Source: Pseudomonas flavescens
GTDB lineage: Bacteria > Pseudomonadota > Gammaproteobacteria > Pseudomonadales > Pseudomonadaceae
Direction of reading: 5' to 3'
DNA: 64,000 nt
Assembly (NCBI RefSeq): GCF_013408425.1
Contig: NZ_JACBYV010000001.1
Coordinates: 5,084,001 to 5,148,000, forward strand
The notes beneath the pieces are model-generated. The model did not search any database, was not told the DNA's origin, and saw nothing but the letters and a program-made list of their open reading frames with translations. Position 1 is the stretch's first letter. Each line of letters starts with the position of its first letter. Below are positions 1 to 64,000 of this stretch, piece after piece. The position numbers and the translations under genes are program-made.

Positions 1-550
1 CGCCTCTGACTTTCAGTTCGGCTTCTGCATCGAGCGAATAACGTGCGCCGGCCTCGAGGCGGACGGTGTAATCGGACGTCAGGTAGTTGTAGCCGATGCC
101 GGCCTTGGCAAAGGGGGCTTTGCTGGTCAGTTTGACGTTGGTATCAAGCGGGCCGGCATCGTCCTGCTCGATGCGACCCCAGTCATAGCCGCCGCCAACG
201 ATGAAGTCGATGTAGTTGTTGGTGCTCAGCGCGGCACGCAAGCCCAGGTCGAGGTCGGCACGGGCTGCCTGGTACTTGTCGTCGTCTTTCTTGCGGTACT
301 GGGCTTCGATGCCCGCTTGATAGATGAAGCCTTCATGGCCCGTCAGCTTGTTGCCGAAGTTATAGAACAGACCGCCCTGATTCAGACGCTCCTTGTCGCT
401 TTCGCCAAAGGTGCTCAGCTTGTACTGATTGTGCGAGCCGATGACGCCGATGGTGGAGATCGGGTCAGTGATAGAGTCGGCGTAGGCGTGCGAAGCACCA
501 GCGAGGCAGAGGGCGAGTGCGGTTTTCGACGTGATTCCATTGAGTTGCAT
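1..550 (-). CDS. Outer membrane beta-barrel protein, 3' end cut off by the window
   Basis: This is the N-terminal 183 codons of a probable outer membrane barrel protein; the rest lies beyond the left edge. The start is the ATG at 550, preceded by an AAGGA eight to nine bases upstream. Residues 1-24 look like a signal peptide (hydrophobic core ALALCLAGA, then a likely cut after AYA). The mature part alternates polar and hydrophobic residues and is rich in Gly, Tyr and Asp, as in transmembrane beta strands (for example GGGYDWGR and GIGYNYL). There is no helical membrane segment. The exact family is not recognised; an OmpW-like or general porin-like barrel is possible. The gene is alone on its strand, with 236 bases separating it from the upstream gene, so it probably has its own promoter. 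Confidence 0.7.
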   Translation of the reverse strand, partial: MQLNGITSKTALALCLAGASHAYADSITDPISTIGVIGSHNQYKLSTFGESDKERLNQGGLFYNFGNKLTGHEGFIYQAGIEAQYRKKDDDKYQAARADLDLGLRAALSTNNYIDFIVGGGYDWGRIEQDDAGPLDTNVKLTSKAPFAKAGIGYNYLTSDYTVRLEAGARYSLDAEAELKVRG

Positions 551-710
551 GGCTGAATCCTTGGCAGTCTGTTCATGTGATGGCGTGCACCCATTCGATG
601 CGGTGCACGCCGATGGACTGCCCACTTGCACAAGTTATTCGAGTAGCCCGACGAACGGTCGTAAGTGGTTGTTTCGGATCAGATATGAGTGTGCTGGATA
701 GAGGCGTAGA

Positions 711-724
711 TGACCGATTGGTCA
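711..724. promoter_or_regulatory. 14-bp perfect palindrome, possible repressor operator
   Basis: TGACC-GATT-GGTCA is a perfect inverted repeat with 5-bp arms, in the intergenic region 161 bases upstream of the outer membrane barrel gene. The TGACC/GGTCA arms resemble operators of TetR-type repressors such as RutR. That link is only similarity by eye, and the site could be coincidental. Confidence 0.3.
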
Positions 725-754
725 GCTTTTTCGAGCGCTTCATTCGACCCGCCT

Positions 755-774
755 CCAGGCGTTGATACGCCTGG
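755..774 (-). terminator. Hairpin just after the CBS-domain protein gene
   Basis: CCAGGCGT-TGAT-ACGCCTGG forms a perfect 8-bp stem 12 bases beyond the stop codon of the minus-strand CBS-domain protein gene. No clear U-tract follows, so this is either a weak terminator or an RNA 3'-end stabilising hairpin. Confidence 0.45.
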
Positions 775-786
775 GATGCGCGTCGA

Positions 787-2127
787 TCAGTCGAGTTTGA
801 TGACCTTGGCCAGCAGGATCTTCGGGCCCTTCATCTTCTTGACGATCAGGCGAAGGCCGGCGACCTCGAGTGATTCCTCTTCCTCGGGCACCCGCTTGAG
901 GGTTTCGTAGATCAGCCCCGCGAGGGTTTCCGCCTCGATATGGTCGAGGTCGACGCCGAGCAGCCGCTCCAGCTTGAACAGCGGCGTATCACCGCGCACC
1001 AGCAGCTTGCCGGGTTGATAGGCGAGGATGCCGCGCTCGGCCTTGCGGTGTTCGTCCTGAATATCGCCGACCAGGGCTTCGAGCACGTCTTCCATGGTCA
1101 GGTAGCCGATGACCTTGCCATCGGCTTCCTCGACCAGCGCGAAGTGGGCGCCGCCTTTGCGGAACTGCTCCAGCAACTCGGAGAGTGGCAGGTTGCGGTT
1201 GACCTTCTCCAGGGGGTGCATCAGCTCGCTGAGGCGCAGGGTCGAGGGCAGCATTTCCAGCAGCGACAGGTGCAGCAGCAGGTCCTTGATATGCAGCACG
1301 CCGACGAACTCGCCAGCGGCCTCGTCGTAGATCGGGTAGCGGCTGTACTTGTGGCGACGGAACACGCTGAACACTTCATCCAGCGAGGCGTTGAGCTCGA
1401 GGTAGATCAGGTCTTCGCGGGAGTTGGCCCAGTCCACCACGTCCAGCTCGCCCAATTCGACCGCCGAGGCGAGCACGCGCATGTCCTGGTCGGTCGGGTC
1501 GCTGGCACGGCTGGAGTGCAGGATCAGCTTGAGCTCATCGCGGCTGTAGTGATGGTCGTGGTGCGCCCCCGGCTCGCCCTGGCCGGCGATACGCAGAATG
1601 GCGTTGGCGCTGGCATTGAGCAGGAAAATCGCCGGGTACATGGCCCAGTAGAACAGGTACAGCGGCACCGCCGTCCACAGCGACAGCAGCTCGGGCTTGC
1701 GAATCGCCCAGGACTTGGGCGCCAGCTCGCCGACGACGATGTGCAAGTAGGAAATGATGAAGAAGGCGGTGAAGAAGGCGATGCCGTGAATCAGCTTCTG
1801 CGACTCGATGCCGATGGAGGTCAGCAGGGGTTCGAGCAGGTGGGCGAAAGCCGGTTCACCGACCCAGCCAAGGCCGAGGGACGCCAGGGTGATACCCAAC
1901 TGGCAGGCCGACAGATAGGCGTCGAGCTGGTTGTGCACGGTACGCAGGATGTGTCCGCGCCAGCCATTCTCCTGGGCCAGGGCTTCGACCTTGGTGGCCC
2001 GCAGCTTGACCATGGCGAACTCGGCGGCAACGAAGAAGCCGTTGAGCAGCACCAGAAACAGGGCGAACAGCACGAGGCCGAAATCGGCGAAATAGGTGGA
2101 GAAGGAGACGCTCGTAGAGGGATCCAT
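787..2127 (-). CDS. HlyC/CorC family (CNNM/DUF21-CBS) membrane protein
   Basis: This 446-residue inner membrane protein has the architecture of the CNNM/CorC group. An N-terminal DUF21 region has several membrane spans (about residues 10-190, including FLVLLNGFFVAAEFA, typical of the family). It is followed by a pair of CBS domains (about 215-345) and a C-terminal CorC_HlyC domain (about 360-440, VRGDTPLFKLERLLG). Relatives take part in divalent cation (Mg2+/Co2+) efflux or homeostasis; older databases call them hemolysins, which is probably misleading. The gene follows phoR on the same strand, but a hairpin lies in the 87-base gap, so co-transcription is uncertain. Length and domain order are complete. 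Confidence 0.88.
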   Translation of the reverse strand: MDPSTSVSFSTYFADFGLVLFALFLVLLNGFFVAAEFAMVKLRATKVEALAQENGWRGHILRTVHNQLDAYLSACQLGITLASLGLGWVGEPAFAHLLEPLLTSIGIESQKLIHGIAFFTAFFIISYLHIVVGELAPKSWAIRKPELLSLWTAVPLYLFYWAMYPAIFLLNASANAILRIAGQGEPGAHHDHHYSRDELKLILHSSRASDPTDQDMRVLASAVELGELDVVDWANSREDLIYLELNASLDEVFSVFRRHKYSRYPIYDEAAGEFVGVLHIKDLLLHLSLLEMLPSTLRLSELMHPLEKVNRNLPLSELLEQFRKGGAHFALVEEADGKVIGYLTMEDVLEALVGDIQDEHRKAERGILAYQPGKLLVRGDTPLFKLERLLGVDLDHIEAETLAGLIYETLKRVPEEEESLEVAGLRLIVKKMKGPKILLAKVIKLD

Positions 2128-2185
2128 GGGGAGTTCGTGTGACCAGATATTGCTAAAGGGTGGGGCTTGGGACTGTGCTTTGCAA

Positions 2186-2208
2186 TAGGGCCTGGGTCAC
2201 AGGCCCTA
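2186..2208 (-). terminator. Hairpin terminator after phoR
   Basis: TAGGGCCTG-GGTCA-CAGGCCCTA is a perfect 9-bp stem with a 5-base loop, immediately downstream of the phoR stop on the minus strand and before the CBS-domain gene. Only a short U/A stretch follows, so it may be a partial terminator. Confidence 0.6.
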
Positions 2209-2214
2209 AAGTAG

Positions 2215-3522
2215 TCAGCGCTCGCGCTGCGCTATCTGGGCCGCCGGGAAGTGACAGGTGAACAGGCTGCCCTTGCCGACGACGCTGGTGATGTCCAGTT
2301 GGCCGCGGTGGCGCAGCAGCACGTGCTTGACGATCGCCAGGCCCAGACCGGTACCGCCGGTGTTGCTGGCACGGCTGGAGTCCACCCGATAGAAGCGCTC
2401 GGTCAGCCGCGGCAGGTGCTTGGCCTCGATGCCCGGCCCGGTGTCCTGCACGGACAGGTGCGCGCCCTGTTCGTCCTGCCACCAGCGAATGCGGATTTCG
2501 CCTTCGGCCTGGGTGTACTTGACCGCATTGAACACCAGATTCGAAAAGGCGCTACGCAGTTCCGACTCGCTGCCCTTGAGCCTGACTCCGGCGTCGGCGT
2601 CCAGGCTGATGCGGTGGTTATGCTCCGCGGACAGTGCCTGGGCATCGGTCTTGATTGCCAGCAGGAGTTGCTCGACCGGCACGGGCTGGTTGTCGGACGG
2701 GTAGTCGGTGGCTTCCAGTTTGGCCAGCAGGAGCAGATCGTTGAGCAGGCACTGCATGCGCGAGCCCTGTTGCTGCATCTGTTGCAGGGCACGGCGCCAG
2801 CGCGGATTGATCTCGTCGACGTTGTCCTGCAGGGTTTCCACGTAGCCGGAAATCACCGTGAGCGGCGTACGCAACTCGTGGGAAACGTTGGCGACGAAAT
2901 CCTTGCGCATCTGTTCGAGCTGATGCAGCCGCGTCACGTCACGGACCAGCATCAGGTGTTCCTGATTGCCATAGCGGGTGATGTTCAGTTGCAGCTGCTT
3001 GCGCGGGTTGACCGGCGAGGGCAGCTCCAGCGGCTCGAGGTATTTGCCGCGCTCGAAGTATTCCTTGAAGCGTGGATCACGTACCAGGTTGGTGATCGAC
3101 TGACCGCTGTCCTGAGGGGTTTTCAGGCCCAGCAGGGTTTCCGAGGCCTTGTTCCACCATTCCAGATTGCCGTGGCTGTCGAGCATGATCACGGCATCGC
3201 GCAGGGCCGCGGTGGACTCCTGGACACGGTCGATCACCGCTTGCAGGCGGCCGCGGGCACGCTGGTTGCGACGTTGCAGGTGATAGATGCTGTCGAACAC
3301 CTCGCCCCACAGGCCGTAGCCGTCTGGCGGTGGTTCGTCGGGCTGGTGATCCTTGAGCCAGGCATGCAGGCGCAACAATTGGCTGAGCGTCCATGCCAGG
3401 TGAATGGCCAGACCCAGGGCCAGTGCCCAGGCATACTGGCCGGTGATCACGCCCAGCACCAGACAGGCGGCGACCAGTAGCAGCAGGCGGCGGGTTATGG
3501 CGCCGCGCCAGTTGCTCGTCAC
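2215..3522 (-). CDS. phoR: Phosphate regulon sensor histidine kinase PhoR
   Basis: This 435-residue membrane histidine kinase phosphorylates PhoB when phosphate is scarce. Two hydrophobic segments lie at about residues 10-48. They are followed by a short linker, a PAS domain (about 98-200, containing DAVIMLDSHGNLEWWNKA), the dimerisation and phosphoacceptor domain with the H-box around His215 (NVSHELRTPLT), and an ATPase domain with N, G1 (DTGPGI) and G2 (GGTGLGLAIVKH) boxes. It lies 52 bases downstream of phoB, the usual Pseudomonas phoB-phoR order. The lack of a large periplasmic domain matches PhoR, which senses through the Pst/PhoU complex rather than directly. Confidence 0.97.
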   Translation of the reverse strand: MTSNWRGAITRRLLLLVAACLVLGVITGQYAWALALGLAIHLAWTLSQLLRLHAWLKDHQPDEPPPDGYGLWGEVFDSIYHLQRRNQRARGRLQAVIDRVQESTAALRDAVIMLDSHGNLEWWNKASETLLGLKTPQDSGQSITNLVRDPRFKEYFERGKYLEPLELPSPVNPRKQLQLNITRYGNQEHLMLVRDVTRLHQLEQMRKDFVANVSHELRTPLTVISGYVETLQDNVDEINPRWRRALQQMQQQGSRMQCLLNDLLLLAKLEATDYPSDNQPVPVEQLLLAIKTDAQALSAEHNHRISLDADAGVRLKGSESELRSAFSNLVFNAVKYTQAEGEIRIRWWQDEQGAHLSVQDTGPGIEAKHLPRLTERFYRVDSSRASNTGGTGLGLAIVKHVLLRHRGQLDITSVVGKGSLFTCHFPAAQIAQRER

Positions 3523-3574
3523 GTTGCGCTCATCCGTCCGCGTGTCCCTGTCATGTTGCGCTCCAGGCTGCCGG

Positions 3575-4264
3575 TCAGCCCTTGGTGGAGAAACGATAAC
3601 CGGTGCCGCGCACCGTCTGCACCAGATTTTCGTAGGCTTCGCCGAGCGCTTTGCGCAGGCGGCGGATATGCACGTCGACGGTACGTTCTTCGACGTAGAC
3701 GTTGCCGCCCCATACCTGGTCGAGCAGTTGGCCGCGAGTGTACGCGCGTTCCTGATGCGTCATGAAGAATTGCAGCAGGCGATATTCGGTGGGCCCCATT
3801 TCCGCCGGCTTGCCGTCGATGGTCACGCGGTGGCTGATCGGGTCGAGCAACAGCCCGCCCACTTCGATCGGGCCCTCGCTGTCGCTGGGGCCGGCGCGGC
3901 GCAGTACCGCTTTCAGGCGGGCGACCAGCTCGCGGGGCGAGAAGGGCTTGGTGATGTAATCGTCGGCACCGACCTCCAGGCCCTGGATCTTGTTGTCCTC
4001 TTCGCCCTTGGCGGTGAGCATGATGATCGGGATGTCGCCGGTCAGCTCGTCGCGCTTGAGGCGTCGGGCCAGCTCGATGCCGGAGGTGCCGGGCAGCATC
4101 CAGTCGAGCAGGATCAGATCGGGTTTGCGATCGACGATGATGGCGTGGGCCTGCTGGGTATTTTCCGCTTCCAGGCACTCGTATCCGGCCATTTCCAGCG
4201 CTACCACGATCATTTCGCGGATCGGCGCTTCGTCATCGACGATCAGGATGTTCTTGCCAACCAT
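3575..4264 (-). CDS. phoB: Phosphate regulon response regulator PhoB
   Basis: This 229-residue OmpR/PhoB-type activator binds Pho boxes in front of phosphate-starvation genes. The receiver domain (1-120) has the acidic pair Asp10/Asp11 and the phosphoacceptor Asp54 ([10 protein letters not shown]). The C-terminal winged helix (about 130-229) carries the recognition-helix region [18 protein letters not shown]. It is the first gene of the phoB-phoR operon. A Pho box about 54 bases upstream of the start suggests positive autoregulation, as is known for this operon in other bacteria. Confidence 0.98.
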
Positions 4265-4317
4265 GGGTCGAGCCTCAATTCATTCAACTGTCATGCGGCG
4301 CATTAGATAACGGAATT

Positions 4318-4335
4318 ATTGCAGCGATATGACAG
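4318..4335 (-). promoter_or_regulatory. Candidate Pho box upstream of phoB
   Basis: Read on the minus strand the site is CTGTCAT-ATCG-CTGCAAT. These are two direct 7-base half-sites with the 4-base spacer (11-bp period) of the Pho box consensus CTGTCAT-N4-CTGTCAT. The first half is perfect and the second has one or two mismatches. The site is 54 bases ahead of the phoB start codon, which fits autoregulation by PhoB-phosphate. Confidence 0.7.
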
Positions 4336-4376
4336 CCGTGCGGCAAGGCGAGGCGCGGCGGGCGCTGCGCAAGGTC

Positions 4377-5267
4377 CTAGCGCAGGGCGTAATCCAGCAC
4401 GATGCCGATGAAGATCGCCAGGCCAGCCCAGTGGTTGTGCAGGAATGCCTGGAAGCAGACCATCGGCTCGCGTTCGCGAGTCATGTGAAATTCCCAGGCG
4501 AAACAGGCAGCAGCGGCCAGCAGGCCAAGGTAGAAATACAGGCCCAGCTCGAAGCGCGCACCGGCCAGGCACAGGCATAGCAGTGTCAGGCCCTGCAGGC
4601 CGAGGATGATCACCCGGTCGGCGTCGCCGAACAGGATCGCCGTGGATTTCACGCCGATTTTCAGATCGTCCTCACGGTCGGCCATGGCGTAGTAGGTATC
4701 GTAGGCGACGGTCCAGATCACGTTGGCGAGCAGCAGCAGCCAGGCGGCCACCGGCAGGCTGCCGGTTTCTGCGGTGAACGCCATCGGCATGCCCCAGGAG
4801 AACGCGGTGCCCAGCACCACCTGGGGGTAATAGGTGTAGCGTTTCATGAAGGGGTAGAGCGCGGCCACGCCCAGTGCACCGAACGACAGCCAGACGGTGG
4901 TGGCATTGGTCAGCAACACCAGGCCGAAGCTGAGGGCGATCAGCACCGCGAACAGGATCAGCGCTTCGCGGGCGCTGACCCGCCCGCTGGCCAGCGGGCG
5001 GGCCTTGGTGCGACTGACATGGCCGTCGAAGTTGCGGTCGGCGTAATCGTTGATCACGCAGCCCGCCGCGCGCATCAGAATCACCCCGACCACGAAGATC
5101 ACCAGGTTTCTGGTACTCGGTACACCCTCGGCAGCGATCCACAGTGCCCACAGGGTCGGCCAGAGCAGTAGGTAGATGCCAATCGGCTTTTCCAGGCGCA
5201 TCAACTGCACGAAGTCCCATGCCCGTGGGTGCAGGCGGTTGAGCGATTGCAGCAGGCGGGTGTACAT
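4377..5267 (-). CDS. ubiA: 4-hydroxybenzoate octaprenyltransferase UbiA
   Basis: UbiA joins the polyprenyl side chain to 4-hydroxybenzoate, an early membrane step of ubiquinone synthesis. The 296-residue protein has about eight hydrophobic helices. Two Asp-rich motifs bind Mg-prenyl diphosphate: [12 protein letters not shown] near residues 74-85, followed by [11 protein letters not shown], and [13 protein letters not shown] near 189-201. It is downstream of ubiC on the same strand (68-base gap), so the two make a ubiC-ubiA unit that supplies and then uses 4-hydroxybenzoate. Length is normal for the family. Confidence 0.97.
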
Positions 5268-5335
5268 CGTCGGTTTCTCCTGGCGGGGTGCGCGGATTAT
5301 ACGGGCGCAGGCACCGCGCGCCAGGTGTGTCGGCG

Positions 5336-5875
5336 CTAGTGGGCGGCGAGCCAGAACGCGGGCAGGAACACTTCGGCGACCAGCACCGCCAGACGGTCAC
5401 GGCGAAAACATGAGCGCCGCGCCCACAGTCCCTGATGCGGGTTGTCTGCAGGCAGCCAGGCGGCCGGGTAATGACACACCTGCAATGCGCCTCGTTCGAA
5501 GGCCTGGTCGCTGAACAGCAACTCGCCAAGGGAGCGGCTACCCAGCTGCTGCAAGTCGAGGCCGGAGTCGGTCAGCGCCTCACGGGCCGCTACGCTGCGA
5601 GCGAACACCCAGGGCTCGGCATTGCCGCGCAGATGCACCTCGCGCACCCAGCCAAGGCTGCCAGACGGCACATCGAGCGCGGCGCACTCGTCGTCACGCA
5701 GTTCCAGCCAGCCTTCACGCAGCGGGATGACGCTGAAACCGCCGTCGGACAGTTCGCTCAGCCGACGGGTCAGCGAGCGCTCGTCGAACAGCCAGGCGCA
5801 GATGGTGGCTGATGGCGCGGGCTGCAGTTGATCGCGGGACAGCCAGTCTGGCGTCTGGGAGGCGGAACGGGGCAC
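5336..5875 (-). CDS. ubiC: Chorismate pyruvate-lyase UbiC
   Basis: UbiC is a soluble enzyme that splits chorismate into 4-hydroxybenzoate and pyruvate, the entry step of ubiquinone synthesis. The 179-residue protein matches the family in length and in the features [19 protein letters not shown] (mid-protein) and LGELLF followed by RRSCFR near the C terminus. It lies just upstream of ubiA on the minus strand and is divergent from the rubredoxin gene, with 153 bases between the starts. That gap must contain both promoters. Confidence 0.93.
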
Positions 5876-6028
5876 GGTGCGGATTCGCGATATGGAGATG
5901 CGCGAAGTCTAGCATGGGCATTGCCGCGGGTTTCGGCCTGCCCCGGCGTTCGTCGCGTGTGCTTGGCGCGTCCTGGCATTTGCGGTAGCGTGCCCGCGCA
6001 ATGACCGTGACTACGCCGGAGAGCGTTT

Positions 6029-6196
6029 ATGAAAAAGTGGCAATGTGTGGTCTGCGGACTGATCTACGACGAGCGTGATGGCTGGCCCGATGACGGCATC
6101 GAGCCCGGCACCCGCTGGGAAGATGTGCCGGAAGACTGGCTGTGCCCCGACTGTGGCGTGGGCAAGATCGACTTCGAGATGATCGAGATCAACTGA
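6029..6196 (+). CDS. rubA: Rubredoxin
   Basis: This 55-residue iron protein carries electrons in the cytoplasm, typically from the adjacent NADH:rubredoxin reductase to an oxygenase. The two metal-binding knuckles are obvious: CVVCG at residues 6-10 and CPDCG at 39-43, which together supply the four Cys ligands of one Fe. Between them lie the conserved aromatic and acidic residues of the family ([15 protein letters not shown]). The ATG at 6029 is preceded by a GGAGAG ribosome site. The reductase gene starts 33 bases downstream, so the two are co-transcribed. Confidence 0.97.
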
Positions 6197-6229
6197 GCCC
6201 TCGCGAGACCAACCCAACAGGAACGAGCA

Positions 6230-7378
6230 ATGAGCGACCCCGTGGTAATCGTCGGCACCGGCCTGGCCGGCTACAACCTGGCACGTGAATTTCGCAAGCT
6301 GGACAGCGAAACGCCGCTGTTGCTGATCACTGCCGATGATGGTCGTTCTTACTCCAAGCCGATGCTGTCCACCGGCTTCGCCAAGAGCAAGGATGCCGAT
6401 GGCCTGTGCATGGCCGAGCCCGGGGCGATGGCCGAACAGCTGGCTGCCCAGGTGTGGACCCACACGCGGGTTACCGGTATCGACCCGGGGCACCAACGCC
6501 TGTGGATCGGCGAGGAGGCGGTGCCATACCGTGATCTGGTGCTCGCCTGGGGCGCCGAGGTGCTGCGCGTGCCCATCGAGGGCGACGCCAGCGAGGAGTT
6601 GTTCACGGTCAACGACCTGCACGGTTACGGGCATTTTCGCCAGGCGGCACAGGGCAAGCGCCGCGTGCTGATTCTGGGCGCCGGCCTGATCGGCTGCGAG
6701 TTCGCCAACGACCTGTCGCTCGGTGGCTACGAGGTCGATCTGGTTGCACCCTGCGAACAACTGATGCCGGCCCTGCTGCCGGCCGAAGCGGCGGCTGCCG
6801 TGCAGGCGGGGCTGGAGGCATTGGGCGTGCGCTTGCACCTGGGGCCGGTGGTCAGCCGGCTGCAACATGCGGGTGACGGGCTCGAGGCGCATCTGTCCGA
6901 TGGCCGGTCGATCGCCTGTGATCTGGTGATCTCTGCGGTTGGTCTGCGCCCGCGCACCGATCTGGCTGCCGCTGCCGGCCTGGCCATCAACCGCGGCGTC
7001 ATGGTCGACCGCCAACTGCGCACCTCCCACGCCAATATCTACGCACTCGGCGATTGTGCGGAGGTCGACGGTCTCAATCTGCTCTATGTGATGCCGCTGA
7101 TGGCCTGCGCCCGTGCACTGGCGAAAACCCTCAGCGGTACGCCGGGAGAGGTGACCTACGGGGCCATGCCGGTGACCGTGAAAACCCCTGCCTGCCCATT
7201 GGTCGTGTCGCCACCACCGCGTGGAAGCCATGGCAACTGGACGGTCGAGGGCAGCGGTGCGGATATACGGGCGCTATGCCACGACGCCTCTGGCGCCCTG
7301 CTGGGGTATGCGCTGACCGGCGCAGCGGTTCAGGAAAAACTGGCACTCAATCGTCAACTGCCGGCCCTGCTGCCCTGA
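6230..7378 (+). CDS. rubB: Rubredoxin-NAD(+) reductase
   Basis: This 382-residue FAD enzyme passes electrons from NADH to rubredoxin. An N-terminal FAD-binding Rossmann motif ([17 protein letters not shown], residues 4-20) is followed by a second, NAD-binding Rossmann motif ([16 protein letters not shown], about 145-160). The FAD-contact motif [11 protein letters not shown] lies near 267-277. It follows the rubredoxin gene directly, which supports the partner assignment over other pyridine nucleotide-disulfide oxidoreductases. No alkane hydroxylase gene is in the window, so the terminal acceptor is not visible here. Confidence 0.95.
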
Positions 7379-7487
7379 GCGTTCTGTCGCCTGCTCGACA
7401 AAATTGCCTGATTTAGCCTGAAACGGGGCTGGCGAAGCCCTCTGGAGCGTGCCATTCTCCCCATGCCTGCCGCAGTGTAGAGCTGTC

Positions 7488-7505
7488 GCGGCGCCTTGGC
7501 GCCGC
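7488..7505 (+). other. GC-rich hairpin in the leader of the HU gene
   Basis: GCGGCGCC-TT-GGCGCCGC is a perfect 8-bp stem 43 bases upstream of the HU start codon and about 110 bases after the rubredoxin reductase gene. No T-run follows. It may therefore be a leader structure affecting HU mRNA, or a weak stop for the rubredoxin transcript. Confidence 0.5.
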
Positions 7506-7548
7506 ATGGCACGGAACACAACAACAACAAACCGTAAATGAGGCATTT

Positions 7549-7821
7549 ATGCGCAAACCCGAACTCGCCGCCGCTATCGCGGAAAAAGCCGATCTGACCA
7601 AGGATCAGGCCAATCGTGTACTCAACGCCGTTCTCGAAGAAATCACCGGTGCACTGAACCGCAAGGACAGTGTGACGCTGGTCGGCTTCGGTACGTTCGT
7701 ACAGCGCCATCGCGGTGCTCGTACCGGCAAGAACCCGCAGACCGGGGAGCCGGTGAAGATCAAGGCCAGCAACACCGTCGCCTTCAAACCCGGCAAAGCT
7801 CTCAAGGACTCGGTCAACTGA
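7549..7821 (+). CDS. hupA: DNA-binding protein HU
   Basis: HU is a small dimeric nucleoid protein that bends DNA without strong sequence preference. The 90-residue product has the HU/IHF fold throughout. The signature GFGTFVQRHRGARTGKNPQTGEPVKI starts near residue 45 and forms the arm with the DNA-intercalating proline. The N terminus (MRKPELAAAIAEKADLTK) is the typical helical dimerisation part. It stands alone in a 660-base interval between the rubredoxin operon and a small SCP2-like gene, as in other pseudomonads. HU is favoured over IHF by the arm sequence. Confidence 0.96.
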   Translation: MRKPELAAAIAEKADLTKDQANRVLNAVLEEITGALNRKDSVTLVGFGTFVQRHRGARTGKNPQTGEPVKIKASNTVAFKPGKALKDSVN

Positions 7822-7827
7822 GCCCTG

Positions 7828-7937
7828 GGGTCTGCTGACGTTTCAGCGCAATGCTGGCAATCACGGAATGTGTGAAAACTACTGCGCTCAGTCATGCGGG
7901 TGTTGAAAGCCGGCTGTTCCGAAATGTCAGCAGACCC
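7828..7937. repeat. 110-bp element with 17-bp inverted ends (MITE-like)
   Basis: The interval between the HU gene and the SCP2-like gene holds a 17-base sequence at 7828-7844 (GGGTCTGCTGACGTTTC) whose near-perfect reverse complement (16 of 17) is at 7921-7937. The two enclose 76 bases with no plausible gene. Inverted ends of this kind are typical of a miniature transposable element or of a transposase-free insertion sequence remnant. I cannot see a convincing target-site duplication or identify a parent element. A long-range stem acting as a terminator for HU is the main alternative. Confidence 0.5.
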
Positions 7938-8041
7938 TCGTCTGGAGCTGGCGCTAGCAATGTCCCCAGGCTAGCTGTCAGGCTTGCGGTAAGTCGCTAC
8001 AATCGGCGGCCTCCGTTTTCTCCGCCCAAGCAGGCCATGCC

Positions 8042-8431
8042 ATGAAATTCCGTTTTCTTCTCTGGATGCTGGGCCGTCTCATGGCCAAGGCAAGCCGTGA
8101 CAATCCGGCATTCCGTCAGCAACTGGAGGGTCGCGATCTGGTGTTTCAGTTGCATACGCTCGATGGCAAAGTCGCTCGTCACTTCGTCGTCCGTGAACAG
8201 CGCGTCAGCAGCAAGCGCGGCATGGCCAGCGAGCCGGCCTTCGCCATCGGCTTCAAGGATTCACCTTTCGGCTTCGCCACCCTGACGGCGAAGAACAAGC
8301 AACTGGCCTTCATGCAGGGTATCCAGAACAAGGACATCCAGATTCAGGGCAATCCCGCTCTGGTGATCTGGTTTCAGGGTCTGACCAAATACCTGCGTCC
8401 CAAGCGCCCGGCCGACAAGAAAGCGGCCTGA
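8042..8431 (+). CDS. Small SCP2-like protein of unknown function
   Basis: This 129-residue basic protein is conserved next to HU in pseudomonads by my recollection. The middle and C-terminal part (FQLHTLDGKVARHFVVREQRV, then FAIGFKDSPFGFATL and NKDIQIQGNPALVIWFQGLTKYL) has the strand pattern and the GNxALxxWF-like ending of SCP2 sterol-carrier domains. This is a fold guess, not a clear family hit. Some databases label relatives a helicase, which nothing in the sequence supports. There is no signal peptide, although residues 1-15 are hydrophobic. The function is unknown. Confidence 0.75.
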   Translation: MKFRFLLWMLGRLMAKASRDNPAFRQQLEGRDLVFQLHTLDGKVARHFVVREQRVSSKRGMASEPAFAIGFKDSPFGFATLTAKNKQLAFMQGIQNKDIQIQGNPALVIWFQGLTKYLRPKRPADKKAA

Positions 8432-8483
8432 TCCAGCGGAAAACCTTCGCGGCCACGCGCAGCGCGAGTGGCCGCAGCCGCTA

Positions 8484-9887
8484 TCAGTTCGGTGACCCGA
8501 ACTGCGACGCGAGATCGCGTAGCGCGACCTCTGCGGCCAGCACCTTGCTCAGCGCTTCTTCCGCCTTGTCCCGGGTAATGCCCAGGTTGTCGAGCAGGCT
8601 CTGCGGGATTTCACGCTCCGGCCCGGTACCGATACCGTGGTTGCGCAACAGGCTGACCGCCAGATAGACCAGGTTCGGGTAGGTGGAGTGGTTGCCGCTG
8701 TAGCTCGAGTCGTGCTGAAAGCGCAGTGCCACCGCCAGCTCTTCGGGCATGTCCCAGTAACGCATCAGCCAGGAGCCGATCTGTTCGCGGCTGATGCCCA
8801 GCAGGTGCTGCTCGATATAGCTGTGTGGCAGGTGCTGGTTGACCTCCAGGTGGCGGCAGATCAGCGAGAAGTGCGGCGGGAACACGTGAGCCAGCACCAG
8901 ATTGCCGAAGTTGTGCAGCAGCCCCGCCAGATAGGTCAGACCCGCTTCCGGGCGTTGGGCACGCGGCATGGCGCGCGTCAGGCCTTCGATCACGGCGGCG
9001 GTGTAGATCGCCTGTTGCCAGTAGGGCGTGGTCTGCTGCGGTTGGTCCTTGGGCAGGCTGAGGGTCTTGCCCAGGGCCAGGCCCAGGGCCAGGTTGATCA
9101 CCAGGTCGAAGCCCAGTACGCGAACGATGGCGTCTTCCACCGAGCGGATCTTGCCGGGGGCGGCGTAGTAGGGCGATGCCGCCCAGCTCACCACCTGCGC
9201 CGCCAGGGCCGGGTCGGTCTCGACCACGCCGGTGATATCGTCGACAGTGGCGTTGGGGTCGACCCGCAGCTTGATGATCTTCTGCGCGGTTTCCGCCAGC
9301 GGTGGAATCTCGATGGTCTCTTCCAGACGTTGCTGGATGCGCCGCGCGGTGAAGGCCTGTACGGCGTGGCTGATCTCGTTGCGATCATCGTCGGGGCGGG
9401 TCAGATTGAGCCGCACCTTGCTCACCGGCTCGCCGAAGCGCGCGGCACTGGCCTTGCCCAGCAGGCCCTTGAAGGATTCGGTATGGAGTTCCAGCAGCAC
9501 GCCGGGCTCGCCCGACTGGATGTACAGGCTCGGCGCCTCGAGCAAGCGCTCGTCGTACAGGCAGGGCGAGCTGGTCAGTGCGGGGATGCCGGGCAGTATC
9601 ACCAGGTCATGCTTGCCGAGCATGCGATCCAGGCGCTCGGGTTTGACCGCCGTGAGCTTGCGACCGGTCAGTTCGGCCAGGCGATTGAGGTCCAGCAACT
9701 GGTTCTGAGGGAACAGCACCAGCAGGGCGCCCACCGCATCCTCGAGCAGCACGGTCTGTACGCGCTGTGCGGCTGGCAGCCCAGGCTGCTCATTGCGCAC
9801 CTGATAGCTCAGACCAAGCTTTTCCAGCAACTGGCGAATCACCAGAGGCGGTTGGGGGGAGAGGTCGGCGATGGCTACTTCAGTCAT
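8484..9887 (-). CDS. YbaK-like plus HDOD domain protein
   Basis: This is a two-domain protein of about 467 residues. The first 150 residues resemble the YbaK/ProX aminoacyl-tRNA deacylase fold (LGLSYQVRNEQPG near the start, TGRKLTAVKPERLDRMLGKHDLVILPG in the middle). Residues from about 190 on form an HDOD domain (IPPLAETAQKIIKLRVDPNATVDDITGVVETDPALAAQVV, then LLHNFGNLVLAHVFP). HDOD proteins act in signalling and often influence cyclic-di-GMP or motility outputs without the HD phosphohydrolase residues. I chose ATG 9887 because a GGA ribosome site sits 8 bases upstream; an upstream in-frame ATG at 9986 is possible. It lies 95 bases downstream of recG on the same strand. Confidence 0.85.
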   Translation of the reverse strand: MTEVAIADLSPQPPLVIRQLLEKLGLSYQVRNEQPGLPAAQRVQTVLLEDAVGALLVLFPQNQLLDLNRLAELTGRKLTAVKPERLDRMLGKHDLVILPGIPALTSSPCLYDERLLEAPSLYIQSGEPGVLLELHTESFKGLLGKASAARFGEPVSKVRLNLTRPDDDRNEISHAVQAFTARRIQQRLEETIEIPPLAETAQKIIKLRVDPNATVDDITGVVETDPALAAQVVSWAASPYYAAPGKIRSVEDAIVRVLGFDLVINLALGLALGKTLSLPKDQPQQTTPYWQQAIYTAAVIEGLTRAMPRAQRPEAGLTYLAGLLHNFGNLVLAHVFPPHFSLICRHLEVNQHLPHSYIEQHLLGISREQIGSWLMRYWDMPEELAVALRFQHDSSYSGNHSTYPNLVYLAVSLLRNHGIGTGPEREIPQSLLDNLGITRDKAEEALSKVLAAEVALRDLASQFGSPN

Positions 9888-9982
9888 GACGTGTTCCGTC
9901 GTAAAGGGGGATGCAGCTCCCCAAGTATAACCAGCAAGCTGACAATGCGACCTCGCGAGTCGACGATCGTCCTGTGTAATGT

Positions 9983-12058
9983 TCAAACTTGCCCATATTG
10001 TTGACCATGCCGCAGCCAGCGTTCCAGCAGCGGGCTGACATGCTGTGGCCAGTGCTCCAGCAGGGCCTGAGCCGCATCGCGAACCGCCGGCAGCAGGTCG
10101 GCATCACGCATCAGATCAGCTACCTTGAACTGCAGCAGGCCGGTTTGTCGAGTGCCGAGCATTTCTCCGGGGCCGCGCAGCTCGAGATCCTTCTCCGCAA
10201 TGATGAAGCCATCACAGGTTTCGCGCATGATGCCCAGCCGCTCGCGACCGATCTGTGACAGCGGCGGATGGTAGAGCAGCACGCAATGGCTGGCCGCGCT
10301 GCCCCGGCCGACCCTTCCCCTTAACTGATGCAGTTGTGCCAGGCCAAGGCGCTCGGGATTCTCGATGATCATCAGGCTGGCATTGGGCACGTCGACGCCC
10401 ACCTCGATCACCGTGGTGGCTACCAGCAACTGTAGTTGACCCTGTTTGAACTGATCCATCACCGCGGCTTTTTCGGCGGGCTTCATGCGCCCGTGGATCA
10501 AGCCGACCTGCTGACCGACCAGCGCTGCAGCCAGGTCTTCGTAGGTGGTTTCCGCCGCCTGGCAGGTCAACTCCTCGGACTCTTCGATCAGCGTGCAGAC
10601 CCAGTACGCCTGACGGCCTTCGTTGCAGGCCGAGCGCACCCGCTCGACCACCTCGAAGCGACGGCTGTCCGCCACCAGTACGGTGTTCACCGGTGTACGG
10701 CCCGGCGGCAGTTCGTCGAGAATCGAGGTGTCCAGGTCCGCATAGGCGCTCATCGCCAGCGTGCGTGGGATGGGCGTCGCGGTCATGATCAGCTGATGCG
10801 GGCTGAGCCGACCGCCAACGCCTTTCTGGCGCAGTGCCAGACGCTGCTGTACGCCGAAACGGTGCTGTTCGTCGATGATCGCCAGGGCCAGGTTGCGAAA
10901 GCGCACCTCTTCCTGGAACAGCGCGTGGGTGCCGACCACCATGGGGGCACCGGCTGCGATCTGTTCCAGGGCGGTGGCGCGCGCCTTGCCCTTGAGCTTG
11001 CCGGCCAGCCAGGCGGTTTCCAGGCCCAGCGGCTGCAGCCAACGGCTGAAATTGAGGTAATGCTGCTCGGCGAGGATTTCCGTGGGCGCCATCAGCGCGA
11101 CCTGATAGCCGGCTTCGATTGCCTGTAGTGCGGCGAAGGCCGCGACCACGGTCTTGCCGGCACCCACATCGCCCTGCACCAGGCGCAGCATCGGTTCGCC
11201 CTGGCTCAGGTCATAGGCGATTTCTGCGCCGACCCGCTGCTGCGCACCGGTGGGGGTGAAGCCGAGGTTGGCGAGGAATTTACTTGGCAGCTTCTGCGCG
11301 ACCGGCAATGCAGGCGCGCGCTGCGCACGAGCGCTTTCTCGCAGGCGCTGCATCGACAACTGGTGGGTCAACAGTTCTTCGAAGGCCAGCCGATGCTGGG
11401 CCCAGTGCCGGCCTTCGGCGAGCTCCTCGAGGTCTGCATCCGGTGGCGGGCGATGCAGGTAGCGGATCGCCTGGTCCAGCGGCGCCAGCTGATAGTCGTC
11501 GGCCAGCTCGCGGGGCAGCCAGTCCGGCAGGCTGTGCGGGCCAAGGCGAACCAGAGCCTGTTCGCTGAGCTGGCGCAGGCGCTGTTGGGTCAGCCCTTCG
11601 GTGGTCGGATAGATCGGCGTCAGGGTTTGTTCCACGGCCGGCGGTTCGTCCCCGGAGAGCGCGCGGTACTCGGGATGGTAAATCTCCAGCCCGGACGAAC
11701 CCGGGCGGATTTCACCGTAGCAGCGCACCTGGGTACCACGCTTGAGGCCTTCCTTCTGCGCATTGCTGAAATGGTAGAAGCGCAGACTGAGCGTGCCACT
11801 GCCGTCACTCAGGCGCACCAGCAGGCTGCGACGCCTGCCCATGACCACATCGGCCCCGGAAACGGTGCCCTCGACCACGGCATCCTGGCCAGGTCGCAGG
11901 GCACCGATAGGGACGATCCGGGTGCGATCCTGATAGCGCAGAGGCAGGTGGAAAAGGATGTCCTGCAGGGTTTCCAGGCCAACCTTGGCGAGTTTTTCCG
12001 CCAGGGCCGCACCAACGCCTTTGAGGTCGGTGACGGAAACCGTCGACAGCTCACTCAT
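9983..12058 (-). CDS. recG: ATP-dependent DNA helicase RecG
   Basis: RecG regresses stalled replication forks and branch-migrates Holliday junctions. The 691-residue protein has the N-terminal wedge/OB domain (about 1-200, including LPLRYQDRTRIVPI). The superfamily 2 helicase core follows: Walker A LVQGDVGAGKTVVA near 293-306, the DEQH box (IIDEQHRFG), motif III (MTATPIPRTLA) and motif VI (QLRGRVGRGSAASHCVLLY). It ends with the short C-terminal RecG hook. It starts 8 bases after oxyR ends, so the two genes are probably one transcript. Confidence 0.98.
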   Translation of the reverse strand: MSELSTVSVTDLKGVGAALAEKLAKVGLETLQDILFHLPLRYQDRTRIVPIGALRPGQDAVVEGTVSGADVVMGRRRSLLVRLSDGSGTLSLRFYHFSNAQKEGLKRGTQVRCYGEIRPGSSGLEIYHPEYRALSGDEPPAVEQTLTPIYPTTEGLTQQRLRQLSEQALVRLGPHSLPDWLPRELADDYQLAPLDQAIRYLHRPPPDADLEELAEGRHWAQHRLAFEELLTHQLSMQRLRESARAQRAPALPVAQKLPSKFLANLGFTPTGAQQRVGAEIAYDLSQGEPMLRLVQGDVGAGKTVVAAFAALQAIEAGYQVALMAPTEILAEQHYLNFSRWLQPLGLETAWLAGKLKGKARATALEQIAAGAPMVVGTHALFQEEVRFRNLALAIIDEQHRFGVQQRLALRQKGVGGRLSPHQLIMTATPIPRTLAMSAYADLDTSILDELPPGRTPVNTVLVADSRRFEVVERVRSACNEGRQAYWVCTLIEESEELTCQAAETTYEDLAAALVGQQVGLIHGRMKPAEKAAVMDQFKQGQLQLLVATTVIEVGVDVPNASLMIIENPERLGLAQLHQLRGRVGRGSAASHCVLLYHPPLSQIGRERLGIMRETCDGFIIAEKDLELRGPGEMLGTRQTGLLQFKVADLMRDADLLPAVRDAAQALLEHWPQHVSPLLERWLRHGQQYGQV

Positions 12059-12066
12059 CGTTGCCC

Positions 12067-12990
12067 TCAGACGTTAATCGGCAGGGGCTTGGCAACCGAG
12101 CACAGGCGGATGGAGTCGGCCAGCACTTCGATGGCCTTTGGCCGTGGGAAGCTGGCGCGCCAGGCGATGGCTACGGTGCGGAACGGCGCCGGCGGGCTGA
12201 GGGGGCGTACTTCGATCACGCCCGGGGCATAGTGGTGGCTGTCCACTGCCGAGAACGGCAGGATGGAAACGCCGAGGCCCGAGGCGACCATATGACGGAT
12301 GGTTTCCAGCGAGCTGGATTCCACCGTGGTGTGCCGGGCTTGTTCCTCGCCTTTGCGCAAGGTCGGGCAGGCCTCCAGCACCTGGTCGCGGAAACAATGG
12401 CCCTCGCCAAGCAGCAGCAGACTCTTGTCATTGAGCAGCTTGGTGTCGATGGTCTTCATTGCCGTCCACGGGTGATCGGCAGGCAGCAGGGCGTAGAAGG
12501 GCTCGTCGTACAGCGGCAGGGTCAGCACGTCGGCTTCCTGGAACGGCAGCGCGACGATGATCGCGTCCAGCTCGCCGGTGCGCAGTTTGTCGCGCAGCAC
12601 GTGGGTGAAGTTTTCTTCGATGTACAGCGGCATCTGGGTGGCCACGCGATGCAGCTGTGGGATCAGATGAGGGAACAGATAGGGGCCGACCGTATAGATG
12701 GCGCCGATCTTCAGCGGTGCCGCCAACTGGTTCTTGCCAGCCTGGGCCAACTCGCGGATGCCCTGAGCCTGCTCCAGTACCTTCTGAGCCTGGGTGACGA
12801 TGCCTTCGCCGACTGGCGTCAGGCGCACGGCGCTCTTGCTGCGTTCGAAGATCAGCACGCCCAGTTCGTCTTCGAGTTTCTTGACGCCGACCGACAGGGT
12901 GGGCTGGCTGACGTGACAGCGCTCCGCGGCTCGACCGAAATGTTGTTCCTGAGCGAGCGTCACGATGTAGCGCAGTTCAGTGAGGGTCAT
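12067..12990 (-). CDS. oxyR: Hydrogen peroxide-sensing regulator OxyR
   Basis: OxyR is a LysR-type regulator that turns on peroxide defences when a disulfide forms. The N-terminal winged helix (1-60, HFGRAAERCHVSQPTLSVGVKKLE) is clear. With the ATG at 12990 as start, the two redox cysteines fall at Cys199 and Cys208 (GHCFRDQVLEACP), exactly the positions known in OxyR, which supports that start over an ATG nine codons upstream. The protein is 307 residues. It is followed after 8 bases by recG, an arrangement known in Pseudomonas. tonB lies upstream on the same strand, 138 bases away. Confidence 0.98.
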   Translation of the reverse strand: MTLTELRYIVTLAQEQHFGRAAERCHVSQPTLSVGVKKLEDELGVLIFERSKSAVRLTPVGEGIVTQAQKVLEQAQGIRELAQAGKNQLAAPLKIGAIYTVGPYLFPHLIPQLHRVATQMPLYIEENFTHVLRDKLRTGELDAIIVALPFQEADVLTLPLYDEPFYALLPADHPWTAMKTIDTKLLNDKSLLLLGEGHCFRDQVLEACPTLRKGEEQARHTTVESSSLETIRHMVASGLGVSILPFSAVDSHHYAPGVIEVRPLSPPAPFRTVAIAWRASFPRPKAIEVLADSIRLCSVAKPLPINV

Positions 12991-13128
12991 AGTCTTAGTC
13001 CATTGAGATGCAGCCAAGCATAGCCGCTGTCTTCCATGTAACCAACCACTGAGGTGTGTCTGCGGGGCGGATATTGCAGCTGGGGAGGGTATCCGCCCCG
13101 GCTTTTCGGCCAGGGGCGGATAACGGCA

Positions 13129-13875
13129 TCAGCGGCCGCGGCCGCGCTCCAGGGAGTAGATGAATGGTGCGACGATTTCCACGCTGCCATCCTTGAGCAG
13201 TTCGGCTGGCGGTTTCGGCAGCGGTTGTGCACGGCGGATCATCTGCAGCGTGGCCCGGTCCAGGGCCGCACTGCTGGATTTGCCGACCAGCGTGTACGAC
13301 AGCACCATGCCATTGGCATCGACCACGAAACGCAAGCGGTTGACGCCCTCGAGACCGCGACGGCGCGCGTCTTCCGGGTAGCGCTTGTGCTTGGCCAGGT
13401 GGCCCAGCAGCTCACTCTGCCAGCTGACTTCAGCCTTGCTCGGCGAACTGATCGGCGCCTGCTGGGGGGCGGCCGGCTTGGCTTGCGCCGGTGCAGGAGG
13501 CGCAGGTGGGGCGTCTTCTGGCGGTTCGTCCTGAGGCTCCGGCGGCTTCGGCTCGGGTGGCTTGGGCTTCGGCGGCTTGGGTTTGGGCTTCGGCTTGGGC
13601 TTGGGTGGCGTCACCGCCAGCGTCGGCTTCGGCGCTTCGACCAGTTTCGGCTGAGGCTCGGGCTCCTCCGGAACGACTTCCGGTGGCGGTGGCGGTGCAG
13701 GCTTGGGCGCGGCCGGGGGCAGTGGCTCCAGTTCGACGATCATGGCTGCGGGGGGCAGTTCGATGGGCGTCGCCTGGGGTTGCCAGTACATGGCCCAGAG
13801 GAACAGGCCGATGTGCAGCCCAACCACGATGACCAGGCTAGCGAACCAGGAGAACGTGCGGCTGGATTTCTTCAT
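13129..13875 (-). CDS. tonB: Energy transducer TonB (exbB-exbD linked)
   Basis: TonB couples the inner-membrane proton gradient to TonB-dependent receptors in the outer membrane, for siderophores among others. The 248-residue protein has one membrane anchor (residues 8-29), then a long Pro-rich periplasmic stretch with Pro-Lys and Pro-Glu repeats (about 50-150). The C-terminal TonB domain (about 165-245, KRYPEDARRRGLEGVNRLRFVVDANG) contacts the receptor's TonB box. Its start overlaps the exbD stop by 4 bases (ATGA), so the three genes form an exbB-exbD-tonB operon. Regulation by iron is likely from the family's known behaviour. Confidence 0.96.
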   Translation of the reverse strand: MKKSSRTFSWFASLVIVVGLHIGLFLWAMYWQPQATPIELPPAAMIVELEPLPPAAPKPAPPPPPEVVPEEPEPQPKLVEAPKPTLAVTPPKPKPKPKPKPPKPKPPEPKPPEPQDEPPEDAPPAPPAPAQAKPAAPQQAPISSPSKAEVSWQSELLGHLAKHKRYPEDARRRGLEGVNRLRFVVDANGMVLSYTLVGKSSSAALDRATLQMIRRAQPLPKPPAELLKDGSVEIVAPFIYSLERGRGR

Positions 13876-14300
13876 TGCGAGCCGACCGTCTCCAGGCCTA
13901 CCAGGCCGATCTTCAGATAACCGGTGCCACGCAGGGTGTCCATGACTTCCATCAGGTCGCCGTATTCGACGCCCTTGTCACCGCGTACGAAGATGGTCTT
14001 GTCCTTGTCATTCTGCGTCAGCTTGTCCAGCGCCGCGCCGAGCATGGCCGGCTGTACCTCGTCGTTGTCGAGGAACAGCTTCTTGTCGTCCTTGATGCTC
14101 AGGTAGATCGGCTTGTCCGGGCGCGGTGCCGGCTTGGCGCTGGATGCAGGCAGATCGATCTTCACGTCGACGGTAGCCAGTGGCGCGGCGACCATGAAGA
14201 TGATCAGCAGCACCAGCATCACGTCGATGAAGGGCGTGACGTTGATCTCGTGGTTTTCCTGAAGATCGTCGCCGCCGTTTTCGTTGAGATGAAGACCCAT
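13872..14300 (-). CDS. exbD: TonB-system proton channel subunit ExbD
   Basis: ExbD is a 142-residue inner membrane protein that works with ExbB as a proton-driven motor for TonB. It has a short cytoplasmic N terminus, one membrane helix (about residues 20-42, TPFIDVMLVLLIIFMVAAP) with the essential proton-binding Asp in FIDVML, and a periplasmic domain ending near GLVGLETVG. The start at 14300 is favoured because exbB ends only 4 bases upstream and the protein then has normal length; a longer reading from 14426 would run into exbB. Confidence 0.97.
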   Translation of the reverse strand: MGLHLNENGGDDLQENHEINVTPFIDVMLVLLIIFMVAAPLATVDVKIDLPASSAKPAPRPDKPIYLSIKDDKKLFLDNDEVQPAMLGAALDKLTQNDKDKTIFVRGDKGVEYGDLMEVMDTLRGTGYLKIGLVGLETVGSQ

Positions 14301-14304
14301 GGCC

Positions 14305-15444
14305 TTAACCCGCCTTGACCATGTGAGGCTGTTGGGCGCGATCGCTGTTCGGCAGCATGTCCAGGTCACGGCTGACCAGCAGCAGCACCTGAGCGGATGC
14401 ATCGGCGACCTGCGCCTTGTAGGCACTGATCGAGCGCGAGAAGGCGTTGTAGATGATCACCGCAGGAATCGCGGCAACCAGGCCCAGTGCGGTGGCCAGC
14501 AGTGCTTCGGCGATGCCTGGAGCGACGACGGCCAGGTTGGTGGTCTGGGTTTTGGCGATGCCGATGAAGCTGTTCATGATGCCCCAGACGGTACCGAACA
14601 GGCCGACGAAGGGGGCGGTGGAACCGATGGTGGCGAGTACCCCGGTGCCTTTGCTCATGTCGCGACCGCAGGCGCCGACCAGGCGCTCGAGGCGGAAACT
14701 GACGCGTTCCTTGATGCCTTCCTTCTCGCGGCTGGTAGCCGAGAGTTTCAGCTCTTCGCGGGCGTCTTCGATGAGGATTTCGCTGAAACTGTGCTTGGCG
14801 CGAGCCTGGTCGCTGGCCTGAGCCAGGTTGCGGGCGCCTTTCAGTTCGATGATTTCACGACGCAGACGGCGACGTGCGGTCACCAGTTCGATGGTCTTGG
14901 CGATCCAGATGGTCCAGGTCAGGATGGATGCCAGCACCAGGCCGATCATCACGCTTTTGACCACGACGTCGGCGCCCTGATACATGCCCCATGGGGACAG
15001 ATCGTGGAAGACCGCTTCTGCTTCGGCGGCGGAGCCATTTTCGATGTCCAGATTATCGGCCGCTGCAGCCAGATCCAGCATGTTCTGCAGGATTTCTGGT
15101 GGCACGCCATTCTCGATCATGAACTGTTCGCGCACTTCCCTGATCTGTTGTGGAGTGGCATCGGGGCCGAGGGCGTCGATCCGCTTCTCCAGCTCTTCGG
15201 AGGCCAGGCGGGGATCCAGAGCAGGTGCTGCTGGTGCCGCGTCCGTTTGTGCTGGTATCTGAGCATTCGCGTCAGGTGCCTGCTGCGCACCGGCAGCGGG
15301 CTCGGCAGGCGCAGTCACCGACTGATCGGCGAAGCTTGCGGTCGGAGCCAGCGTCAGGCTGAGCAGCAGGGCGAGGAGCGCGCCGAGGCGTTGCGGCCGA
15401 GCGGCGACAGTGGTTGGCTTAGCGCTATGGGCGGTAGAGTTCAT
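14305..15444 (-). CDS. exbB: TonB-system proton channel subunit ExbB
   Basis: ExbB is the pentameric channel scaffold of the TonB motor. The 379-residue form carries a long N-terminal extension with a signal-like hydrophobic stretch (about 23-40, LLALLLSLTLAPTASFA) and an Ala/Pro-rich periplasmic region. Three membrane helices follow: VVKSVMIGLVLASILTWTIW, GVLATIGSTAPFVGLFGTVWGIM and NLAVVAPGIAEALLATALGLVAAIPAV. This long version is common in Pseudomonas. I chose ATG 15444 because the extension upstream of it has no membrane or secretion character. It is the first gene of exbB-exbD-tonB and is divergent from an SDR gene 165 bases away. Confidence 0.95.
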   Translation of the reverse strand: MNSTAHSAKPTTVAARPQRLGALLALLLSLTLAPTASFADQSVTAPAEPAAGAQQAPDANAQIPAQTDAAPAAPALDPRLASEELEKRIDALGPDATPQQIREVREQFMIENGVPPEILQNMLDLAAAADNLDIENGSAAEAEAVFHDLSPWGMYQGADVVVKSVMIGLVLASILTWTIWIAKTIELVTARRRLRREIIELKGARNLAQASDQARAKHSFSEILIEDAREELKLSATSREKEGIKERVSFRLERLVGACGRDMSKGTGVLATIGSTAPFVGLFGTVWGIMNSFIGIAKTQTTNLAVVAPGIAEALLATALGLVAAIPAVIIYNAFSRSISAYKAQVADASAQVLLLVSRDLDMLPNSDRAQQPHMVKAG

Positions 15445-15510
15445 GCTTGCCGGACCTAAGTGTGATGACGGTGACCTGCGCGGGCGAAACCCTGCGCGGC
15501 AAAAAAGGCT

Positions 15511-15545
15511 GAACATTATTGCAAGTAATTCTTGTTTATGAAAGC
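15511..15545 (-). promoter_or_regulatory. Probable exbB promoter with a possible Fur-type site
   Basis: This AT-rich stretch upstream of exbB stands out from its GC-rich surroundings. Reading toward exbB, TTTCAT and AATAAT are spaced 17 bases apart and could be -35 and -10 elements. Within it, TTGCAAGTAATTCTTG is an imperfect inverted repeat that loosely resembles Fur boxes with their (G)ATAAT hexamers. Iron control of exbBD-tonB is known in pseudomonads. The exact site is my inference. Confidence 0.4.
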
Positions 15546-15548
15546 GTT

Positions 15549-15567
15549 AATGTAACTATATTACATT
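15549..15567. promoter_or_regulatory. 19-bp perfect palindrome between exbB and the SDR gene
   Basis: AATGTAA-CTATA-TTACATT has perfect 7-bp arms and a 5-bp spacer. It sits 105 bases upstream of exbB, just upstream of the probable -35 element, and 43 bases upstream of the divergent SDR gene. Its look (AATGT...ACATT around an AT-rich core) recalls Zur operators, but the inner bases differ from that consensus, so the protein that binds is unknown. It could control either gene or both. Confidence 0.5.
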
Positions 15568-15609
15568 CAGGTCGTCGTGATAGAGCGTTCGCCGGGCTGA
15601 GAGAGGGCA

Positions 15610-16470
15610 ATGATGAGCAGAGTTGCAAGCGTGATGATCGCCGGGTGCGGGGATGTGGGGGGGCGTCTTGCAGTGCGTCTGCATGGCGCTGGCTGGCAGG
15701 TTTTCGGCATGCGCCGAACGGTGTCCGAGTTGCCCGAAGGCATTCTGCCGGTCGCAGGTGATCTGCACGGGCCTGGTTGCCCCGAGCAATGGCCGCAGGG
15801 TGAACTGGATTATCTGGTATACAGCGCGGCGGCCACCGAGCACGACGAGCCCGGCTACCGTCGGGCCTACGTCGATGGCCTGCGTCACGTACTGAGTTGG
15901 CTGCAGTCGCGAGGACAGCGTCCGAAGCGCCTGTTGTTCGTATCCAGCAGCGGCGTGTACGCCCAGGCGGATGGCGAATGGATAGACGAGACCTCGCCCG
16001 CCCAGGCGCAGAGCTACTCGGGCCGGGTGATCCGCGAGGCGGAGCAGGTGGCGTGGGGGGCTGAGGTGCCAGCCACCGTGGTGCGTCTGACCGGCATATA
16101 CGGTCCGGGCCGTGAGTGGCTGCTCAAGCAGGTGCGCATGGGGTATCGGGTGTCGGTGGAGCCGCCGCTCTATGGCAACCGCATCCATGCCGATGACGCA
16201 GCCGGGTTGCTGGCCTTTCTGCTTCAGGCGGACTGGGCAGGCAAGCCACTGGATGACTGTTATATCGGTGTGGATGACGAGCCTGCGCCGTTGCACGAGG
16301 TGGTGGGCTGGCTACGGCAGCAACTCGGTGTCGAGCATTGGGCGCAAGAGTCGACCGTGCGCCGCTCCGGCAGCAAACGCTGCAGCAATGCCCGGGCTCG
16401 GGCGCTGGGCTGGTCGCCACAATATCCCAGCTATCGAGAGGGGTATGGCGCGGTGTTGCGTGAACGATAA
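15610..16470 (+). CDS. NAD(P)-dependent epimerase/dehydratase-like SDR protein
   Basis: This 286-residue cytoplasmic protein belongs to the extended short-chain dehydrogenase family. The cofactor-binding motif is near the N terminus (VMIAGCGDVGGRLAVRL, GxxGxxG type), SSSGVYA around residue 114 carries the family's Ser region, and LTGIYGPGREWLL is typical of the YeeZ/ActC-like subgroup. The usual YxxxK is modified (SYSGRVIREAE), so the catalytic residues are not standard. Two ATGs lie in tandem at 15610 and 15613 after a GAGAGAGGG ribosome site. The substrate is unknown. It is convergent with ridA, with a strong hairpin between. Confidence 0.85.
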   Translation: MMSRVASVMIAGCGDVGGRLAVRLHGAGWQVFGMRRTVSELPEGILPVAGDLHGPGCPEQWPQGELDYLVYSAAATEHDEPGYRRAYVDGLRHVLSWLQSRGQRPKRLLFVSSSGVYAQADGEWIDETSPAQAQSYSGRVIREAEQVAWGAEVPATVVRLTGIYGPGREWLLKQVRMGYRVSVEPPLYGNRIHADDAAGLLAFLLQADWAGKPLDDCYIGVDDEPAPLHEVVGWLRQQLGVEHWAQESTVRRSGSKRCSNARARALGWSPQYPSYREGYGAVLRER

Positions 16471-16478
16471 GGCGTGTC

Positions 16479-16500
16479 GCCCGGAGCCTGGGCTCCGGGC
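16479..16500. terminator. Bidirectional terminator between the SDR gene and ridA
   Basis: GCCCGGAGCC-TG-GGCTCCGGGC is a perfect 10-bp stem in the 41-base gap between two convergent genes. There is no strong T-run on either side, so it may need help from Rho. The position makes a shared terminator the natural reading. Confidence 0.65.
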
Positions 16501-16511
16501 GTTGGCGCTGG

Positions 16512-16892
16512 TCAGTCGATGACCAGAATGCCGTCCATCTCGACCTGCGCGCCCTTCGGCAGGGCGGCCACGCCAATGGCGGCGCGGGCCGGGTAGGGCT
16601 GCTGGAAGTAGCGGCCCATCACTTCGTTGACGGTGGCGAAGTGGGAAAGGTCGGTGAGGAATATGTTCAGCTTGACCACATCCTTGAACGAGCCACCGGC
16701 GGCTTCGATGACCGACTTGAGGTTCTCGAATACCTGCACGGTCTGTGCCTCGAAGCCTTCCACCAGTTCCATCGTCTTCGGGTCCAGAGGAATTTGCCCG
16801 GACAGGTAAACGGTATTGCCGGCCTTGATAGCCTGGGAGTAGGTGCCGATGGCGGCCGGAGCCTTGTCGCTGCTGATGACGCTCTTGCTCAT
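16512..16892 (-). CDS. ridA: 2-iminobutanoate/2-iminopropanoate deaminase RidA
   Basis: RidA hydrolyses reactive enamine/imine intermediates released by PLP enzymes such as threonine dehydratase. The 126-residue protein covers the whole YjgF/YER057c/UK114 fold. The signature [19 protein letters not shown] near the C terminus contains the substrate-binding Arg and the conserved Glu. [23 protein letters not shown] is the N-terminal block. It lies downstream of spoT on the same strand with a 164-base gap that includes a short dispersed repeat. The rpoZ-spoT-ridA order is common in pseudomonads. Confidence 0.96.
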
Positions 16893-16911
16893 GGAAAACT
16901 CCTGGGTAAGG

Positions 16912-16940
16912 GCAGCTTCAAGCGACAGGGCTCAAGCTGC
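16912..16940. repeat. Short dispersed hairpin repeat (AAGCTGC family), copy 1
   Basis: In the spoT-ridA gap the sequence GCAGCTTCAAGC...GCTCAAGCTGC can fold with 7 + 3 paired bases. It shares the words CAAGCTGC and GGCTCAAG with the copy at 41695-41726 and is related in sequence to 25259-25288. This suggests a family of short intergenic repeats (REP-like) spread around the genome. Confidence 0.5.
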
Positions 16941-17056
16941 AGGAAGAACCCAGGCAGGCTACAGGCTGGCGTTGCCCACCTCAAGCCGAGTCAAGGTGAT
17001 GAGGCTTTCGTTGGATGTTGCCGGGGATCGCTGCGTGCCGGCGGCTGGGGAGAGGG

Positions 17057-19165
17057 TCATGCCTTCATGCGCGTGATGCGCATGACGCCGGGCAGGGTGC
17101 GCAGCTTCTTGATCACCCGCGCCAGGTGGACGCGGTCGTGCACGCTGACCACCAGTTGGACCACGCTGACGCGGCCGTCGCGTTCGTCCATGCTGATCTT
17201 TTCGATGTTGCCGTCAGCCGCGTTGACGCTGCCGGCCAGCAGCGCGATGAGGCCGCGCTGGTGCTCCAGTTCGACACGCAGCTCGACGTTGAACTCGCCC
17301 GTGACGTCCTTGGCCCAGGACAACTGGATGCATTTTTCCGGGTTGTGGCGCACTTCGCTGATGTTCCGGCAGGTGTCCATGTGCACCACCATGCCCTTGC
17401 CGGCCGAGAGGTGCCCGACGATCGGGTCGCCCGGAATCGGCGTGCAGCACTTGGCATAGCTGAGCACCAGGCCCTCGGTGCCGCGAATGGCCAGTGGGCT
17501 CTCGGCGTTGGGCAGTTCCTCGCCTTCGCTGGCCAGCAGTCGACGAGCGACCACGTAGGCCATGCGGTTGCCCAGGCCGATATCCTCGAGCAGGTCTTCG
17601 AAGGTCTCCAGGCGGTATTCGTTGAGAACCGCCTGCTGGCGCTCGGGCTGCAGCTTGTCCAGATGGCTTTCGAAGCTGGCCAGCACCTTGTTGAGCAGGC
17701 GCTCGCCGAGGTTGATCGACTCGGAGCGGCGCTGTTGCTTGAGGGCGTGGCGAATGTGAGTGCGCGCCTTGCCGGTGACCACGAAGTTCAGCCAGGCCGG
17801 GTTGGGGCGTGCGCCCGGCGCGCTGACGATTTCCACCGTGGAGCCGCTTTCCAGAGCCTGGGAAAGCGGTGCCAGGCGGCGGTTGATGCGGCAGGCGATG
17901 CAGGTGTTGCCGACATCGGTGTGCACCGCATAGGCGAAGTCCACCGCCGTGGAGCCTTTGGGTAGCTCCATGATGCGGCCCTTGGGCGTGAACACGTAGA
18001 CCTCGTCCGGGAACAGGTCGATCTTCACGCTCTCGATGAATTCCAGCGAGTTGCCGGCGCGTTGCTGCATCTCCAGCACGCCCTTGACCCACTGGCGCGC
18101 GCGGGCGTGGTTGCCCTTCGGCGTTTCATCTTCGTTGGATTTGTACAGCCAGTGCGCGGCGATGCCGTTGTTGGCCATCTCTTCCATTTCGCGGGTGCGA
18201 ATCTGGATCTCGATGGGCACGCCGTGCATGCCGAACAGGGTGGTGTGCAGCGACTGGTAGCCGTTGGCCTTGGGGATCGCGATGTAGTCCTTGAAGCGGC
18301 CCGGCAGCGGCTTGTAGAGATTGTGCACGGCGCCCAGTACGCGATAGCAGGTGTCGACCTTGTCGACCACGATGCGGAAGGCGTAGACGTCCATGATCTC
18401 GTTGAAGGCGCGGCGTTTGCCACGCATCTTCTGGTAGATGCTGTACAGGTGCTTCTCGCGGCCCATCACCTCGCCCGTCATGCCCTCGCGTTCAAGGCAG
18501 TGCAGCAGCGATTCCTCGATACGGGTGACGATTTCCTTGCGATTGCCACGGGCCCGGCGCACGGCCGCACGAATGCGCTCGGAGCGCATCGGGTGCATGG
18601 CCTTGAAGCCAAGATCCTCGAATTCCACGCGCATGCTGTGCATGCCCAGTCGATTGGCGATGGGGGCGTAGATTTCCAGGGTTTCCTTGGCGATGCGTCG
18701 GCGTTTTTCGCCGGACAGCACTTCCAGGGTGCGCATGTTATGCAGGCGGTCGGCCAGCTTGACCAGGATCACGCGGATGTCGCGCGCCATGGCCATGGCC
18801 ATCTTCTGGAAGTTTTCGGCCTGGGCCTCGGCCTTGGTCTCGAAATTCATCTGGGTCAGCTTGCTGACGCCGTCCACCAGCTCTGCCACCGATTCGCCGA
18901 ACTGCGCGTGCAGGGCTTCCTTGGCGATCCCGGTATCCTCGATCACGTCGTGCAGCATGGCGGCCATCAGGCTCTGATGATCCATATGCATGTCGGCGAG
19001 GATGCTGGCCACGGCCAGCGGATGGGTGACGTAGGCTTCGCCGCTGCGGCGGCGCTGCCCATCGTGCGCCTGTTCGGCGTAGAAGTAGGCGCGACGAACC
19101 AGATTGACCTGTTCGTCACCCAGGTAGGTCGAAAGTCGATCGGCGAGGGCGTCTATGCTCGGCAT
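17057..19165 (-). CDS. spoT: Bifunctional (p)ppGpp synthetase/hydrolase SpoT
   Basis: SpoT balances the stringent alarmone (p)ppGpp, mainly by hydrolysing it. The 702-residue protein has an intact HD hydrolase domain (about 25-175, with His72-Asp73 in MLHDVIED and the preceding YVTHPLAVA). A RelA/SpoT synthetase domain follows (about 230-350, KDYIAIPKANGYQSLHTTLFG), then a TGS domain (about 385-445, VFTPKGRIMELPKGSTAVDFAYA), a helical region and a C-terminal ACT domain (about 625-700). Intact HD residues favour SpoT over the hydrolase-dead RelA. It is downstream of rpoZ (60 bases), the classic rpoZ-spoT operon. Confidence 0.98.
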   Translation of the reverse strand: MPSIDALADRLSTYLGDEQVNLVRRAYFYAEQAHDGQRRRSGEAYVTHPLAVASILADMHMDHQSLMAAMLHDVIEDTGIAKEALHAQFGESVAELVDGVSKLTQMNFETKAEAQAENFQKMAMAMARDIRVILVKLADRLHNMRTLEVLSGEKRRRIAKETLEIYAPIANRLGMHSMRVEFEDLGFKAMHPMRSERIRAAVRRARGNRKEIVTRIEESLLHCLEREGMTGEVMGREKHLYSIYQKMRGKRRAFNEIMDVYAFRIVVDKVDTCYRVLGAVHNLYKPLPGRFKDYIAIPKANGYQSLHTTLFGMHGVPIEIQIRTREMEEMANNGIAAHWLYKSNEDETPKGNHARARQWVKGVLEMQQRAGNSLEFIESVKIDLFPDEVYVFTPKGRIMELPKGSTAVDFAYAVHTDVGNTCIACRINRRLAPLSQALESGSTVEIVSAPGARPNPAWLNFVVTGKARTHIRHALKQQRRSESINLGERLLNKVLASFESHLDKLQPERQQAVLNEYRLETFEDLLEDIGLGNRMAYVVARRLLASEGEELPNAESPLAIRGTEGLVLSYAKCCTPIPGDPIVGHLSAGKGMVVHMDTCRNISEVRHNPEKCIQLSWAKDVTGEFNVELRVELEHQRGLIALLAGSVNAADGNIEKISMDERDGRVSVVQLVVSVHDRVHLARVIKKLRTLPGVMRITRMKA

Positions 19166-19225
19166 GGGAGGCTCCCTTGCCAGGCCTTGTGCACCTGCGA
19201 CGTACGCTTTCGACCGGGCATAGGC

Positions 19226-19489
19226 TTACAGAGGCTCGTTCGCCTCTTCCTCGAAGGCAGCGAACAGCGGCTCTTCTTCGATGATGTCTTCCTGCGCGAC
19301 GATGTCGGCGTCTACCAGGCCACTGGCGATTTCACGCAGAGCGACCACGGTCGGCTTGTCGTTTTCCCATGCCACCTTGGGCTCTTTGCCGCCGGTAGCG
19401 ATCTGACGAGCACGCTTGGTGGCGAGCATGACCAGCTCGAAGCGGTTATCGACGTTGTCCAGGCAATCTTCAACGGTAACGCGGGCCAT
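19226..19489 (-). CDS. rpoZ: RNA polymerase omega subunit
   Basis: The omega subunit helps fold the beta' subunit and forms part of the ppGpp site 1 on RNA polymerase. The 87-residue protein begins [29 protein letters not shown], the family signature, and ends in an acidic tail ([17 protein letters not shown]). Being first in the rpoZ-spoT operon links a ppGpp-binding subunit with the enzyme that sets ppGpp. A promoter is expected in the 192 bases between it and gmk; I see a TAGACT that could be a -10 but nothing decisive. Confidence 0.98.
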
Positions 19490-19681
19490 GGTGTTCCTCG
19501 TAGCGAATGCAAAAAATAAGCTGGGCCCAAATGGGCGAGCGGACTGGATAGTCTAGAAAAACGCCAGCATTAAGGGAAGAGAAAGTCGCTGGAAGGCACA
19601 AGTTCGCAACGCAGGGCGCGATTTTCGGTGCTCGAGCGACCTCTGCAGGGCCGCACAGGTGTGAGTCGGCCCCGTTTCACC

Positions 19682-21219
<1,538 letters not shown>

Positions 21220-21352
21220 GCTGCTTACCTCGTGAAGTTCTGCCGGTTTGGCGTTGGCCAAAGGCGGCGATTGTAGCGCAGTGCGGCGACGGCTCCCAAT
21301 CGTGACCGCGTCTGTCGGACAGGCGCGGTCGCGGCCAGGCGGCAACAGACCC

Positions 21353-21358
21353 TATAAT
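21353..21358 (+). promoter_or_regulatory. Probable rph promoter -10 element
   Basis: A perfect TATAAT lies 48 bases upstream of the rph start codon in otherwise GC-rich DNA. No good -35 hexamer is visible at 17 bases, so it may be a weak sigma-70 promoter or depend on another factor. Confidence 0.5.
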
Positions 21359-21406
21359 GCGCGCCAGATTTCCGATTCCATATAGAACGCGAGCAGGTAT
21401 TCCTTG

Positions 21407-22129
21407 ATGAAACGTCCCAGTGGCCGCGCGGCCGATCAGTTGCGCTCGATTCGCATCACCCGCAACTACACCAAGCACGCCGAAGGTTCGGTGCTGGTGG
21501 AGTTCGGCGATACCAAGGTGATTTGCACCGTCAGCGTCGAGCAGGGCGTACCGCGCTTCCTCAAGGGCCAGGGCCAGGGCTGGGTGACCGCCGAGTACGG
21601 CATGCTGCCGCGTGCTACCGGTGACCGCAATCAGCGTGAGGCCAGCAAGGGCAAGCAGGGCGGCCGTACCCTGGAAATCCAGCGCCTGATCGGCCGCTCG
21701 CTGCGCGCCGCGCTGGACATGAGCAAGCTCGGTGAAAACACCCTGTACGTCGATTGCGACGTGATCCAGGCCGATGGTGGTACCCGTACCGCCTCGATCA
21801 CCGGTGCCATGGTCGCGCTGGTCGATGCGCTCAAGGTGATGAAGAAGCGTGGCGGCCTGAAAGGCGGCGACCCGCTCAAGCAGATGATCGCGGCGGTTTC
21901 CGTGGGCATCTATCAGGGTGAGCCGGTGCTTGATCTGGATTACCTGGAAGACTCCGCAGCCGAAACCGATCTGAACGTCGTGATGACCAGTACCGGCGGC
22001 TTCATCGAAGTTCAGGGCACCGCTGAAGGTGCGCCTTTCCAGCCTGCCGAGCTGAATGCCATGCTGGCCCTGGCGCAGCAAGGCATGACCGACCTGTTCG
22101 CCCTGCAGCAGGCCGCCCTGGCCGAGTGA
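21407..22129 (+). CDS. rph: Ribonuclease PH
   Basis: RNase PH trims tRNA 3' ends by phosphorolysis and works as a hexamer. The 240-residue protein begins [41 protein letters not shown], the family hallmark. It continues through [29 protein letters not shown], which holds the catalytic and phosphate-binding Arg residues, and [15 protein letters not shown] place the start at ATG 21407; a TTG one codon earlier is less likely. Length is full, so this is not the truncated K-12 type. A DUF4870 gene follows after 26 bases and is probably in the same transcript. Confidence 0.98.
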
Positions 22130-22155
22130 CCGGTCGCTGACCGAGGAGAACCACG

Positions 22156-22530
22156 ATGGATGACAGCAACCTGTTGACGCCCGCCCCCGAGCCCAGCAAG
22201 GAAGCGCGCCAGTGGGCGATGATCTGCCACTTCGCCGCGGCCCTCGGTTTCATCTTTCCCTTCGGCAACCTGATCGGCCCGCTGATCGTCTGGCAGATCA
22301 AGAAGGATCAGGATGCCTTCATCGACGAGCAGGGCAAGGAAGCGCTGAACTTTCAGATCACCGTGGCCATCGCTGGCATCGTCTGCCTGCTGCTGATGCT
22401 GGTGCTGATCGGCTTCCTGCTGATGGGGTTGCTGTGCATCGGTACCATCGTGCTGACCATCATTGCCGGTATCAAGGCGGGAGAAGGGCGCGCCTATCGC
22501 TACCCGTTCTGCTTGCGGTTCGTGAAGTGA
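22156..22530 (+). CDS. DUF4870 domain membrane protein
   Basis: This 124-residue membrane protein of unknown function has a conserved beginning for the DUF4870 group: a short acidic leader, then REARQWAMICHFAAALGFIFPFGNLIGPLIVWQIKKDQDAFIDEQGKEALNFQ-like features (here starting at KEARQWAM). Three hydrophobic segments lie near 24-44, 66-90 and 92-108. It follows rph closely, and a strong terminator follows it. It is commonly found after rph in pseudomonads, but no function links the two. Confidence 0.85.
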   Translation: MDDSNLLTPAPEPSKEARQWAMICHFAAALGFIFPFGNLIGPLIVWQIKKDQDAFIDEQGKEALNFQITVAIAGIVCLLLMLVLIGFLLMGLLCIGTIVLTIIAGIKAGEGRAYRYPFCLRFVK

Positions 22531-22547
22531 AGGTCGCCCCCTGATCG

Positions 22548-22580
22548 ACGAAAAAGCCAGCTAACTGCTGGCTTTTTCGT
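22548..22580 (+). terminator. Strong intrinsic terminator after the rph operon
   Basis: A perfect 13-bp stem (ACGAAAAAGCCAG and its complement) encloses the 7-base loop CTAACTG and ends in TTTTTCGT. It lies 18 bases after the DUF4870 gene. The A-run on the other side would let it work in both directions. Confidence 0.9.
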
Positions 22581-22665
22581 TATGGCGCTGCAGGTATTGA
22601 TTCAGGCGCGGGCGACTCTATAAGCTCTGCGGCGATACTGGCGTTTGGCGCTCACAAGGACACCG

Positions 22666-23670
22666 ATGATCCCGATTAATCCGCTGGCCATGATGCTCGG
22701 CTCGTTGTTCCTGCTGGTTTCCGTTCTGTGCCTGTGCGGGCTGCTGGTATTGCTGGTGGCCTTTCTGTTGCGCCGCTCCAGACGCTTCATCGCGAAGCGC
22801 CGCTGGTGGTTCGGTTTATTGGCGGTATTCCTGGCCGCTGGCAGTCTCCCCACCATGCAATTCATCAGGTGGCAGCTCGATCATTGGCTCGAACGGCGTG
22901 CCCTCAGCCCTCGCCTGGAGACCAGTCAGGTGCTCGGCGATCTGACGCTACCCGCGGGTACGCGGGTGTGGATGGAACGTCTGGAGCCCATGCAGGACTT
23001 GAGTGGCAAGCCACTGGCTTATGGCTTGCAAAGCGTCAAGCGCGTCGAGTTCGATCGCGAGCCTGGCCTGGTACTTGGCATGCGCGTGCAGAGCCTCGAT
23101 CTTGACGCGGGTCGAGGCCTGGCCGAGTTGAAGTTGCTGGACGCCGCCAAGCTGCAGGGTTGGAACTGCTCGCCAGAGGCAGCCGTCAGTTTCACTTATC
23201 CGTTCGGTGCGCCATTCGTGCTTGCCGACTGGCATCTGGAGGCCTGCACCCTGGTGCCCGGCAGCGAGGTGGCTGGGGTCGCCTGGCCCGGGCAGGTGAG
23301 CGTGCACGCCGTCGAGAGAGGCCGCTGGCTGGTGGAGGCAGGCAGCACGCCCGCGCGTTTTCAGGGGTTGGAGATCCGCGCAGTGAATCTATGGCTGGAT
23401 GGCCCGCAAGGCGACCTCCAGGATTGGCAGGGTGAGCTGGCGGCGGCGCTGGAGTTGGGGGTCATGCAGTACCCGGCTGGAACCCGCGTTCGTCAGTATC
23501 AGGGCAATCTGCTCTTCAGCCCGATTGCCGATGTCCCTGCGCAGGATCGCCGCAGCGGCAAGCCCGTGGAGCCCGACCTGTCCGTGGCGCAAAGCGCCGC
23601 GGGTGAAGTGCTGGGGATCTATCCGAACAAGGATGTGGGTGTGATCGACTGGTTCAAGTTGGTGCCCTGA
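22666..23670 (+). CDS. Membrane-anchored protein of unknown function
   Basis: I do not recognise this family. The 334-residue product has two hydrophobic N-terminal helices (about 8-36 and 47-62), separated by a very basic loop (RRSRRFIAKRRWW). The remaining 260 residues are mainly beta-strand-like and carry no catalytic motif I know. The motif PAGTRV occurs twice (near residues 98 and 271), possibly from repeated beta units. The start at 22666 has an AAGGA ribosome site 5 bases upstream; a TTG at 22645 is a weaker alternative. The domain after the two helices could face the periplasm or the cytoplasm. It converges with the DUF3392 gene, with only 7 bases between the stops. Confidence 0.75.
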   Translation: MIPINPLAMMLGSLFLLVSVLCLCGLLVLLVAFLLRRSRRFIAKRRWWFGLLAVFLAAGSLPTMQFIRWQLDHWLERRALSPRLETSQVLGDLTLPAGTRVWMERLEPMQDLSGKPLAYGLQSVKRVEFDREPGLVLGMRVQSLDLDAGRGLAELKLLDAAKLQGWNCSPEAAVSFTYPFGAPFVLADWHLEACTLVPGSEVAGVAWPGQVSVHAVERGRWLVEAGSTPARFQGLEIRAVNLWLDGPQGDLQDWQGELAAALELGVMQYPAGTRVRQYQGNLLFSPIADVPAQDRRSGKPVEPDLSVAQSAAGEVLGIYPNKDVGVIDWFKLVP

Positions 23671-23677
23671 GGCCCAT

Positions 23678-24001
23678 TCAGCTGCGATCCGCCAGCACGC
23701 CGATCAGAAACATCACCACCAGCAGGACAGGCGCCAGGGTGTAGTTGTTGAAATGGCCAAGCACCTGGGTCAGCAGCGGCGTCAGGTAAACCATCGCCAG
23801 GCCGTAACCGACGACGCAGACCACGACGAAGATCAGCGTGCGCAGCACGAAGTTGAAGCTGCCGATACGGCCTTGTACCCAGGCGTTGATGGCTGGGCCG
23901 AACAGCACCAGCAAGGTGGCGATGAGCCCCAGGGAAATCTCGCTGAGGTGGCCACGACTCCAGCGTGACACGGTGGCGATCAAGTCCAGCAGAAAATCCA
24001 T
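23678..24001 (-). CDS. DUF3392 family membrane protein
   Basis: This 107-residue inner membrane protein has three to four hydrophobic segments (about 20-38, 47-70, 85-104), consistent with the DUF3392 family found in gammaproteobacteria. The start at 24001 gives MDFLLDLIATVSRWSRGHLSEISLG, which matches the family length; an in-frame ATG 16 codons earlier adds an unlikely basic leader. It is downstream of hemW (81 bases). No function is known. Confidence 0.78.
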   Translation of the reverse strand: MDFLLDLIATVSRWSRGHLSEISLGLIATLLVLFGPAINAWVQGRIGSFNFVLRTLIFVVVCVVGYGLAMVYLTPLLTQVLGHFNNYTLAPVLLVVMFLIGVLADRS

Positions 24002-24082
24002 CGTTGCTCCTTGGGCACGTCGTGATTGATTCCTGCTGCCTGGGATCATCCGGCGCGCCTTTGGTTCTATGGCGGCCGTGAT

Positions 24083-25294
24083 TCAGGGCAGGAAGTATTG
24101 CAGCAAGTCATTGAGAAACAGCTGGCCTTCGCGGGTCGCAGTCAGGCGAGCCGGATCTTCTTGCAGTAGGCCGCGGCGTTCTGCCTGTTCGCGTGCAGCG
24201 GCCAATTGCTGCAATGGCAGGCCGGTTCGCTGGCTGAACAGCTCGGCGCTGCAGCCATCGCTCAGGCGCAGTACGTTCATCAGGAATTCGAACGGCAGCT
24301 CGTCGGCGCTGAGGAGGCGTTCACCCGCGCTGTAGTGCTTGGCGGGGTCGAGGTAGTCCTTGGGCAGGCGAGTTTTCCAGGTTCTGCTGATGCGGCCGTC
24401 TGGCGTGCTCAGCTTGCCATGGGCACCAGCACCAATGCCGAGGAAGTCACCGAACGTCCAGTAATTCAGATTATGCCGGGCGGCGCGGCCGGGTTGCGCA
24501 TAGGCCGAGACTTCGTACTGGCCGTAGCCATGTTCGGCGAGCAGCGCCTGGCCCGCCTCCTGAATGTCCCACAGGGTATCGTCTTCCGGGAGGACCGGCG
24601 GCTGGTTCCAGAACACCGTGTTCGGTTCCACCGTCAATTGATACCAGGACAGGTGGGTCGGTGCCTGGGCGATGGCGATGCGCAGGTCGCCCAGTGCGTC
24701 GTCCAGCGACTGATCCGGCAGGCCGTGCATCAGGTCCAGGTTGAAGTTGTCGAAGCCGGCAGCGCGGGCCATGTCGGCGGCGCGAATCGCTTCATCGCCA
24801 TCGTGGATTCGCCCCAGGGCCTTGAGCTTTTCTGCCTGGAAGCTCTGCACGCCGATCGACAGCCGATTGATACCCAGGCGCCGGTAGGCGGCGAACTTCT
24901 CCTGCTCGAAAGTACCCGGGTTGGCTTCCAGGGTGATTTCGATGTCGCTGGCGAACGGAATGCGCCGTTCCACGCCTTCCAGCAGGCGACCAAGAGCCTT
25001 GGCGGAAAACAGGCTGGGTGTGCCACCGCCGAAGAAGATCGACGTCAGCGGACGGCCGTGAGCGTGCTGCAGGTCGCTATCGAGATCGGCGAGCATCGCG
25101 TCTACATAAGCCTCTTCCGGCAGATTCGGGCCGGCAGCGTGGGAGTTGAAGTCGCAATAGGGGCATTTGCGCACGCACCACGGGATATGGATATACAGCG
25201 ACAGCGGCGGCAGCTCGAAGCGGCGAGCCACAAGCTGAGACGCCTGCGAGCTGGTTTCGCTTGCAGTTTGTGGCTTGTGGCTTGTGGCGTTCAT
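24083..25294 (-). CDS. hemW: Radical SAM heme chaperone HemW
   Basis: HemW binds heme and delivers it to membrane respiratory enzymes. It was long mislabelled as an oxygen-independent coproporphyrinogen oxidase. The 403-residue protein has the radical SAM cluster motif [13 protein letters not shown] (CX3CX2C) near residue 48, the GGGTPSLF motif, and a C-terminal HemN_C domain. It lacks the extra N-terminal segment of true HemN. The ATG at 25294 overlaps the rdgB stop as ATGA. Codons 3-9 come from three tandem copies of a 7-base repeat, giving an unusual Ser/Thr/Gln-rich leader of about 30 residues before the conserved [13 protein letters not shown]. Confidence 0.95.
25259..25288. repeat. Dispersed repeat with three tandem TTGTGGC units inside hemW
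   Basis: Positions 25268-25288 are three perfect copies of TTGTGGC, preceded by GCTTGCAGT at 25259-25267. The composite GCTTGCAGTTTGTGGCTTGTGG matches the style of the AAGCTGC/CTACAAGC repeat at 41695-41726 read on the other strand. Here it forms codons 3 onward of hemW. Three units of 7 bases equal 21, so the reading frame is kept. Confidence 0.65.
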
Positions 25295-25884
25295 AGGCCC
25301 AGGCGCTGCTTGAGCAGAGCCATGGCGATGGCGCGGTGGCTGAGCTGGTTTTTGTCGACCGGCGACAGCTCGGCACTGGAGCACTGGTGCTCTTCGACCC
25401 AGAACAGCGGGTCGTAGCCGAAACCATGTTCGCCACGGGCTTCATGCAGGATGCTGCCGTGCCACAGGCCTTCACAGAGAATCGGCAGCGGATCGTCGGC
25501 GTGGCGCACCAGGGCCAGGCAGCAGACGAACTGGGCGCCGCGCTCGGCATCCGGCACGTCCTTGAGCGCCGCCAGCAGCTTGGCGTTGTTGGCGGCATCG
25601 CCTTGGCCATCGGCGTAGCGGGCGGAGTAGATACCCGGCGCGCCGCCGAGGTAATCGACCGCCAGGCCCGAGTCATCGGCCAGAGCGGGCAGGCCGGACA
25701 GGCGCGAGGCATTGCGGGCCTTGAGGATGGCGTTCTCGACGAACGACAGGCCGGTTTCCTCCGGCTCCACCTGGCTGAACTCACCGACCGAGCGCAGGCG
25801 CACGCTGTCGCCGAGCATGGCTTGCAGTTCCTTGAGTTTGCCGGCGTTGTGGCTGGCGAGGACGAGTTCTGGGAAAGGCATCAT
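25291..25884 (-). CDS. rdgB: dITP/XTP pyrophosphatase RdgB (HAM1)
   Basis: RdgB hydrolyses non-canonical purine triphosphates (dITP, XTP) to keep them out of nucleic acids. The 197-residue protein begins with the substrate motif [18 protein letters not shown]. It continues with [19 protein letters not shown] and [23 protein letters not shown], which hold the metal- and base-binding residues, and ends with [10 protein letters not shown]. Tandem ATGs at 25884 and 25881 make the exact start uncertain by one codon. It overlaps hemW by 4 bases and the upstream DUF4426 gene by 4 bases, so metX-metW-DUF4426-rdgB-hemW is one tight operon. Confidence 0.97.
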
Positions 25885-26279
25885 GGCTCCGGAAAGAGTT
25901 CCTGGTTGAAGTCCAGGCGCTGGCCGTTCACCTGCAGGTTGAACAGCAGCACCTCGCGCGAGGGGATGGGAAACTGCGCCAGGTACGAGACGAATTCACC
26001 CTCGCGCTGTTCGATGAAGGTTAGCGTGTGGCCGTGGCCAAGCACGTTCTTCACTTCACCGCTGACCGTGGCCGGGCTGGATTTACCGGCGCGCAGCACG
26101 CTGATGTTCAGCACGCCCTGCTTGCCGCTGCGCACCAGGCCGCTGGCCTGGGCGATCTGCGGTTGCAGGTAGCTGGCGTTGAAGGCGCTGTAATGCACCT
26201 GCAGATAACCCAGGCGCTGCATTCGTTCGGCGGCACTTACCGGCAGGCTCAGGCATAAGGCAATCAGCAGGAGGCGCAT
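25881..26279 (-). CDS. DUF4426 domain secreted protein
   Basis: This 132-residue protein has a clear signal peptide ([16 protein letters not shown], cut before AERMQRLG) and a compact beta-rich mature domain typical of DUF4426. The mature part contains [19 protein letters not shown] and ends [15 protein letters not shown]. The protein is probably periplasmic. No catalytic residues are evident. It sits inside the metX-metW-rdgB-hemW operon, overlapping rdgB by 4 bases and 12 bases after metW. That position is conserved in pseudomonads, but the role is unknown. Confidence 0.87.
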
Positions 26280-26291
26280 GGGTTCGATTGC

Positions 26292-26912
26292 TCAGTTGGC
26301 GATGCGCACGTCACGGGCGTTGTGCCCGCTGATGCGGTAGATGCCGATCTCGCCCAGCAGGTTGGGCCATACGCGGCTGGCCAGACCATGCCGGTGTTCG
26401 TGGTCGACCGCCAGGCGATCGAGTACCCGGGCGCTCTGCTGGTGACACAGGCGCTCGAAGTCCTCGAAGGTGCAGAAGTGGATGTTCGGCGTGTTGTACC
26501 AGGTGTAGGGCAGGAAGTCCGACACCGGCATGCGGCCCTTGCTGGCCAGGTACCAGCGGCAGCGCCAGTGGCCGAAGTTGGGAAAGGTGATGATGCAGGT
26601 CTTGCCGACGCGCAGCATCTCCGCCAATACCTTGTCGGGGAAATGCAGCGCTTGCAGCGACTGGGTCATGACCACCACGTCGAAGCTGTCGCTGGCGAAG
26701 TTGCCGAGGCCTTCGTCGAGGTTCTGCTCGATGACGTTGACGCCCTTGACGATGCACTGGGCGATCTTTTCCGGGTCGATTTCCAGGCCATAGCCGCTGA
26801 CCTGCTTGTTGGCGCTCAGCCAAGCGAGCAGCTCGCCATCGCCGCAGCCGAGGTCGAGGACGCGGCTACCGGCGGGAATCCATTCCTGGATGATCTCTAG
26901 GTCGGCTCGCAT
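26292..26912 (-). CDS. metW: Methionine biosynthesis protein MetW
   Basis: MetW is a SAM-methyltransferase-like partner needed for full activity of the adjacent MetX acyltransferase in pseudomonads and relatives. The 206-residue protein starts MRADLEIIQEWIPAGSRVLDLGCGDGELLAWL, with motif I of class I methyltransferases at residues 18-27. VVMTQSLQALHFPDKVLAEMLRVGK follows. It begins 2 bases after metX ends, so expression is coupled. Whether it methylates anything is not established. Confidence 0.96.
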   Translation of the reverse strand: MRADLEIIQEWIPAGSRVLDLGCGDGELLAWLSANKQVSGYGLEIDPEKIAQCIVKGVNVIEQNLDEGLGNFASDSFDVVVMTQSLQALHFPDKVLAEMLRVGKTCIITFPNFGHWRCRWYLASKGRMPVSDFLPYTWYNTPNIHFCTFEDFERLCHQQSARVLDRLAVDHEHRHGLASRVWPNLLGEIGIYRISGHNARDVRIAN

Positions 26913-26914
26913 GC

Positions 26915-28054
26915 TTACACCTCGATCCGTTTCATGTAGCTGCCGAAGCCCTGCAGGTAGCGCGGAATCGGCATGAGGAAGGCATCGTGGCCCTGGGGCG
27001 CGTCGATTTCCAGGTAACAGACGTTCTTGCGGGCGGCCAGCAGGGCGTCGACGATTTCCCGCGAGCGCGCCGGCGAGAAACGCCAGTCGGTGGTGAACGA
27101 GATCACGCAGAAGTCGGCCTTGGCCTGACCGAGGGTTCTGGCCAGGTCGCCATCGTGCTCGGCCGCCGGGTCGAAGTAGTCCAGTGCCTTGGTCATCAGC
27201 AGATAGGTGTTGGCATCGAAACGCCCGGAGAACTCCTCGCCCTGGTAGCGCAGGTAGCTTTCGACCTGGAATTCCACGCTGTGGAAGTCGTAGTTGAGCT
27301 TCTCGTTCTTCAGGCCGCGGCCGAATTTCTCGCCCATGGCGTCATCGGACAGATAGGTGATGTGACCGACCATGCGTGCCAGCATCAGGCCGCGTTTGGG
27401 GATCACCCCCTGATCCTGGAAGTGCCCACCGTGGAATTCCGGATCGGTGAGGATGGCCTGGCGAGCCACCTCGTTGAAGGCGATGTTCTGTGCCGAGAGC
27501 TTGGGTGCCGAGGCGATGGCCAGGCAATGGCGGACGCGGTCCGGGTAGCTGATCGTCCACTGCATGGCCTGCATGCCGCCCAGGCTGCCGCCGACCACGG
27601 CGGCCCACTGGCGGATGCCCAGCAGGTCGGCCAGGCGGGCCTGACTGTTGACCCAGTCTTCCACGGTCATCACCGGGAAGTCGGCGCCAAACGGTTTGCC
27701 GGTCGCCGGGTTGATGTCGGACGGGCCGGTCGAGCCGTTGCAGCCGCCCAGGTTGTTGAGGCTGACGACGAAGAAACGCTTGGTATCCAGCGGCTTGCCG
27801 GGGCCGATGCAGCTATCCCACCAGCCCGGTTTGCGGTCATCCACGCTGTGGTAGCCGGCGGCGTGGTGGTGGCCGGACAGCGCGTGGCAGATCAGCACGG
27901 CATTGCTGGCGCTGGCGTTCAGCTCGCCATAGGTTTCGTAGGTCAGTTGGTAGTCGGCCAGGCTGCGCCCGCAGGCCAGGGCCAGGGGCTCGGCGAAATG
28001 GGCGATCTGCGGCGTGACCAGGCCAACGGAGTCTTGAGGAAAAACAGTCGGCAT
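26915..28054 (-). CDS. metX: Homoserine O-succinyltransferase MetX (MetXS)
   Basis: MetX acylates homoserine to start methionine synthesis. The 379-residue protein is an alpha/beta hydrolase-fold enzyme with the nucleophile elbow GGSLGGMQ (Ser157). The catalytic Asp is in the DWRFSP region and the His in APQGHDAFL near the C terminus. In Pseudomonas, enzymes of this sequence class use succinyl-CoA (MetXS) rather than acetyl-CoA; that substrate choice is taken from the family, not read directly here. It is the first gene of the metX-metW-DUF4426-rdgB-hemW operon. The 151-base gap to the GTPase gene upstream should hold its promoter. Confidence 0.96.
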
Positions 28055-28205
28055 CGACCCTGCTCGGATAATAAAAGGTACGTAGGAAAGTGCAGCAGTC
28101 TAAAGAGCGCGCCTGTCAGCGGCAAGGAAAGCGCGCACCGCGTTGCCCCTGTCCCGGCATCGCGGTGTACGGCGGTTGCTGTCGAACCCGGGCGGCGGCC
28201 TGCCG

Positions 28206-30188
28206 CTAGTCGGCGTTGCCCTGCGGACGCGGCATGCCTTGCAGCGTCACCACCTTGCCCTGGCGCTGGATCGGTGCGGGGCGACGCATTACGCGCAGCA
28301 TCTCGCCGGCCTGTGCCAGCTGTTGCTTCAGCTCCTCGCCATAGTGCGCCAGTTGCTGGCGGCGTTGACGGCCGTGCTGGGTATCCTGCGCCAGCGCCTT
28401 GAGGCGCAGCATGTGGCCTTCCAGCAACTGCTTGTGCTCCAGGGTGTGCTGCATCAGTGGCATCAGTGCTTCGTCGGCCCACTGTTCGGCGTCGCGGCGC
28501 AGGCGGCGGTGCATGCCGATGACTTCCTGCACCAGAGTGGCGAAGAAGCGTCGGCTGAGGCTGCGCTGCTCGGTCAGCAGGTTCTTGAGGCCCAGGCGGA
28601 AGCGGTCGGCCTTCTTCTGCAGGTGACGCAACTCGCGCACGTAGCGGGCCAGTTCGAAGCTCGGTGCGTCGACGGCCTGCAGGGGATTCTCGGCGTTGTG
28701 TCGACGGTAGATGGCATCGACCATGCGGTTGGCCATTTCGGCGTCGTGGGACAGGCTGTGCAGGTCGTCTTCCACGGCGGTGAAGAACTGCAGGATGGCC
28801 TGATTGATCCCCAGCGTCGTCCAACTGCCCGTCAGCTGGCGGCGCAACAGATTGAGGTGGGCGTCGAGCTTCTCCGGCCGCGCTGCGCTCTTCAGGCGTT
28901 CGCCCTGGTTGCGCAGCAGGCGCTGGTTGGTTTTCAGGGCGACCAGGCGCTTGTGATGCACGGTATGGTCATCCTTGGTGCGGGCGGTCAGCTCCAGCAG
29001 CATCTGTCCGTTGTCCTGACGGCGCTCGTCGAGTAGCTCCAGCTGTTCGGCGACCTTGCCCAGGCGCAGGCCGAGGACATGCTGGCTGTTGTTGAGCATG
29101 GCCAGCACCTGGCGCACCACGCGCTCTTCGAGCAGGCGCTCCTTCTGGGCCACGATGCGCTCGCAGAGCAGCGACTCGAGACTGGCCATCTGGCTGCGGG
29201 CGAGCAGTGCCGGATCCTTGCGGACCTTGGCGAGCAGCGCCTGCTTGGCCGAGAGCGGCAGAATGTCCTGGCTGGCGATGCCCAGATGGCGAGCCGCCTG
29301 CATGCGCACCCGCTCGATGGCGTTGGCGACCGACGTCTCGCCGGCAAGGTCGTCCCAGAGCACGTCGATCTTGTTCATCACGGCGAACAGGCAGCTCTGG
29401 GTCTCTTCGTCCATGGGCTGGACGTGCTGCTGCCAGATGTCCAGGTCACTGGCGGTGACGCCGGTGTCGGCGGACAGCAGAAAGATGATCGCCTGGGCGC
29501 TGGGCAGCATCGACAGGGTCAGCTCCGGCTCGCAGCCCAGGGCGTTCAGGCCCGGTGTATCGAGGATGCGCAGGCCCTGGCGCAGCAGCGGGTGATCGAA
29601 GTTGACGATGGCGTGGCGCCAGGCCGGTACCAGCACCTGGCCGCAGCTATCGGTGCTTTCCAGGTTGTCCGGGTGAAAGCCCAGGCCGATGGCTTTCTCC
29701 ACGGGCATGCTCTTGCTCGCCGCCACCTGGGCGAAGGCCTTGGCCATGTTGTTCGGGTCGCTGGTGTCCAGCGGGATGTCCACCCAGTGCCGGGGCGTGC
29801 GCTTGAACTGCGCCACGCTGGCCTCGGAGATGCGTGTTTCGATCGGCAGCAGGCGGATGTACGGGCGCTCGGCGCCTGGATCGAAAAGGATTTCCGTGGG
29901 GCACATGGTGGTGCGCCCGGCCTGGGAGGGCAGCATGCGCTGGCCGTATTCGGAGAAGAACAGGCTGTTGATCAGTTCGGTCTTGCCGCGAGAGAACTCG
30001 CCGACGAAAGCCAGGGTAATGTGATCGGTACGCAGCAGGCGCAGAGCGCGTTCCAGGCGCGCTTCGACGCCTTCGCTGCTCAGCCGGTTGTGCGCCAGCC
30101 AACTGCGGTAGCGGGTGATCTCGCGGACCAGCTCGCGCTTCCAGCCTACGTAGGCATCTACCTGTTCACTGAGGCGTTCCATGCTCAT
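28206..30188 (-). CDS. Dynamin-like GTPase
   Basis: This 660-residue large GTPase has a full set of G motifs: the P-loop GEFSRGKTE at residues 63-71, switch/G2 TTMCPTEI near 93, G3 DTPGLN near 216, and G4 NKID near 269. The region after residue 330 is largely helical with long charged stretches (for example KEDHTVHHKRL-type and LERALRLL-type heptads), as in the stalk of bacterial dynamin-like proteins. No transmembrane segment is evident. Relatives remodel or protect membranes, but the partner and role in Pseudomonas are unknown to me. It has no close operon partners, with over 100 bases on either side. Confidence 0.88.
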   Translation of the reverse strand: MSMERLSEQVDAYVGWKRELVREITRYRSWLAHNRLSSEGVEARLERALRLLRTDHITLAFVGEFSRGKTELINSLFFSEYGQRMLPSQAGRTTMCPTEILFDPGAERPYIRLLPIETRISEASVAQFKRTPRHWVDIPLDTSDPNNMAKAFAQVAASKSMPVEKAIGLGFHPDNLESTDSCGQVLVPAWRHAIVNFDHPLLRQGLRILDTPGLNALGCEPELTLSMLPSAQAIIFLLSADTGVTASDLDIWQQHVQPMDEETQSCLFAVMNKIDVLWDDLAGETSVANAIERVRMQAARHLGIASQDILPLSAKQALLAKVRKDPALLARSQMASLESLLCERIVAQKERLLEERVVRQVLAMLNNSQHVLGLRLGKVAEQLELLDERRQDNGQMLLELTARTKDDHTVHHKRLVALKTNQRLLRNQGERLKSAARPEKLDAHLNLLRRQLTGSWTTLGINQAILQFFTAVEDDLHSLSHDAEMANRMVDAIYRRHNAENPLQAVDAPSFELARYVRELRHLQKKADRFRLGLKNLLTEQRSLSRRFFATLVQEVIGMHRRLRRDAEQWADEALMPLMQHTLEHKQLLEGHMLRLKALAQDTQHGRQRRQQLAHYGEELKQQLAQAGEMLRVMRRPAPIQRQGKVVTLQGMPRPQGNAD

Positions 30189-30296
30189 GGGGGATTCCCT
30201 GACAGGGCATCGGTCGACGATGCGGGCTGCCGAGCATTATGCGAAGGGAGACGGTGCCGTCAATGGCTGGCGGGTGGCAATGGCGCTGGTGGTTGT

Positions 30297-30593
30297 TCAG
30301 GTAGGGCGAACGGTCAGGCCGAGACCGGCTGGCAGCAGCCTGGGGGCCTGGATACGCACCCGTTTCTGGCGGCTCTGCTGGCCGCTTTCCAGCGTGACCT
30401 GGCTCTTGGCGACGCCAAAGGCATCGGCCAGAAAGGCCAGCAGGTGCGCGTTGGCCTTGCCGTCCACCGGCGGTGCGGTGAGGCGGATCTTCAGACGCTC
30501 ACCATGCAGCCCGGCAAACGCATCGTTGCTGGCTTTGGGCTGCAGGTGACAGTCGAGGATCAGCGCATCGCCGTCCCAGCGGTGGAAGCTCAC
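30297..30593 (-). CDS. yggU: DUF167 (YggU) family protein
   Basis: This 98-residue basic protein belongs to the DUF167/YggU family, which is widespread and of unknown function. The core LILDCHLQPKASNDAF and LKIRLTAPPVDGKANAHLLAFLADAFGVAKSQVTLESGQQSRQKRVRI is diagnostic. It starts 6 bases after the yggT stop and so is translationally linked with yggT, proC and yggS. This yggS-proC-yggT-yggU order is very common in proteobacteria. Confidence 0.93.
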   Translation of the reverse strand: MSFHRWDGDALILDCHLQPKASNDAFAGLHGERLKIRLTAPPVDGKANAHLLAFLADAFGVAKSQVTLESGQQSRQKRVRIQAPRLLPAGLGLTVRPT

Positions 30594-30599
30594 GGACGC

Positions 30600-31190
30600 T
30601 TAGATCGCCAGGCTCAGGCCGCTGAACATGCCGGTGCTGACCGCCAGGTTGCGGATCACCAGCATGTCGATCAGGTTGAGGATCAGGAACGCCACGATGG
30701 GCGACAGATCCAGGCCACCCAGGTTCGGCAGGATGCGGCGGATCGGCGTCAACAGCGGCTCGCAGATCTGATTGACCAACAGCGCGGCCGGATTGTGCGT
30801 GCCTTGGGCGACCCAGGAAAGGATCACGCTGATGATCAGGGCGAAGAAGAACACCTTGAGCAGCAGGGCGGTGACGCCAATGATCGACCAGACCAGGATC
30901 AGCAGCGGATCGCCGACGCCGACGCCCATCAGCATCAGGGTCAGTGCCATCAGCACGAACTGCACGATCAGCGCCAGTACCAGGGATGCCAGGTCGAGGC
31001 CGCCGATGCTGGGGATGATGCGGCGCAGTGGCTTGAGCAACGGGTGGGTGGCCCGCACGATGAACTGGCTGAGCGGGTTGTAGAAGTCCGCCCGTACCAG
31101 TTGCAGGATGAAGCGCAGCAGCACGATCAGCAGGTAGAAGCTGCCGATGGTCTGCAGAACGTAAACGGCTGCGGTGTTCAGACCGATCAT
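30600..31190 (-). CDS. yggT: YggT family integral membrane protein
   Basis: This 196-residue inner membrane protein consists of two YGGT repeats (about 1-95 and 96-196). Each has a pair of membrane helices flanking a conserved PLLxPLRRIxPxxGGLDLxxLV motif, seen as HPLLKPLRRIIPSIGGLDLASL and CEPLLTPIRRILPNLGGLDLSPI. The family has been linked to osmotic or potassium stress in some bacteria, but the mechanism is unclear. It lies 11 bases downstream of proC in the yggS-proC-yggT-yggU operon. Confidence 0.95.
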   Translation of the reverse strand: MIGLNTAAVYVLQTIGSFYLLIVLLRFILQLVRADFYNPLSQFIVRATHPLLKPLRRIIPSIGGLDLASLVLALIVQFVLMALTLMLMGVGVGDPLLILVWSIIGVTALLLKVFFFALIISVILSWVAQGTHNPAALLVNQICEPLLTPIRRILPNLGGLDLSPIVAFLILNLIDMLVIRNLAVSTGMFSGLSLAI

Positions 31191-31201
31191 TGATTGTCTC
31201 C

Positions 31202-32020
31202 TTATTGACCCAGTTGTTCGGCCAGCTCGGCCGAGCGGTGATCGGCGGCCTTGACGGCCTGCTCGACCAGCGCTTCGAAGCCGCCTGCCTGGAATGTCTT
31301 GATGGCCGCTTCGGTGGTGCCGGCCGGCGAGGTCACGCGGCGACGCAGCTCGGCGGCGTCCACATCACTGTTCAATGCCATCTGCGCGGCACCCAGCGCG
31401 GTCTGCAGGGTGAGCCTGGCGGCCACTTCGCGGGGCAGGCCGAGCTTTTCACCGCTGGCGGTCATCGCTTCGATCAGCAGGAAGAAATAGGCCGGGCCGC
31501 TGCCGGAGACGGCCGTAACGGCGTCGATCAATTTTTCCTCGTCCAGCCACACGGCCAGGCCGACGGCACTGAGCAGCTGCTCGGCCTGCTGGCGCTGTTC
31601 GGCGCTGACCCGCGCGTTGGCGTACAGGCCGCTGGCGCCCAGGCGCAGCAGCGACGGCGTATTGGGCATGCAACGCACCACGGCACGCGGGCCGAGCCAG
31701 TTTTCCAGGCTGGCGCTGGTGATGCCCGCGGCGATGGACACGATCAGCTGGCCCGCCTGCAGATGTGGCGCCAGGTCGAGGCATACATCCTTCATCACCT
31801 GGGGTTTGACCGCCAGTACGATCACGTCGGCGTCGCGGCAGGCCTCGGCATTGCTGGCCAGTACTTCGATGCCGTGTTCCCGGTTGATCTTCTCGCGTTG
31901 CTCGGCGCCGCGGTCGCTGGCGCGGATCGCGCTGGCCGGCAGACCCTGGGCGAGCATCCCGCCGATCAGGCTGGCAGCCATGTTGCCGGCACCGATGAAG
32001 GCGATGCGGGGAGTGGTCAT
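31202..32020 (-). CDS. proC: Pyrroline-5-carboxylate reductase
   Basis: ProC makes proline by reducing pyrroline-5-carboxylate with NAD(P)H. The 272-residue enzyme begins with the Rossmann motif IAFIGAGNMAASLIGGML. It contains VLAVKPQVMKDV and the C-terminal signature GSGPAYFFLLIEAMTASGEKLGLPREVAARLTLQTALGAAQM. The start at 32020 (MTTPRIAF) is favoured, because a longer reading to 32086 adds a hydrophilic leader that nearly reaches yggS. It lies 37 bases downstream of yggS. Confidence 0.98.
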   Translation of the reverse strand: MTTPRIAFIGAGNMAASLIGGMLAQGLPASAIRASDRGAEQREKINREHGIEVLASNAEACRDADVIVLAVKPQVMKDVCLDLAPHLQAGQLIVSIAAGITSASLENWLGPRAVVRCMPNTPSLLRLGASGLYANARVSAEQRQQAEQLLSAVGLAVWLDEEKLIDAVTAVSGSGPAYFFLLIEAMTASGEKLGLPREVAARLTLQTALGAAQMALNSDVDAAELRRRVTSPAGTTEAAIKTFQAGGFEALVEQAVKAADHRSAELAEQLGQ

Positions 32021-32057
32021 GGTGAGTTTCCTATCTAGAGAGTCGAGATCGGGTGAT

Positions 32058-32744
32058 TCAGGTCTTTTTGTAGTCACGTTCACCAAACAGCGCCGTGCCG
32101 ATGCGCACCCAGGTCGCGCCTTCGGCGATGGCCGCCTCGAGGTCGTGGCTCATGCCCATGGACAGGGTGTCGAGATCGAGGTTCAGGTCGTCCCGCAGCG
32201 TCCGCAGGCGGGCGAAGGCCGCACGCTGCATGGCGATGTCGTCGGTAGGCTGGGGGATTGTCATCAATCCGCGCAGGCGCAGCTTGGGCAGTTGTGTAAC
32301 CGCCTGTGCCAGCGCCGCGAGTTCGTCGGGCTGGCAGCCGGACTTGCTGGGCTCACCGCTGACGTTGACCTGCAGGCAGATGTTCAGTGGCGGCAGCTCG
32401 GGCGGGCGCTGTTCGCTCAGACGCTCGGCGATCTTCAAGCGGTCCACCGAATGCACCCAGGCGAAGTGTTCGGCGATGGGGCGGGTCTTGTTCGACTGGA
32501 TGGGGCCGATGAAGTGCCAGGTCAGTGCCAGGTCGGCCAGTTGCACCTGCTTGTCGAGCGCTTCCTGCAGGTAGTTCTCGCCAAAATCGTGCAGACCGGC
32601 CCCATGAGCCTCGCGAATGGCTGCGGCAGGTTTGGTCTTGCTCACCGCCAACAGGCCGATTTTCGCGAAATCTCGCTGCGAGGCTTGCGCCGCCTCACGG
32701 ATACGCACACCGACCTTTGCAATATTCTCTGCTATCGTGGACAT
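32058..32744 (-). CDS. yggS: Pyridoxal phosphate homeostasis protein YggS
   Basis: This 228-residue PLP-binding protein has a TIM-barrel fold like alanine racemase N-domain and keeps free PLP and related metabolites balanced. The PLP lysine is in LLAVSKTKPAAAI near residue 36. HDFGENYLQEALDK, WHFIGPIQSNKT, and the phosphate-binding MGMSHDLEAAIAEGATWVRIGTALFG complete the signature. It is the first gene of yggS-proC-yggT-yggU and is divergent from pilT. The 136-base gap carries both promoters. Confidence 0.97.
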   Translation of the reverse strand: MSTIAENIAKVGVRIREAAQASQRDFAKIGLLAVSKTKPAAAIREAHGAGLHDFGENYLQEALDKQVQLADLALTWHFIGPIQSNKTRPIAEHFAWVHSVDRLKIAERLSEQRPPELPPLNICLQVNVSGEPSKSGCQPDELAALAQAVTQLPKLRLRGLMTIPQPTDDIAMQRAAFARLRTLRDDLNLDLDTLSMGMSHDLEAAIAEGATWVRIGTALFGERDYKKT

Positions 32745-32880
32745 TACCTGCGCCTGCCGCCTGAGCGTTTCTGCGGGCTTGACGGTGGTCTCCGAAGGGC
32801 GTGCTCACGCAGCCGCATGGTGACTCCTCAAGGCCCCCTATCCTGAGTTACGCGGCATTCTACCGTCATTAGGGAGTCCC

Positions 32881-33915
32881 ATGGATATCACCGAGCTGCT
32901 TGCCTTCAGCGCCAAGCAAGGCGCGTCGGATCTGCACCTCTCGGCAGGCCTGCCGCCGATGATTCGGGTCGACGGCGACGTGCGCCGGATCAACTTGCCC
33001 GCCCTGGATCACAAACAGGTGCACGCGCTGATCTACGACATCATGAACGACAAGCAGCGCAAGGACTTCGAGGAGTTCCTGGAGACCGACTTCTCGTTCG
33101 AAGTGCCGGGTGTCGCGCGCTTCCGGGTCAACGCCTTCAACCAGAACCGTGGCAGCGGTGCGGTGTTCCGTACCATTCCTTCCAAGGTGCTGAGCATGGA
33201 AGACCTCGGCATGGGCGAGATCTTCAAGAAGGTTTCCGACGTGCCTCGCGGGCTGGTTCTGGTGACCGGGCCGACCGGCTCGGGCAAGTCCACCACCCTG
33301 GCGGCGATGCTCGACTACATCAACAGCAACAAGTACCACCACATCCTCACCGTCGAAGACCCGATCGAATTCGTTCACGAGTCGAAGAAGTGCCTGATCA
33401 ACCAGCGTGAGGTGCACCGCGACACCCACGGCTTCTCCGAGGCCCTGCGTTCGGCGCTGCGCGAAGACCCGGACATCATTCTGGTCGGCGAGATGCGCGA
33501 CCTGGAAACCATCCGCCTGGCGCTGACCGCCGCGGAAACCGGTCACCTGGTCTTCGGCACCCTGCACACCACCTCCGCCGCCAAGACCATCGACCGGGTG
33601 GTCGACGTGTTCCCCGCGGAAGAGAAGTCCATGGTGCGCTCGATGCTGTCCGAATCGCTGCAGGCCGTGATTTCCCAGACCCTGCTGAAGAAGATCGGAG
33701 GCGGTCGTGTGGCCGCCCATGAAATCATGATCGGCACCCCGGCGATCCGTAACCTGATCCGCGAGGACAAGGTGGCGCAGATGTACTCGGCCATCCAGAC
33801 CGGCGGTGCGCTGGGCATGGAAACCCTGGACTCGTGCCTGAAAAGACTGGTTTCCAAAGGCTTGGTCAGCCGCGAAAGCGCGCGCGAGAAAGCCAAGACC
33901 CCGGAAAACTTCTGA
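32881..33915 (+). CDS. pilT: Type IV pilus retraction ATPase PilT
   Basis: PilT powers pilus retraction and twitching motility as a hexameric ATPase at the inner membrane. The 344-residue protein has a PAS-like N domain (1-100), Walker A GPTGSGKST at residues 130-138, an Asp box (SIEDP-type, here TVEDPIEF), a Walker B/AIRNL-like region ending VGEMRDLETI, the His box (HLVFGTLHTTSA), and the C-terminal AIRNLIRE motif (residues about 288-295) needed for retraction. The ribosome site AGGGAG lies 7 bases upstream. pilU follows after 65 bases. Confidence 0.99.
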   Translation: MDITELLAFSAKQGASDLHLSAGLPPMIRVDGDVRRINLPALDHKQVHALIYDIMNDKQRKDFEEFLETDFSFEVPGVARFRVNAFNQNRGSGAVFRTIPSKVLSMEDLGMGEIFKKVSDVPRGLVLVTGPTGSGKSTTLAAMLDYINSNKYHHILTVEDPIEFVHESKKCLINQREVHRDTHGFSEALRSALREDPDIILVGEMRDLETIRLALTAAETGHLVFGTLHTTSAAKTIDRVVDVFPAEEKSMVRSMLSESLQAVISQTLLKKIGGGRVAAHEIMIGTPAIRNLIREDKVAQMYSAIQTGGALGMETLDSCLKRLVSKGLVSRESAREKAKTPENF

Positions 33916-33980
33916 GCCATGCTGGTGGACAGTTGTCCGCCAGCCGTTGATCGTCGCGCCAGCGCATTTAGGTAGGCCCC

Positions 33981-35126
33981 ATGGAATTCGAAAAACTGTT
34001 GCGCCTGATGGTCGAAAAAGGCGGCTCCGATCTGTTCATCACCGCTGGCGTGCCGCCGTCGATGAAGGTCAACGGCAAGATCATGCCTGTGACCAAGACC
34101 CCCTTGTCGCCGGAAATGACCCGCGAAACCGTTCATGCGGTGATGACCGAGCAGCAGCGTCGGGACTTCGCCGAGAACCACGAATGCAACTTCGCCATCA
34201 GCGCCCGAGGTATCGGCCGCTTCCGCGTCAGTGCCTTCTATCAGCGCAACCTGGCCGGCATGGTACTGCGCCGCATCGAGACCAACATCCCGACGCTGGA
34301 TGACCTCAAGCTGCCGGAGATCCTCAAGAAGCTGGCGCTGACCAAGCGCGGTCTGGTGCTCTTCGTGGGGGCTACCGGTACCGGCAAGTCCACCTCGCTG
34401 GCGGCGATGATCGGCTACCGCAACAAGAACAGCAGTGGCCATATCATCTCCATCGAAGACCCGATCGAGTACATCCACCAGCACCAGAACTGCATCGTCA
34501 CCCAGCGTGAAGTGGGGATCGACACCGACTCCTTCGAAGTAGCGCTGAAGAACACCCTGCGGCAGGCCCCGGACGTGATCCTGATCGGTGAGGTGCGGAC
34601 CCGCGAAACCATGGACCACGCCGTGGCCTTCGCCGAGACCGGCCACCTGTGCCTGGCCACCCTGCACGCCAACAACGCCAACCAGGCGCTGGACCGAATC
34701 ATCAACTTCTTCCCGGCGGACCGGCAGAATCAGGTGTGGATGGATCTGTCGCTGAACCTCAAGGCCATCGTCGCCCAGCAACTGATCCCCACGCCGGACG
34801 GCAAGGGGCGTCGCGCGGTCATCGAGGTGCTGATCAATACGCCGCTGGCGGCTGACCTGATCCGCAAGGGCGAAGTGCATGAGCTCAAGGGCTTGATGAA
34901 GCGCTCCACCGAGCAAGGCATGCAGACCTTCGACCAGGCGCTGTACAACCTCTACAGCCAGGGCGAAATCACCTACGAAGATGCCTTGTTGTACGCCGAC
35001 TCGGCGAACGACCTGCGCCTGATGATCAAGCTCGGCTCGGAAACCGATGGCGAGCATCTGACCAGCATGTCCCAGGGGTTGTCTCTGGAAGTCACCGACG
35101 AAGATCCGGGGCGGCGTTTCCGCTGA
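33981..35126 (+). CDS. pilU: PilT-dependent retraction ATPase PilU
   Basis: PilU is a PilT paralogue that assists retraction and depends on PilT. The 381-residue protein has Walker A GATGTGKST at residues 130-138, the Asp box SIEDPIEYIH, Walker B ILIGEVRTRETM and the His box HLCLATLHANNAN. It ends in a longer C-terminal extension than PilT (ETDGEHLTSMSQGLSLEVTDEDPG). The last 35 bases overlap the 3' end of the convergent DUF4130 gene. Together with pilT it forms the usual pilT-pilU operon. Confidence 0.98.
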   Translation: MEFEKLLRLMVEKGGSDLFITAGVPPSMKVNGKIMPVTKTPLSPEMTRETVHAVMTEQQRRDFAENHECNFAISARGIGRFRVSAFYQRNLAGMVLRRIETNIPTLDDLKLPEILKKLALTKRGLVLFVGATGTGKSTSLAAMIGYRNKNSSGHIISIEDPIEYIHQHQNCIVTQREVGIDTDSFEVALKNTLRQAPDVILIGEVRTRETMDHAVAFAETGHLCLATLHANNANQALDRIINFFPADRQNQVWMDLSLNLKAIVAQQLIPTPDGKGRRAVIEVLINTPLAADLIRKGEVHELKGLMKRSTEQGMQTFDQALYNLYSQGEITYEDALLYADSANDLRLMIKLGSETDGEHLTSMSQGLSLEVTDEDPGRRFR

Positions 35127-36036
35127 TCGACGCCGGGTCTGTCGGGCTGCTGGGTATACCGCCCGGCACCTCTCGGGCTGTCGCTCGAATAGGCAGTACC
35201 TGCTCGGCGTCAGCCTGGATGCGTTTTCCAGGCCTGACCGCCACCGCCTGAGCCTGCCCATTGGCCTGGGCGCCTGCCCGGGCCTGGCTCATCAACCTTG
35301 GAATCAGCGGGCCTTCCGGCAGGTTGCGCCAGAAACGCACCGGCATGTTGGTTTCCAGCACGCTGCGATTGAGCCGAGCCGGGTTGAAGGTGCTGCCGTA
35401 ATAGGCCAGCCACATGGCTTCGTTGCGATCATCGGTGCCCTGCGCCAGTTGCTGCCAGTCGGGCGGGCAAGGACTGGCATGGTGCAGGTTTTCGCCGTCC
35501 CAGTACACGCCGTCGTCGGGTGTCGCGATCATCCAGGTCTGCCGACCCAGGCGTTCGGCGAAATGCATGCTGGCGCTGGCCAGGATGTCGTGCGCAGGCT
35601 CGTGCCAGGCCACCAGTTGCGGGCCTCCGGCCGTGGCGTCCCGCGGTTTGAAACGCAGAAACGCATGCAGATGGTGAGCTTCACGGCGCACGGCTTTGAG
35701 GCGCCCATGCAGTTCGCTGCCGTCGATATCTCCGGCCAGCATGGCGGCCTGATCGCCTGCGGCAACGCGCCAGAGAATGCGGTAAAGCAGCGCCCAGCGC
35801 TGGGGGCAGCGAAAGCGTGCAGCACTTTCCAGCTGGTCGAGTAGAGCGCGGGGCACGCGCACCGGGCGATCGCAGGCCACGGCCTGTTGCGGCTCGTCCA
35901 GCTGGCCGAACAGATCCTGATTCTCCTGGCTGTCCTGCACCCAGCTCAACTGGTGGGGCGCCAGGCCGCGGCGCAGTTGCGTCCTGGCGGCCTCACGCCA
36001 GCCAGCGAAGCTGCCATCGAAACGAACCTGGTGCAT
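35092..36036 (-). CDS. DUF4130 (TIGR03915-type) putative DNA metabolism protein
   Basis: This 314-residue cytoplasmic protein belongs to the DUF4130/TIGR03915 family, which is nearly always encoded beside the radical SAM protein described in the next entry and is sometimes fused to a UdgX-type uracil-DNA binding domain. Recognisable pieces are SFAGWREAARTQLRRGLAPHQLSW near the N terminus, HHLHAFLRFKP and MWLAYYGSTFNPARLN, and the ending RFWRNLPEGPLIPRL. No UdgX domain is present; a 60-residue low-complexity tail follows instead. The start ATG 36036 overlaps the upstream stop as TGATG; a GTG at 36042 is possible. Its 3' end overlaps pilU. Its role in DNA repair is inferred from association and from the LexA box. 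Confidence 0.8.
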   Translation of the reverse strand: MHQVRFDGSFAGWREAARTQLRRGLAPHQLSWVQDSQENQDLFGQLDEPQQAVACDRPVRVPRALLDQLESAARFRCPQRWALLYRILWRVAAGDQAAMLAGDIDGSELHGRLKAVRREAHHLHAFLRFKPRDATAGGPQLVAWHEPAHDILASASMHFAERLGRQTWMIATPDDGVYWDGENLHHASPCPPDWQQLAQGTDDRNEAMWLAYYGSTFNPARLNRSVLETNMPVRFWRNLPEGPLIPRLMSQARAGAQANGQAQAVAVRPGKRIQADAEQVLPIRATAREVPGGIPSSPTDPASISGNAAPDLRR

Positions 36037-37247
36037 CACCACAGCCCCATTTGCCGGGGAGGCTCGCTTAATTGCTGACGCAGCAGCAGGGATTCGCGAG
36101 TGGCCTGAAGCGGGCGGTAATCCTGGGTGACGATGAAGGGCTTGGCTTTCTCCAGAGCGCAGCGCAGGCGGCCGACGTCCTCGAAGCGAATGCGCTTCTG
36201 CCGTCGCAGGGCGACCAGACGCTGAGCGCTGAGTACACCGATGCCGGGGATGCGGGCGATCATGGTTACATCGGCGCGATTCAGGTCGACGGGAAAATGC
36301 TGGCGGTTGTTCAGTGCCCAGGCCAGCTTGGGGTCGATATCCAGGGCCAGGTTGCCGGGGCCGTCGAGCAGTTCGGCGGCCTTGAAGCCGTAGCCGCGCA
36401 TCAGGAAGTCCGCCTGATAGAGGCGGTGCTCGCGCAGCAGGGGTGGTGCTTCGAATGGCACGCTCTTGGGACTTTGCGGAATCGGGCTGAACGCCGAGTA
36501 GTAGACGCGCTTGAGGCGGAAGTCGCCATACAGCGATTGGGCGGTGTGCAGGATGGTGCTGTCATCGGTGGCGTCGGCGCCCACGATCATCTGCGTGCTT
36601 TGCCCGGCTGGCGCAAAGGCCGGCGCGCGTTTCTCGCTATCCGCCTCCTCGACCCCGTTGCGAATGGTGCCCATGGCCAGCTTGATCGGCGCCACGCTTT
36701 TCTCTGGTGCCAGGCGGATCAGGCTGCTTTCGGTGGGCAGCTCGATATTGACGCTGAGACGGTCGGCATAGCGGCCCGCTTCGGCAATCAGCTCCGGCGA
36801 TGCATCGGGAATGGTCTTGAGATGAATGTAGCCACGAAACTCGTGCTCTTCGCGCAGCAGTTTGGCGACCCGTACCAGTTGCTCCATGGTGTAGTCGGCC
36901 GAGCGGATGATCCCGGAGCTGAGAAACAGCCCGCTGATGCAGTTGCGCCGGTAGAAATCCAGGGTCAGCGTGACCACTTCCTCCGGCGTGAAGCGTGCGC
37001 GGGGCACATCGCTGGAGCGGCGATTGACGCAGTACTGACAGTCGTACAGGCAGAAGTTGGTGAGCAGCACTTTGAGCAGAGCGACACAGCGCCCGTCGGG
37101 AGTGAAGCTGTGGCAGATGCCCATGCCGTCCGTGGCGCCCATGCCGTTCTGGCCCTTGGAGCTGCGCTTGGGTGCGCCACTGCTGGCGCAGGACACATCA
37201 TATTTGGCGGCGTCGGCGAGTACGGTAAGCTTTTCGATCAGTTGCAT
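36036..37247 (-). CDS. Radical SAM protein, putative DNA modification/repair (TIGR03916-type)
   Basis: This 403-residue radical SAM protein has the cluster motif CLYDCQYC (Cys66, Cys70, Cys73; CX3CX2C). It also has a C-terminal helix-hairpin-helix DNA-binding motif (about 323-350, ARIPGIGVLSAQRLVALRRQKRI). A third Cys-rich spot lies near the N terminus (GICHSFTPDGRC). This combination is the hallmark of the family predicted to act in DNA modification or repair; the chemistry is unknown. It heads a two-gene operon with the DUF4130 gene. A LexA-type box lies 16 bases upstream of the start codon, so SOS induction is likely. Confidence 0.88.
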   Translation of the reverse strand: MQLIEKLTVLADAAKYDVSCASSGAPKRSSKGQNGMGATDGMGICHSFTPDGRCVALLKVLLTNFCLYDCQYCVNRRSSDVPRARFTPEEVVTLTLDFYRRNCISGLFLSSGIIRSADYTMEQLVRVAKLLREEHEFRGYIHLKTIPDASPELIAEAGRYADRLSVNIELPTESSLIRLAPEKSVAPIKLAMGTIRNGVEEADSEKRAPAFAPAGQSTQMIVGADATDDSTILHTAQSLYGDFRLKRVYYSAFSPIPQSPKSVPFEAPPLLREHRLYQADFLMRGYGFKAAELLDGPGNLALDIDPKLAWALNNRQHFPVDLNRADVTMIARIPGIGVLSAQRLVALRRQKRIRFEDVGRLRCALEKAKPFIVTQDYRPLQATRESLLLRQQLSEPPRQMGLW

Positions 37248-37262
37248 GGCGTGATCCGATAG

Positions 37263-37278
37263 CTGTATTTATATACAG
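37263..37278. promoter_or_regulatory. LexA-type SOS box upstream of the radical SAM gene
   Basis: CTGTATTTATATACAG fits the gammaproteobacterial LexA consensus CTG-N10-CAG, with the usual TA-rich centre. It lies 16 bases before the start codon of the radical SAM gene, which would let LexA block transcription. The divergent TM2 gene starts 108 bases away on the other side, so control is mainly of the radical SAM/DUF4130 pair. Confidence 0.85.
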
Positions 37279-37385
37279 TATCAGGCAAGGAAGCCGCTCG
37301 CTCAAGGGCGTCTTGTCGGAGGCGTGATGTTGAGGCGGTAGCGAGCGTCTCATTATCTGGATAGATGAAAGCGAGGTACTTTTCG

Positions 37386-37787
37386 ATGCAGCGTGCAAAC
37401 ACTCACAGCAAGATCATTGGCTACTTGCTCTGGATCTTCGGTTTTCTCGGCGCTCACCGTTTCTATTTCGGCAAGCCGGTAACCGGGACCATCTGGTTCT
37501 TCACCCTGGGGCTGTTCTTCATCGGCTGGATCATCGACCTGTTCCTGATTCCGGCCATGGATCGTGAAGCCGACCTGCGTTTCACCGCTGGCGAAACGGA
37601 CTACAACGTTGCCTGGATCCTGCTGACCTTCCTCGGCATCTTCGGCGCACACCGCATGTATCAGGGCAAGTGGATCACCGGCATCCTGTACTTCTTCACC
37701 GGTGGCCTGTTCCTGCTGGGCGTGCTCTACGACCTCTGGACGCTGAACAACCAGGTGTCGATCAAGAACGCACAGGCGCAGCGCTAA
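37386..37787 (+). CDS. TM2 domain protein
   Basis: This 133-residue membrane protein carries two TM2-type units. The first is GYLLWIFGFLGAHRFYFGKPVTGTIWFFTLGLFFIGWIIDLFLIP. The second is NVAWILLTFLGIFGAHRMYQGKWITGILYFFTGGLFLLGVLYDLWTLN. Each unit pairs two helices with a (G)AHRxYxG turn and a terminal Asp. The ATG at 37386 has a GAGGT ribosome site 9 bases upstream; an ATG seven codons earlier is less likely. The function of bacterial TM2 proteins is unknown. It converges with the pyrimidine operon, with a strong terminator between. Confidence 0.88.
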   Translation: MQRANTHSKIIGYLLWIFGFLGAHRFYFGKPVTGTIWFFTLGLFFIGWIIDLFLIPAMDREADLRFTAGETDYNVAWILLTFLGIFGAHRMYQGKWITGILYFFTGGLFLLGVLYDLWTLNNQVSIKNAQAQR

Positions 37788-37834
37788 CCTCGGACGTATC
37801 GTGGGCCGGGCGGCGATCCGCTTCAGCCCACCGT

Positions 37835-37863
37835 CAGCTACCAGGCATCAAGCCTGGTAGCTG
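37835..37863. terminator. Terminator overlapping the end of the pyrC-like gene
   Basis: CAGCTACCAGGC-ATCAA-GCCTGGTAGCTG is a perfect 12-bp stem with a 5-base loop. It lies between the convergent TM2 and pyrC-like genes, and its right arm covers the last codons of the pyrC-like gene. It lacks a clear T-run. Confidence 0.7.
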
Positions 37864-39119
37864 ATATGCCCATCCACCAGCGTATAGCGCACCTGGCCGG
37901 GCAGGCAGTGGCCGAGGAAGGGGCTGTTGCGACCCTTGGAGTGCCAGCTCTCGCCGGCCACGGTGGAAGCCTGGGGATCGAACAGCAGAATGTCCGCCGC
38001 ACCACCGACCTGCAGTTTGCCAGCCGGCAGGCGCAGGGCCTCGGCCGGACCACTGCTCAGGCGGGCGAGCAGGGTGGGCAGATCGAGCAGGCCATCCTGG
38101 ACCAGCGTCATCGCCAGTGGCAGCAACAACTGAACGCCGCTCATGCCGGGTTCGGTCTCGCCGAAAGGTGCCAGCTTGGCGTCACGTTCATGGGGCTGGT
38201 GATGGCTGGAGATGGCGCTGATCACTCCGCTCTTCACCGCCTCACGCAGCCCATCACGGTCTGCGCGGGTACGCAGCGGTGGTTGCACGTGGTAGAGGCT
38301 GGAAAAATCGATCAGCGCTTCGTCGGTCAGGATCAACTGATAAAGCGCCACGTCGGCGGTGACGGGCAGGCCGCGTGCCTGAGCGTCGGCTATCAGTTGT
38401 GCGCCACGTGCACTGGTCAGCTGGCTGAAGTGCGCACGCACGCCACTCTGCTCGACCAGCAACAGGTCGCGAGCCAGGGCCACGGTTTCGGCGGTTTCCG
38501 GAATTCCCGACAGACCGAGGAAGCTGGCGGTGGCACCTTCGTGGGCCAGGCCGCCTTCGGCGAGGTCATGATCCTGGGAGTGGATGATTACCGTCAGGTC
38601 GAAGGTGGCCGCATATTCGAGGGCGCGGCGCAGGGTGCGTGCGTTGCGGAAGTTGTTGAGACCGTTGCCGAACGCCACGCAGCCTGCATCGCGCAGGGCG
38701 ACCAGTTCGGCGAGCTGCTCGCCATCGAGACCCTTGCTCAGGGCGCCGATGGGAAACACCTTGGTATGACCGGCTTCGCGAGCACGGTCGAGAATCAGCT
38801 CGGCAACCGCCGAGGTGTCCAGCACCGGTTTGGTGATGGGCGGGCAGCACAGGCTGGTGACCCCGCCGGCAGCGGCTGCCAGGGTTTCGCTGGCGATGCT
38901 GCCTTTGCGGCTGTAACCGGGCTCGCGCAGGGCGACGGACAGATCGACCAGGCCGGGTGCGGCGATCAGCCCCTGGGCATCGAGCGTGTGATCGGCTTCG
39001 AAGCCGGCGGGTGCCTGACCGATAGCGCTCAGCTTGTCGCCTTGCACATAGATGTCCGCGACCTTGTCGAGGCCGCTGAGTGGGTCGATTACGCGGGCGC
39101 CGAGGATCCGGGTACGCAT
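37848..39119 (-). CDS. pyrX: Dihydroorotase-like protein (PyrC'/PyrX, catalytically degenerate)
   Basis: In Pseudomonas the gene after pyrB encodes an inactive dihydroorotase that holds the aspartate carbamoyltransferase complex together. This 423-residue protein shows the same signs. The metal-binding HxH after the first strand is replaced (APGLVDLSVALREPG, where active enzymes have DxHxHxR). The catalytic Asp region reads SSHHQPHE instead of TDHAPH, and the mid-protein HHL motif is VALYQL. The overall amidohydrolase fold and DHOase-type sequence (MSGVQLLLPL, LSSGPAEALRL) remain. Its start overlaps pyrB by ATGA. Another active pyrC must lie elsewhere. Confidence 0.93.
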   Translation of the reverse strand: MRTRILGARVIDPLSGLDKVADIYVQGDKLSAIGQAPAGFEADHTLDAQGLIAAPGLVDLSVALREPGYSRKGSIASETLAAAAGGVTSLCCPPITKPVLDTSAVAELILDRAREAGHTKVFPIGALSKGLDGEQLAELVALRDAGCVAFGNGLNNFRNARTLRRALEYAATFDLTVIIHSQDHDLAEGGLAHEGATASFLGLSGIPETAETVALARDLLLVEQSGVRAHFSQLTSARGAQLIADAQARGLPVTADVALYQLILTDEALIDFSSLYHVQPPLRTRADRDGLREAVKSGVISAISSHHQPHERDAKLAPFGETEPGMSGVQLLLPLAMTLVQDGLLDLPTLLARLSSGPAEALRLPAGKLQVGGAADILLFDPQASTVAGESWHSKGRNSPFLGHCLPGQVRYTLVDGHISYQA

Positions 39120-40123
39120 CAGTTGTGCTCCTCGGAGTTGAGTTGTCGTTGCGCGTTCTGGCCGCTCATGGCCATGGACAGCACGGCCATGCGGATGGCG
39201 ATGCCGTAGGTGACCTGGTTGAGAATGACCGACTGCGGGCCATCGGCGACCGCCGACTCGATCTCCACCCCGCGGTTGATCGGCCCCGGGTGCATGACCA
39301 GCGCATCCGGCTTGGCCAGTTTGAGGCGTTGCTCGGTCAGGCCGAACAGGCGATAGAACTCGCCCTCGCTGGGCAGCAGGCCGCCTGTCATGCGCTCGCG
39401 CTGCAGACGCAACATGATCACCACGTCGACATCCTTGAGGCCTTCGGTCATGTCGCTGTAGACCTTCACGCCGTATTGCTCGATACCCACGGGCAGCAGG
39501 GTTTTCGGCGCGATCACGCGGATGTCCGGGCAGCCGAGGGTTTTCAGCGCCAGCATGTTGGAGCGCGCCACTCGCGAGTGCAGGATGTCGCCGACGATGG
39601 CCACCGAAAGATTCTCGAAGCTGCCCTTGTGGCGGCGAATGGTCAGCATGTCGAGCATGCCCTGGGTCGGGTGCGCATGGCGCCCGTCACCACCGTTGAT
39701 GATCGCCAGGTTGGGGCATACGTGCTCGGCGATGAAGTGCGCAGCGCCGGAATCGGCGTGGCGCACCACGAAGATGTCGGCAGCCATGGCTTCCAGGTTG
39801 CGCAGGGTGTCGAACAGCGTTTCGCCCTTGCTGGTCGAGCTGGTCGACACGTTGAGGCTGATCACGTCGGCCGACAGGCGCTGGGCAGCCAGTTCGAAGG
39901 TGGTGCGGGTGCGCGTGGAGTTCTCGAAGAACACGTTGCACACCGTCTTGCCGCGCAGCAGCGGGACCTTCTTCACGGCGCGGGCGCCGACTTCGAGAAA
40001 CGAGTCGGCGGTATCGAGGATTTCCGTCAGCAGCTCGCGCGGCAGGCCGTCGAGGGACAGGAAATGGCGCAACTGGCCTTGGTCGTTCAGTTGCAGCGGG
40101 CGCTTGGCATCGATTGGGGTCAT
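39119..40123 (-). CDS. pyrB: Aspartate carbamoyltransferase catalytic subunit
   Basis: PyrB catalyses the first committed step of pyrimidine synthesis, carbamoyl phosphate plus aspartate. The 334-residue protein contains the carbamoyl-phosphate signature [19 protein letters not shown]. It also has [17 protein letters not shown] and the aspartate-loop region [11 protein letters not shown], plus [13 protein letters not shown] near the C terminus. The start ATG 40123 overlaps the pyrR stop by four bases, and pyrX follows with the same kind of overlap. In pseudomonads PyrB has an N-terminal extension and forms a dodecamer with the inactive PyrX; the length here fits that. Confidence 0.98.
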
Positions 40124-40641
40124 TGCGGACGGCCTTGGTCGGAAAGCGTCTGGAGTTCGAGGGTGAAGGGGGCGGGGCCGGACAATTTTACCCGCTGATC
40201 GGCCGCCAGCGACAGCGTCGCGCCGACCACGTCCGGACGAATCGGCAGTTCGCGGGCATCCAGGTCCAGCAGGCTGACCAGGGTCACGCTGGCGGGGCGG
40301 CCGTAGTCGAACAGCTCGTTGAGGGCCGCACGGATGGTCCGGCCGCTCATCAGTACGTCGTCGATCAGCACCAGATGCTGGCCTTCGATCTCGAACGGCA
40401 GTTCGGAGGGTTGTACCTGAGGGTGCAGGCCATTCTGGGTGAAATCGTCGCGGTAAAAGGAAACGTCGAGGATACCCAGTGGCTCGTCGCGGCCCAGTTG
40501 CTCCAGCAACGCCTGGGCTACCCATACGCCACCGGTGCGGATGCCGATGAAACGCGGCGTGGCAATCTGCCGCCGGTTGAGGTGAGCGATCAGCGAGGAT
40601 GCCATCTGCGGCAGCAGTTCGGCGGGGTTGGGTAGACTCAT
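40120..40641 (-). CDS. pyrR: Bifunctional pyrimidine regulator/uracil phosphoribosyltransferase PyrR
   Basis: PyrR has a phosphoribosyltransferase fold with the PRPP loop [20 protein letters not shown] near residue 92-112. In Pseudomonas it regulates pyrimidine genes and has weak or no transferase activity. The 173-residue protein also has the [25 protein letters not shown] substrate region and [25 protein letters not shown]. It overlaps pyrB by four bases, so pyrR-pyrB-pyrX are translationally coupled. RuvX (yqgF) precedes it by 28 bases and algH precedes that. Confidence 0.97.
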
Positions 40642-40669
40642 CGAAAAGCTCCTTGTGGCCGTGGCTGAT

Positions 40670-41113
40670 TCAGCCCGGGCTGTTTTCTTCCAGCCAGCCC
40701 TGCAGCAGCAGGGCCGCGGCGAGGGCGTCTACCGGGCGCTGGCGATAACCGCCAGTCTGGCCCTGTTGCAGGCGTTCGCCCTTGGCGGCGTAAGTGGTCA
40801 GGCGTTCGTCGTGGGTGAAAACCGGCAGGTTGAAGCGGCCGTTGAGGCGGCGGGCGAACTTCTCCGCGCGCTCGCTCATGTCGCTGGGGGTACCGTCCAT
40901 GTTCAGCGGCAGGCCGACGACCAGGGCGTCAGGCTGCCATTCGCGTATCAGCGCTTCGACCTTCTGCCAGTCCGGCACGCCATTCTGAGCCTTGAGGATG
41001 CACAGCTCGCGGGCCGAGCCGGTGATCGGCTGGCCCACGGCGACACCGATCTGCTTGGTGCCGTAATCGAAGCCGAGCAGCAGGCGCAGCGGTTTGCTGC
41101 TCGCCTCGGCCAT
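40670..41113 (-). CDS. ruvX: Putative Holliday junction resolvase / pre-16S rRNA nuclease YqgF
   Basis: This 147-residue RNase H-fold nuclease matures the 5' end of 16S rRNA and was earlier proposed as a Holliday junction resolvase. The catalytic motifs are [17 protein letters not shown] near the N terminus, [15 protein letters not shown], and [14 protein letters not shown]. The C-terminal [13 protein letters not shown] helix carries the last Asp. Its start overlaps the algH stop as TGATG. The algH-ruvX-pyrR-pyrB order is typical of pseudomonads. Confidence 0.96.
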
Positions 41114-41682
41114 CAGGCGTGCCCCGCCTGGGCGGTGAGCAGGTTGAGATCGATGCCGAGCAGCGCGGCGGCAGCGCCCAGGCGCTTGTCGTACGGCGTC
41201 TCGAACAGGATCGTCTGATCCGCCGGACAGGTCAGCCAGGCGTTGTCGGCCAGTTCCTCTTCCAACTGCCCGGCTCCCCAGCCCGCATAGCCGAGGGCGA
41301 TCAGATGCCGGGCCGGGCCTTCGCCCTGGGAGATGGCGAACAGCACGTCCTGGGAGGTCGACAGGCCCAGATCGCCCAGGTCGAGAGTGGCCTGGAAGTG
41401 CGGGCCGCTAGGGTGCAGCACGAAACCACGATCCGTCTGCACCGGGCCGCCGCTGAAGATCGGCAGGCTTTGACAGAGCACCGATGGTTCGCTGTCAGGG
41501 CGCAGTTGTTCGAGCACGTCGGCCAGGTTCAGGCCGTTGGGACGGTTGATCACCAGCCCCATGGCGCCCTGATCGCTGTGCTCGATCAGATAGATCACGG
41601 TCTGCGCGAAATTCGGATCGGCCATGTGCGGCATGGCGATCAGAAAGTGATGTTTGAGGATGCTCGGGGTGGCGTCTTTCAT
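41113..41682 (-). CDS. algH: YqgE/AlgH family protein
   Basis: This 189-residue soluble protein belongs to the UPF0301/AlgH family. The gene has been reported to affect alginate production in Pseudomonas, but its biochemical role is unknown. Family features are HHFLIAMPHMADPNFAQTVIYLIEHSDQGAMGLVINRPNGL at the N terminus and IALGYAGWGAGQLEEELADNAWL in the middle. It overlaps ruvX by one base (TGATG). A copy of the short dispersed repeat lies just upstream, then tonB3. Confidence 0.94.
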   Translation of the reverse strand: MKDATPSILKHHFLIAMPHMADPNFAQTVIYLIEHSDQGAMGLVINRPNGLNLADVLEQLRPDSEPSVLCQSLPIFSGGPVQTDRGFVLHPSGPHFQATLDLGDLGLSTSQDVLFAISQGEGPARHLIALGYAGWGAGQLEEELADNAWLTCPADQTILFETPYDKRLGAAAALLGIDLNLLTAQAGHA

Positions 41683-41694
41683 GGACGCTAGTTT

Positions 41695-41726
41695 GAAGCT
41701 GCAAGGCTCAAGCTACAAGCTGCAAG
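41695..41726. repeat. Short dispersed repeat (AAGCTGC family), copy 2
   Basis: GAAGCTGCAAGGCTCAAG followed by CTACAAGCTGCAAG sits in the 112-base gap upstream of algH. It contains AAGCTGCAAG twice and GGCTCAAG once, the words shared with 16912-16940. The reverse complement resembles the hemW-start repeat at 25259-25288. Confidence 0.55.
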
Positions 41727-41794
41727 TGAGAGCGAAACGCGATTGATCGTCCGTTCGTCTCGCGGTCGAATTGTTGCAGCACGAGCCTGCTTCT

Positions 41795-42691
41795 TCAGTT
41801 GCTCGACAGGCGGTCGCCACGCTCGAAGCGCCAGGTACGGATGATTTCCAGGCGGTCGATGTCCGCGAGGTCGCCAGCGAACGGTGCATAAGGGGCCGCG
41901 AGGCGGACGATACGCATGGCGGCCTGGTCGAGGACCTGCTCGCCAGAGGATTCGAGTACCAGCACCTCATACAGGCTGCCGTCTCGGTTGATCGATACCA
42001 GGAGCCGCAGGCTGCCGTAGATCTGCCGACGTCGGGCGTCGTCCGGGTAGTTCAGGTTGCCGACGCGTTCGACCTTCTTGCGCCACTCGTCCTTGTACCA
42101 GGCACCCTTGTCGCGCATGGTCGAGGCGGCGTTGAGGCGATGAATCTTCGGTCGTTTGGCGTACTGCTGCACCTCGTTGGCCAGCTCCGCTTCCAGGCTG
42201 GCGATTTCCGCAGACAGTTGTGCGCTATCGAATGCCGGGGCGGTAGGGGCTGGGGGCGTAGGTTTGGTCTCTTCGCGCTTGGCGGGCGCTTTCTGAGCCT
42301 GTGGCGCCCTGGTGGTGACGACCGCTTTGGGCGCCTCCGGTTTTACCGCGGGCGGCGGTGGGGCAGCCGCGGGCGTAACCTTGCGGACTTCGGTGTCCTG
42401 AAAGGGCGCCTGTTCCGTGGTGGTCGGCGCTGCTTTCTTATCCAGGGTGCCGCTGCCCTGCTGGTTGTCCTGGGCGAGGAAGTCCGCTTCCTTGGGCTTT
42501 TCATCGCTCTTGAAGGTGGACAGGGTGATTTCCAGTGTCTTGCTGATCTGCCCTGGCTCGACGAAAGAGAAGCCCACGCCGAGGATCAGCGCTGCGTGCA
42601 GCACGGCCGCGAGAAACAGGGTGAACCCCAGGCGATCCGCCGGGCGAACGCCGGAGGCGGTGACATCGGGTGGGGTAGTTGCTGCGTTCAT
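41795..42691 (-). CDS. tonB3: TonB family protein, TonB3-like
   Basis: This 298-residue TonB-type protein lies between algH and gshB, exactly where Pseudomonas aeruginosa has tonB3, a gene needed for normal twitching motility and pilus assembly. It has one N-terminal membrane helix (about 20-40, GFTLFLAAVLHAALILGVGF) and a Pro/Ala/Lys-rich middle (about 80-165). A coiled-coil-like stretch follows (LSAEIASLEAELANEVQQYA), then a C-terminal TonB domain (KKVERVGNLNYPDDARRRQIYGSLRLLVSINRDG). It has no exbBD partners here, unlike the tonB at 13129. Start ATG 42691 is chosen over 42718 to match the basic N terminus. Confidence 0.9.
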   Translation of the reverse strand: MNAATTPPDVTASGVRPADRLGFTLFLAAVLHAALILGVGFSFVEPGQISKTLEITLSTFKSDEKPKEADFLAQDNQQGSGTLDKKAAPTTTEQAPFQDTEVRKVTPAAAPPPPAVKPEAPKAVVTTRAPQAQKAPAKREETKPTPPAPTAPAFDSAQLSAEIASLEAELANEVQQYAKRPKIHRLNAASTMRDKGAWYKDEWRKKVERVGNLNYPDDARRRQIYGSLRLLVSINRDGSLYEVLVLESSGEQVLDQAAMRIVRLAAPYAPFAGDLADIDRLEIIRTWRFERGDRLSSN

Positions 42692-42851
42692 CGGTCTTCG
42701 GTCGTCAGAGTCTGTCAACGGTCGGTGCGGCTGTGCTGGAGCGTCAGCAGCCCCTCAGGGCTGGTTTCGTTTCAGCGCAAACCACAGGGCCATGCCGGGT
42801 GGGCACGGCCTCTGGATTGCCGCGCAGTCTGCCGAGGCGTCCGAGAAAAGT

Positions 42852-43814
42852 CTATGAAGCACTCCGCGCATTGAGCTTTTCGGCAATCTTGTCCATCAAC
42901 TGTTCGCCAATGCGTGTATCGAAGGCTGCATCGATCTCGCGAATGCAGGTCGGGCTGGTGACGTTGATCTCGGTGAGGCGGTCGCCAATCACGTCCAGGC
43001 CGACGAACAGCAGGCCTCGCTCACGCAGGCTCGGGCCGACTGCCGCAGCGATTTCGCGGTCGCGATCGGTCAGTGGACGAGCTTCGCCACGGCCGCCTGC
43101 AGCCAGGTTGCCACGGGTTTCGCCGCTGGCGGGAATGCGTGCCAGGCAGTAAGGCACCGGTTCACCGTCTATCATCAGAATACGTTTGTCGCCGTCGAGA
43201 ATGGCCGGCAGATAACGCTGCGCCATGATCTGTTGACTACCATGAGCGGTAAGGGCTTCGAGAATCACCGACAGGTTCGGGTCACCTTCGCGGTGACGAA
43301 AGATCATCGAACCACCCATGCCATCGAGGGGTTTGAGAATGATGTCACGGTGCTGTCGCGCAAAATCGCGCAGAATGTCGGGTCTGCGGCTGACAATCGT
43401 CTCCGGCGTGAACGTCGGAAAGCGGGTGGCGAAGAATTTCTCGTTGCAGTCGCGCAGGCTTTGCGGTCGGTTGACCACCAGGGTGCCGGCTTCTTCGGCC
43501 TGCTCGAGCAGGTAAGTTGAATAGACGAATTCGTTATCAAAGGGCGGATCCTTGCGCATCAGGATCACATCCAGTTCGGCAAGCGGCAGGTCCTGCTCTT
43601 CGCCGAGCTCGAACCAGCGTTGCGGATCTGCGAATACGTGAAGGGGGCGTGTGCGGCCCCGGGCGACACCAGCGGCCTGGTAGAGATCCTTCTGTTCCAT
43701 ATAGAAGAGGCTCCAGCCGCGGGCCTGGGCAGCCAGCAACATGGCCAGCGAGCTGTCCTTCTTGTAGGAAATCTGCGCGATGGGATCCATGACGATGCCG
43801 AGCCGAACGCTCAT
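42852..43814 (-). CDS. gshB: Glutathione synthetase
   Basis: GshB joins glycine to gamma-glutamylcysteine with ATP, the last step of glutathione synthesis. The 320-residue ATP-grasp enzyme begins MSVRLGIVMDPIAQISYKKDSSLAMLLAAQARG. It carries the ATP-binding DIILKPLDGMGGSMIFR near residue 155-172 and RILMIDGEPVPYCLARIPA in the grasp domain. It ends with VGLDVIGDRLTEINVTSPTCIREID, which holds the metal and substrate residues. The start at 43814 gives the conserved N terminus; the frame open upstream is not protein-like. It is divergent from pilG, with 230 bases between. Confidence 0.98.
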   Translation of the reverse strand: MSVRLGIVMDPIAQISYKKDSSLAMLLAAQARGWSLFYMEQKDLYQAAGVARGRTRPLHVFADPQRWFELGEEQDLPLAELDVILMRKDPPFDNEFVYSTYLLEQAEEAGTLVVNRPQSLRDCNEKFFATRFPTFTPETIVSRRPDILRDFARQHRDIILKPLDGMGGSMIFRHREGDPNLSVILEALTAHGSQQIMAQRYLPAILDGDKRILMIDGEPVPYCLARIPASGETRGNLAAGGRGEARPLTDRDREIAAAVGPSLRERGLLFVGLDVIGDRLTEINVTSPTCIREIDAAFDTRIGEQLMDKIAEKLNARSAS

Positions 43815-43944
43815 TGAAGTATCTCCGTGAAGGGCGGTTGAAAATACCGCCGCAAAGGTAGCGGGGGTCAGCGCCAAGGGTGGCGCTGACAGGGCTGGTG
43901 GTCAAGGGAAACCGGGCTGATGGCTTGCATGGGGAGAGTGTGCT

Positions 43945-43965
43945 AAAAAGGCCCAGCGATGGGCC
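43945..43965 (-). terminator. Leftward terminator-like hairpin upstream of gshB
   Basis: Read on the minus strand, GGCCCA-TCGC-TGGGCC is followed at once by TTTTT, the layout of an intrinsic terminator. It points toward gshB but lies 131 bases before the gshB start, and no leftward gene lies between it and pilG. It may end a small antisense/leader RNA, or be an attenuator of gshB. Confidence 0.5.
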
Positions 43966-44044
43966 GGGCCCAATGGTTTCAGGGCTTTCGGCACACTGGA
44001 AATGGCGTAACACAACGACTCACCGAAGTGGTGGCAGGGCAGAC

Positions 44045-44452
44045 ATGGAACAGCAATCCGAAGGTTTGAGGGTGATGGTGATCGACGATTCGAAAACGAT
44101 TCGTCGTACAGCGGAAACCTTGCTGAAAAAGGTGGGTTGCGAGGTGATCACTGCGGTGGACGGCTTCGATGCTCTGGCAAAGATCGCCGATACCCATCCG
44201 AACATCATTTTCGTCGACATCATGATGCCGCGTCTCGATGGCTATCAGACCTGCGCCTTGATCAAGAACAACAGCGCCTTCAAATCCACGCCAGTTATCA
44301 TGCTGTCGTCCAAGGATGGCCTGTTCGATAAAGCCAAGGGCCGTATCGTGGGTTCTGATCAATATTTGACCAAACCATTCAGCAAGGAAGAGCTGCTCGG
44401 CGCGATCAAGACCCATGTCCCGGAGTTCTCTCCGGTCGAACAGGCATCCTGA
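44045..44452 (+). CDS. pilG: Twitching motility response regulator PilG
   Basis: PilG is a single-domain CheY-like receiver that promotes pilus extension in the Pil-Chp system. The 135-residue protein has the acidic pair and Asp in VMVIDDSKTIRR and IIFVDIMMPRLDG. The Thr/Ser switch is in VIMLSSKDG and the Lys in YLTKPFSKEELL. It is the first gene of the cluster. The start at 44045 gives the normal length of 135; an upstream frame to 43880 is not conserved. pilH follows after 49 bases. Confidence 0.98.
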   Translation: MEQQSEGLRVMVIDDSKTIRRTAETLLKKVGCEVITAVDGFDALAKIADTHPNIIFVDIMMPRLDGYQTCALIKNNSAFKSTPVIMLSSKDGLFDKAKGRIVGSDQYLTKPFSKEELLGAIKTHVPEFSPVEQAS

Positions 44453-44501
44453 CGTCCGGCTGACGCCACAGACGCCTCCTCTTTATGTATTGGGAAACAT
44501 C

Positions 44502-44867
44502 ATGGCTCGAATTCTGATTGTTGATGACTCGCCGACCGAAATGTACAAGCTGACCGCCATGTTGGAAAAACACGGGCACCAGGTACTCAAGGCCGAAAAC
44601 GGTGCTGATGGTGTCGCTCTGGCGCGCCAGGAAAAGCCCGACGCTGTATTGATGGACATCGTCATGCCTGGCCTCAATGGCTTCCAGGCGACCCGGCAGC
44701 TGACCAAGGATGCCGAGACCAACCATATTCCGGTGATCATCGTCACCACCAAGGATCAGGAAACCGACAAGGTCTGGGGCAAACGCCAGGGCGCCAAGGA
44801 TTACCTGACCAAGCCGGTGGATGAAGCCACTCTGCTGAAAACCCTGAACGCGGTGCTGGCCGGCTGA
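44502..44867 (+). CDS. pilH: Twitching motility response regulator PilH
   Basis: PilH is the second CheY-like receiver of the Pil-Chp system; in P. aeruginosa it counteracts PilG signalling and favours retraction. The 121-residue protein begins MARILIVDDSPTEMYKL, with the phosphoacceptor in AVLMDIVMPGLNG, the switch Thr in VIIVTTKDQ and the Lys in DYLTKPVDE. The start at 44502 (GGGAAACATC ribosome region) gives the known length. It lies between pilG and pilI. Confidence 0.98.
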   Translation: MARILIVDDSPTEMYKLTAMLEKHGHQVLKAENGADGVALARQEKPDAVLMDIVMPGLNGFQATRQLTKDAETNHIPVIIVTTKDQETDKVWGKRQGAKDYLTKPVDEATLLKTLNAVLAG

Positions 44868-44909
44868 CGCCGGACCGCATCGCAGCACAAGAAGAAGGTC
44901 ACGGCAGGC

Positions 44910-45446
44910 ATGTCAGAGACACGCACCCCTTTTCAGATTCTTCTCGGCATCGAGCAGCGCTGCCGTGCGGTGGCGGCTGGTCTGCCATCGCAGAAAGTGG
45001 CGGTACAGACCTGGAGCGGGATTGGTTTTCGCATGGGCGAACGGTTGTTCGTCGCACCGATGGGAGAGGTCGGTGAAGTCCTGCACGAACCACGGCATAC
45101 CCTGCTGCCCGGCGTGAAGAGCTGGGTCAAGGGTGTGGCCAACGTGCGCGGGCGATTGCTGCCGGTCATGGATCTGTGCGGTTTTTTCGGCAGTGAACTG
45201 TCACCGCTGCGCAAGCAGCGGCGCGTGCTGGTCGTCGATCATCAGGATGTCTTCGCTGGCCTCACGGTCGACGAGGTATTCGGCATGCAGCACTTCGCGG
45301 TGGATACCTTCTCCGAGCAGCTGCCACCGCTCGAGTCGGCCATTCAGCCGTTCATTCATGGTGTGTTTCAGCGCGAGCAGCCATGGCTGGTGTTCAGCCC
45401 TCACGCGCTGGCACAGGCTCCAGAGTTTATCGACGTTGCGTTTTGA
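44910..45446 (+). CDS. pilI: CheW-like adaptor PilI
   Basis: PilI is the CheW-type scaffold that ties the receptor PilJ to the kinase ChpA. The 178-residue protein has one CheW domain (about 30-165) with the typical FRMGERLFVAPMGEVGEVL, KSWVKGVANVRGRLLPVMDLCGFF and VDEVFGMQHFAVDTF. It lies 42 bases after pilH and 85 bases before pilJ. Cytoplasmic, bound to the inner-membrane receptor array. Confidence 0.97.
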   Translation: MSETRTPFQILLGIEQRCRAVAAGLPSQKVAVQTWSGIGFRMGERLFVAPMGEVGEVLHEPRHTLLPGVKSWVKGVANVRGRLLPVMDLCGFFGSELSPLRKQRRVLVVDHQDVFAGLTVDEVFGMQHFAVDTFSEQLPPLESAIQPFIHGVFQREQPWLVFSPHALAQAPEFIDVAF

Positions 45447-45531
45447 GAGCTTTTCGGTGGGGGCGGCGTAGCCAGCCTTCTGATGTTATATGGAATTCGT
45501 AGTGCTGTAGGGTCCAGGCGGGGGCCAGAAG

Positions 45532-47580
45532 ATGAAAAGAGAAACCTCAAACAATGTGCTGGCGGGGACACGAGTTGGTGCCCTCGTAGCGGGGCTGTTC
45601 GTCGTCCTGATCATTTCGATCGTGATGCTGTTCGCCAACTTCGCGTATGTGAATACGCAAAGTAACTACGACACCGAGTACATCGGTCACGCTGGCGAGC
45701 TGCGCGTGCTGTCCCAGCGTATCTCCAAGGACGCCACCGAAGCGGCTGCGGGTACGCCTGCCGCCTTCGCCCTGCTGCGCGACGCGCGTAACGATTTCCA
45801 GGAGCGCTGGGCGTACCTCACCGACGGTAACGCGCAGAGCGGCTTGCCCGCTGCGCCTGCCGCCGTGCAGGAACAGATGGCTGCCGTGCAACAGGACTGG
45901 GACGGCCTGCGGCAGAATGCCGATGCCATCCTGGCCAGCGAGCAGACCGTTCTGTCGCTGCACCAGGTTGCCGCCACGCTGGCGGAAACCATTCCGCAAC
46001 TGCAGGTCGAGTACGAAGAAGTGGTCGACATCCTGCTGGAAAGCGGCGCGCCGGCTGCCCAGGTTTCGGTTGCCCAGCGCCAGTCGCTGCTCGCCGAACG
46101 GATTCTCGGCTCGGTGAACAAGGTCCTCGCCGGTGACCAGGATTCGGTTCAGGCCGCCGACATGTTCGGTCGTGATGCCAGCCTGTTCGGTCGCGTACTG
46201 AGCGCCATGCAGGAAGGCAACGCGGCGATGGAAATCGCCAAGGTGAGCGACCAGGAAGCTCTCGAGCGCCTGGCGGAAATTTCCGAGCTGTTCGAATTCG
46301 TTTCCGGTTCCGTGGACGAGATTCTGGAAACCTCGCCTGAGCTGTTCCAGGTTCGTGAATCGGCCAACACCATCTTCACCCTGTCGCAGACGCTGCTGGA
46401 CAAAGCCTCCACTCTGTCCGAAGGCTTCGAAGGCCTGGCTGCCGGTCGTTCGCTGAACACCGTCGCCGGTTACCTGCTGGGTGCCCTGGCGCTGGGTTCG
46501 ATTCTGATCATCGGCCTGGTGATGGTGCGTGAGACAAACCGCCGTCTCGCCGAAACCGCCGAGAAGAACGAGCGTAACCAGACTGCGATTCTGCGTCTGC
46601 TCGATGAGATCGCCGACCTCGCCGACGGTGACCTGACGGTGGCCGCGACGGTAACCGAGGACTTCACCGGTGCCATCGCCGACTCCATCAACTACTCCAT
46701 CGACCAGCTGCGTGACCTGGTAGCCACGATCAACCTGACCGCCGTTCAGGTAGCTGGCGCTGCCCAGGAAACCCAGGCCACGGCCATGCATCTGGCCGAG
46801 GCTTCCGAGCACCAGGCTCAGGAAATCGCCGGTGCTTCCGCGGCGATCAACGAAATGGCCGTGTCGATTGACCAGGTATCGGCGAACGCCTCGGAGTCCT
46901 CCGCGGTAGCGGAGCGTTCCGTAGCCATCGCCAACAAGGGCAACGAAGTCGTACACAACACCATCACCGGCATGGATAACATCCGTGAGCAGATCCAGGA
47001 CACCTCGAAGCGGATCAAACGCCTCGGTGAATCGTCCCAGGAGATCGGTGACATCGTAAGCCTCATCAACGACATCGCCGACCAGACCAACATCCTCGCA
47101 CTGAACGCCGCGATCCAGGCCTCCATGGCCGGTGACGCAGGCCGAGGCTTCGCCGTGGTAGCGGACGAGGTACAGCGCCTCGCAGAACGTTCCTCGGGCG
47201 CGACCAAGCAGATCGAGGCACTGGTAAAGACCATTCAGACCGACACCAACGAAGCCGTTATCTCCATGGAGCAGACCACCTCCGAAGTGGTACGTGGTGC
47301 TCGACTGGCACAGGATGCGGGTGTGGCACTGGAAGAGATCGAGAAGGTATCCAAGACCCTCGCGGCGCTCATCCAGAACATTTCCAACGCTGCACGTCAG
47401 CAGGCTTCGTCCGCTGGCCACATCTCCAACACCATGAACGTGATTCAGGAGATCACCTCGCAGACGTCGTCCGGTACCACGGCCACCGCCAAGAGCATTG
47501 GTAACCTGGCCAAGATGGCCAGTGAAATGCGTCATTCGGTATCCGGCTTCACCCTGCCACAAGACGGCGAGCAGGCCTGA
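45532..47580 (+). CDS. pilJ: Type IV pilus methyl-accepting chemotaxis receptor PilJ
   Basis: PilJ is the membrane receptor of the Pil-Chp system and senses pilus tension or pilin in the periplasm. The 682-residue protein, the same length as in P. aeruginosa, has membrane helices at about 15-39 and 306-328. Two PilJ-type (type IV pilus) sensor regions lie between. A HAMP-like segment follows ([20 protein letters not shown]), then a cytoplasmic signalling domain with the tip sequence [52 protein letters not shown]. Note Ser-Met in place of the more common Glu-Ala in this tip, which is usual for PilJ. Confidence 0.98.
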
Positions 47581-47648
47581 TCGACTGCCGGGCGGCGCAT
47601 TGAACGATGCGCTGCGCGGCAGACGCAGGCGTGAGCGAGGTGCACGAC

Positions 47649-48497
47649 ATGCAGTCAGGCGTCTGGGCCCTGCAACCGTTGGCGGACATGTCCGCCACGG
47701 AGTTCCGTGACTGGCAACAGTTGCTGGAATCACGGCTCGGCATGGTGCTCAACGAGCAGCGCCGGATCTTCCTGCAGACCAACCTCAGCACGCGCATGCG
47801 CGAACTGGGCATCAGTGATTACGCCAGCTATTACCGGCAGGTCACCGATGGCCCGCGCGGGGCGGTGGAATGGGCGAATCTGCTGGATCGGCTGACCGTG
47901 CAGGAAACCCGCTTCTACCGGCATCCGCCCTCGTTCGAGGTGTACGAAGCCTACGTCGCCCGCCGCGACGAACAGGGGCTGGATGCACCGCTGGCGATCT
48001 GGAGCGTGGGTTGCTCCAGTGGTGAAGAACCCTACTCGCTGGCCATTGGCGCCAGCGAGGTACTGGGTGCTGAGGGGTTGTTCGGTGTCACCGGCACCGA
48101 TATCAGCCGCAGTGCCCTGAGCAAGGCGCGAGATGGTCTGTACGACGTGCGCCGTTTGCAACAGATGGATGAAAGCCTGCGCGAACGCTACTTCCAGCAG
48201 CAGGCCGATGGACGCTTCAAGGTGTTACCAGGGCTGGCTGCGCGAGTGTGCTGCGCCAAGCTCAATGTGCTGGAGTTGGACAAAGCGCCAATGACCGGCA
48301 TGGACGTTATTTTTTGCCAGAACTTGCTGATTTACTTTCGTCGCTGGCGGCGCCGCGAGATCCTCAACCGCCTGGCCGAGTGCCTGGCGCCTGGGGGCTT
48401 GCTGGTGGTCGGAGTGGGCGAGGTGGTCGGTTGGCAGCACCCGGACATGCTTCCGGTCGCCGATGAGCGAGTGCTGGCGTATACCCGCAAGGGCTAA
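47649..48497 (+). CDS. pilK: CheR-type methyltransferase PilK
   Basis: PilK is a CheR-like SAM-dependent methyltransferase for PilJ glutamates. The protein has an N-terminal helical CheR domain (about 15-70, FRDWQQLLESRLGMVLNEQRRIFLQTNLSTRMRELG). The methyltransferase domain follows, with ETRFYRHPPSFE, WSVGCSSGEEPYSLAI (SAM motif), GTDISRSALSKARDGLY and DVIFCQNLLIYF. I favour ATG 47649 (282 residues; GAGG ribosome site upstream); an in-frame ATG at 47607 would add 14 residues. It follows pilJ by 68 bases. Confidence 0.94.
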   Translation: MQSGVWALQPLADMSATEFRDWQQLLESRLGMVLNEQRRIFLQTNLSTRMRELGISDYASYYRQVTDGPRGAVEWANLLDRLTVQETRFYRHPPSFEVYEAYVARRDEQGLDAPLAIWSVGCSSGEEPYSLAIGASEVLGAEGLFGVTGTDISRSALSKARDGLYDVRRLQQMDESLRERYFQQQADGRFKVLPGLAARVCCAKLNVLELDKAPMTGMDVIFCQNLLIYFRRWRRREILNRLAECLAPGGLLVVGVGEVVGWQHPDMLPVADERVLAYTRKG

Positions 48498-48511
48498 GAA
48501 ACGGAGTGTGT

Positions 48512-51500
48512 ATGGGTGATCGGCACGACTATGTCGCCCTGGAATGGGTCAAGGGCGAAATCGCGGAAACCCTGAAGCAGGCGCGACAGGCTCTGGAGGC
48601 GTTCGTCGAGAATCCGCAGGATTCGACACGCATGCGTTTCTGCCAGACCTATGTGCATCAGGTTCACGGCACCCTGCAGATGGTCGAGTTCTTCGGCGCG
48701 GCATTGCTCGCCGAGGAAATGGAGCACCTGTCCCAGGCGCTGATCGATGGTCGCGTGGCCAATCAGGGCGAGGCGCTGGAAGTGCTGATGCAGGCGATCC
48801 TGCAACTGCCTATCTATCTGGATCGCATCCAGACCGCCCGCCGCGATCTGCCGATGGTCGTGCTGCCGTTGCTCAACGACCTGCGCGCTGCGCGGGGCGA
48901 GAAGCTGCTGTCGGAAACCAGCCTGTTCTCTCCCGATCTGTCCGCCCGCGCCTCCGCTCTTTCGCCTGAGTCGCTGACCCAACTGCGTACCGCCGAGCTG
49001 CCAGCCTTGCTGCGCAAGCTTCGGCAGATGCTGCAGGTCGCGCTGGTCGGGGTCATCCGCCAGCAGGATCTGGGCACCAACCTTGGCTACATGGCGCGGG
49101 TTTTCGCGCGCCTGGAAACCCTGTGCAAGGATTCGCCCCTCGAGTCGCTCTGGCAGATCGCATCGGGCGTGGTCGAAGGGCTGTCCAATGGCAGCGTGGC
49201 CAACGGTACGTCCGTACGCACGCTGTTGCGCCAGGTCGACAAGGAACTCAAGCGTCTGACCGAGCAGGGCGCCGATGGCATCAACCAGCCGGCGCCTGAC
49301 GAACTCACCAAGAACCTTCTGTTCTATGTCGCCAAGGCGTCGCCACAGTCACCGCGCAACCGCGTGCTGCGAGATCGCTACAGCCTCGACGACGCGCTGC
49401 CTGATCATGATGTGGTCGACGAGGAACGCGCCCGCCTGGCTGGTCCTGACCGCGATGCGATGCGCTCGGTGGTTGGCGCGCTGTGCGAAGAACTGGTTAG
49501 GGTCAAGGACAGCCTCGACCTGTTCGTGCGTAGCGACCGTGCCAAGGTTGCAGATCTCGAGGCGCTGCTGGTGCCTCTCAAGCAGATCGCCGATACCCTC
49601 GCCGTGCTCGGCTTCGCCCAGCCGCGCAAGGTCATCGTCGACCAGCTCGATGTCGTGCGTGCCCTGGCGCAAGGTGCTCAGGAACCCAGCGATGCGGTGC
49701 TGATGGACGTGGCCGGTGCGCTGCTTTACGTCGAGGCCACACTGACCGGCATGGTCGGCCAGAACGACAGCGGCAAGCGTGAGGAAAGCCACCTGCCGAC
49801 CACCGACGTGGGGCAGATTCACCAGCTGGTGATCAAGGAAGCGCGCAATGGCCTCGAACAGGCCAAGGACGCGATCATCGAATTCATCGCTTCGCAATGG
49901 AACCACGAGCACCTGGCCCGCGTGCCGGAACTCCTGACCCAGGTGCGTGGCGGGTTGGCAATGATCCCTCTGGATCGCGCCGCCGCTCTGCTCAACGCCT
50001 GCAACCGCTACATCCAGGAGCAACTGCTGGCCCGCAAGGCGGTGCCGAACTGGCAGAACCTCGATACCCTGGCCGACGCCATCACCAGCGTCGAGTACTA
50101 CCTGGAGCGCCTCTCCGAGGATCACGCGACTCAGGGCGACCTGATTCTCGATGTCGCCGAGGAAAGTCTCGCGGCACTCGGCTATCCGCTGCAGGAAAAA
50201 CCGTCGATTCTCGATGCCGCATCGTTCGACGAAGAGCCCGCGCCGCTGGATGACCCGCTGCACGATATCGATGTGCTGGCCGCGCCGGTTCTCGACAGCG
50301 TCGTTGAAGAGCCCGCACCGCGTAGCGATGAAGCACCGCTCGCCGAGGCGCTTCCAGCCGATGAGCCAGCGCTCGAGCTTGGCGACCCCGACACGGCTTT
50401 TACTGCTGACGACAGCTCATCGGTGGCCGACGACAGCTGGCCGCAGAGTGATGACGCCCAGCCCCAGGCGCCGCTTGCCGCCGAGCCCGAGGCGGCTTGG
50501 TCTTCAGCCGCGCAAACTGCCGATACCGAAGAGCAGGATCATCCCCGCGCCGATGCACGGGCATCGGTGGCCGATGACAGCTGGCCGCAGGACAACGACG
50601 AGTTGCCTCGGACCGTGCTCTCTGCCGAACCCGAGACGGCGCCGCCGACCATCGATCTTGGCGATCTGGATGAAGATCCTTACGCCGATGCGAAGGCCTC
50701 GATCGCCGACGACAGTTGGTCGCTGGACGACAGCGACCTGCTCGTCGACGAGCCAGACCGCTCGCCTTTGACCCTGGATGACGCGGCGCTTTCCGCAGCC
50801 GAGCCTGTGGATCTTGGTGAACTCGACGCCCTGTCTGGCACGGATCGCAAGCCGTCGCTGGCCGATGATGGTTGGTCTTTCGATCTCGACGAGCAATCGT
50901 CCGGCCTGTCGCAAACGCCTGACCTGCAGCAGCCACAGGGCGCGGCAGAGGATACGCTGTGGTCGCTCGAGGAACTGGAGACTCGCCTCGATCTGGTCGA
51001 TATCGATCGTCCAGCCAATGAGCTGCCCGCCCTGGATCTGCCTTCAGAGGGCTTCGAAGAGCAGCCGCTGGAGCTCGAATCGCTGGATCTCGATACCGAC
51101 ACTGACGTGCAGTGGGACGACGTCGATCTGGCCGATCTGCAACTGCCGGAAGTCGAATTGCCCGGTATGCCCGAGCCTGCCGTGCTCGAGGCGCCTGCCG
51201 CGGACAAAGCCATTTCCATGGCCGACGTGATGGCCGCTCCGGTGCAGGCGATCAATCCGCCAGCGCTGGACGTGCCGCCAAGCCTGCTGCCGCCGCCTGC
51301 CGACGAAGAACCTATCGATGAAGAGCTGCGTGAAGTCTTTATCGAAGAAGCGGGCGAAGTTCTGGAAACCATCGCCGAGTTCCTGCCGCGCTGGTGCGCC
51401 GATACCGAGGACCGGGAAGCGCTGATCGAAGTGCGTCGTGCCTTCCACACCCTCAAGGGCAGTGGCCGCATGGTACGTGCGCTGGTCATCGGCGAGCTGG

Positions 51501-54500
51501 GCTGGTCGATAGAGAACCTGCTCAACCGCGTGCTCGACCGCAGCATCCAGCCGGGTGCCGAGGTCCAGCAGGTCATCGGTCAGGTCGTCGCTCTGATGCC
51601 TGAGCTGGTCGATGAGTTCGCCGCTCAAGCCCAGCGTCAGCGTGATGACGTGGACCGCCTGGCCGCCGACGCGCATGCGCTGGCCAAGGGGCTTAGCCTC
51701 CCAAAGCATGACGCCCCGGCTGCCGCGGTAGCCGAGCCCGCGGGCGAGATCGAGGCTGCCGCTGCCGTTGTCGATGAAAGCGAGGTGCTGGATCCGCAGT
51801 TGCTGGAGATTTTCCGCAACGAGGCGGAAACCCACCTCGAAACCCTGTCCGCGTTTCTCGATGACTGCGCACGGGAGCTGCCGCAGCCGGTGACCGATGA
51901 CCTGCAGCGTGCCCTGCATACGCTCAAGGGCAGTGCCTACATGGCCGGCATCCTGCCAATGGCCGAAGTCGCTGCGCCGCTGGAGAAGATGGTCAAGGAG
52001 TTCAAGGCCAACCTGCTGCCGCTGGATCTAGCCGAAGCCGAAGTGCTGGTCGAAGCCCAGGCGCTGTTCCGTCAGGGGCTGGCGCAGCTGGAAAGCGATC
52101 CGTTGCGGCCGCTTCCCGGTACCGAGGCATACCTGGAGCGCGTGCAGCAGTTGCATGACAAGCGTATCCAGCATGCCGAGAGCCAGCGCCAGGATGTACC
52201 GGGCGAAAGCCGCGATCCGCAGCTGATCAGCATCTTCCTCGCCGAAGGCATGGATATCCTGCTGGATGCCGAAGATTTGTTGCGCCGCTGGCGCGAGCAC
52301 CCCTCCGAACGTCAGGAGCTCAGTGCGCTGCTGGAGGAGCTGACGACCCTCGGCCGCGGTGCGGAAATGGCCGAACTTCCGCAGATCGACGAGCTGTGCG
52401 AGGCACTGCTCGATCTTTACGGTGCGGTGGAAGACGGCAGCCTGGCGGTCAGCGAGCGTTTCTTCGATGAGGCCGAGCAGGCCCACGAAGCCCTGGTCAG
52501 CATGATGGATCAGGTCGCGGCCGGCCTCGAGGTCAGTGCCAGCCCCGAACGCGTCGCCGCGTTGCGGGCCCTGTTCGATGAAGCGCTCGATCCCGCCAAG
52601 CTGGCACTGCTCTCTGGAGACGTGCCCGGTTTGCAAGTGGTCGAGCTCGATGAAGCCACCCGTGCTCTGGAAGAATCTCTGGGCGTCGATGCGGCCAATG
52701 ACGAGAGCAGCGATTCGACACTGCCAGTCGATGCAGCCGACGACGAACTGGTGTCCATCTTCCTCGAAGAAGCCGTGGACATTCTCGACAGCGCCGGTCT
52801 GGCCCTGGAACGCTGGTTGGCGGAGCCGGACAATCGTACCGCGCTGTCTTCACTGCAACGTGACCTGCACACCCTCAAGGGCGGGGCGAACATGGCCGGG
52901 GTGGTGCCGATCGGCGAGTTGGCCCATGAGCTCGAAGCGCTTTACGAGGGGCTGGTAGATCGTCGCTATGGCGTATCGCCCTTCGTCACCGACAGCCTGC
53001 AGCAGGGCCATGCCCTGCTGGTCAGCATGCTCAACAGCCTGCATCAGCGCCAACCCGCGCAGCATGCGGATGAGCTGGTCACGGCGATTCGTCAGTTCCG
53101 CCAGCGTGGCGGGCAGGACGAGCTGGCCGTGGAGACGCATGTGCCGCCGTCGCCAGAGCCGCTCGATGCGTTCGAACCGCAGCCTGAAGACACTGCGCCG
53201 ATCGAGCCCTACGACGCGCCGCTCATCGAGCCATTGAACATGGCTGACAACGTCCAGCCCGCAGAGCCGCTGCAGCCTCAGCAAGCTGCGGTGAGCGACG
53301 ATCGTGATCCGGAACTGGTGGAAATCTTCCTCGAAGAGGGTTTCGACATCATCGACAGTGCCGGCGCGGCGCTGTCGCACTGGATGGATGACGTCGACAA
53401 CAGCCTCGACCTGGAATCGCTGCAGCGCGATCTGCACACCCTCAAGGGTGGTGCGCGGATGGCCGAAATCCGCGAGATCGGTGACCTGGCCCACGAACTG
53501 GAGTTCCTCTACGAGGATCTCGGCAATGGCCGTCTGCGCGCCAGCCCCATGCTCTTCGAGCTGTTGCAGGCCTGCCATGACCGCCTGGCGGAGATGCTCG
53601 ATGCGGTGCGTGCCCATCGCCCTGTACCCGGTGGCGACGAGTTGATCGAAACCATCCGCCGCTTGCGCGCCAACCCCGACGAGCAGCTCAGCATGCCCAC
53701 CGCGGTACCGTTGCGTGCGGTTCACGACGAGGCGTTTGATAACGAGGAGGACATTCTCGATATCTTCCTCGAAGAAGCAGACGAATTGCTCGAAGCGATG
53801 GAAGCAGGCATCGGTCGTTGGGAAGAGCGCCGTGACGACACGGGCGCCATCGATGAATTGCTGCGTGTGCTGCACACCCTCAAGGGCGGTGCACGCCTCG
53901 CCGGGCAAAAACACCTGGGTGACCAGAGCCACGACCTGGAACAGCACCTCACCGAAGCCCAGATCCAGGGTGCGCCCTGGCCGGAAAGCCTCTACCTCGA
54001 CGTGCAATCCGGTTTCGAGGGGCTGCAGAAGAGCCTCGACGAGTTGCGCCTGCGTTTGCAGCAACAGCCTGTGGATGAGCGCCCCGCGGAGCCGGAGCAA
54101 GCCCCCGTTCGTGCGGTGACCTCCATCGTTGCCGCCAGTGAGCAGCCTGTCGCGCACGCCCAGCATCGCGTGCTGCCTTTCGTGCAGCGTGCCGAGGCGG
54201 CAGCTGAAGAAGCGGCCTCTCGCCGTGCGCCGCAGGAGCTGGTCAAGGTGCCGGCGGATCTGCTCGAAGGCCTGGTCAACCTGGCGGGTGAGACTTCGAT
54301 CTTCCGTGGGCGTGTCGAACAGCAGGTCAGTGACTTCGGCTTCACGCTCAGCGAGATGGAAGCCACCATCGACCGCGTGCGTGATCAGTTGCGCCGTCTC
54401 GATACCGAGACCCAGGCGCAGATTCTCAGCCGTTATCAGGCCGAGGCGGAGCGCGCTGGCTACGAAGATTTCGACCCGCTGGAAATGGACCGCCATTCTC

Positions 54501-56074
54501 AGCTGCAGCAGTTGTCGCGAGCCCTCTTCGAGTCGGCTTCCGACTTGCTGGATCTGAAGGAAACCCTGGCGTCGCGTAACCGCGATGCGGAAACCCTGCT
54601 GCTGCAGCAGGCGCGGGTCAATACCGAGTTGCAGGAAGGGCTGATGCGTACGCGCATGGTGCCTTTCGATCGTCTGGTGCCACGCCTGCGGCGTATCGTT
54701 CGTCAGGTCGCCAGCGAACTGGGCAAGCAGGTCGAGTTCATCGTCGGCAACGCCGATGGCGAGATGGACCGCACGGTGCTGGAACGTATCGTCGCACCGC
54801 TCGAACACATGCTGCGCAACGCCGTCGACCATGGCATCGAGAGCACGGCTGCACGCCGCGATGCCGGCAAGCCGGAGCAGGGCAGCATCCGCCTTGGCCT
54901 GTCCCGCGAGGGCGGCGACATCGTGCTGACCCTCAGCGACGATGGCGCCGGTATCAACCTCGACGCCGTCCGTCGCAAGGCCATCGAACGCGGCCTGATG
55001 GACGCCGGTGCCGATCTCAGCGAACACGAGATTCTGCAGTTCATCCTCGAGGCCGGTTTTTCCACCGCCGAAAAGGTCACGCAGATTTCCGGGCGTGGCG
55101 TCGGCATGGATGTGGTCAACGCCGAGGTCAAGCAACTCGGTGGCTCCATGAGCATCGACTCGGTCGCTGGTCAGGGCACCACGTTCCGCATCCGTCTGCC
55201 GTTCACCGTATCGGTCAACCGCGCGCTGATGGTGCTCTCCGGCGAAGATCTGTACGCCATCCCGCTGAACACCATCGAAGGTATCGTGCGGGTTTCGCCC
55301 TACGAACTGGAGGCCTACTACGGTCCGGACGCGCCGCGTTTCGAATATGCCGGCCAGGCCTATGAGTTGCGCTACCTGGGTGACCTGCTGAACAACGGTC
55401 AGCATCCCAAGCTGGTTGGCCAGAGCCTGCCGTTGCCGGTGATCCTGGTTCGCTCCAGCGAGCACACGGTGGCGGTGCAGGTGGACTCGCTGGCCGGTTC
55501 GCGGGAGATCGTGGTGAAGAGCCTGGGGCCGCAGTTCGCTACGGTGCACGGTATCTCCGGCGCGACCATCCTCGGCGACGGCCGCGTGGTGGTGATTCTC
55601 GACCTGCTGGCGACCATCCGTGAGCTGCATGCGCATCTGCAGTATCAGGTACGTCCACGACTGTCCGCCGACGCTGGCGCGGCGCTCGAGGCCGAAGTGG
55701 AGCGTCCGACCCTGGTCATGGTGGTGGATGACTCGGTGACCGTACGCAAGGTCACCAGCCGACTGCTGGAGCGTAACGGCATGAACGTGCTGACCGCCAA
55801 GGATGGGGTCGACGCCATCGCCCAGCTTCAGGAACATCGCCCGGACATCATGCTGCTGGACATCGAGATGCCGCGCATGGACGGTTTCGAAGTCGCCAAC
55901 CTGATCCGTCACGATGAAGGGCTGAAGGATTTGCCGATCATCATGATCACCTCGCGTACCGGTGAGAAGCACCGTGAGCGCGCCGTGAGCATCGGCGTCA
56001 ACGAATACCTCGGCAAGCCCTACCAGGAGTCGCTGTTGCTGAGCGCCATCGAAAAATGGGCGAAACGCCCATGA
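48512..56074 (+). CDS. chpA: Hybrid chemosensory histidine kinase ChpA (CheA-like)
   Basis: ChpA is the giant kinase of the Pil-Chp system, about 2,520 residues. The N-terminal part has a first histidine-phosphotransfer-like unit (YVHQVHGTLQM, residue about 50). An acidic linker (about residues 630-800) carries a fourfold ADD(S/G)W repeat. Five canonical Hpt units then contain HTLKG (about residues 977, 1135, 1452, 1642, 1787). A Thr-substituted unit (ELTTLGRGAEMAE, about 1277) lies among them. The kinase part has dimerisation (about 1910-1990), ATPase boxes MLRNAVDHG, DDGAGI and GRGVGMDVV (about 2105-2210), a CheW domain (about 2235-2385) and a receiver with LLDIEMPRMDG (Asp near 2447). The start ATG 48512 has GGAG upstream. 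Confidence 0.98.
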   Translation: MGDRHDYVALEWVKGEIAETLKQARQALEAFVENPQDSTRMRFCQTYVHQVHGTLQMVEFFGAALLAEEMEHLSQALIDGRVANQGEALEVLMQAILQLPIYLDRIQTARRDLPMVVLPLLNDLRAARGEKLLSETSLFSPDLSARASALSPESLTQLRTAELPALLRKLRQMLQVALVGVIRQQDLGTNLGYMARVFARLETLCKDSPLESLWQIASGVVEGLSNGSVANGTSVRTLLRQVDKELKRLTEQGADGINQPAPDELTKNLLFYVAKASPQSPRNRVLRDRYSLDDALPDHDVVDEERARLAGPDRDAMRSVVGALCEELVRVKDSLDLFVRSDRAKVADLEALLVPLKQIADTLAVLGFAQPRKVIVDQLDVVRALAQGAQEPSDAVLMDVAGALLYVEATLTGMVGQNDSGKREESHLPTTDVGQIHQLVIKEARNGLEQAKDAIIEFIASQWNHEHLARVPELLTQVRGGLAMIPLDRAAALLNACNRYIQEQLLARKAVPNWQNLDTLADAITSVEYYLERLSEDHATQGDLILDVAEESLAALGYPLQEKPSILDAASFDEEPAPLDDPLHDIDVLAAPVLDSVVEEPAPRSDEAPLAEALPADEPALELGDPDTAFTADDSSSVADDSWPQSDDAQPQAPLAAEPEAAWSSAAQTADTEEQDHPRADARASVADDSWPQDNDELPRTVLSAEPETAPPTIDLGDLDEDPYADAKASIADDSWSLDDSDLLVDEPDRSPLTLDDAALSAAEPVDLGELDALSGTDRKPSLADDGWSFDLDEQSSGLSQTPDLQQPQGAAEDTLWSLEELETRLDLVDIDRPANELPALDLPSEGFEEQPLELESLDLDTDTDVQWDDVDLADLQLPEVELPGMPEPAVLEAPAADKAISMADVMAAPVQAINPPALDVPPSLLPPPADEEPIDEELREVFIEEAGEVLETIAEFLPRWCADTEDREALIEVRRAFHTLKGSGRMVRALVIGELGWSIENLLNRVLDRSIQPGAEVQQVIGQVVALMPELVDEFAAQAQRQRDDVDRLAADAHALAKGLSLPKHDAPAAAVAEPAGEIEAAAAVVDESEVLDPQLLEIFRNEAETHLETLSAFLDDCARELPQPVTDDLQRALHTLKGSAYMAGILPMAEVAAPLEKMVKEFKANLLPLDLAEAEVLVEAQALFRQGLAQLESDPLRPLPGTEAYLERVQQLHDKRIQHAESQRQDVPGESRDPQLISIFLAEGMDILLDAEDLLRRWREHPSERQELSALLEELTTLGRGAEMAELPQIDELCEALLDLYGAVEDGSLAVSERFFDEAEQAHEALVSMMDQVAAGLEVSASPERVAALRALFDEALDPAKLALLSGDVPGLQVVELDEATRALEESLGVDAANDESSDSTLPVDAADDELVSIFLEEAVDILDSAGLALERWLAEPDNRTALSSLQRDLHTLKGGANMAGVVPIGELAHELEALYEGLVDRRYGVSPFVTDSLQQGHALLVSMLNSLHQRQPAQHADELVTAIRQFRQRGGQDELAVETHVPPSPEPLDAFEPQPEDTAPIEPYDAPLIEPLNMADNVQPAEPLQPQQAAVSDDRDPELVEIFLEEGFDIIDSAGAALSHWMDDVDNSLDLESLQRDLHTLKGGARMAEIREIGDLAHELEFLYEDLGNGRLRASPMLFELLQACHDRLAEMLDAVRAHRPVPGGDELIETIRRLRANPDEQLSMPTAVPLRAVHDEAFDNEEDILDIFLEEADELLEAMEAGIGRWEERRDDTGAIDELLRVLHTLKGGARLAGQKHLGDQSHDLEQHLTEAQIQGAPWPESLYLDVQSGFEGLQKSLDELRLRLQQQPVDERPAEPEQAPVRAVTSIVAASEQPVAHAQHRVLPFVQRAEAAAEEAASRRAPQELVKVPADLLEGLVNLAGETSIFRGRVEQQVSDFGFTLSEMEATIDRVRDQLRRLDTETQAQILSRYQAEAERAGYEDFDPLEMDRHSQLQQLSRALFESASDLLDLKETLASRNRDAETLLLQQARVNTELQEGLMRTRMVPFDRLVPRLRRIVRQVASELGKQVEFIVGNADGEMDRTVLERIVAPLEHMLRNAVDHGIESTAARRDAGKPEQGSIRLGLSREGGDIVLTLSDDGAGINLDAVRRKAIERGLMDAGADLSEHEILQFILEAGFSTAEKVTQISGRGVGMDVVNAEVKQLGGSMSIDSVAGQGTTFRIRLPFTVSVNRALMVLSGEDLYAIPLNTIEGIVRVSPYELEAYYGPDAPRFEYAGQAYELRYLGDLLNNGQHPKLVGQSLPLPVILVRSSEHTVAVQVDSLAGSREIVVKSLGPQFATVHGISGATILGDGRVVVILDLLATIRELHAHLQYQVRPRLSADAGAALEAEVERPTLVMVVDDSVTVRKVTSRLLERNGMNVLTAKDGVDAIAQLQEHRPDIMLLDIEMPRMDGFEVANLIRHDEGLKDLPIIMITSRTGEKHRERAVSIGVNEYLGKPYQESLLLSAIEKWAKRP
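50413..50878 (+). repeat. Four-copy ADD(S/G)W repeat in the ChpA linker
   Basis: Within the chpA reading frame the motif (S/A/P)S(V/I/L)ADD(S/G)W(P/S) occurs at 50413-50445, 50561-50590, 50696-50723 and 50852-50878. The copies are spaced roughly 135-155 bases (45-52 residues) apart. Between copies the sequence is acidic and low in complexity, with recurring LDDAxL-like and AEPE bits. The nucleotide repeats are diverged, so recent slippage is unlikely. Confidence 0.85.
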
Positions 56075-57090
56075 GCGAACAGAGCGCAGCACGCATTGCC
56101 GTGATCGCCGACACCTCCCTGCAGCGCCACGTGCTGCAGCAGGCGTTGAGCAGCAATGGTTATCAGGTGGTACTCAACAGTGATCCGGCGCGGCTCGATG
56201 ACGCTGCGCTGCAGGCCTGCGAGGCCGAGCTGTGGCTGGTCGACCTGGCTCAGTCCGATGATCTGCCGCTGATCGATGCCTTGATGGAAGACTCCAGGGT
56301 GCCAGTGCTGTTCGGCGAGGGCCATGCGCCCGAGCGCAGTTCAGAGCATTACCCGCGCTGGGAGCGGCGTCTGGTCGGCAAACTGAAAAAACTGGTTGGA
56401 GATCCGGCTCTGGCGGCAGGCGCAAGCCTGGAGGGTGTGCTCGCCGAGGCGCAACGCCCCGGGCGCGTCGAGCTACCGGCGGTGCTGGCCAATACCCCAC
56501 TGCAAGTCGGCGAGCCCGCCAAGCAGGTGTGGTTGCTGGCGGCATCTCTGGGGGGGCCAGCGGCGGTGAAAGCTTTTCTCGATGCCCTGCCTGGCGGTTT
56601 GCCGGTCGGGTTTCTGTACGCCCAGCATATCGATCCCAGCTTCGAGACGACGCTGCCTCAGGCAGTGGGTCGGCACAGCCAGTGGCGTGTCGGCACCGTG
56701 CGCGATGGCGACAGCGTACGTTGCGGTGAGGTGGTCGTGGTGCCGGTCAGCAACGAGCTGGCTTTCGCCGACGACGGAGCCCTGCAGGTCACGGCACGGG
56801 CCTGGCCCGAACCCTACAGCCCGTCGATCGACCAGATGATGCTCAACCTGGCGCAGCGCTATGCAGCGTGCAGCGGCGTCATCGCGTTCAGCGGCATGGG
56901 CAGCGACGGCAGTGCGGCCGCTGCCTACGTGAAGCGTCAGGGCGGGGTGATCTGGACGCAGCGCGCCGATAGCTGCGTGTGTTCGAGCATGCCTGACAGC
57001 CTGCGCGAGGGCGGTTACAGCAGCTTCAGCGCCGATCCACGCGAGCTGGCCGCTGCGCTGGTCGACCATCTCGTCGAGCAGTGCCGCTGA
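56071..57090 (+). CDS. chpB: CheB-type methylesterase ChpB
   Basis: ChpB removes methyl groups from PilJ, opposing PilK. The 339-residue protein has a degenerate receiver-like N-terminal domain (about 8-120; VIADTSLQRHVLQQAL and ELWLVDLAQS, without the usual acidic pair). The C-terminal CheB domain follows, with the catalytic triad region AASLGGPAAVK (Ser), YAQHIDPSFE (His) and FSGMGSDGSAAAA (Asp). The ATG at 56071 overlaps the chpA stop as ATGA, so translation is coupled. An in-frame ATG at 56056 within chpA is less likely. chpC follows after 49 bases. Confidence 0.96.
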   Translation: MSEQSAARIAVIADTSLQRHVLQQALSSNGYQVVLNSDPARLDDAALQACEAELWLVDLAQSDDLPLIDALMEDSRVPVLFGEGHAPERSSEHYPRWERRLVGKLKKLVGDPALAAGASLEGVLAEAQRPGRVELPAVLANTPLQVGEPAKQVWLLAASLGGPAAVKAFLDALPGGLPVGFLYAQHIDPSFETTLPQAVGRHSQWRVGTVRDGDSVRCGEVVVVPVSNELAFADDGALQVTARAWPEPYSPSIDQMMLNLAQRYAACSGVIAFSGMGSDGSAAAAYVKRQGGVIWTQRADSCVCSSMPDSLREGGYSSFSADPRELAAALVDHLVEQCR

Positions 57091-57139
57091 CCACGTGTGC
57101 CTTTCTTCCAATGAATTCGCTGCATAACAGGATGTCTTC

Positions 57140-57610
57140 ATGAGCCAAGCCGTCGTTACCCAGAACAGCGTCAGCAGCCTGACCGGTCTGGTCGTGCCGC
57201 TGGCCGATCGCACGCTGCTGCTGCCCAACGTGGCCGTGGCCGAGCTGATTCCCTACCGTGCCCCGCCAGCGATGGCTGGCCTGCCTGACTGGTTTCTCGG
57301 TCAGGTAGCCTGGCGTGACCTGCGCCTGCCACTGCTGTCTTTCGAGGCGGCCTCCGGCGGCCAGGCGGCAGTGGGGGACGGGGCCCGTATCGCCATCCTC
57401 AATGCCCTCGGTGGGCGCCCGAACGTCAAGTTCATCGCCTTGTTGGTGCAGGGCATTCCTCGCTCGCTGCGCGTTGCCGAGGACCTGCCGCGTGCGGATG
57501 TGCCGCTGGCCGCCCTCGAGCTTGCAGCGGTGAAGGTGGATGATGCGGTGCTGCGCATCCCCGATCTGGAAGGGCTGGAGCAATTGCTGGCCGATGCCGA
57601 GCTGATCTGA
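57140..57610 (+). CDS. chpC: CheW-like adaptor ChpC
   Basis: ChpC is a second CheW-type adaptor of the Pil-Chp array, probably linking other receptors to ChpA. The 156-residue protein has one CheW domain (about 15-145, LTGLVVPLADRTLLLPNVAVAELIPY and PDWFLGQVAWRDLRLPLLSFEA). It is the last gene of the cluster in this window. P. aeruginosa continues with chpD and chpE, which are absent here; a cytochrome b561 gene on the other strand follows instead. Confidence 0.95.
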   Translation: MSQAVVTQNSVSSLTGLVVPLADRTLLLPNVAVAELIPYRAPPAMAGLPDWFLGQVAWRDLRLPLLSFEAASGGQAAVGDGARIAILNALGGRPNVKFIALLVQGIPRSLRVAEDLPRADVPLAALELAAVKVDDAVLRIPDLEGLEQLLADAELI

Positions 57611-57696
57611 GTCGTCAGCTCATCGAGTGAACTGCGCTCGCGTGAGCGTGCGCTCCCGAACCGCTTTGCCTTGGCGCGTGTTCAACTCTCGGGGCT

Positions 57697-58221
57697 TCAG
57701 CCGCGACGCGGCAGCATCGCTCTGAGCACCCCGTCGCGCAGCCGATAGTGGTGCCAGAGCGCCATGAACGTGTGCCCCAGAATCAGTGCGAACAGCAGGT
57801 ACTTGGCCGTCAGGTGAAACTGGCGGGCAAGTGCTCTTGCGCCATCGGAAAGCGGCAACGGGTCGATTTGCACCAGCCAGAACAGCTCCACCGGGCGTCT
57901 GCCGAACAGCAGGCCGCTCAACGGCATCAGCAGCAACAACAGGTAGAGCGCTATGTGGCCGGCCTTGGCGGCGCGGCGCTGCCAGATCGCACTATCGCGC
58001 AGCAGGTGCGGGGCACCGTGGCGGGCGCGTACCAGCAAGCGCACCACGGTGAGCAGGAGAATCGTCAGGCCCAGGGACTTGTGCAGCGTGAACACGCCAC
58101 CAGTGCCGCCCAGCAAGTCCGCGACCAGATCCTGGCCATAGGGCAGAAACAGCGTGCAGAGCACCAGCAGGGCGGTAAGCCAGTGCAGGCCGATCTGGGT
58201 GCTCGAATAGCGATGCTTCAT
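57697..58221 (-). CDS. Cytochrome b561-type membrane protein (first copy)
   Basis: This 174-residue four-helix diheme cytochrome b of the CybB (b561) family carries out superoxide or quinol-related electron transfer in the inner membrane. Heme-ligand His residues are visible in QIGLHWLTALLV (residue about 14), FTLHKSLGLTI (about 50), FHLTAKYLLFALILGHTFMALWHH (about 130-155). The start ATG 58221 is chosen because the family begins close to the first helix. It converges with chpC and stands alone. A paralogue with the same layout is at 62502-63047; the two are clearly different in sequence. Confidence 0.93.
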   Translation of the reverse strand: MKHRYSSTQIGLHWLTALLVLCTLFLPYGQDLVADLLGGTGGVFTLHKSLGLTILLLTVVRLLVRARHGAPHLLRDSAIWQRRAAKAGHIALYLLLLLMPLSGLLFGRRPVELFWLVQIDPLPLSDGARALARQFHLTAKYLLFALILGHTFMALWHHYRLRDGVLRAMLPRRG

Positions 58222-58401
58222 GGTTCCGCCTCTCATCAGGCACCCGCTGCGTGCCAGCTCTCAGCGCGCGATCATACCCATTTGGCCAGACGTTTTTTGT
58301 GGTTTTGTCGTCATTGATTGATAGCGGCTGTAGGCCCGTTTTGTCAAAGAAACAGTCCGGTTTTCGACGAGTTCACGTGCAAACCCTCACCCATTGCGGG
58401 C

Positions 58402-59121
58402 TCAGAAATCGCCCCAGAGGTGCTGGGCTACCGCCAGCGCTGCCACCGGCGCGGTTTCCGTGCGCAGCACGCGCGGACCCAGGCGCGCGGCATGGAAACC
58501 GGCGCCCTGTGCCTGTTCCACCTCTGCGTCGCTCAGGCCACCCTCAGGGCCGATCAGAAATGCCAGGGATCCTGGTCGGGCATGGCTGGTCAGCGGTTCG
58601 GCGACCGGATGCAGCACCAGTTTCAGGTCGGCCTGGCTTTGCTGCAGCCACTCGTCCAAAGGGATGGGCGCATTGATCAGCGGTATCACCGAGCGTCCGC
58701 ATTGCTCGCAGGCGCTGATCGCCACCTGCCGCCAGTGCGCCATGCGCTTGTCGGCGCGTTCATCCTTCAGGCGCACCTCGCAGCGGGCGCTGACGATCGG
58801 ACTGATCACCTGGGCGCCCAGCTCGGTGGCTTTCTGGATGGCCCAATCCATGCGCTCACCGCGAGACAGGCCCTGGCCCAGATGAATGTGCAGAGGCGAC
58901 TCGGCCTGCCCGGCGAGCTGCTCGCGCAGTTCGACACGTACGCTCTTCTTGCCGACCTCGATCAGTTCACCGCGAAACTCCTGGCCGCTGCCATCGAACA
59001 GTTGCACCGCATCGCCCGCAGCATGGCGCAGCACGCGGCCGATGTAGTGGGCCTGGGCCTCCGGCAGCTCGTGCTGACCGAGGGAAAGAGGGGCATCGAT
59101 GAAGAAACGGGAAAGGCGCAT
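58402..59121 (-). CDS. rsmE: 16S rRNA m3U1498 methyltransferase RsmE
   Basis: RsmE methylates U1498 in helix 44 of 16S rRNA. The 239-residue SPOUT-class protein has an N-terminal PUA-like domain (1-70, MRLSRFFIDAPLSLGQHELPEAQAHYIGRVLRHAAGD). The C-terminal methyltransferase domain carries the trefoil-knot signature FLIGPEGGLSDAEVEQAQGAGF and ARLGPRVLRTETAPVAALAV. The same-strand cytochrome gene lies 180 bases downstream; upstream, the 358-base gap to the OprD gene is divergent. In P. aeruginosa rsmE and bioA are near each other, as here. Confidence 0.97.
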   Translation of the reverse strand: MRLSRFFIDAPLSLGQHELPEAQAHYIGRVLRHAAGDAVQLFDGSGQEFRGELIEVGKKSVRVELREQLAGQAESPLHIHLGQGLSRGERMDWAIQKATELGAQVISPIVSARCEVRLKDERADKRMAHWRQVAISACEQCGRSVIPLINAPIPLDEWLQQSQADLKLVLHPVAEPLTSHARPGSLAFLIGPEGGLSDAEVEQAQGAGFHAARLGPRVLRTETAPVAALAVAQHLWGDF

Positions 59122-59479
59122 GGCGGTAACGGGTATGGGCTAAGGGTGGCCAAGCATAACCGGGTGGCGTTTTTTCTGCAGGCCGTCAGGGCGTTTGCAC
59201 ATCGCTGCAGGCCATGCTGAGACGGTCGTGCGCCTCCGTCTGGCATCGAGGGTTGCGGTGATACGCCCATAACCCATAGGGTAAAAAAAGAACGGCTCTG
59301 CTCCCGGGCTGCATTCCCGGGGCGCTTCAACACGGCAGGGCTGGTTAAGGGGCGGGTGGCTCACTCGTACGCACGTCAGGCTGGGGAGACCTGTTGCCGT
59401 GCATCGTCGTGGGCGCTGCAGCCTGCCCCGATCCAAGGGCGGAGTATCCGCCGTCACATTCCACGCATAGGGAATAATA
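59122..59479. other. 358-base intergenic region between rsmE and the OprD gene
   Basis: No gene is visible in this interval. It must hold the promoters of the two divergent neighbours. A stretch near 59268-59292 contains CCCATAACCCATAGGG followed by an A-run. GGAATAATA just before 59480 includes the ribosome site of the porin gene. I see no confident operator. Confidence 0.6.
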
Positions 59480-60790
59480 ATGAAAGTGCAACGTACCGGA
59501 TTATCGTTGATGGCGCTGAGCGCCAGCGTTCTGGCCATCTCCACCGCGCAGGCGAGCCAGGCCGAATCCAAGGGGTTTCTCGAAGACAGCACGCTGGATC
59601 TGCTGACCCGCAATGTCTACTGGCACATGGACCGCCATGCGACGGGCGCCCAGGACAACCGCGAGTGGGGCCAGGGGTTTCATCTGAACTACAGCTCGGG
59701 CTACACGCAGGGCACCGTCGGCTTTGGCGCCGATCTGAACGCCTACATGGGCATCAAGCTCGACAGCGGTCGCGGGCGTTCGGGGTCCGGGCTGCTGCCG
59801 GTGGATTCGGCCACCAGTCGTGCCGACGACGAATTCGGCTCTCTGGGCGGGGCAGTGAAGATGCGCCTCTCCAATTCGGAACTCAAGTACGGGCAGTTGC
59901 GTCCCTACAATCCGGTCATCGCGGTAGCCGACGCCCGCCTGGTGCCCGCCACCGCCACCGGTTTCCAGCTGACCAGCGCCGAGATCGACGGGCTGATCAT
60001 CGACGCCGGTCATTTCACGTCGTCCAGGGATTTCAATCAGGCCGGTAGTCGCGACGGCTTCTACAGCACCTACGCGCCAGGCGTGGAAGGCGGCAATGTC
60101 GATTATCTGGGCGCCAGTTGGCTAGCCAGCGATGCCTTGAGCTTCAGCGCCTACGCCTCGCGCTATGAAGACCTGTGGCGTCAGTACTACGGCAATGCCA
60201 TCTACAACCTGCCGCTCAGTGACGAGCAGGCACTGAATGTCGATTTCAACATCTACCGTACGCTGGACGAGGGCAAGTCCGTGGCTGGCGACATCGACGT
60301 CACCGCCTGGTCGCTGGCAACCGCCTACTCGGTGGGCGCACACACCTTCACCATCGCCCACCAGCGGGTTCATGGCGACCAGCCGTTCGACTACCTGACG
60401 CTTGGCGGTGGTGGCGCGCAGGATTCCATCTACCTGGCCAACTCGTCGCAACTGGTCGACTTCAATGGCCCGGGCGAGCGTTCCTGGCGGGCCACCTACG
60501 CCATGGATCTGGCCAGTTACGGGGTGCCGGGGCTGTCGTTCTACGTCTCGTACATCCGCGGCGACAATGTCGATGGCAGCAAGATGGATGCGTCCAGCCC
60601 TTACGGCTATTACGCCGACAACGAGAAGCATTGGGAGCGTGACGTGAACGTGCAGTACGTGGTGCAGAGTGGCGCGGCCAAGGATCTCAAGTTCCGTCTG
60701 CGTCAGGCGACGCACCGCATTTCCGGAACTTCGGATGTGGACTCCGACCAGGTGCGCTTCATCGTCGAGTATCCGCTGAGCGTGCTCTGA
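59480..60790 (+). CDS. OprD family outer membrane porin
   Basis: This 436-residue OprD-type substrate-specific channel has a signal peptide (about residues 1-25, LSLMALSASVLAISTAQA). The mature N terminus SKGFLEDSTLDLLTRNVYW is the classical OprD/OccD/OccK beginning. Repeating amphipathic strands and an aromatic-ending C-terminal strand (SDQVRFIVEYPLSVL) complete an 18-strand barrel. The substrate cannot be told from sequence; relatives take amino acids, aromatic acids or dicarboxylates. It stands alone, with a strong shared terminator after it. Confidence 0.95.
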   Translation: MKVQRTGLSLMALSASVLAISTAQASQAESKGFLEDSTLDLLTRNVYWHMDRHATGAQDNREWGQGFHLNYSSGYTQGTVGFGADLNAYMGIKLDSGRGRSGSGLLPVDSATSRADDEFGSLGGAVKMRLSNSELKYGQLRPYNPVIAVADARLVPATATGFQLTSAEIDGLIIDAGHFTSSRDFNQAGSRDGFYSTYAPGVEGGNVDYLGASWLASDALSFSAYASRYEDLWRQYYGNAIYNLPLSDEQALNVDFNIYRTLDEGKSVAGDIDVTAWSLATAYSVGAHTFTIAHQRVHGDQPFDYLTLGGGGAQDSIYLANSSQLVDFNGPGERSWRATYAMDLASYGVPGLSFYVSYIRGDNVDGSKMDASSPYGYYADNEKHWERDVNVQYVVQSGAAKDLKFRLRQATHRISGTSDVDSDQVRFIVEYPLSVL

Positions 60791-60800
60791 GCGCGACATG

Positions 60801-60829
60801 ACGGCAGGCGGGCCACCCCCGCCTGCCGT
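60801..60829. terminator. Bidirectional terminator between OprD gene and bioA
   Basis: ACGGCAGGCGGG-CCACC-CCCGCCTGCCGT has a perfect 12-bp stem and 5-base loop, centred in the 44-base gap between convergent genes. T-tracts are weak on both sides. It is the obvious shared terminator. Confidence 0.8.
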
Positions 60830-60834
60830 ATCGC

Positions 60835-62238
60835 TCAGCCCGGGTCGCGAAAGCCCGGGTAACGGGTATCGCCCGTCGCCACGCTGACCGAGGTGCGAGT
60901 GGCCAGGTCGATGCCTTCGCTGGCAACGTCGGCGAGGAAGTCGATCTGCTCTGCGCTGATCACGTAGGGCGGCAGGAAGTACACCACGCTGCCCAGCGGC
61001 CTCAGTAGCGCACCGCGGGTCAGGGCATGCTGGTACACCTGCAGGCCCCGTCGCTCCTGCCAGGGGTAGGCGACCTTGCCGGCCTTGTCCTGAACCATCT
61101 CGATGGCCAGGGCCATGCCGGTCTGGCGTACTTCGGCGACGTGTGGGTGGTCCACCAGGTGAGCGGTGGCGCTGGCCATGCGTGCGGCCAGCGCCTTGTT
61201 GGCCTCGATCACGCCGTCCTCCTCGAAGATATCCAGCGTCGCCAGCGCCGCCGCGCAGGCCAGTGGGTTGCCGGTGTAGGTGTGCGAATGGAGGAACGCA
61301 CGCAAGGTGGCGTAATCGTCGTAGAAGGCGCTGTAGACATCATCGGTGGTCAACACCGCCGCCATCGGCAGGTAGCCACCCGTGAGGGCCTTGGAGAGCA
61401 CCAGGAAGTCCGGCGTGATGCCCGCCTGTTCGCAGGCGAACATGGTTCCGGTGCGGCCGAAGCCGACGGCGATTTCGTCGTGGATCAGGTGCACACCATA
61501 GCGGTCGCAGGCTTCGCGCAGCAGGGTCAGGTAGATGGGGTGATACATGCGCATGCCGCCCGCGCCCTGAATCAGCGGCTCGACGATCACCGCCGCGACT
61601 TCGTGGTGGTGGTCGGCCAGGGTCTGCTCCATTGCCGTGAACATTGTCCGCGAGTGTTCTTCCCAGCTCACGCCGTCCGGGCGCAGGTAGCAGTCCGGGC
61701 TCGGCACCTTGAGGGTGTCCAGCAGCAGTGCCTTGTAAGTGTCGGTGAACAGCGCCACATCGCCTACCGACATCGCCGCCACGGTTTCGCCGTGATAACT
61801 GTTGCTCAGGGTGATGAAGCGTTTCTTCGCCGGCTTGCCGCTGTTGAGCCAGTAATGGAAGCTCATCTTCAGCGCCACTTCGATGCCCGAGGAACCGTTG
61901 TCGGCATAGAACACCCGGTTCAGGCCCTCCGGGGTGATCCGCACCAGGCGCTCGGACAGCTCGACCACCGGCTGATGGCTGAAGCCCGCGAGCATCACAT
62001 GCTCGAGAGTGTCGATCTGCGCCTTGATGCGTTCGCCGATACGCGGGTTGGCATGGCCGAACACGTTGACCCACCAGGAGCTCACCGCGTCGAGGTAGCG
62101 CTTGCCTTCGAAGTCCTCCAGCCATACGCCTTCACCGCGGCGGATCGGAATCAGCGGCAACCGCTCGTGATCCTTCATCTGCGTACAGGGGTGCCAGAGA
62201 ACCTCCAGGTCACGCTGCATCCAGTGTTGGTTAGTCAT
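60835..62238 (-). CDS. bioA: Adenosylmethionine-8-amino-7-oxononanoate aminotransferase BioA
   Basis: BioA uses SAM as the amino donor to make 7,8-diaminopelargonic acid in biotin synthesis. The 467-residue PLP enzyme has the family start DLEVLWHPCTQMKDHE, DNGSSGIEVALKMSFHYW, HDEIAVGFGRTGTMFACE, and the PLP-lysine region DFLVLSKALTGGYLPMA (Lys near 283). No other biotin genes lie nearby. It is divergent from the second cytochrome b561 gene, with 263 bases between starts. Confidence 0.97.
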   Translation of the reverse strand: MTNQHWMQRDLEVLWHPCTQMKDHERLPLIPIRRGEGVWLEDFEGKRYLDAVSSWWVNVFGHANPRIGERIKAQIDTLEHVMLAGFSHQPVVELSERLVRITPEGLNRVFYADNGSSGIEVALKMSFHYWLNSGKPAKKRFITLSNSYHGETVAAMSVGDVALFTDTYKALLLDTLKVPSPDCYLRPDGVSWEEHSRTMFTAMEQTLADHHHEVAAVIVEPLIQGAGGMRMYHPIYLTLLREACDRYGVHLIHDEIAVGFGRTGTMFACEQAGITPDFLVLSKALTGGYLPMAAVLTTDDVYSAFYDDYATLRAFLHSHTYTGNPLACAAALATLDIFEEDGVIEANKALAARMASATAHLVDHPHVAEVRQTGMALAIEMVQDKAGKVAYPWQERRGLQVYQHALTRGALLRPLGSVVYFLPPYVISAEQIDFLADVASEGIDLATRTSVSVATGDTRYPGFRDPG

Positions 62239-62430
62239 CGACGTGCTCTCTCAATCAACAGCGGGCAAGCCTATCAGATGCGGCAAGGCGACGTTTTGCT
62301 GCCGCAGCGCCCGCTGATCGGGGAAAACGACCGCTCGCGTAGAGGGTTTTGAACTCCGCCCGTGGGGGCTTCACTAATCTGGTTGACCAGCGAGCAGGTG
62401 CGGTATATATCGGTTTAGTAGATATTTCAA

Positions 62431-62468
62431 AGCAACAATTTCTGCTTTAAGTCGATAGGTTTGTTGCT
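62431..62468. promoter_or_regulatory. Spaced inverted repeat in the bioA / cytochrome b561 gap
   Basis: AGCAACAA at 62431-62438 and TTGTTGCT at 62461-62468 are perfect complements, with centres 30 bases apart (about three DNA turns). They flank an AT-rich segment between the divergent bioA and cytochrome b561 genes, 33 bases upstream of the latter. This could be a dimeric regulator site or part of the promoter. Confidence 0.35.
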
Positions 62469-62501
62469 AATCTCTGGACTCTCATCCCTTGGAATCAGGC
62501 C

Positions 62502-63047
62502 ATGCAGTGGCGTAACTCAACCCTTCGTTACGGTCTCGTCAGCGTGTCTCTGCACTGGCTGGTGGCCATTGCGGTATTCGGTCTATTCGCGCTGGGTTTC
62601 TGGATGGTCGGCCTCAGCTATTACAGCACCTGGTACCAGACAGCCCCGAATATTCACAAGAGCATCGGCATTCTGCTGTTCGTGGTCATGGTCGCCCGTT
62701 TGTCATGGCGCCTGGCAAGCCCGCCACCACCTGCGCTGCCCGAGCATGGCCGATTGACCCGAGTGGCCAGCAAGCTGGGCCACAGCTTCCTTTACCTCGG
62801 CCTGTTCGTGTTGATGATTTCCGGCTACCTGATTTCCACCGCCGACGGTCGCCCGATCAGCGTGTTCGGGCTGTTCGAGGTGCCGGCAAGCGTGACCAGC
62901 ATCCCCAATCAGGGCGATATCGCCGGGTTGATCCATGAATATCTGGCGTGGGCTATCGTGATCTTTGCTGCATTGCATGGCCTGGCTGCATTGAAACACC
63001 ACTTCATCGACCGTGACCGCACCCTGTTGCGTATCTTCGGGCGTTGA
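62502..63047 (+). CDS. Cytochrome b561 (CybB-type), YceI-linked copy
   Basis: This 181-residue four-helix diheme cytochrome b sits directly upstream of yceI, the same pairing as E. coli yceJ-yceI. Heme-ligand His positions appear in [55 protein letters not shown] and [13 protein letters not shown]. It is a paralogue of the gene at 57697-58221 but differs throughout. The ribosome site is weak. yceI begins 61 bases downstream. Confidence 0.93.
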
Positions 63048-63108
63048 TCTTCAAGCCGTTTCGGCGTTGCCCCGCGGCGTCGTTCATTTCATCTCACAAG
63101 GAGTTTCC

Positions 63109-63687
63109 ATGTTGAAGAAGACTTTCGCCGCACTGGCACTGGGCACCGCACTGTTGGGCGCTGGCCATGCAATGGCTGCTGACTACGCCATCGACAAGGA
63201 AGGCCAGCACGCCTTCGTCAATTTCAAGATCAGCCACCTGGGCTACAGCTGGCTGTACGGTACCTTCAAGGATTTCGACGGCAGCTTCAGCTTCGATGAG
63301 AAGAACCCTGAGGCCAGCAAGGTCAACGTCACCCTGAAGACCGAAAGCGTCGACACCAACCACGCCGAGCGTGACAAGCACATCCGTGGTTCGGACTTCC
63401 TCAATGTCAGCAAGAACCCGACCGCAACCTTCGCATCTACCGCCGTCAAGTCGACTGGCAAAGGCACCGCCGATATCACCGGCAACCTGACCCTCAACGG
63501 CGTGACCAAGCCGGTAGTGATCGCTGCCAAGTTCATCGGCCAGGGCGACGATCCATGGGGCGGCTACCGTGCAGGCTTCGAGGGCAGCACCAAACTGAAG
63601 CTGAAAGACTTCAACATCGAGAAGGATCTGGGTCCGGCTTCGCAGGAAGTCGAGCTGATCATCTCCGTGGAAGGCGTACGCAAGTAA
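63109..63687 (+). CDS. yceI: YceI family periplasmic protein
   Basis: This 192-residue secreted protein has a signal peptide ([23 protein letters not shown], cut before ADYAID) and a lipocalin-like beta-barrel that binds polyisoprenoid or similar lipids in the family. Signature pieces are [33 protein letters not shown] and [20 protein letters not shown]. The start at 63109 has a strong AAGGAG. Coupling to the upstream b561 gene suggests a shared redox/lipid (perhaps quinone) role. A strong terminator follows. Confidence 0.95.
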
Positions 63688-63703
63688 GCCTGAACGCCGC
63701 ATG

Positions 63704-63735
63704 AAAAACGCCGACCTTGGGGTCGGCGTTTTTTT
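63704..63735 (+). terminator. Strong intrinsic terminator after yceI
   Basis: A stem of AAAAACGCCGACC with its complement, loop TTGG, is followed by a run of T. It lies 16 bases after the yceI stop codon. Confidence 0.9.
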
Positions 63736-63805
63736 GCCCGGCATTCCTGATACGCCAACCGCTACCCTGATGGGCGCAGCGAAAAGCCGCACTCGCTGCA
63801 CGAAT

Positions 63806-63834
63806 GAAAACGCCGGCACGAGGCCGGCGTTTTC
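63806..63834. terminator. Second terminator hairpin, serving the minus-strand gene at the right edge
   Basis: GAAAACGCCGGC-ACGAG-GCCGGCGTTTTC is a perfect 12-bp stem. Read on the minus strand it lies 14 bases after the stop of the gene at 63848 and ends with TTTTC. It could also back up the yceI terminator. Confidence 0.8.
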
Positions 63835-63847
63835 AATGAGCCACTGC

Positions 63848-64000
63848 TCAGCTGTCGCGATTGCGGGTCAGCAGGGCTGGCTTCTCGCCGCGGGGGCGGG
63901 TGCTTTGCAGCTGGTCGAGCTGCTCGGGTGTCGGCAGGCGGTCGCTACGCGAGCTCTTGTGCACGATCACCGGCTGCTTGTCGCGGCTGCTGCGCACGGC
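63848..64000 (-). CDS. C-terminal tail of a probable DEAD-box RNA helicase (RhlE-type), partial
   Basis: Only the last 50 codons lie in the window. The translated tail is basic and low in complexity (AVRSSRDKQPVIVHKSS, then LPTPEQLDQLQ, ending in LLTRNRDS). This resembles the C-terminal extension of Pseudomonas RhlE-type DEAD-box helicases, which lies near yceI in P. aeruginosa. The catalytic helicase core is outside the window, so the call rests on the tail and location only. Confidence 0.55.
   Translation of the reverse strand, partial: AVRSSRDKQPVIVHKSSRSDRLPTPEQLDQLQSTRPRGEKPALLTRNRDS

Follow-up and report, generated by a model that had tools for sequence, protein, structure and literature searches.

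What does an operon do that pairs a radical SAM gene with a DUF4130 gene, carries a LexA-type box, and encodes a protein pair (TIGR03916/DUF4130) for which we know of no reaction? The operon lies on the minus strand of a 64,000-nucleotide stretch of the Pseudomonas flavescens genome, hereafter the window. The best explanation, to which we assign a probability of about one-half, is that it encodes an SOS-induced, clamp-tethered two-protein pair that repairs DNA by radical chemistry.

The upstream gene (36036..37247, minus strand) encodes a 403-residue protein that scores 549.3 bits against TIGR03916 (rSAM_link_UDG; putative DNA modification/repair radical SAM protein), above the curated cutoff of 343.5, in a family that we take to be COG4277. 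Profile matches and an alignment place the radical SAM CX3CX2C motif at C66, C70, and C73 (37029..37052, minus strand). The first-pass annotation had described this protein as a radical SAM enzyme with a helix-hairpin-helix motif; the former assignment stands, but the latter amounts to a sub-threshold Pfam match at residues 319 to 358 (36174..36293, minus strand; HHH_3, 24.6 bits versus a cutoff of 27). Searching the family profile against the PDB returned weak matches to ComEA-related and RuvA chains, the best at an E value of 0.015.

Three further cysteines, C20, C45, and C54, precede the CX3CX2C motif (codons within 37086..37190, minus strand, at 37188-37190, 37113-37115, and 37086-37088, respectively), and all three are kept in 42 of 43 aligned radical SAM proteins. 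This is the sequence pattern of an N-terminal three-cysteine auxiliary cluster and suggests a putative second metal site. The structure model, built from 36 sequences, each sharing 70% identity or more with the window protein, has a pLDDT below 50 at residues 12 to 84, which cover the extra cysteines, and is too weak there to give their geometry. A PDB sequence search returned no convincing match for either protein of the operon, and PADLOC, which covers anti-phage systems, returned no families for either at an E value of 0.01.

In many relatives, DUF4130 is fused to a UdgX domain (TIGR03914), which captures uracil-DNA covalently. The window protein gives no UdgX profile match, and the only PF03167 match in the genome is Ung, such that the earlier description of a DUF4130 protein without fused UdgX is correct and UdgX is not found elsewhere in the genome. 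Fused relatives display the UdgX hallmarks, GEQPGDxE and KRR[IL]H-type motifs; two proteins (P0010 and P0118) score under the UdgX cutoff and have neither the GEQPG nor the KRRIH-type motif. UdgX has mostly been lost in Pseudomonas and its kin, which nonetheless keep the pair and the box, indicating that UdgX is dispensable; with no UDG domain here, uracil excision cannot be the core function of the operon. The alternative that survives best, though we consider it improbable, is that the pair modifies DNA: under SOS conditions, the radical SAM enzyme would mark a base by attaching a group to it (e.g., sulfur or methylthio), and the product would be handled by UdgX in the relatives that have it.

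The radical SAM protein ends in QMGLW (residues 399 to 403; 36039..36053, minus strand), a predicted beta-clamp binding motif. Clients of the beta sliding clamp bind through an accessible tail peptide of the QL[SD]LF or QLxLxL type, and QMGLW fits this description; the model has a pLDDT below 50 at residues 397 to 403. Across the family, the tail takes the form QLxLF or QMGLW, with Q399 invariant in 43 of 43 proteins, and a strict or hexapeptide clamp motif falls within the last 12 residues of 26 of 35 proteins, compared to 1 of 1546 control open reading frames. From its sequence, the C terminus resembles a tag for docking on the beta sliding clamp, and such a tag on a radical enzyme argues for a DNA repair job at or behind replication forks.

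The tag also resembles that of DinB, which in this genome carries QLDLF within its C terminus (EQLDLFTPVES), and LexA-type boxes occur at both the operon and dinB. These features would suit a mutagenesis or lesion-tolerance cassette in which the pair changes lesions at the clamp, or hides them, and lets error-prone polymerases pass, as would a gene-context prediction from 2013 (PMC3765255), which calls DUF4130 a "predicted mutagenesis-related enzyme." Co-occurrence with ImuA is uninformative here because RecA relatives also match the search (236 of 249 genomes). We place this reading next in order and regard it, too, as unlikely.

The downstream gene (35092..36036, minus strand) encodes a 314-residue protein that scores 191 bits against TIGR03915 (cutoff, 112.25), with the DUF4130 domain proper at 35314..35805 on the minus strand (PF13566, 112.6 bits against a cutoff of 27; residues 80 to 243 of a 316-residue open reading frame). 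Its start is likely the ATG at 36036 rather than the GTG farther upstream that would yield the 316-residue frame, because close relatives start at the same place; this ATG overlaps the radical SAM stop codon (TGATG), as had been noted earlier. The protein is longer than its closest relatives among the best-ranked matches (285 to 293 residues) because of a low-confidence, probably disordered C-terminal tail (residues 270 to 314; 35092..35229, minus strand), which has a pLDDT below 50 at residues 270 to 282 and 284 to 314.

The DUF4130 structure model weakly resembles DHH/DHHA1 folds (RecJ and Cdc45). The 14 invariant columns of 18 diverse DUF4130 proteins contain no aspartate or histidine, so the DHH catalytic residues are absent, and they contain no cysteine. 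An hhalign comparison with RecJ was discarded, its value of 0.3% being no better than the 0.4% of a radical SAM control alignment. Going by the model, DUF4130 is probably, if tentatively, a non-catalytic, substrate-presenting subunit with a DHH/DHHA1-like fold that binds DNA or nucleotides. In the literature that we searched by text, we met no mention of this likeness, of the clamp-type tail, or of the three extra cysteines.

That the two families travel together was confirmed by the presence of DUF4130 in 121 of 125 related stretches examined, although it is not always the direct neighbor: in L165 and L168, it lies at a distance of ca. 2.5 kb. Many radical SAM enzymes modify a protein encoded next door, and the near-constant pairing and overlapping genes would agree with a radical SAM enzyme that modifies its DUF4130 (or DUF4130-UdgX) partner, which then acts on DNA. 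Set against this are the helix-hairpin-helix-like region and the clamp-type tag, which place the radical SAM protein itself on DNA, and the lack of an invariant cysteine in DUF4130, and we consider this explanation less probable than the two above.

Within the same phylum, 39 of 249 genomes are over the cutoff, and relatives include one Bacteroides and human-gut contigs. A relative is encoded in 2 of 96 pattern-matched viral stretches; there were two Acinetobacter "phage" matches, and the one inspected looks chromosomal, adjoining glyS/glyQ. In the window, pilU (33981-35126) is convergent to the operon, and its 3' end is overlapped for 35 bp by the DUF4130 tail. The first-pass annotation had read this pilus-retraction neighborhood as a functional clue, but pilU occurs in the stretch around the operon at only 14 of 80 named loci, all in Pseudomonas and near kin, and at 2 of 35 other loci, in one case at only 51% identity. 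The PilU/TM2 neighborhood is lineage specific and was rejected as a clue; the proximity of the pilus genes is incidental.

The LexA (SOS) box occupies 37263..37278, reading CTGTATATAAATACAG on the gene strand (minus) and CTGTATTTATATACAG on the plus strand, and lies 15 bases, not the 16 first counted, upstream of the radical SAM ATG at 37247. The loose pattern CTGN10CAG shows no excess in the 64-kb window (27 matches versus 32.6 expected), and its counts were dropped as evidence. The tight pattern CTGTAN6TACAG matches once, compared to 0.02 expected, and 2 of 100 shuffles reach one match. The 5.95-Mb genome has six exact matches to the tight pattern, including one at a umuD-type/SRAP pair, and sites with one mismatch each stand at lexA, dinB, and yebG; with up to one mismatch allowed, there are 65 sites genome-wide against 61 for a reversed-pattern control, so the frequency of boxes within this genome is unconvincing by itself, and it is conservation that convinces. 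A promoter and terminator scan found no promoter-like and one terminator-like site, which does not exceed what shuffles give.

The radical SAM gene is over the cutoff in 33 of 40 Pseudomonas genomes, and all 30 loci fetched (3 matches were not) have the box 13 to 20 bp upstream of the start. Among named loci, 77 of 80 have an SOS box, compared to 9 of 3760 control blocks, and each of the other 3 has a near-match. The box is present at 33 of 35 other proteobacterial loci, its type shifting with lineage from CTGTN8ACAG to GAACN7GAAC/GTTCN7GTTC, a form also visible at the named Paracoccus and Agrobacterium loci, and Bacillus-type CGAACN4GTTCG-like boxes occur in 4 of the 6 human-gut contigs fetched. 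None of eight box patterns, including both reported for Bacteroidetes, was found upstream of L150, L166, L188, L189, L190, L195, L216, or L217. The comparison across homologous operons that the first-pass annotation had proposed thus bears out its LexA-type box, which is conserved across lineages whose LexA motifs differ. A lineage-appropriate box in the promoter region that is kept in orthologues marks members of the LexA regulon, and we infer that LexA represses the operon and that DNA damage derepresses it. SOS regulation is also reported for PA0069, which we take to belong to the same operon. That the box arose by chance and SOS control does not extend to the operon, as the loose-pattern and one-mismatch counts taken alone would allow, is contradicted by conservation at the Pseudomonas, named, other proteobacterial, and gut-contig loci and by the rarity of the tight pattern in the window, and is highly improbable.

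SOS regulation is not new: PMC8565304 reports it in Bacteroidetes, Verrucomicrobia, and Alphaproteobacteria for what appears to be the same system and is probably the same operon. The earlier proposal of an SOS-controlled pair therefore keeps its box and its likely role in DNA damage, but the question of control was less open than supposed.

Under the radical DNA repair reading, damage would lift LexA repression and induce the operon. The radical SAM subunit would be held on replicated DNA by its helix-hairpin-helix region and by docking of QMGLW on the beta clamp, and its 5'-deoxyadenosyl radical would restore a damaged base or nucleotide or remove it, perhaps assisted by a second iron-sulfur site formed by C20, C45, and C54. 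DUF4130, the near-constant partner, would present the substrate, probably as a non-catalytic subunit with a DHH/DHHA1-like fold, and in many relatives the fused UdgX would also capture uracil or abasic sites. That the system occurs in a Bacteroides and in gut contigs argues against a substrate made by UV only. A narrower version, which we hold tentatively and at clearly lower odds, is direct repair on the sliding clamp by an SOS-induced radical SAM enzyme that does not belong to the spore photoproduct lyase family, has a second iron-sulfur site and a catalytically silent, DHH-like DUF4130 partner, and acts in aerobes and gut anaerobes on an endogenous, not UV-only, lesion.

The pair is widespread, with LexA-type boxes of three motif lineages, and the predicted clamp tag and three extra cysteines make an orphan SOS operon testable in three ways: for binding to the clamp, for a second cluster, and for a lesion that builds up behind the fork. 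If the pair repairs DNA, it would add to the radical-based repair chemistries of bacteria, of which spore photoproduct lyase (SplB) is one. Like SplB, the window protein is a radical SAM enzyme with ties to DNA repair and the SOS response; unlike SplB, it combines a helix-hairpin-helix-like region with a clamp-type tail and has three additional cysteines, and it matches no SPL family model among Pfam (to an E value of 1) or NCBIfam (to an E value of 0.1). With lipoyl synthase and MiaB/RimO, in which N-terminal cysteines have established roles, it shares the radical SAM barrel and an N-terminal cysteine set preceding CX3CX2C, but there is no sequence family match, and a helix-hairpin-helix-like region stands in place of the TRAM domain that MiaB carries. 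The COG1573-COG4277 operon, described as putative UDG base excision repair in PMC8565304, is probably this two-gene system as it occurs under LexA control in further phyla, whereas the window pair retains no UDG domain. The closest likeness is to the TIGR03916/TIGR03915 pair itself: both proteins exceed their NCBIfam cutoffs and their genes overlap in the usual order, with the window copy differing in its lack of a fused UdgX and its longer tail.

The radical SAM gene (positions 36036 to 37247, minus strand) encodes a 403-amino-acid protein matching TIGR03916 at 549 bits, and the DUF4130 gene (start codon at 36036, stop at 35092, minus strand) matches TIGR03915 at 191 bits, both far above the curated cutoffs. 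The radical SAM stop and the DUF4130 start overlap as TGATG, which bears out the coupling described in the first-pass annotation. The LexA-type box reported there is also present (37263 to 37278, minus strand), but it lies 15 bp, not 16 bp, upstream of the radical SAM start codon. The radical SAM assignment likewise holds, but the accompanying helix-hairpin-helix region yields a subthreshold Pfam match and weak profile matches to ComEA-related and RuvA chains. The pilU gene converges on the DUF4130 gene with a 35-bp overlap (35092 to 35126); the two genes also overlap at the related locus L042 but not at L040, L041, and L078.

Within the window, the loose pattern CTGN10CAG is not enriched (27 sites observed versus 32.6 expected), and CTGTAN6TACAG occurs once versus 0.02 expected. 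The whole genome contains six exact CTGTAN6TACAG sites, including that of the window, and sites with at most one mismatch number 65, versus 61 for a reversed-pattern control. Nine sites besides the window's were inspected (five exact, four with one mismatch). One exact box (near C1:1866301) separates divergent genes for an umuD-type peptidase and an SRAP protein (L002:1344-2573), another adjoins a DUF1654 gene, and lexA, dinB, and yebG each have a one-mismatch box. No recognized SOS gene was found at L003, L004, L005, or L009, with the family scan covering L003, L004, and L009. At L004, the box (C1:4893283-4893298) is identical in sequence to the window's; the sole open reading frame (ORF) of at least 80 amino acids that starts within 250 bp and reads away from it lies 148 bp off and resembles an efflux periplasmic subunit. 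Directly downstream of the exact box at L003 is a 117-amino-acid ORF without a Pfam or NCBIfam match (L003:2048-2401), possibly an unknown SOS gene.

Searching homologous operons, the check proposed in the first-pass annotation, recovered a box at all 30 same-genus loci fetched, 77 of 80 named loci, and 33 of 35 other Pseudomonadota loci. The gene occurs in 33 of the 40 same-genus genomes searched, and in every locus fetched from them CTGTN9CAG lies 13 to 20 bp before the start codon. The named loci, from Pseudomonas and kin and from 20 betaproteobacteria, share some genomes with the same-genus set and are not independent of it; their hits are CTGTN9CAG within 100 bp, versus 9 of 3,760 control blocks, and the three exceptions (L075, L081, and L088) each have a near match. 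The Pseudomonadota survey of 249 genomes gave 39 matches above the cutoff, 4 of them same-genus. GAACN7GAAC or GTTCN7GTTC is present at all 27 loci presumably outside the window's class, and CTGTN8ACAG at 6 of the remaining 8, against backgrounds per 220 bp of 0.02 for the direct repeat and 0.004 for CTGTN8ACAG. No box of the types tried occurs at L150 or L166; the L150 protein shares 61% identity with its Acinetobacter counterpart and 52% with that of the window, and Acinetobacter, to our knowledge, lacks LexA. The available text of PMC8565304 gives GTTC-N7-GTTC as the alphaproteobacterial direct repeat, a type also present at the named Paracoccus and Agrobacterium loci.

Eight human-fecal contigs labeled as phage had a match, and six were fetched. 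Four of these (L192, L218, L219, and L220), probably of Bacillota origin, carry a Bacillus-type box with at most one mismatch. It occurs at one or two sites, 43 to 189 bp before the matched start, and each stretch contains no other such site. None of the box types tried occurs at the Subdoligranulum, Bacteroides, or Acinetobacter loci or at L216 and L217. Another record labeled as phage (L195, Acinetobacter phage MD-2021a) has operon surroundings resembling a host chromosome (glyS and glyQ). Because the motif type switches with lineage, a chance match does not explain the box. LexA would repress the operon.

DUF4130 is present in 121 of the 125 stretches examined, mostly adjacent to the radical SAM gene and about 2.5 kb away in L165 and L168. 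It was not found in L087 (where the contig ends), in the viral contig stretches L186 and L187, or in L191. The Gemmatirosa radical SAM paralogue in this last stretch (L191:4001-5176; 38% identity) lacks the three extra N-terminal cysteines C20, C45, and C54 along with the DUF4130 partner, yet retains QLSLW near its C terminus. This single case suggests that the cysteines go with the function linked to DUF4130, the tail being the more basal feature. The cysteines may hold a second cluster.

The radical SAM protein of the window ends in QMGLW, a predicted beta-sliding-clamp binding motif, whose glutamine (position 399) is conserved in 43 of 43 aligned proteins, which cover four named phyla plus a gut contig. 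Tails were scored against the beta-clamp motif consensus. The loose motif occurs in the last 45 residues of 29/35, 7/7, 30/30, and 80/80 proteins in four partly overlapping sets, versus 7 to 10% of shuffled tails. The strict penta- or hexapeptide motif lies within the last 12 residues in 26 of 35 proteins, versus 1 of 1,546 stop-to-stop ORFs taken from the flanking DNA in every frame, and its single occurrence among 87 window ORFs is the radical SAM gene itself. The remaining nine tails carry relaxed versions of the motif, among them QLSLL, QMLLI, and QASLF; both pentapeptides (QLSLF) and hexapeptides (QLSLGF, QLGFGF, and QLSLAL) are represented. DinB of the same genome, with the C terminus EQLDLFTPVES, serves as a fitting positive control. 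The radical SAM protein may dock on the clamp. A literature text search for radical SAM proteins with clamp-binding motifs, with most subscription journals outside its reach, found nothing, and a search on DUF4130 found PMC3765255, the available portion of which does not mention a clamp motif.

The DUF4130 partner had been described as lacking UdgX, and a search of the genome for UdgX agrees, finding Ung alone. Among the 35 downstream ORFs of the Pseudomonadota set (in 4 of which the ORF taken was other than the DUF4130 gene), 22 have the GEQPGDxE and [KRT]xR[IL]H loops of a fused UdgX, and 4 of 6 fused proteins tested exceed the TIGR03914 cutoff. The other two, the Pseudomonas-type proteins P0010 and P0118, have a fused UdgX that falls below this cutoff and has lost the GEQPGDxE and KRRIH-type motifs; the source name of P0010, leucyl-tRNA synthetase, looks like an annotation error. 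UdgX is fused in all 20 betaproteobacterial named loci; the other 60 comprise 2 fused (L050 and L051), 57 unfused, and 1 cut by a contig end. In the fused gene at L158:3356-4825, the UdgX part is apparently out of frame relative to relatives. Since UdgX is missing from most named loci outside the betaproteobacteria, decayed in P0010 and P0118, and not found in the genome of the window, the core function of the pair cannot need it.

We put the chance that these genes form an SOS-induced, clamp-tethered repair pair at about one in two. The substrate would be DNA, and the outcome repair rather than modification. A lesion caused exclusively by UV is an unlikely target, because a Bacteroides and contigs from the human gut carry the operon. 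We take the radical SAM family of this operon to be COG4277, and PA0069 of Pseudomonas aeruginosa is presumably a LexA regulon member. As far as the available text of each source goes, the LexA regulons in PMC7739468 and PMC9380542 each include an unspecified radical SAM protein, and PMC8565304 predicts that SOS governs a COG1573-COG4277 operon in Bacteroidetes, citing reports that place such a UDG system under SOS control in Verrucomicrobia and Alphaproteobacteria.
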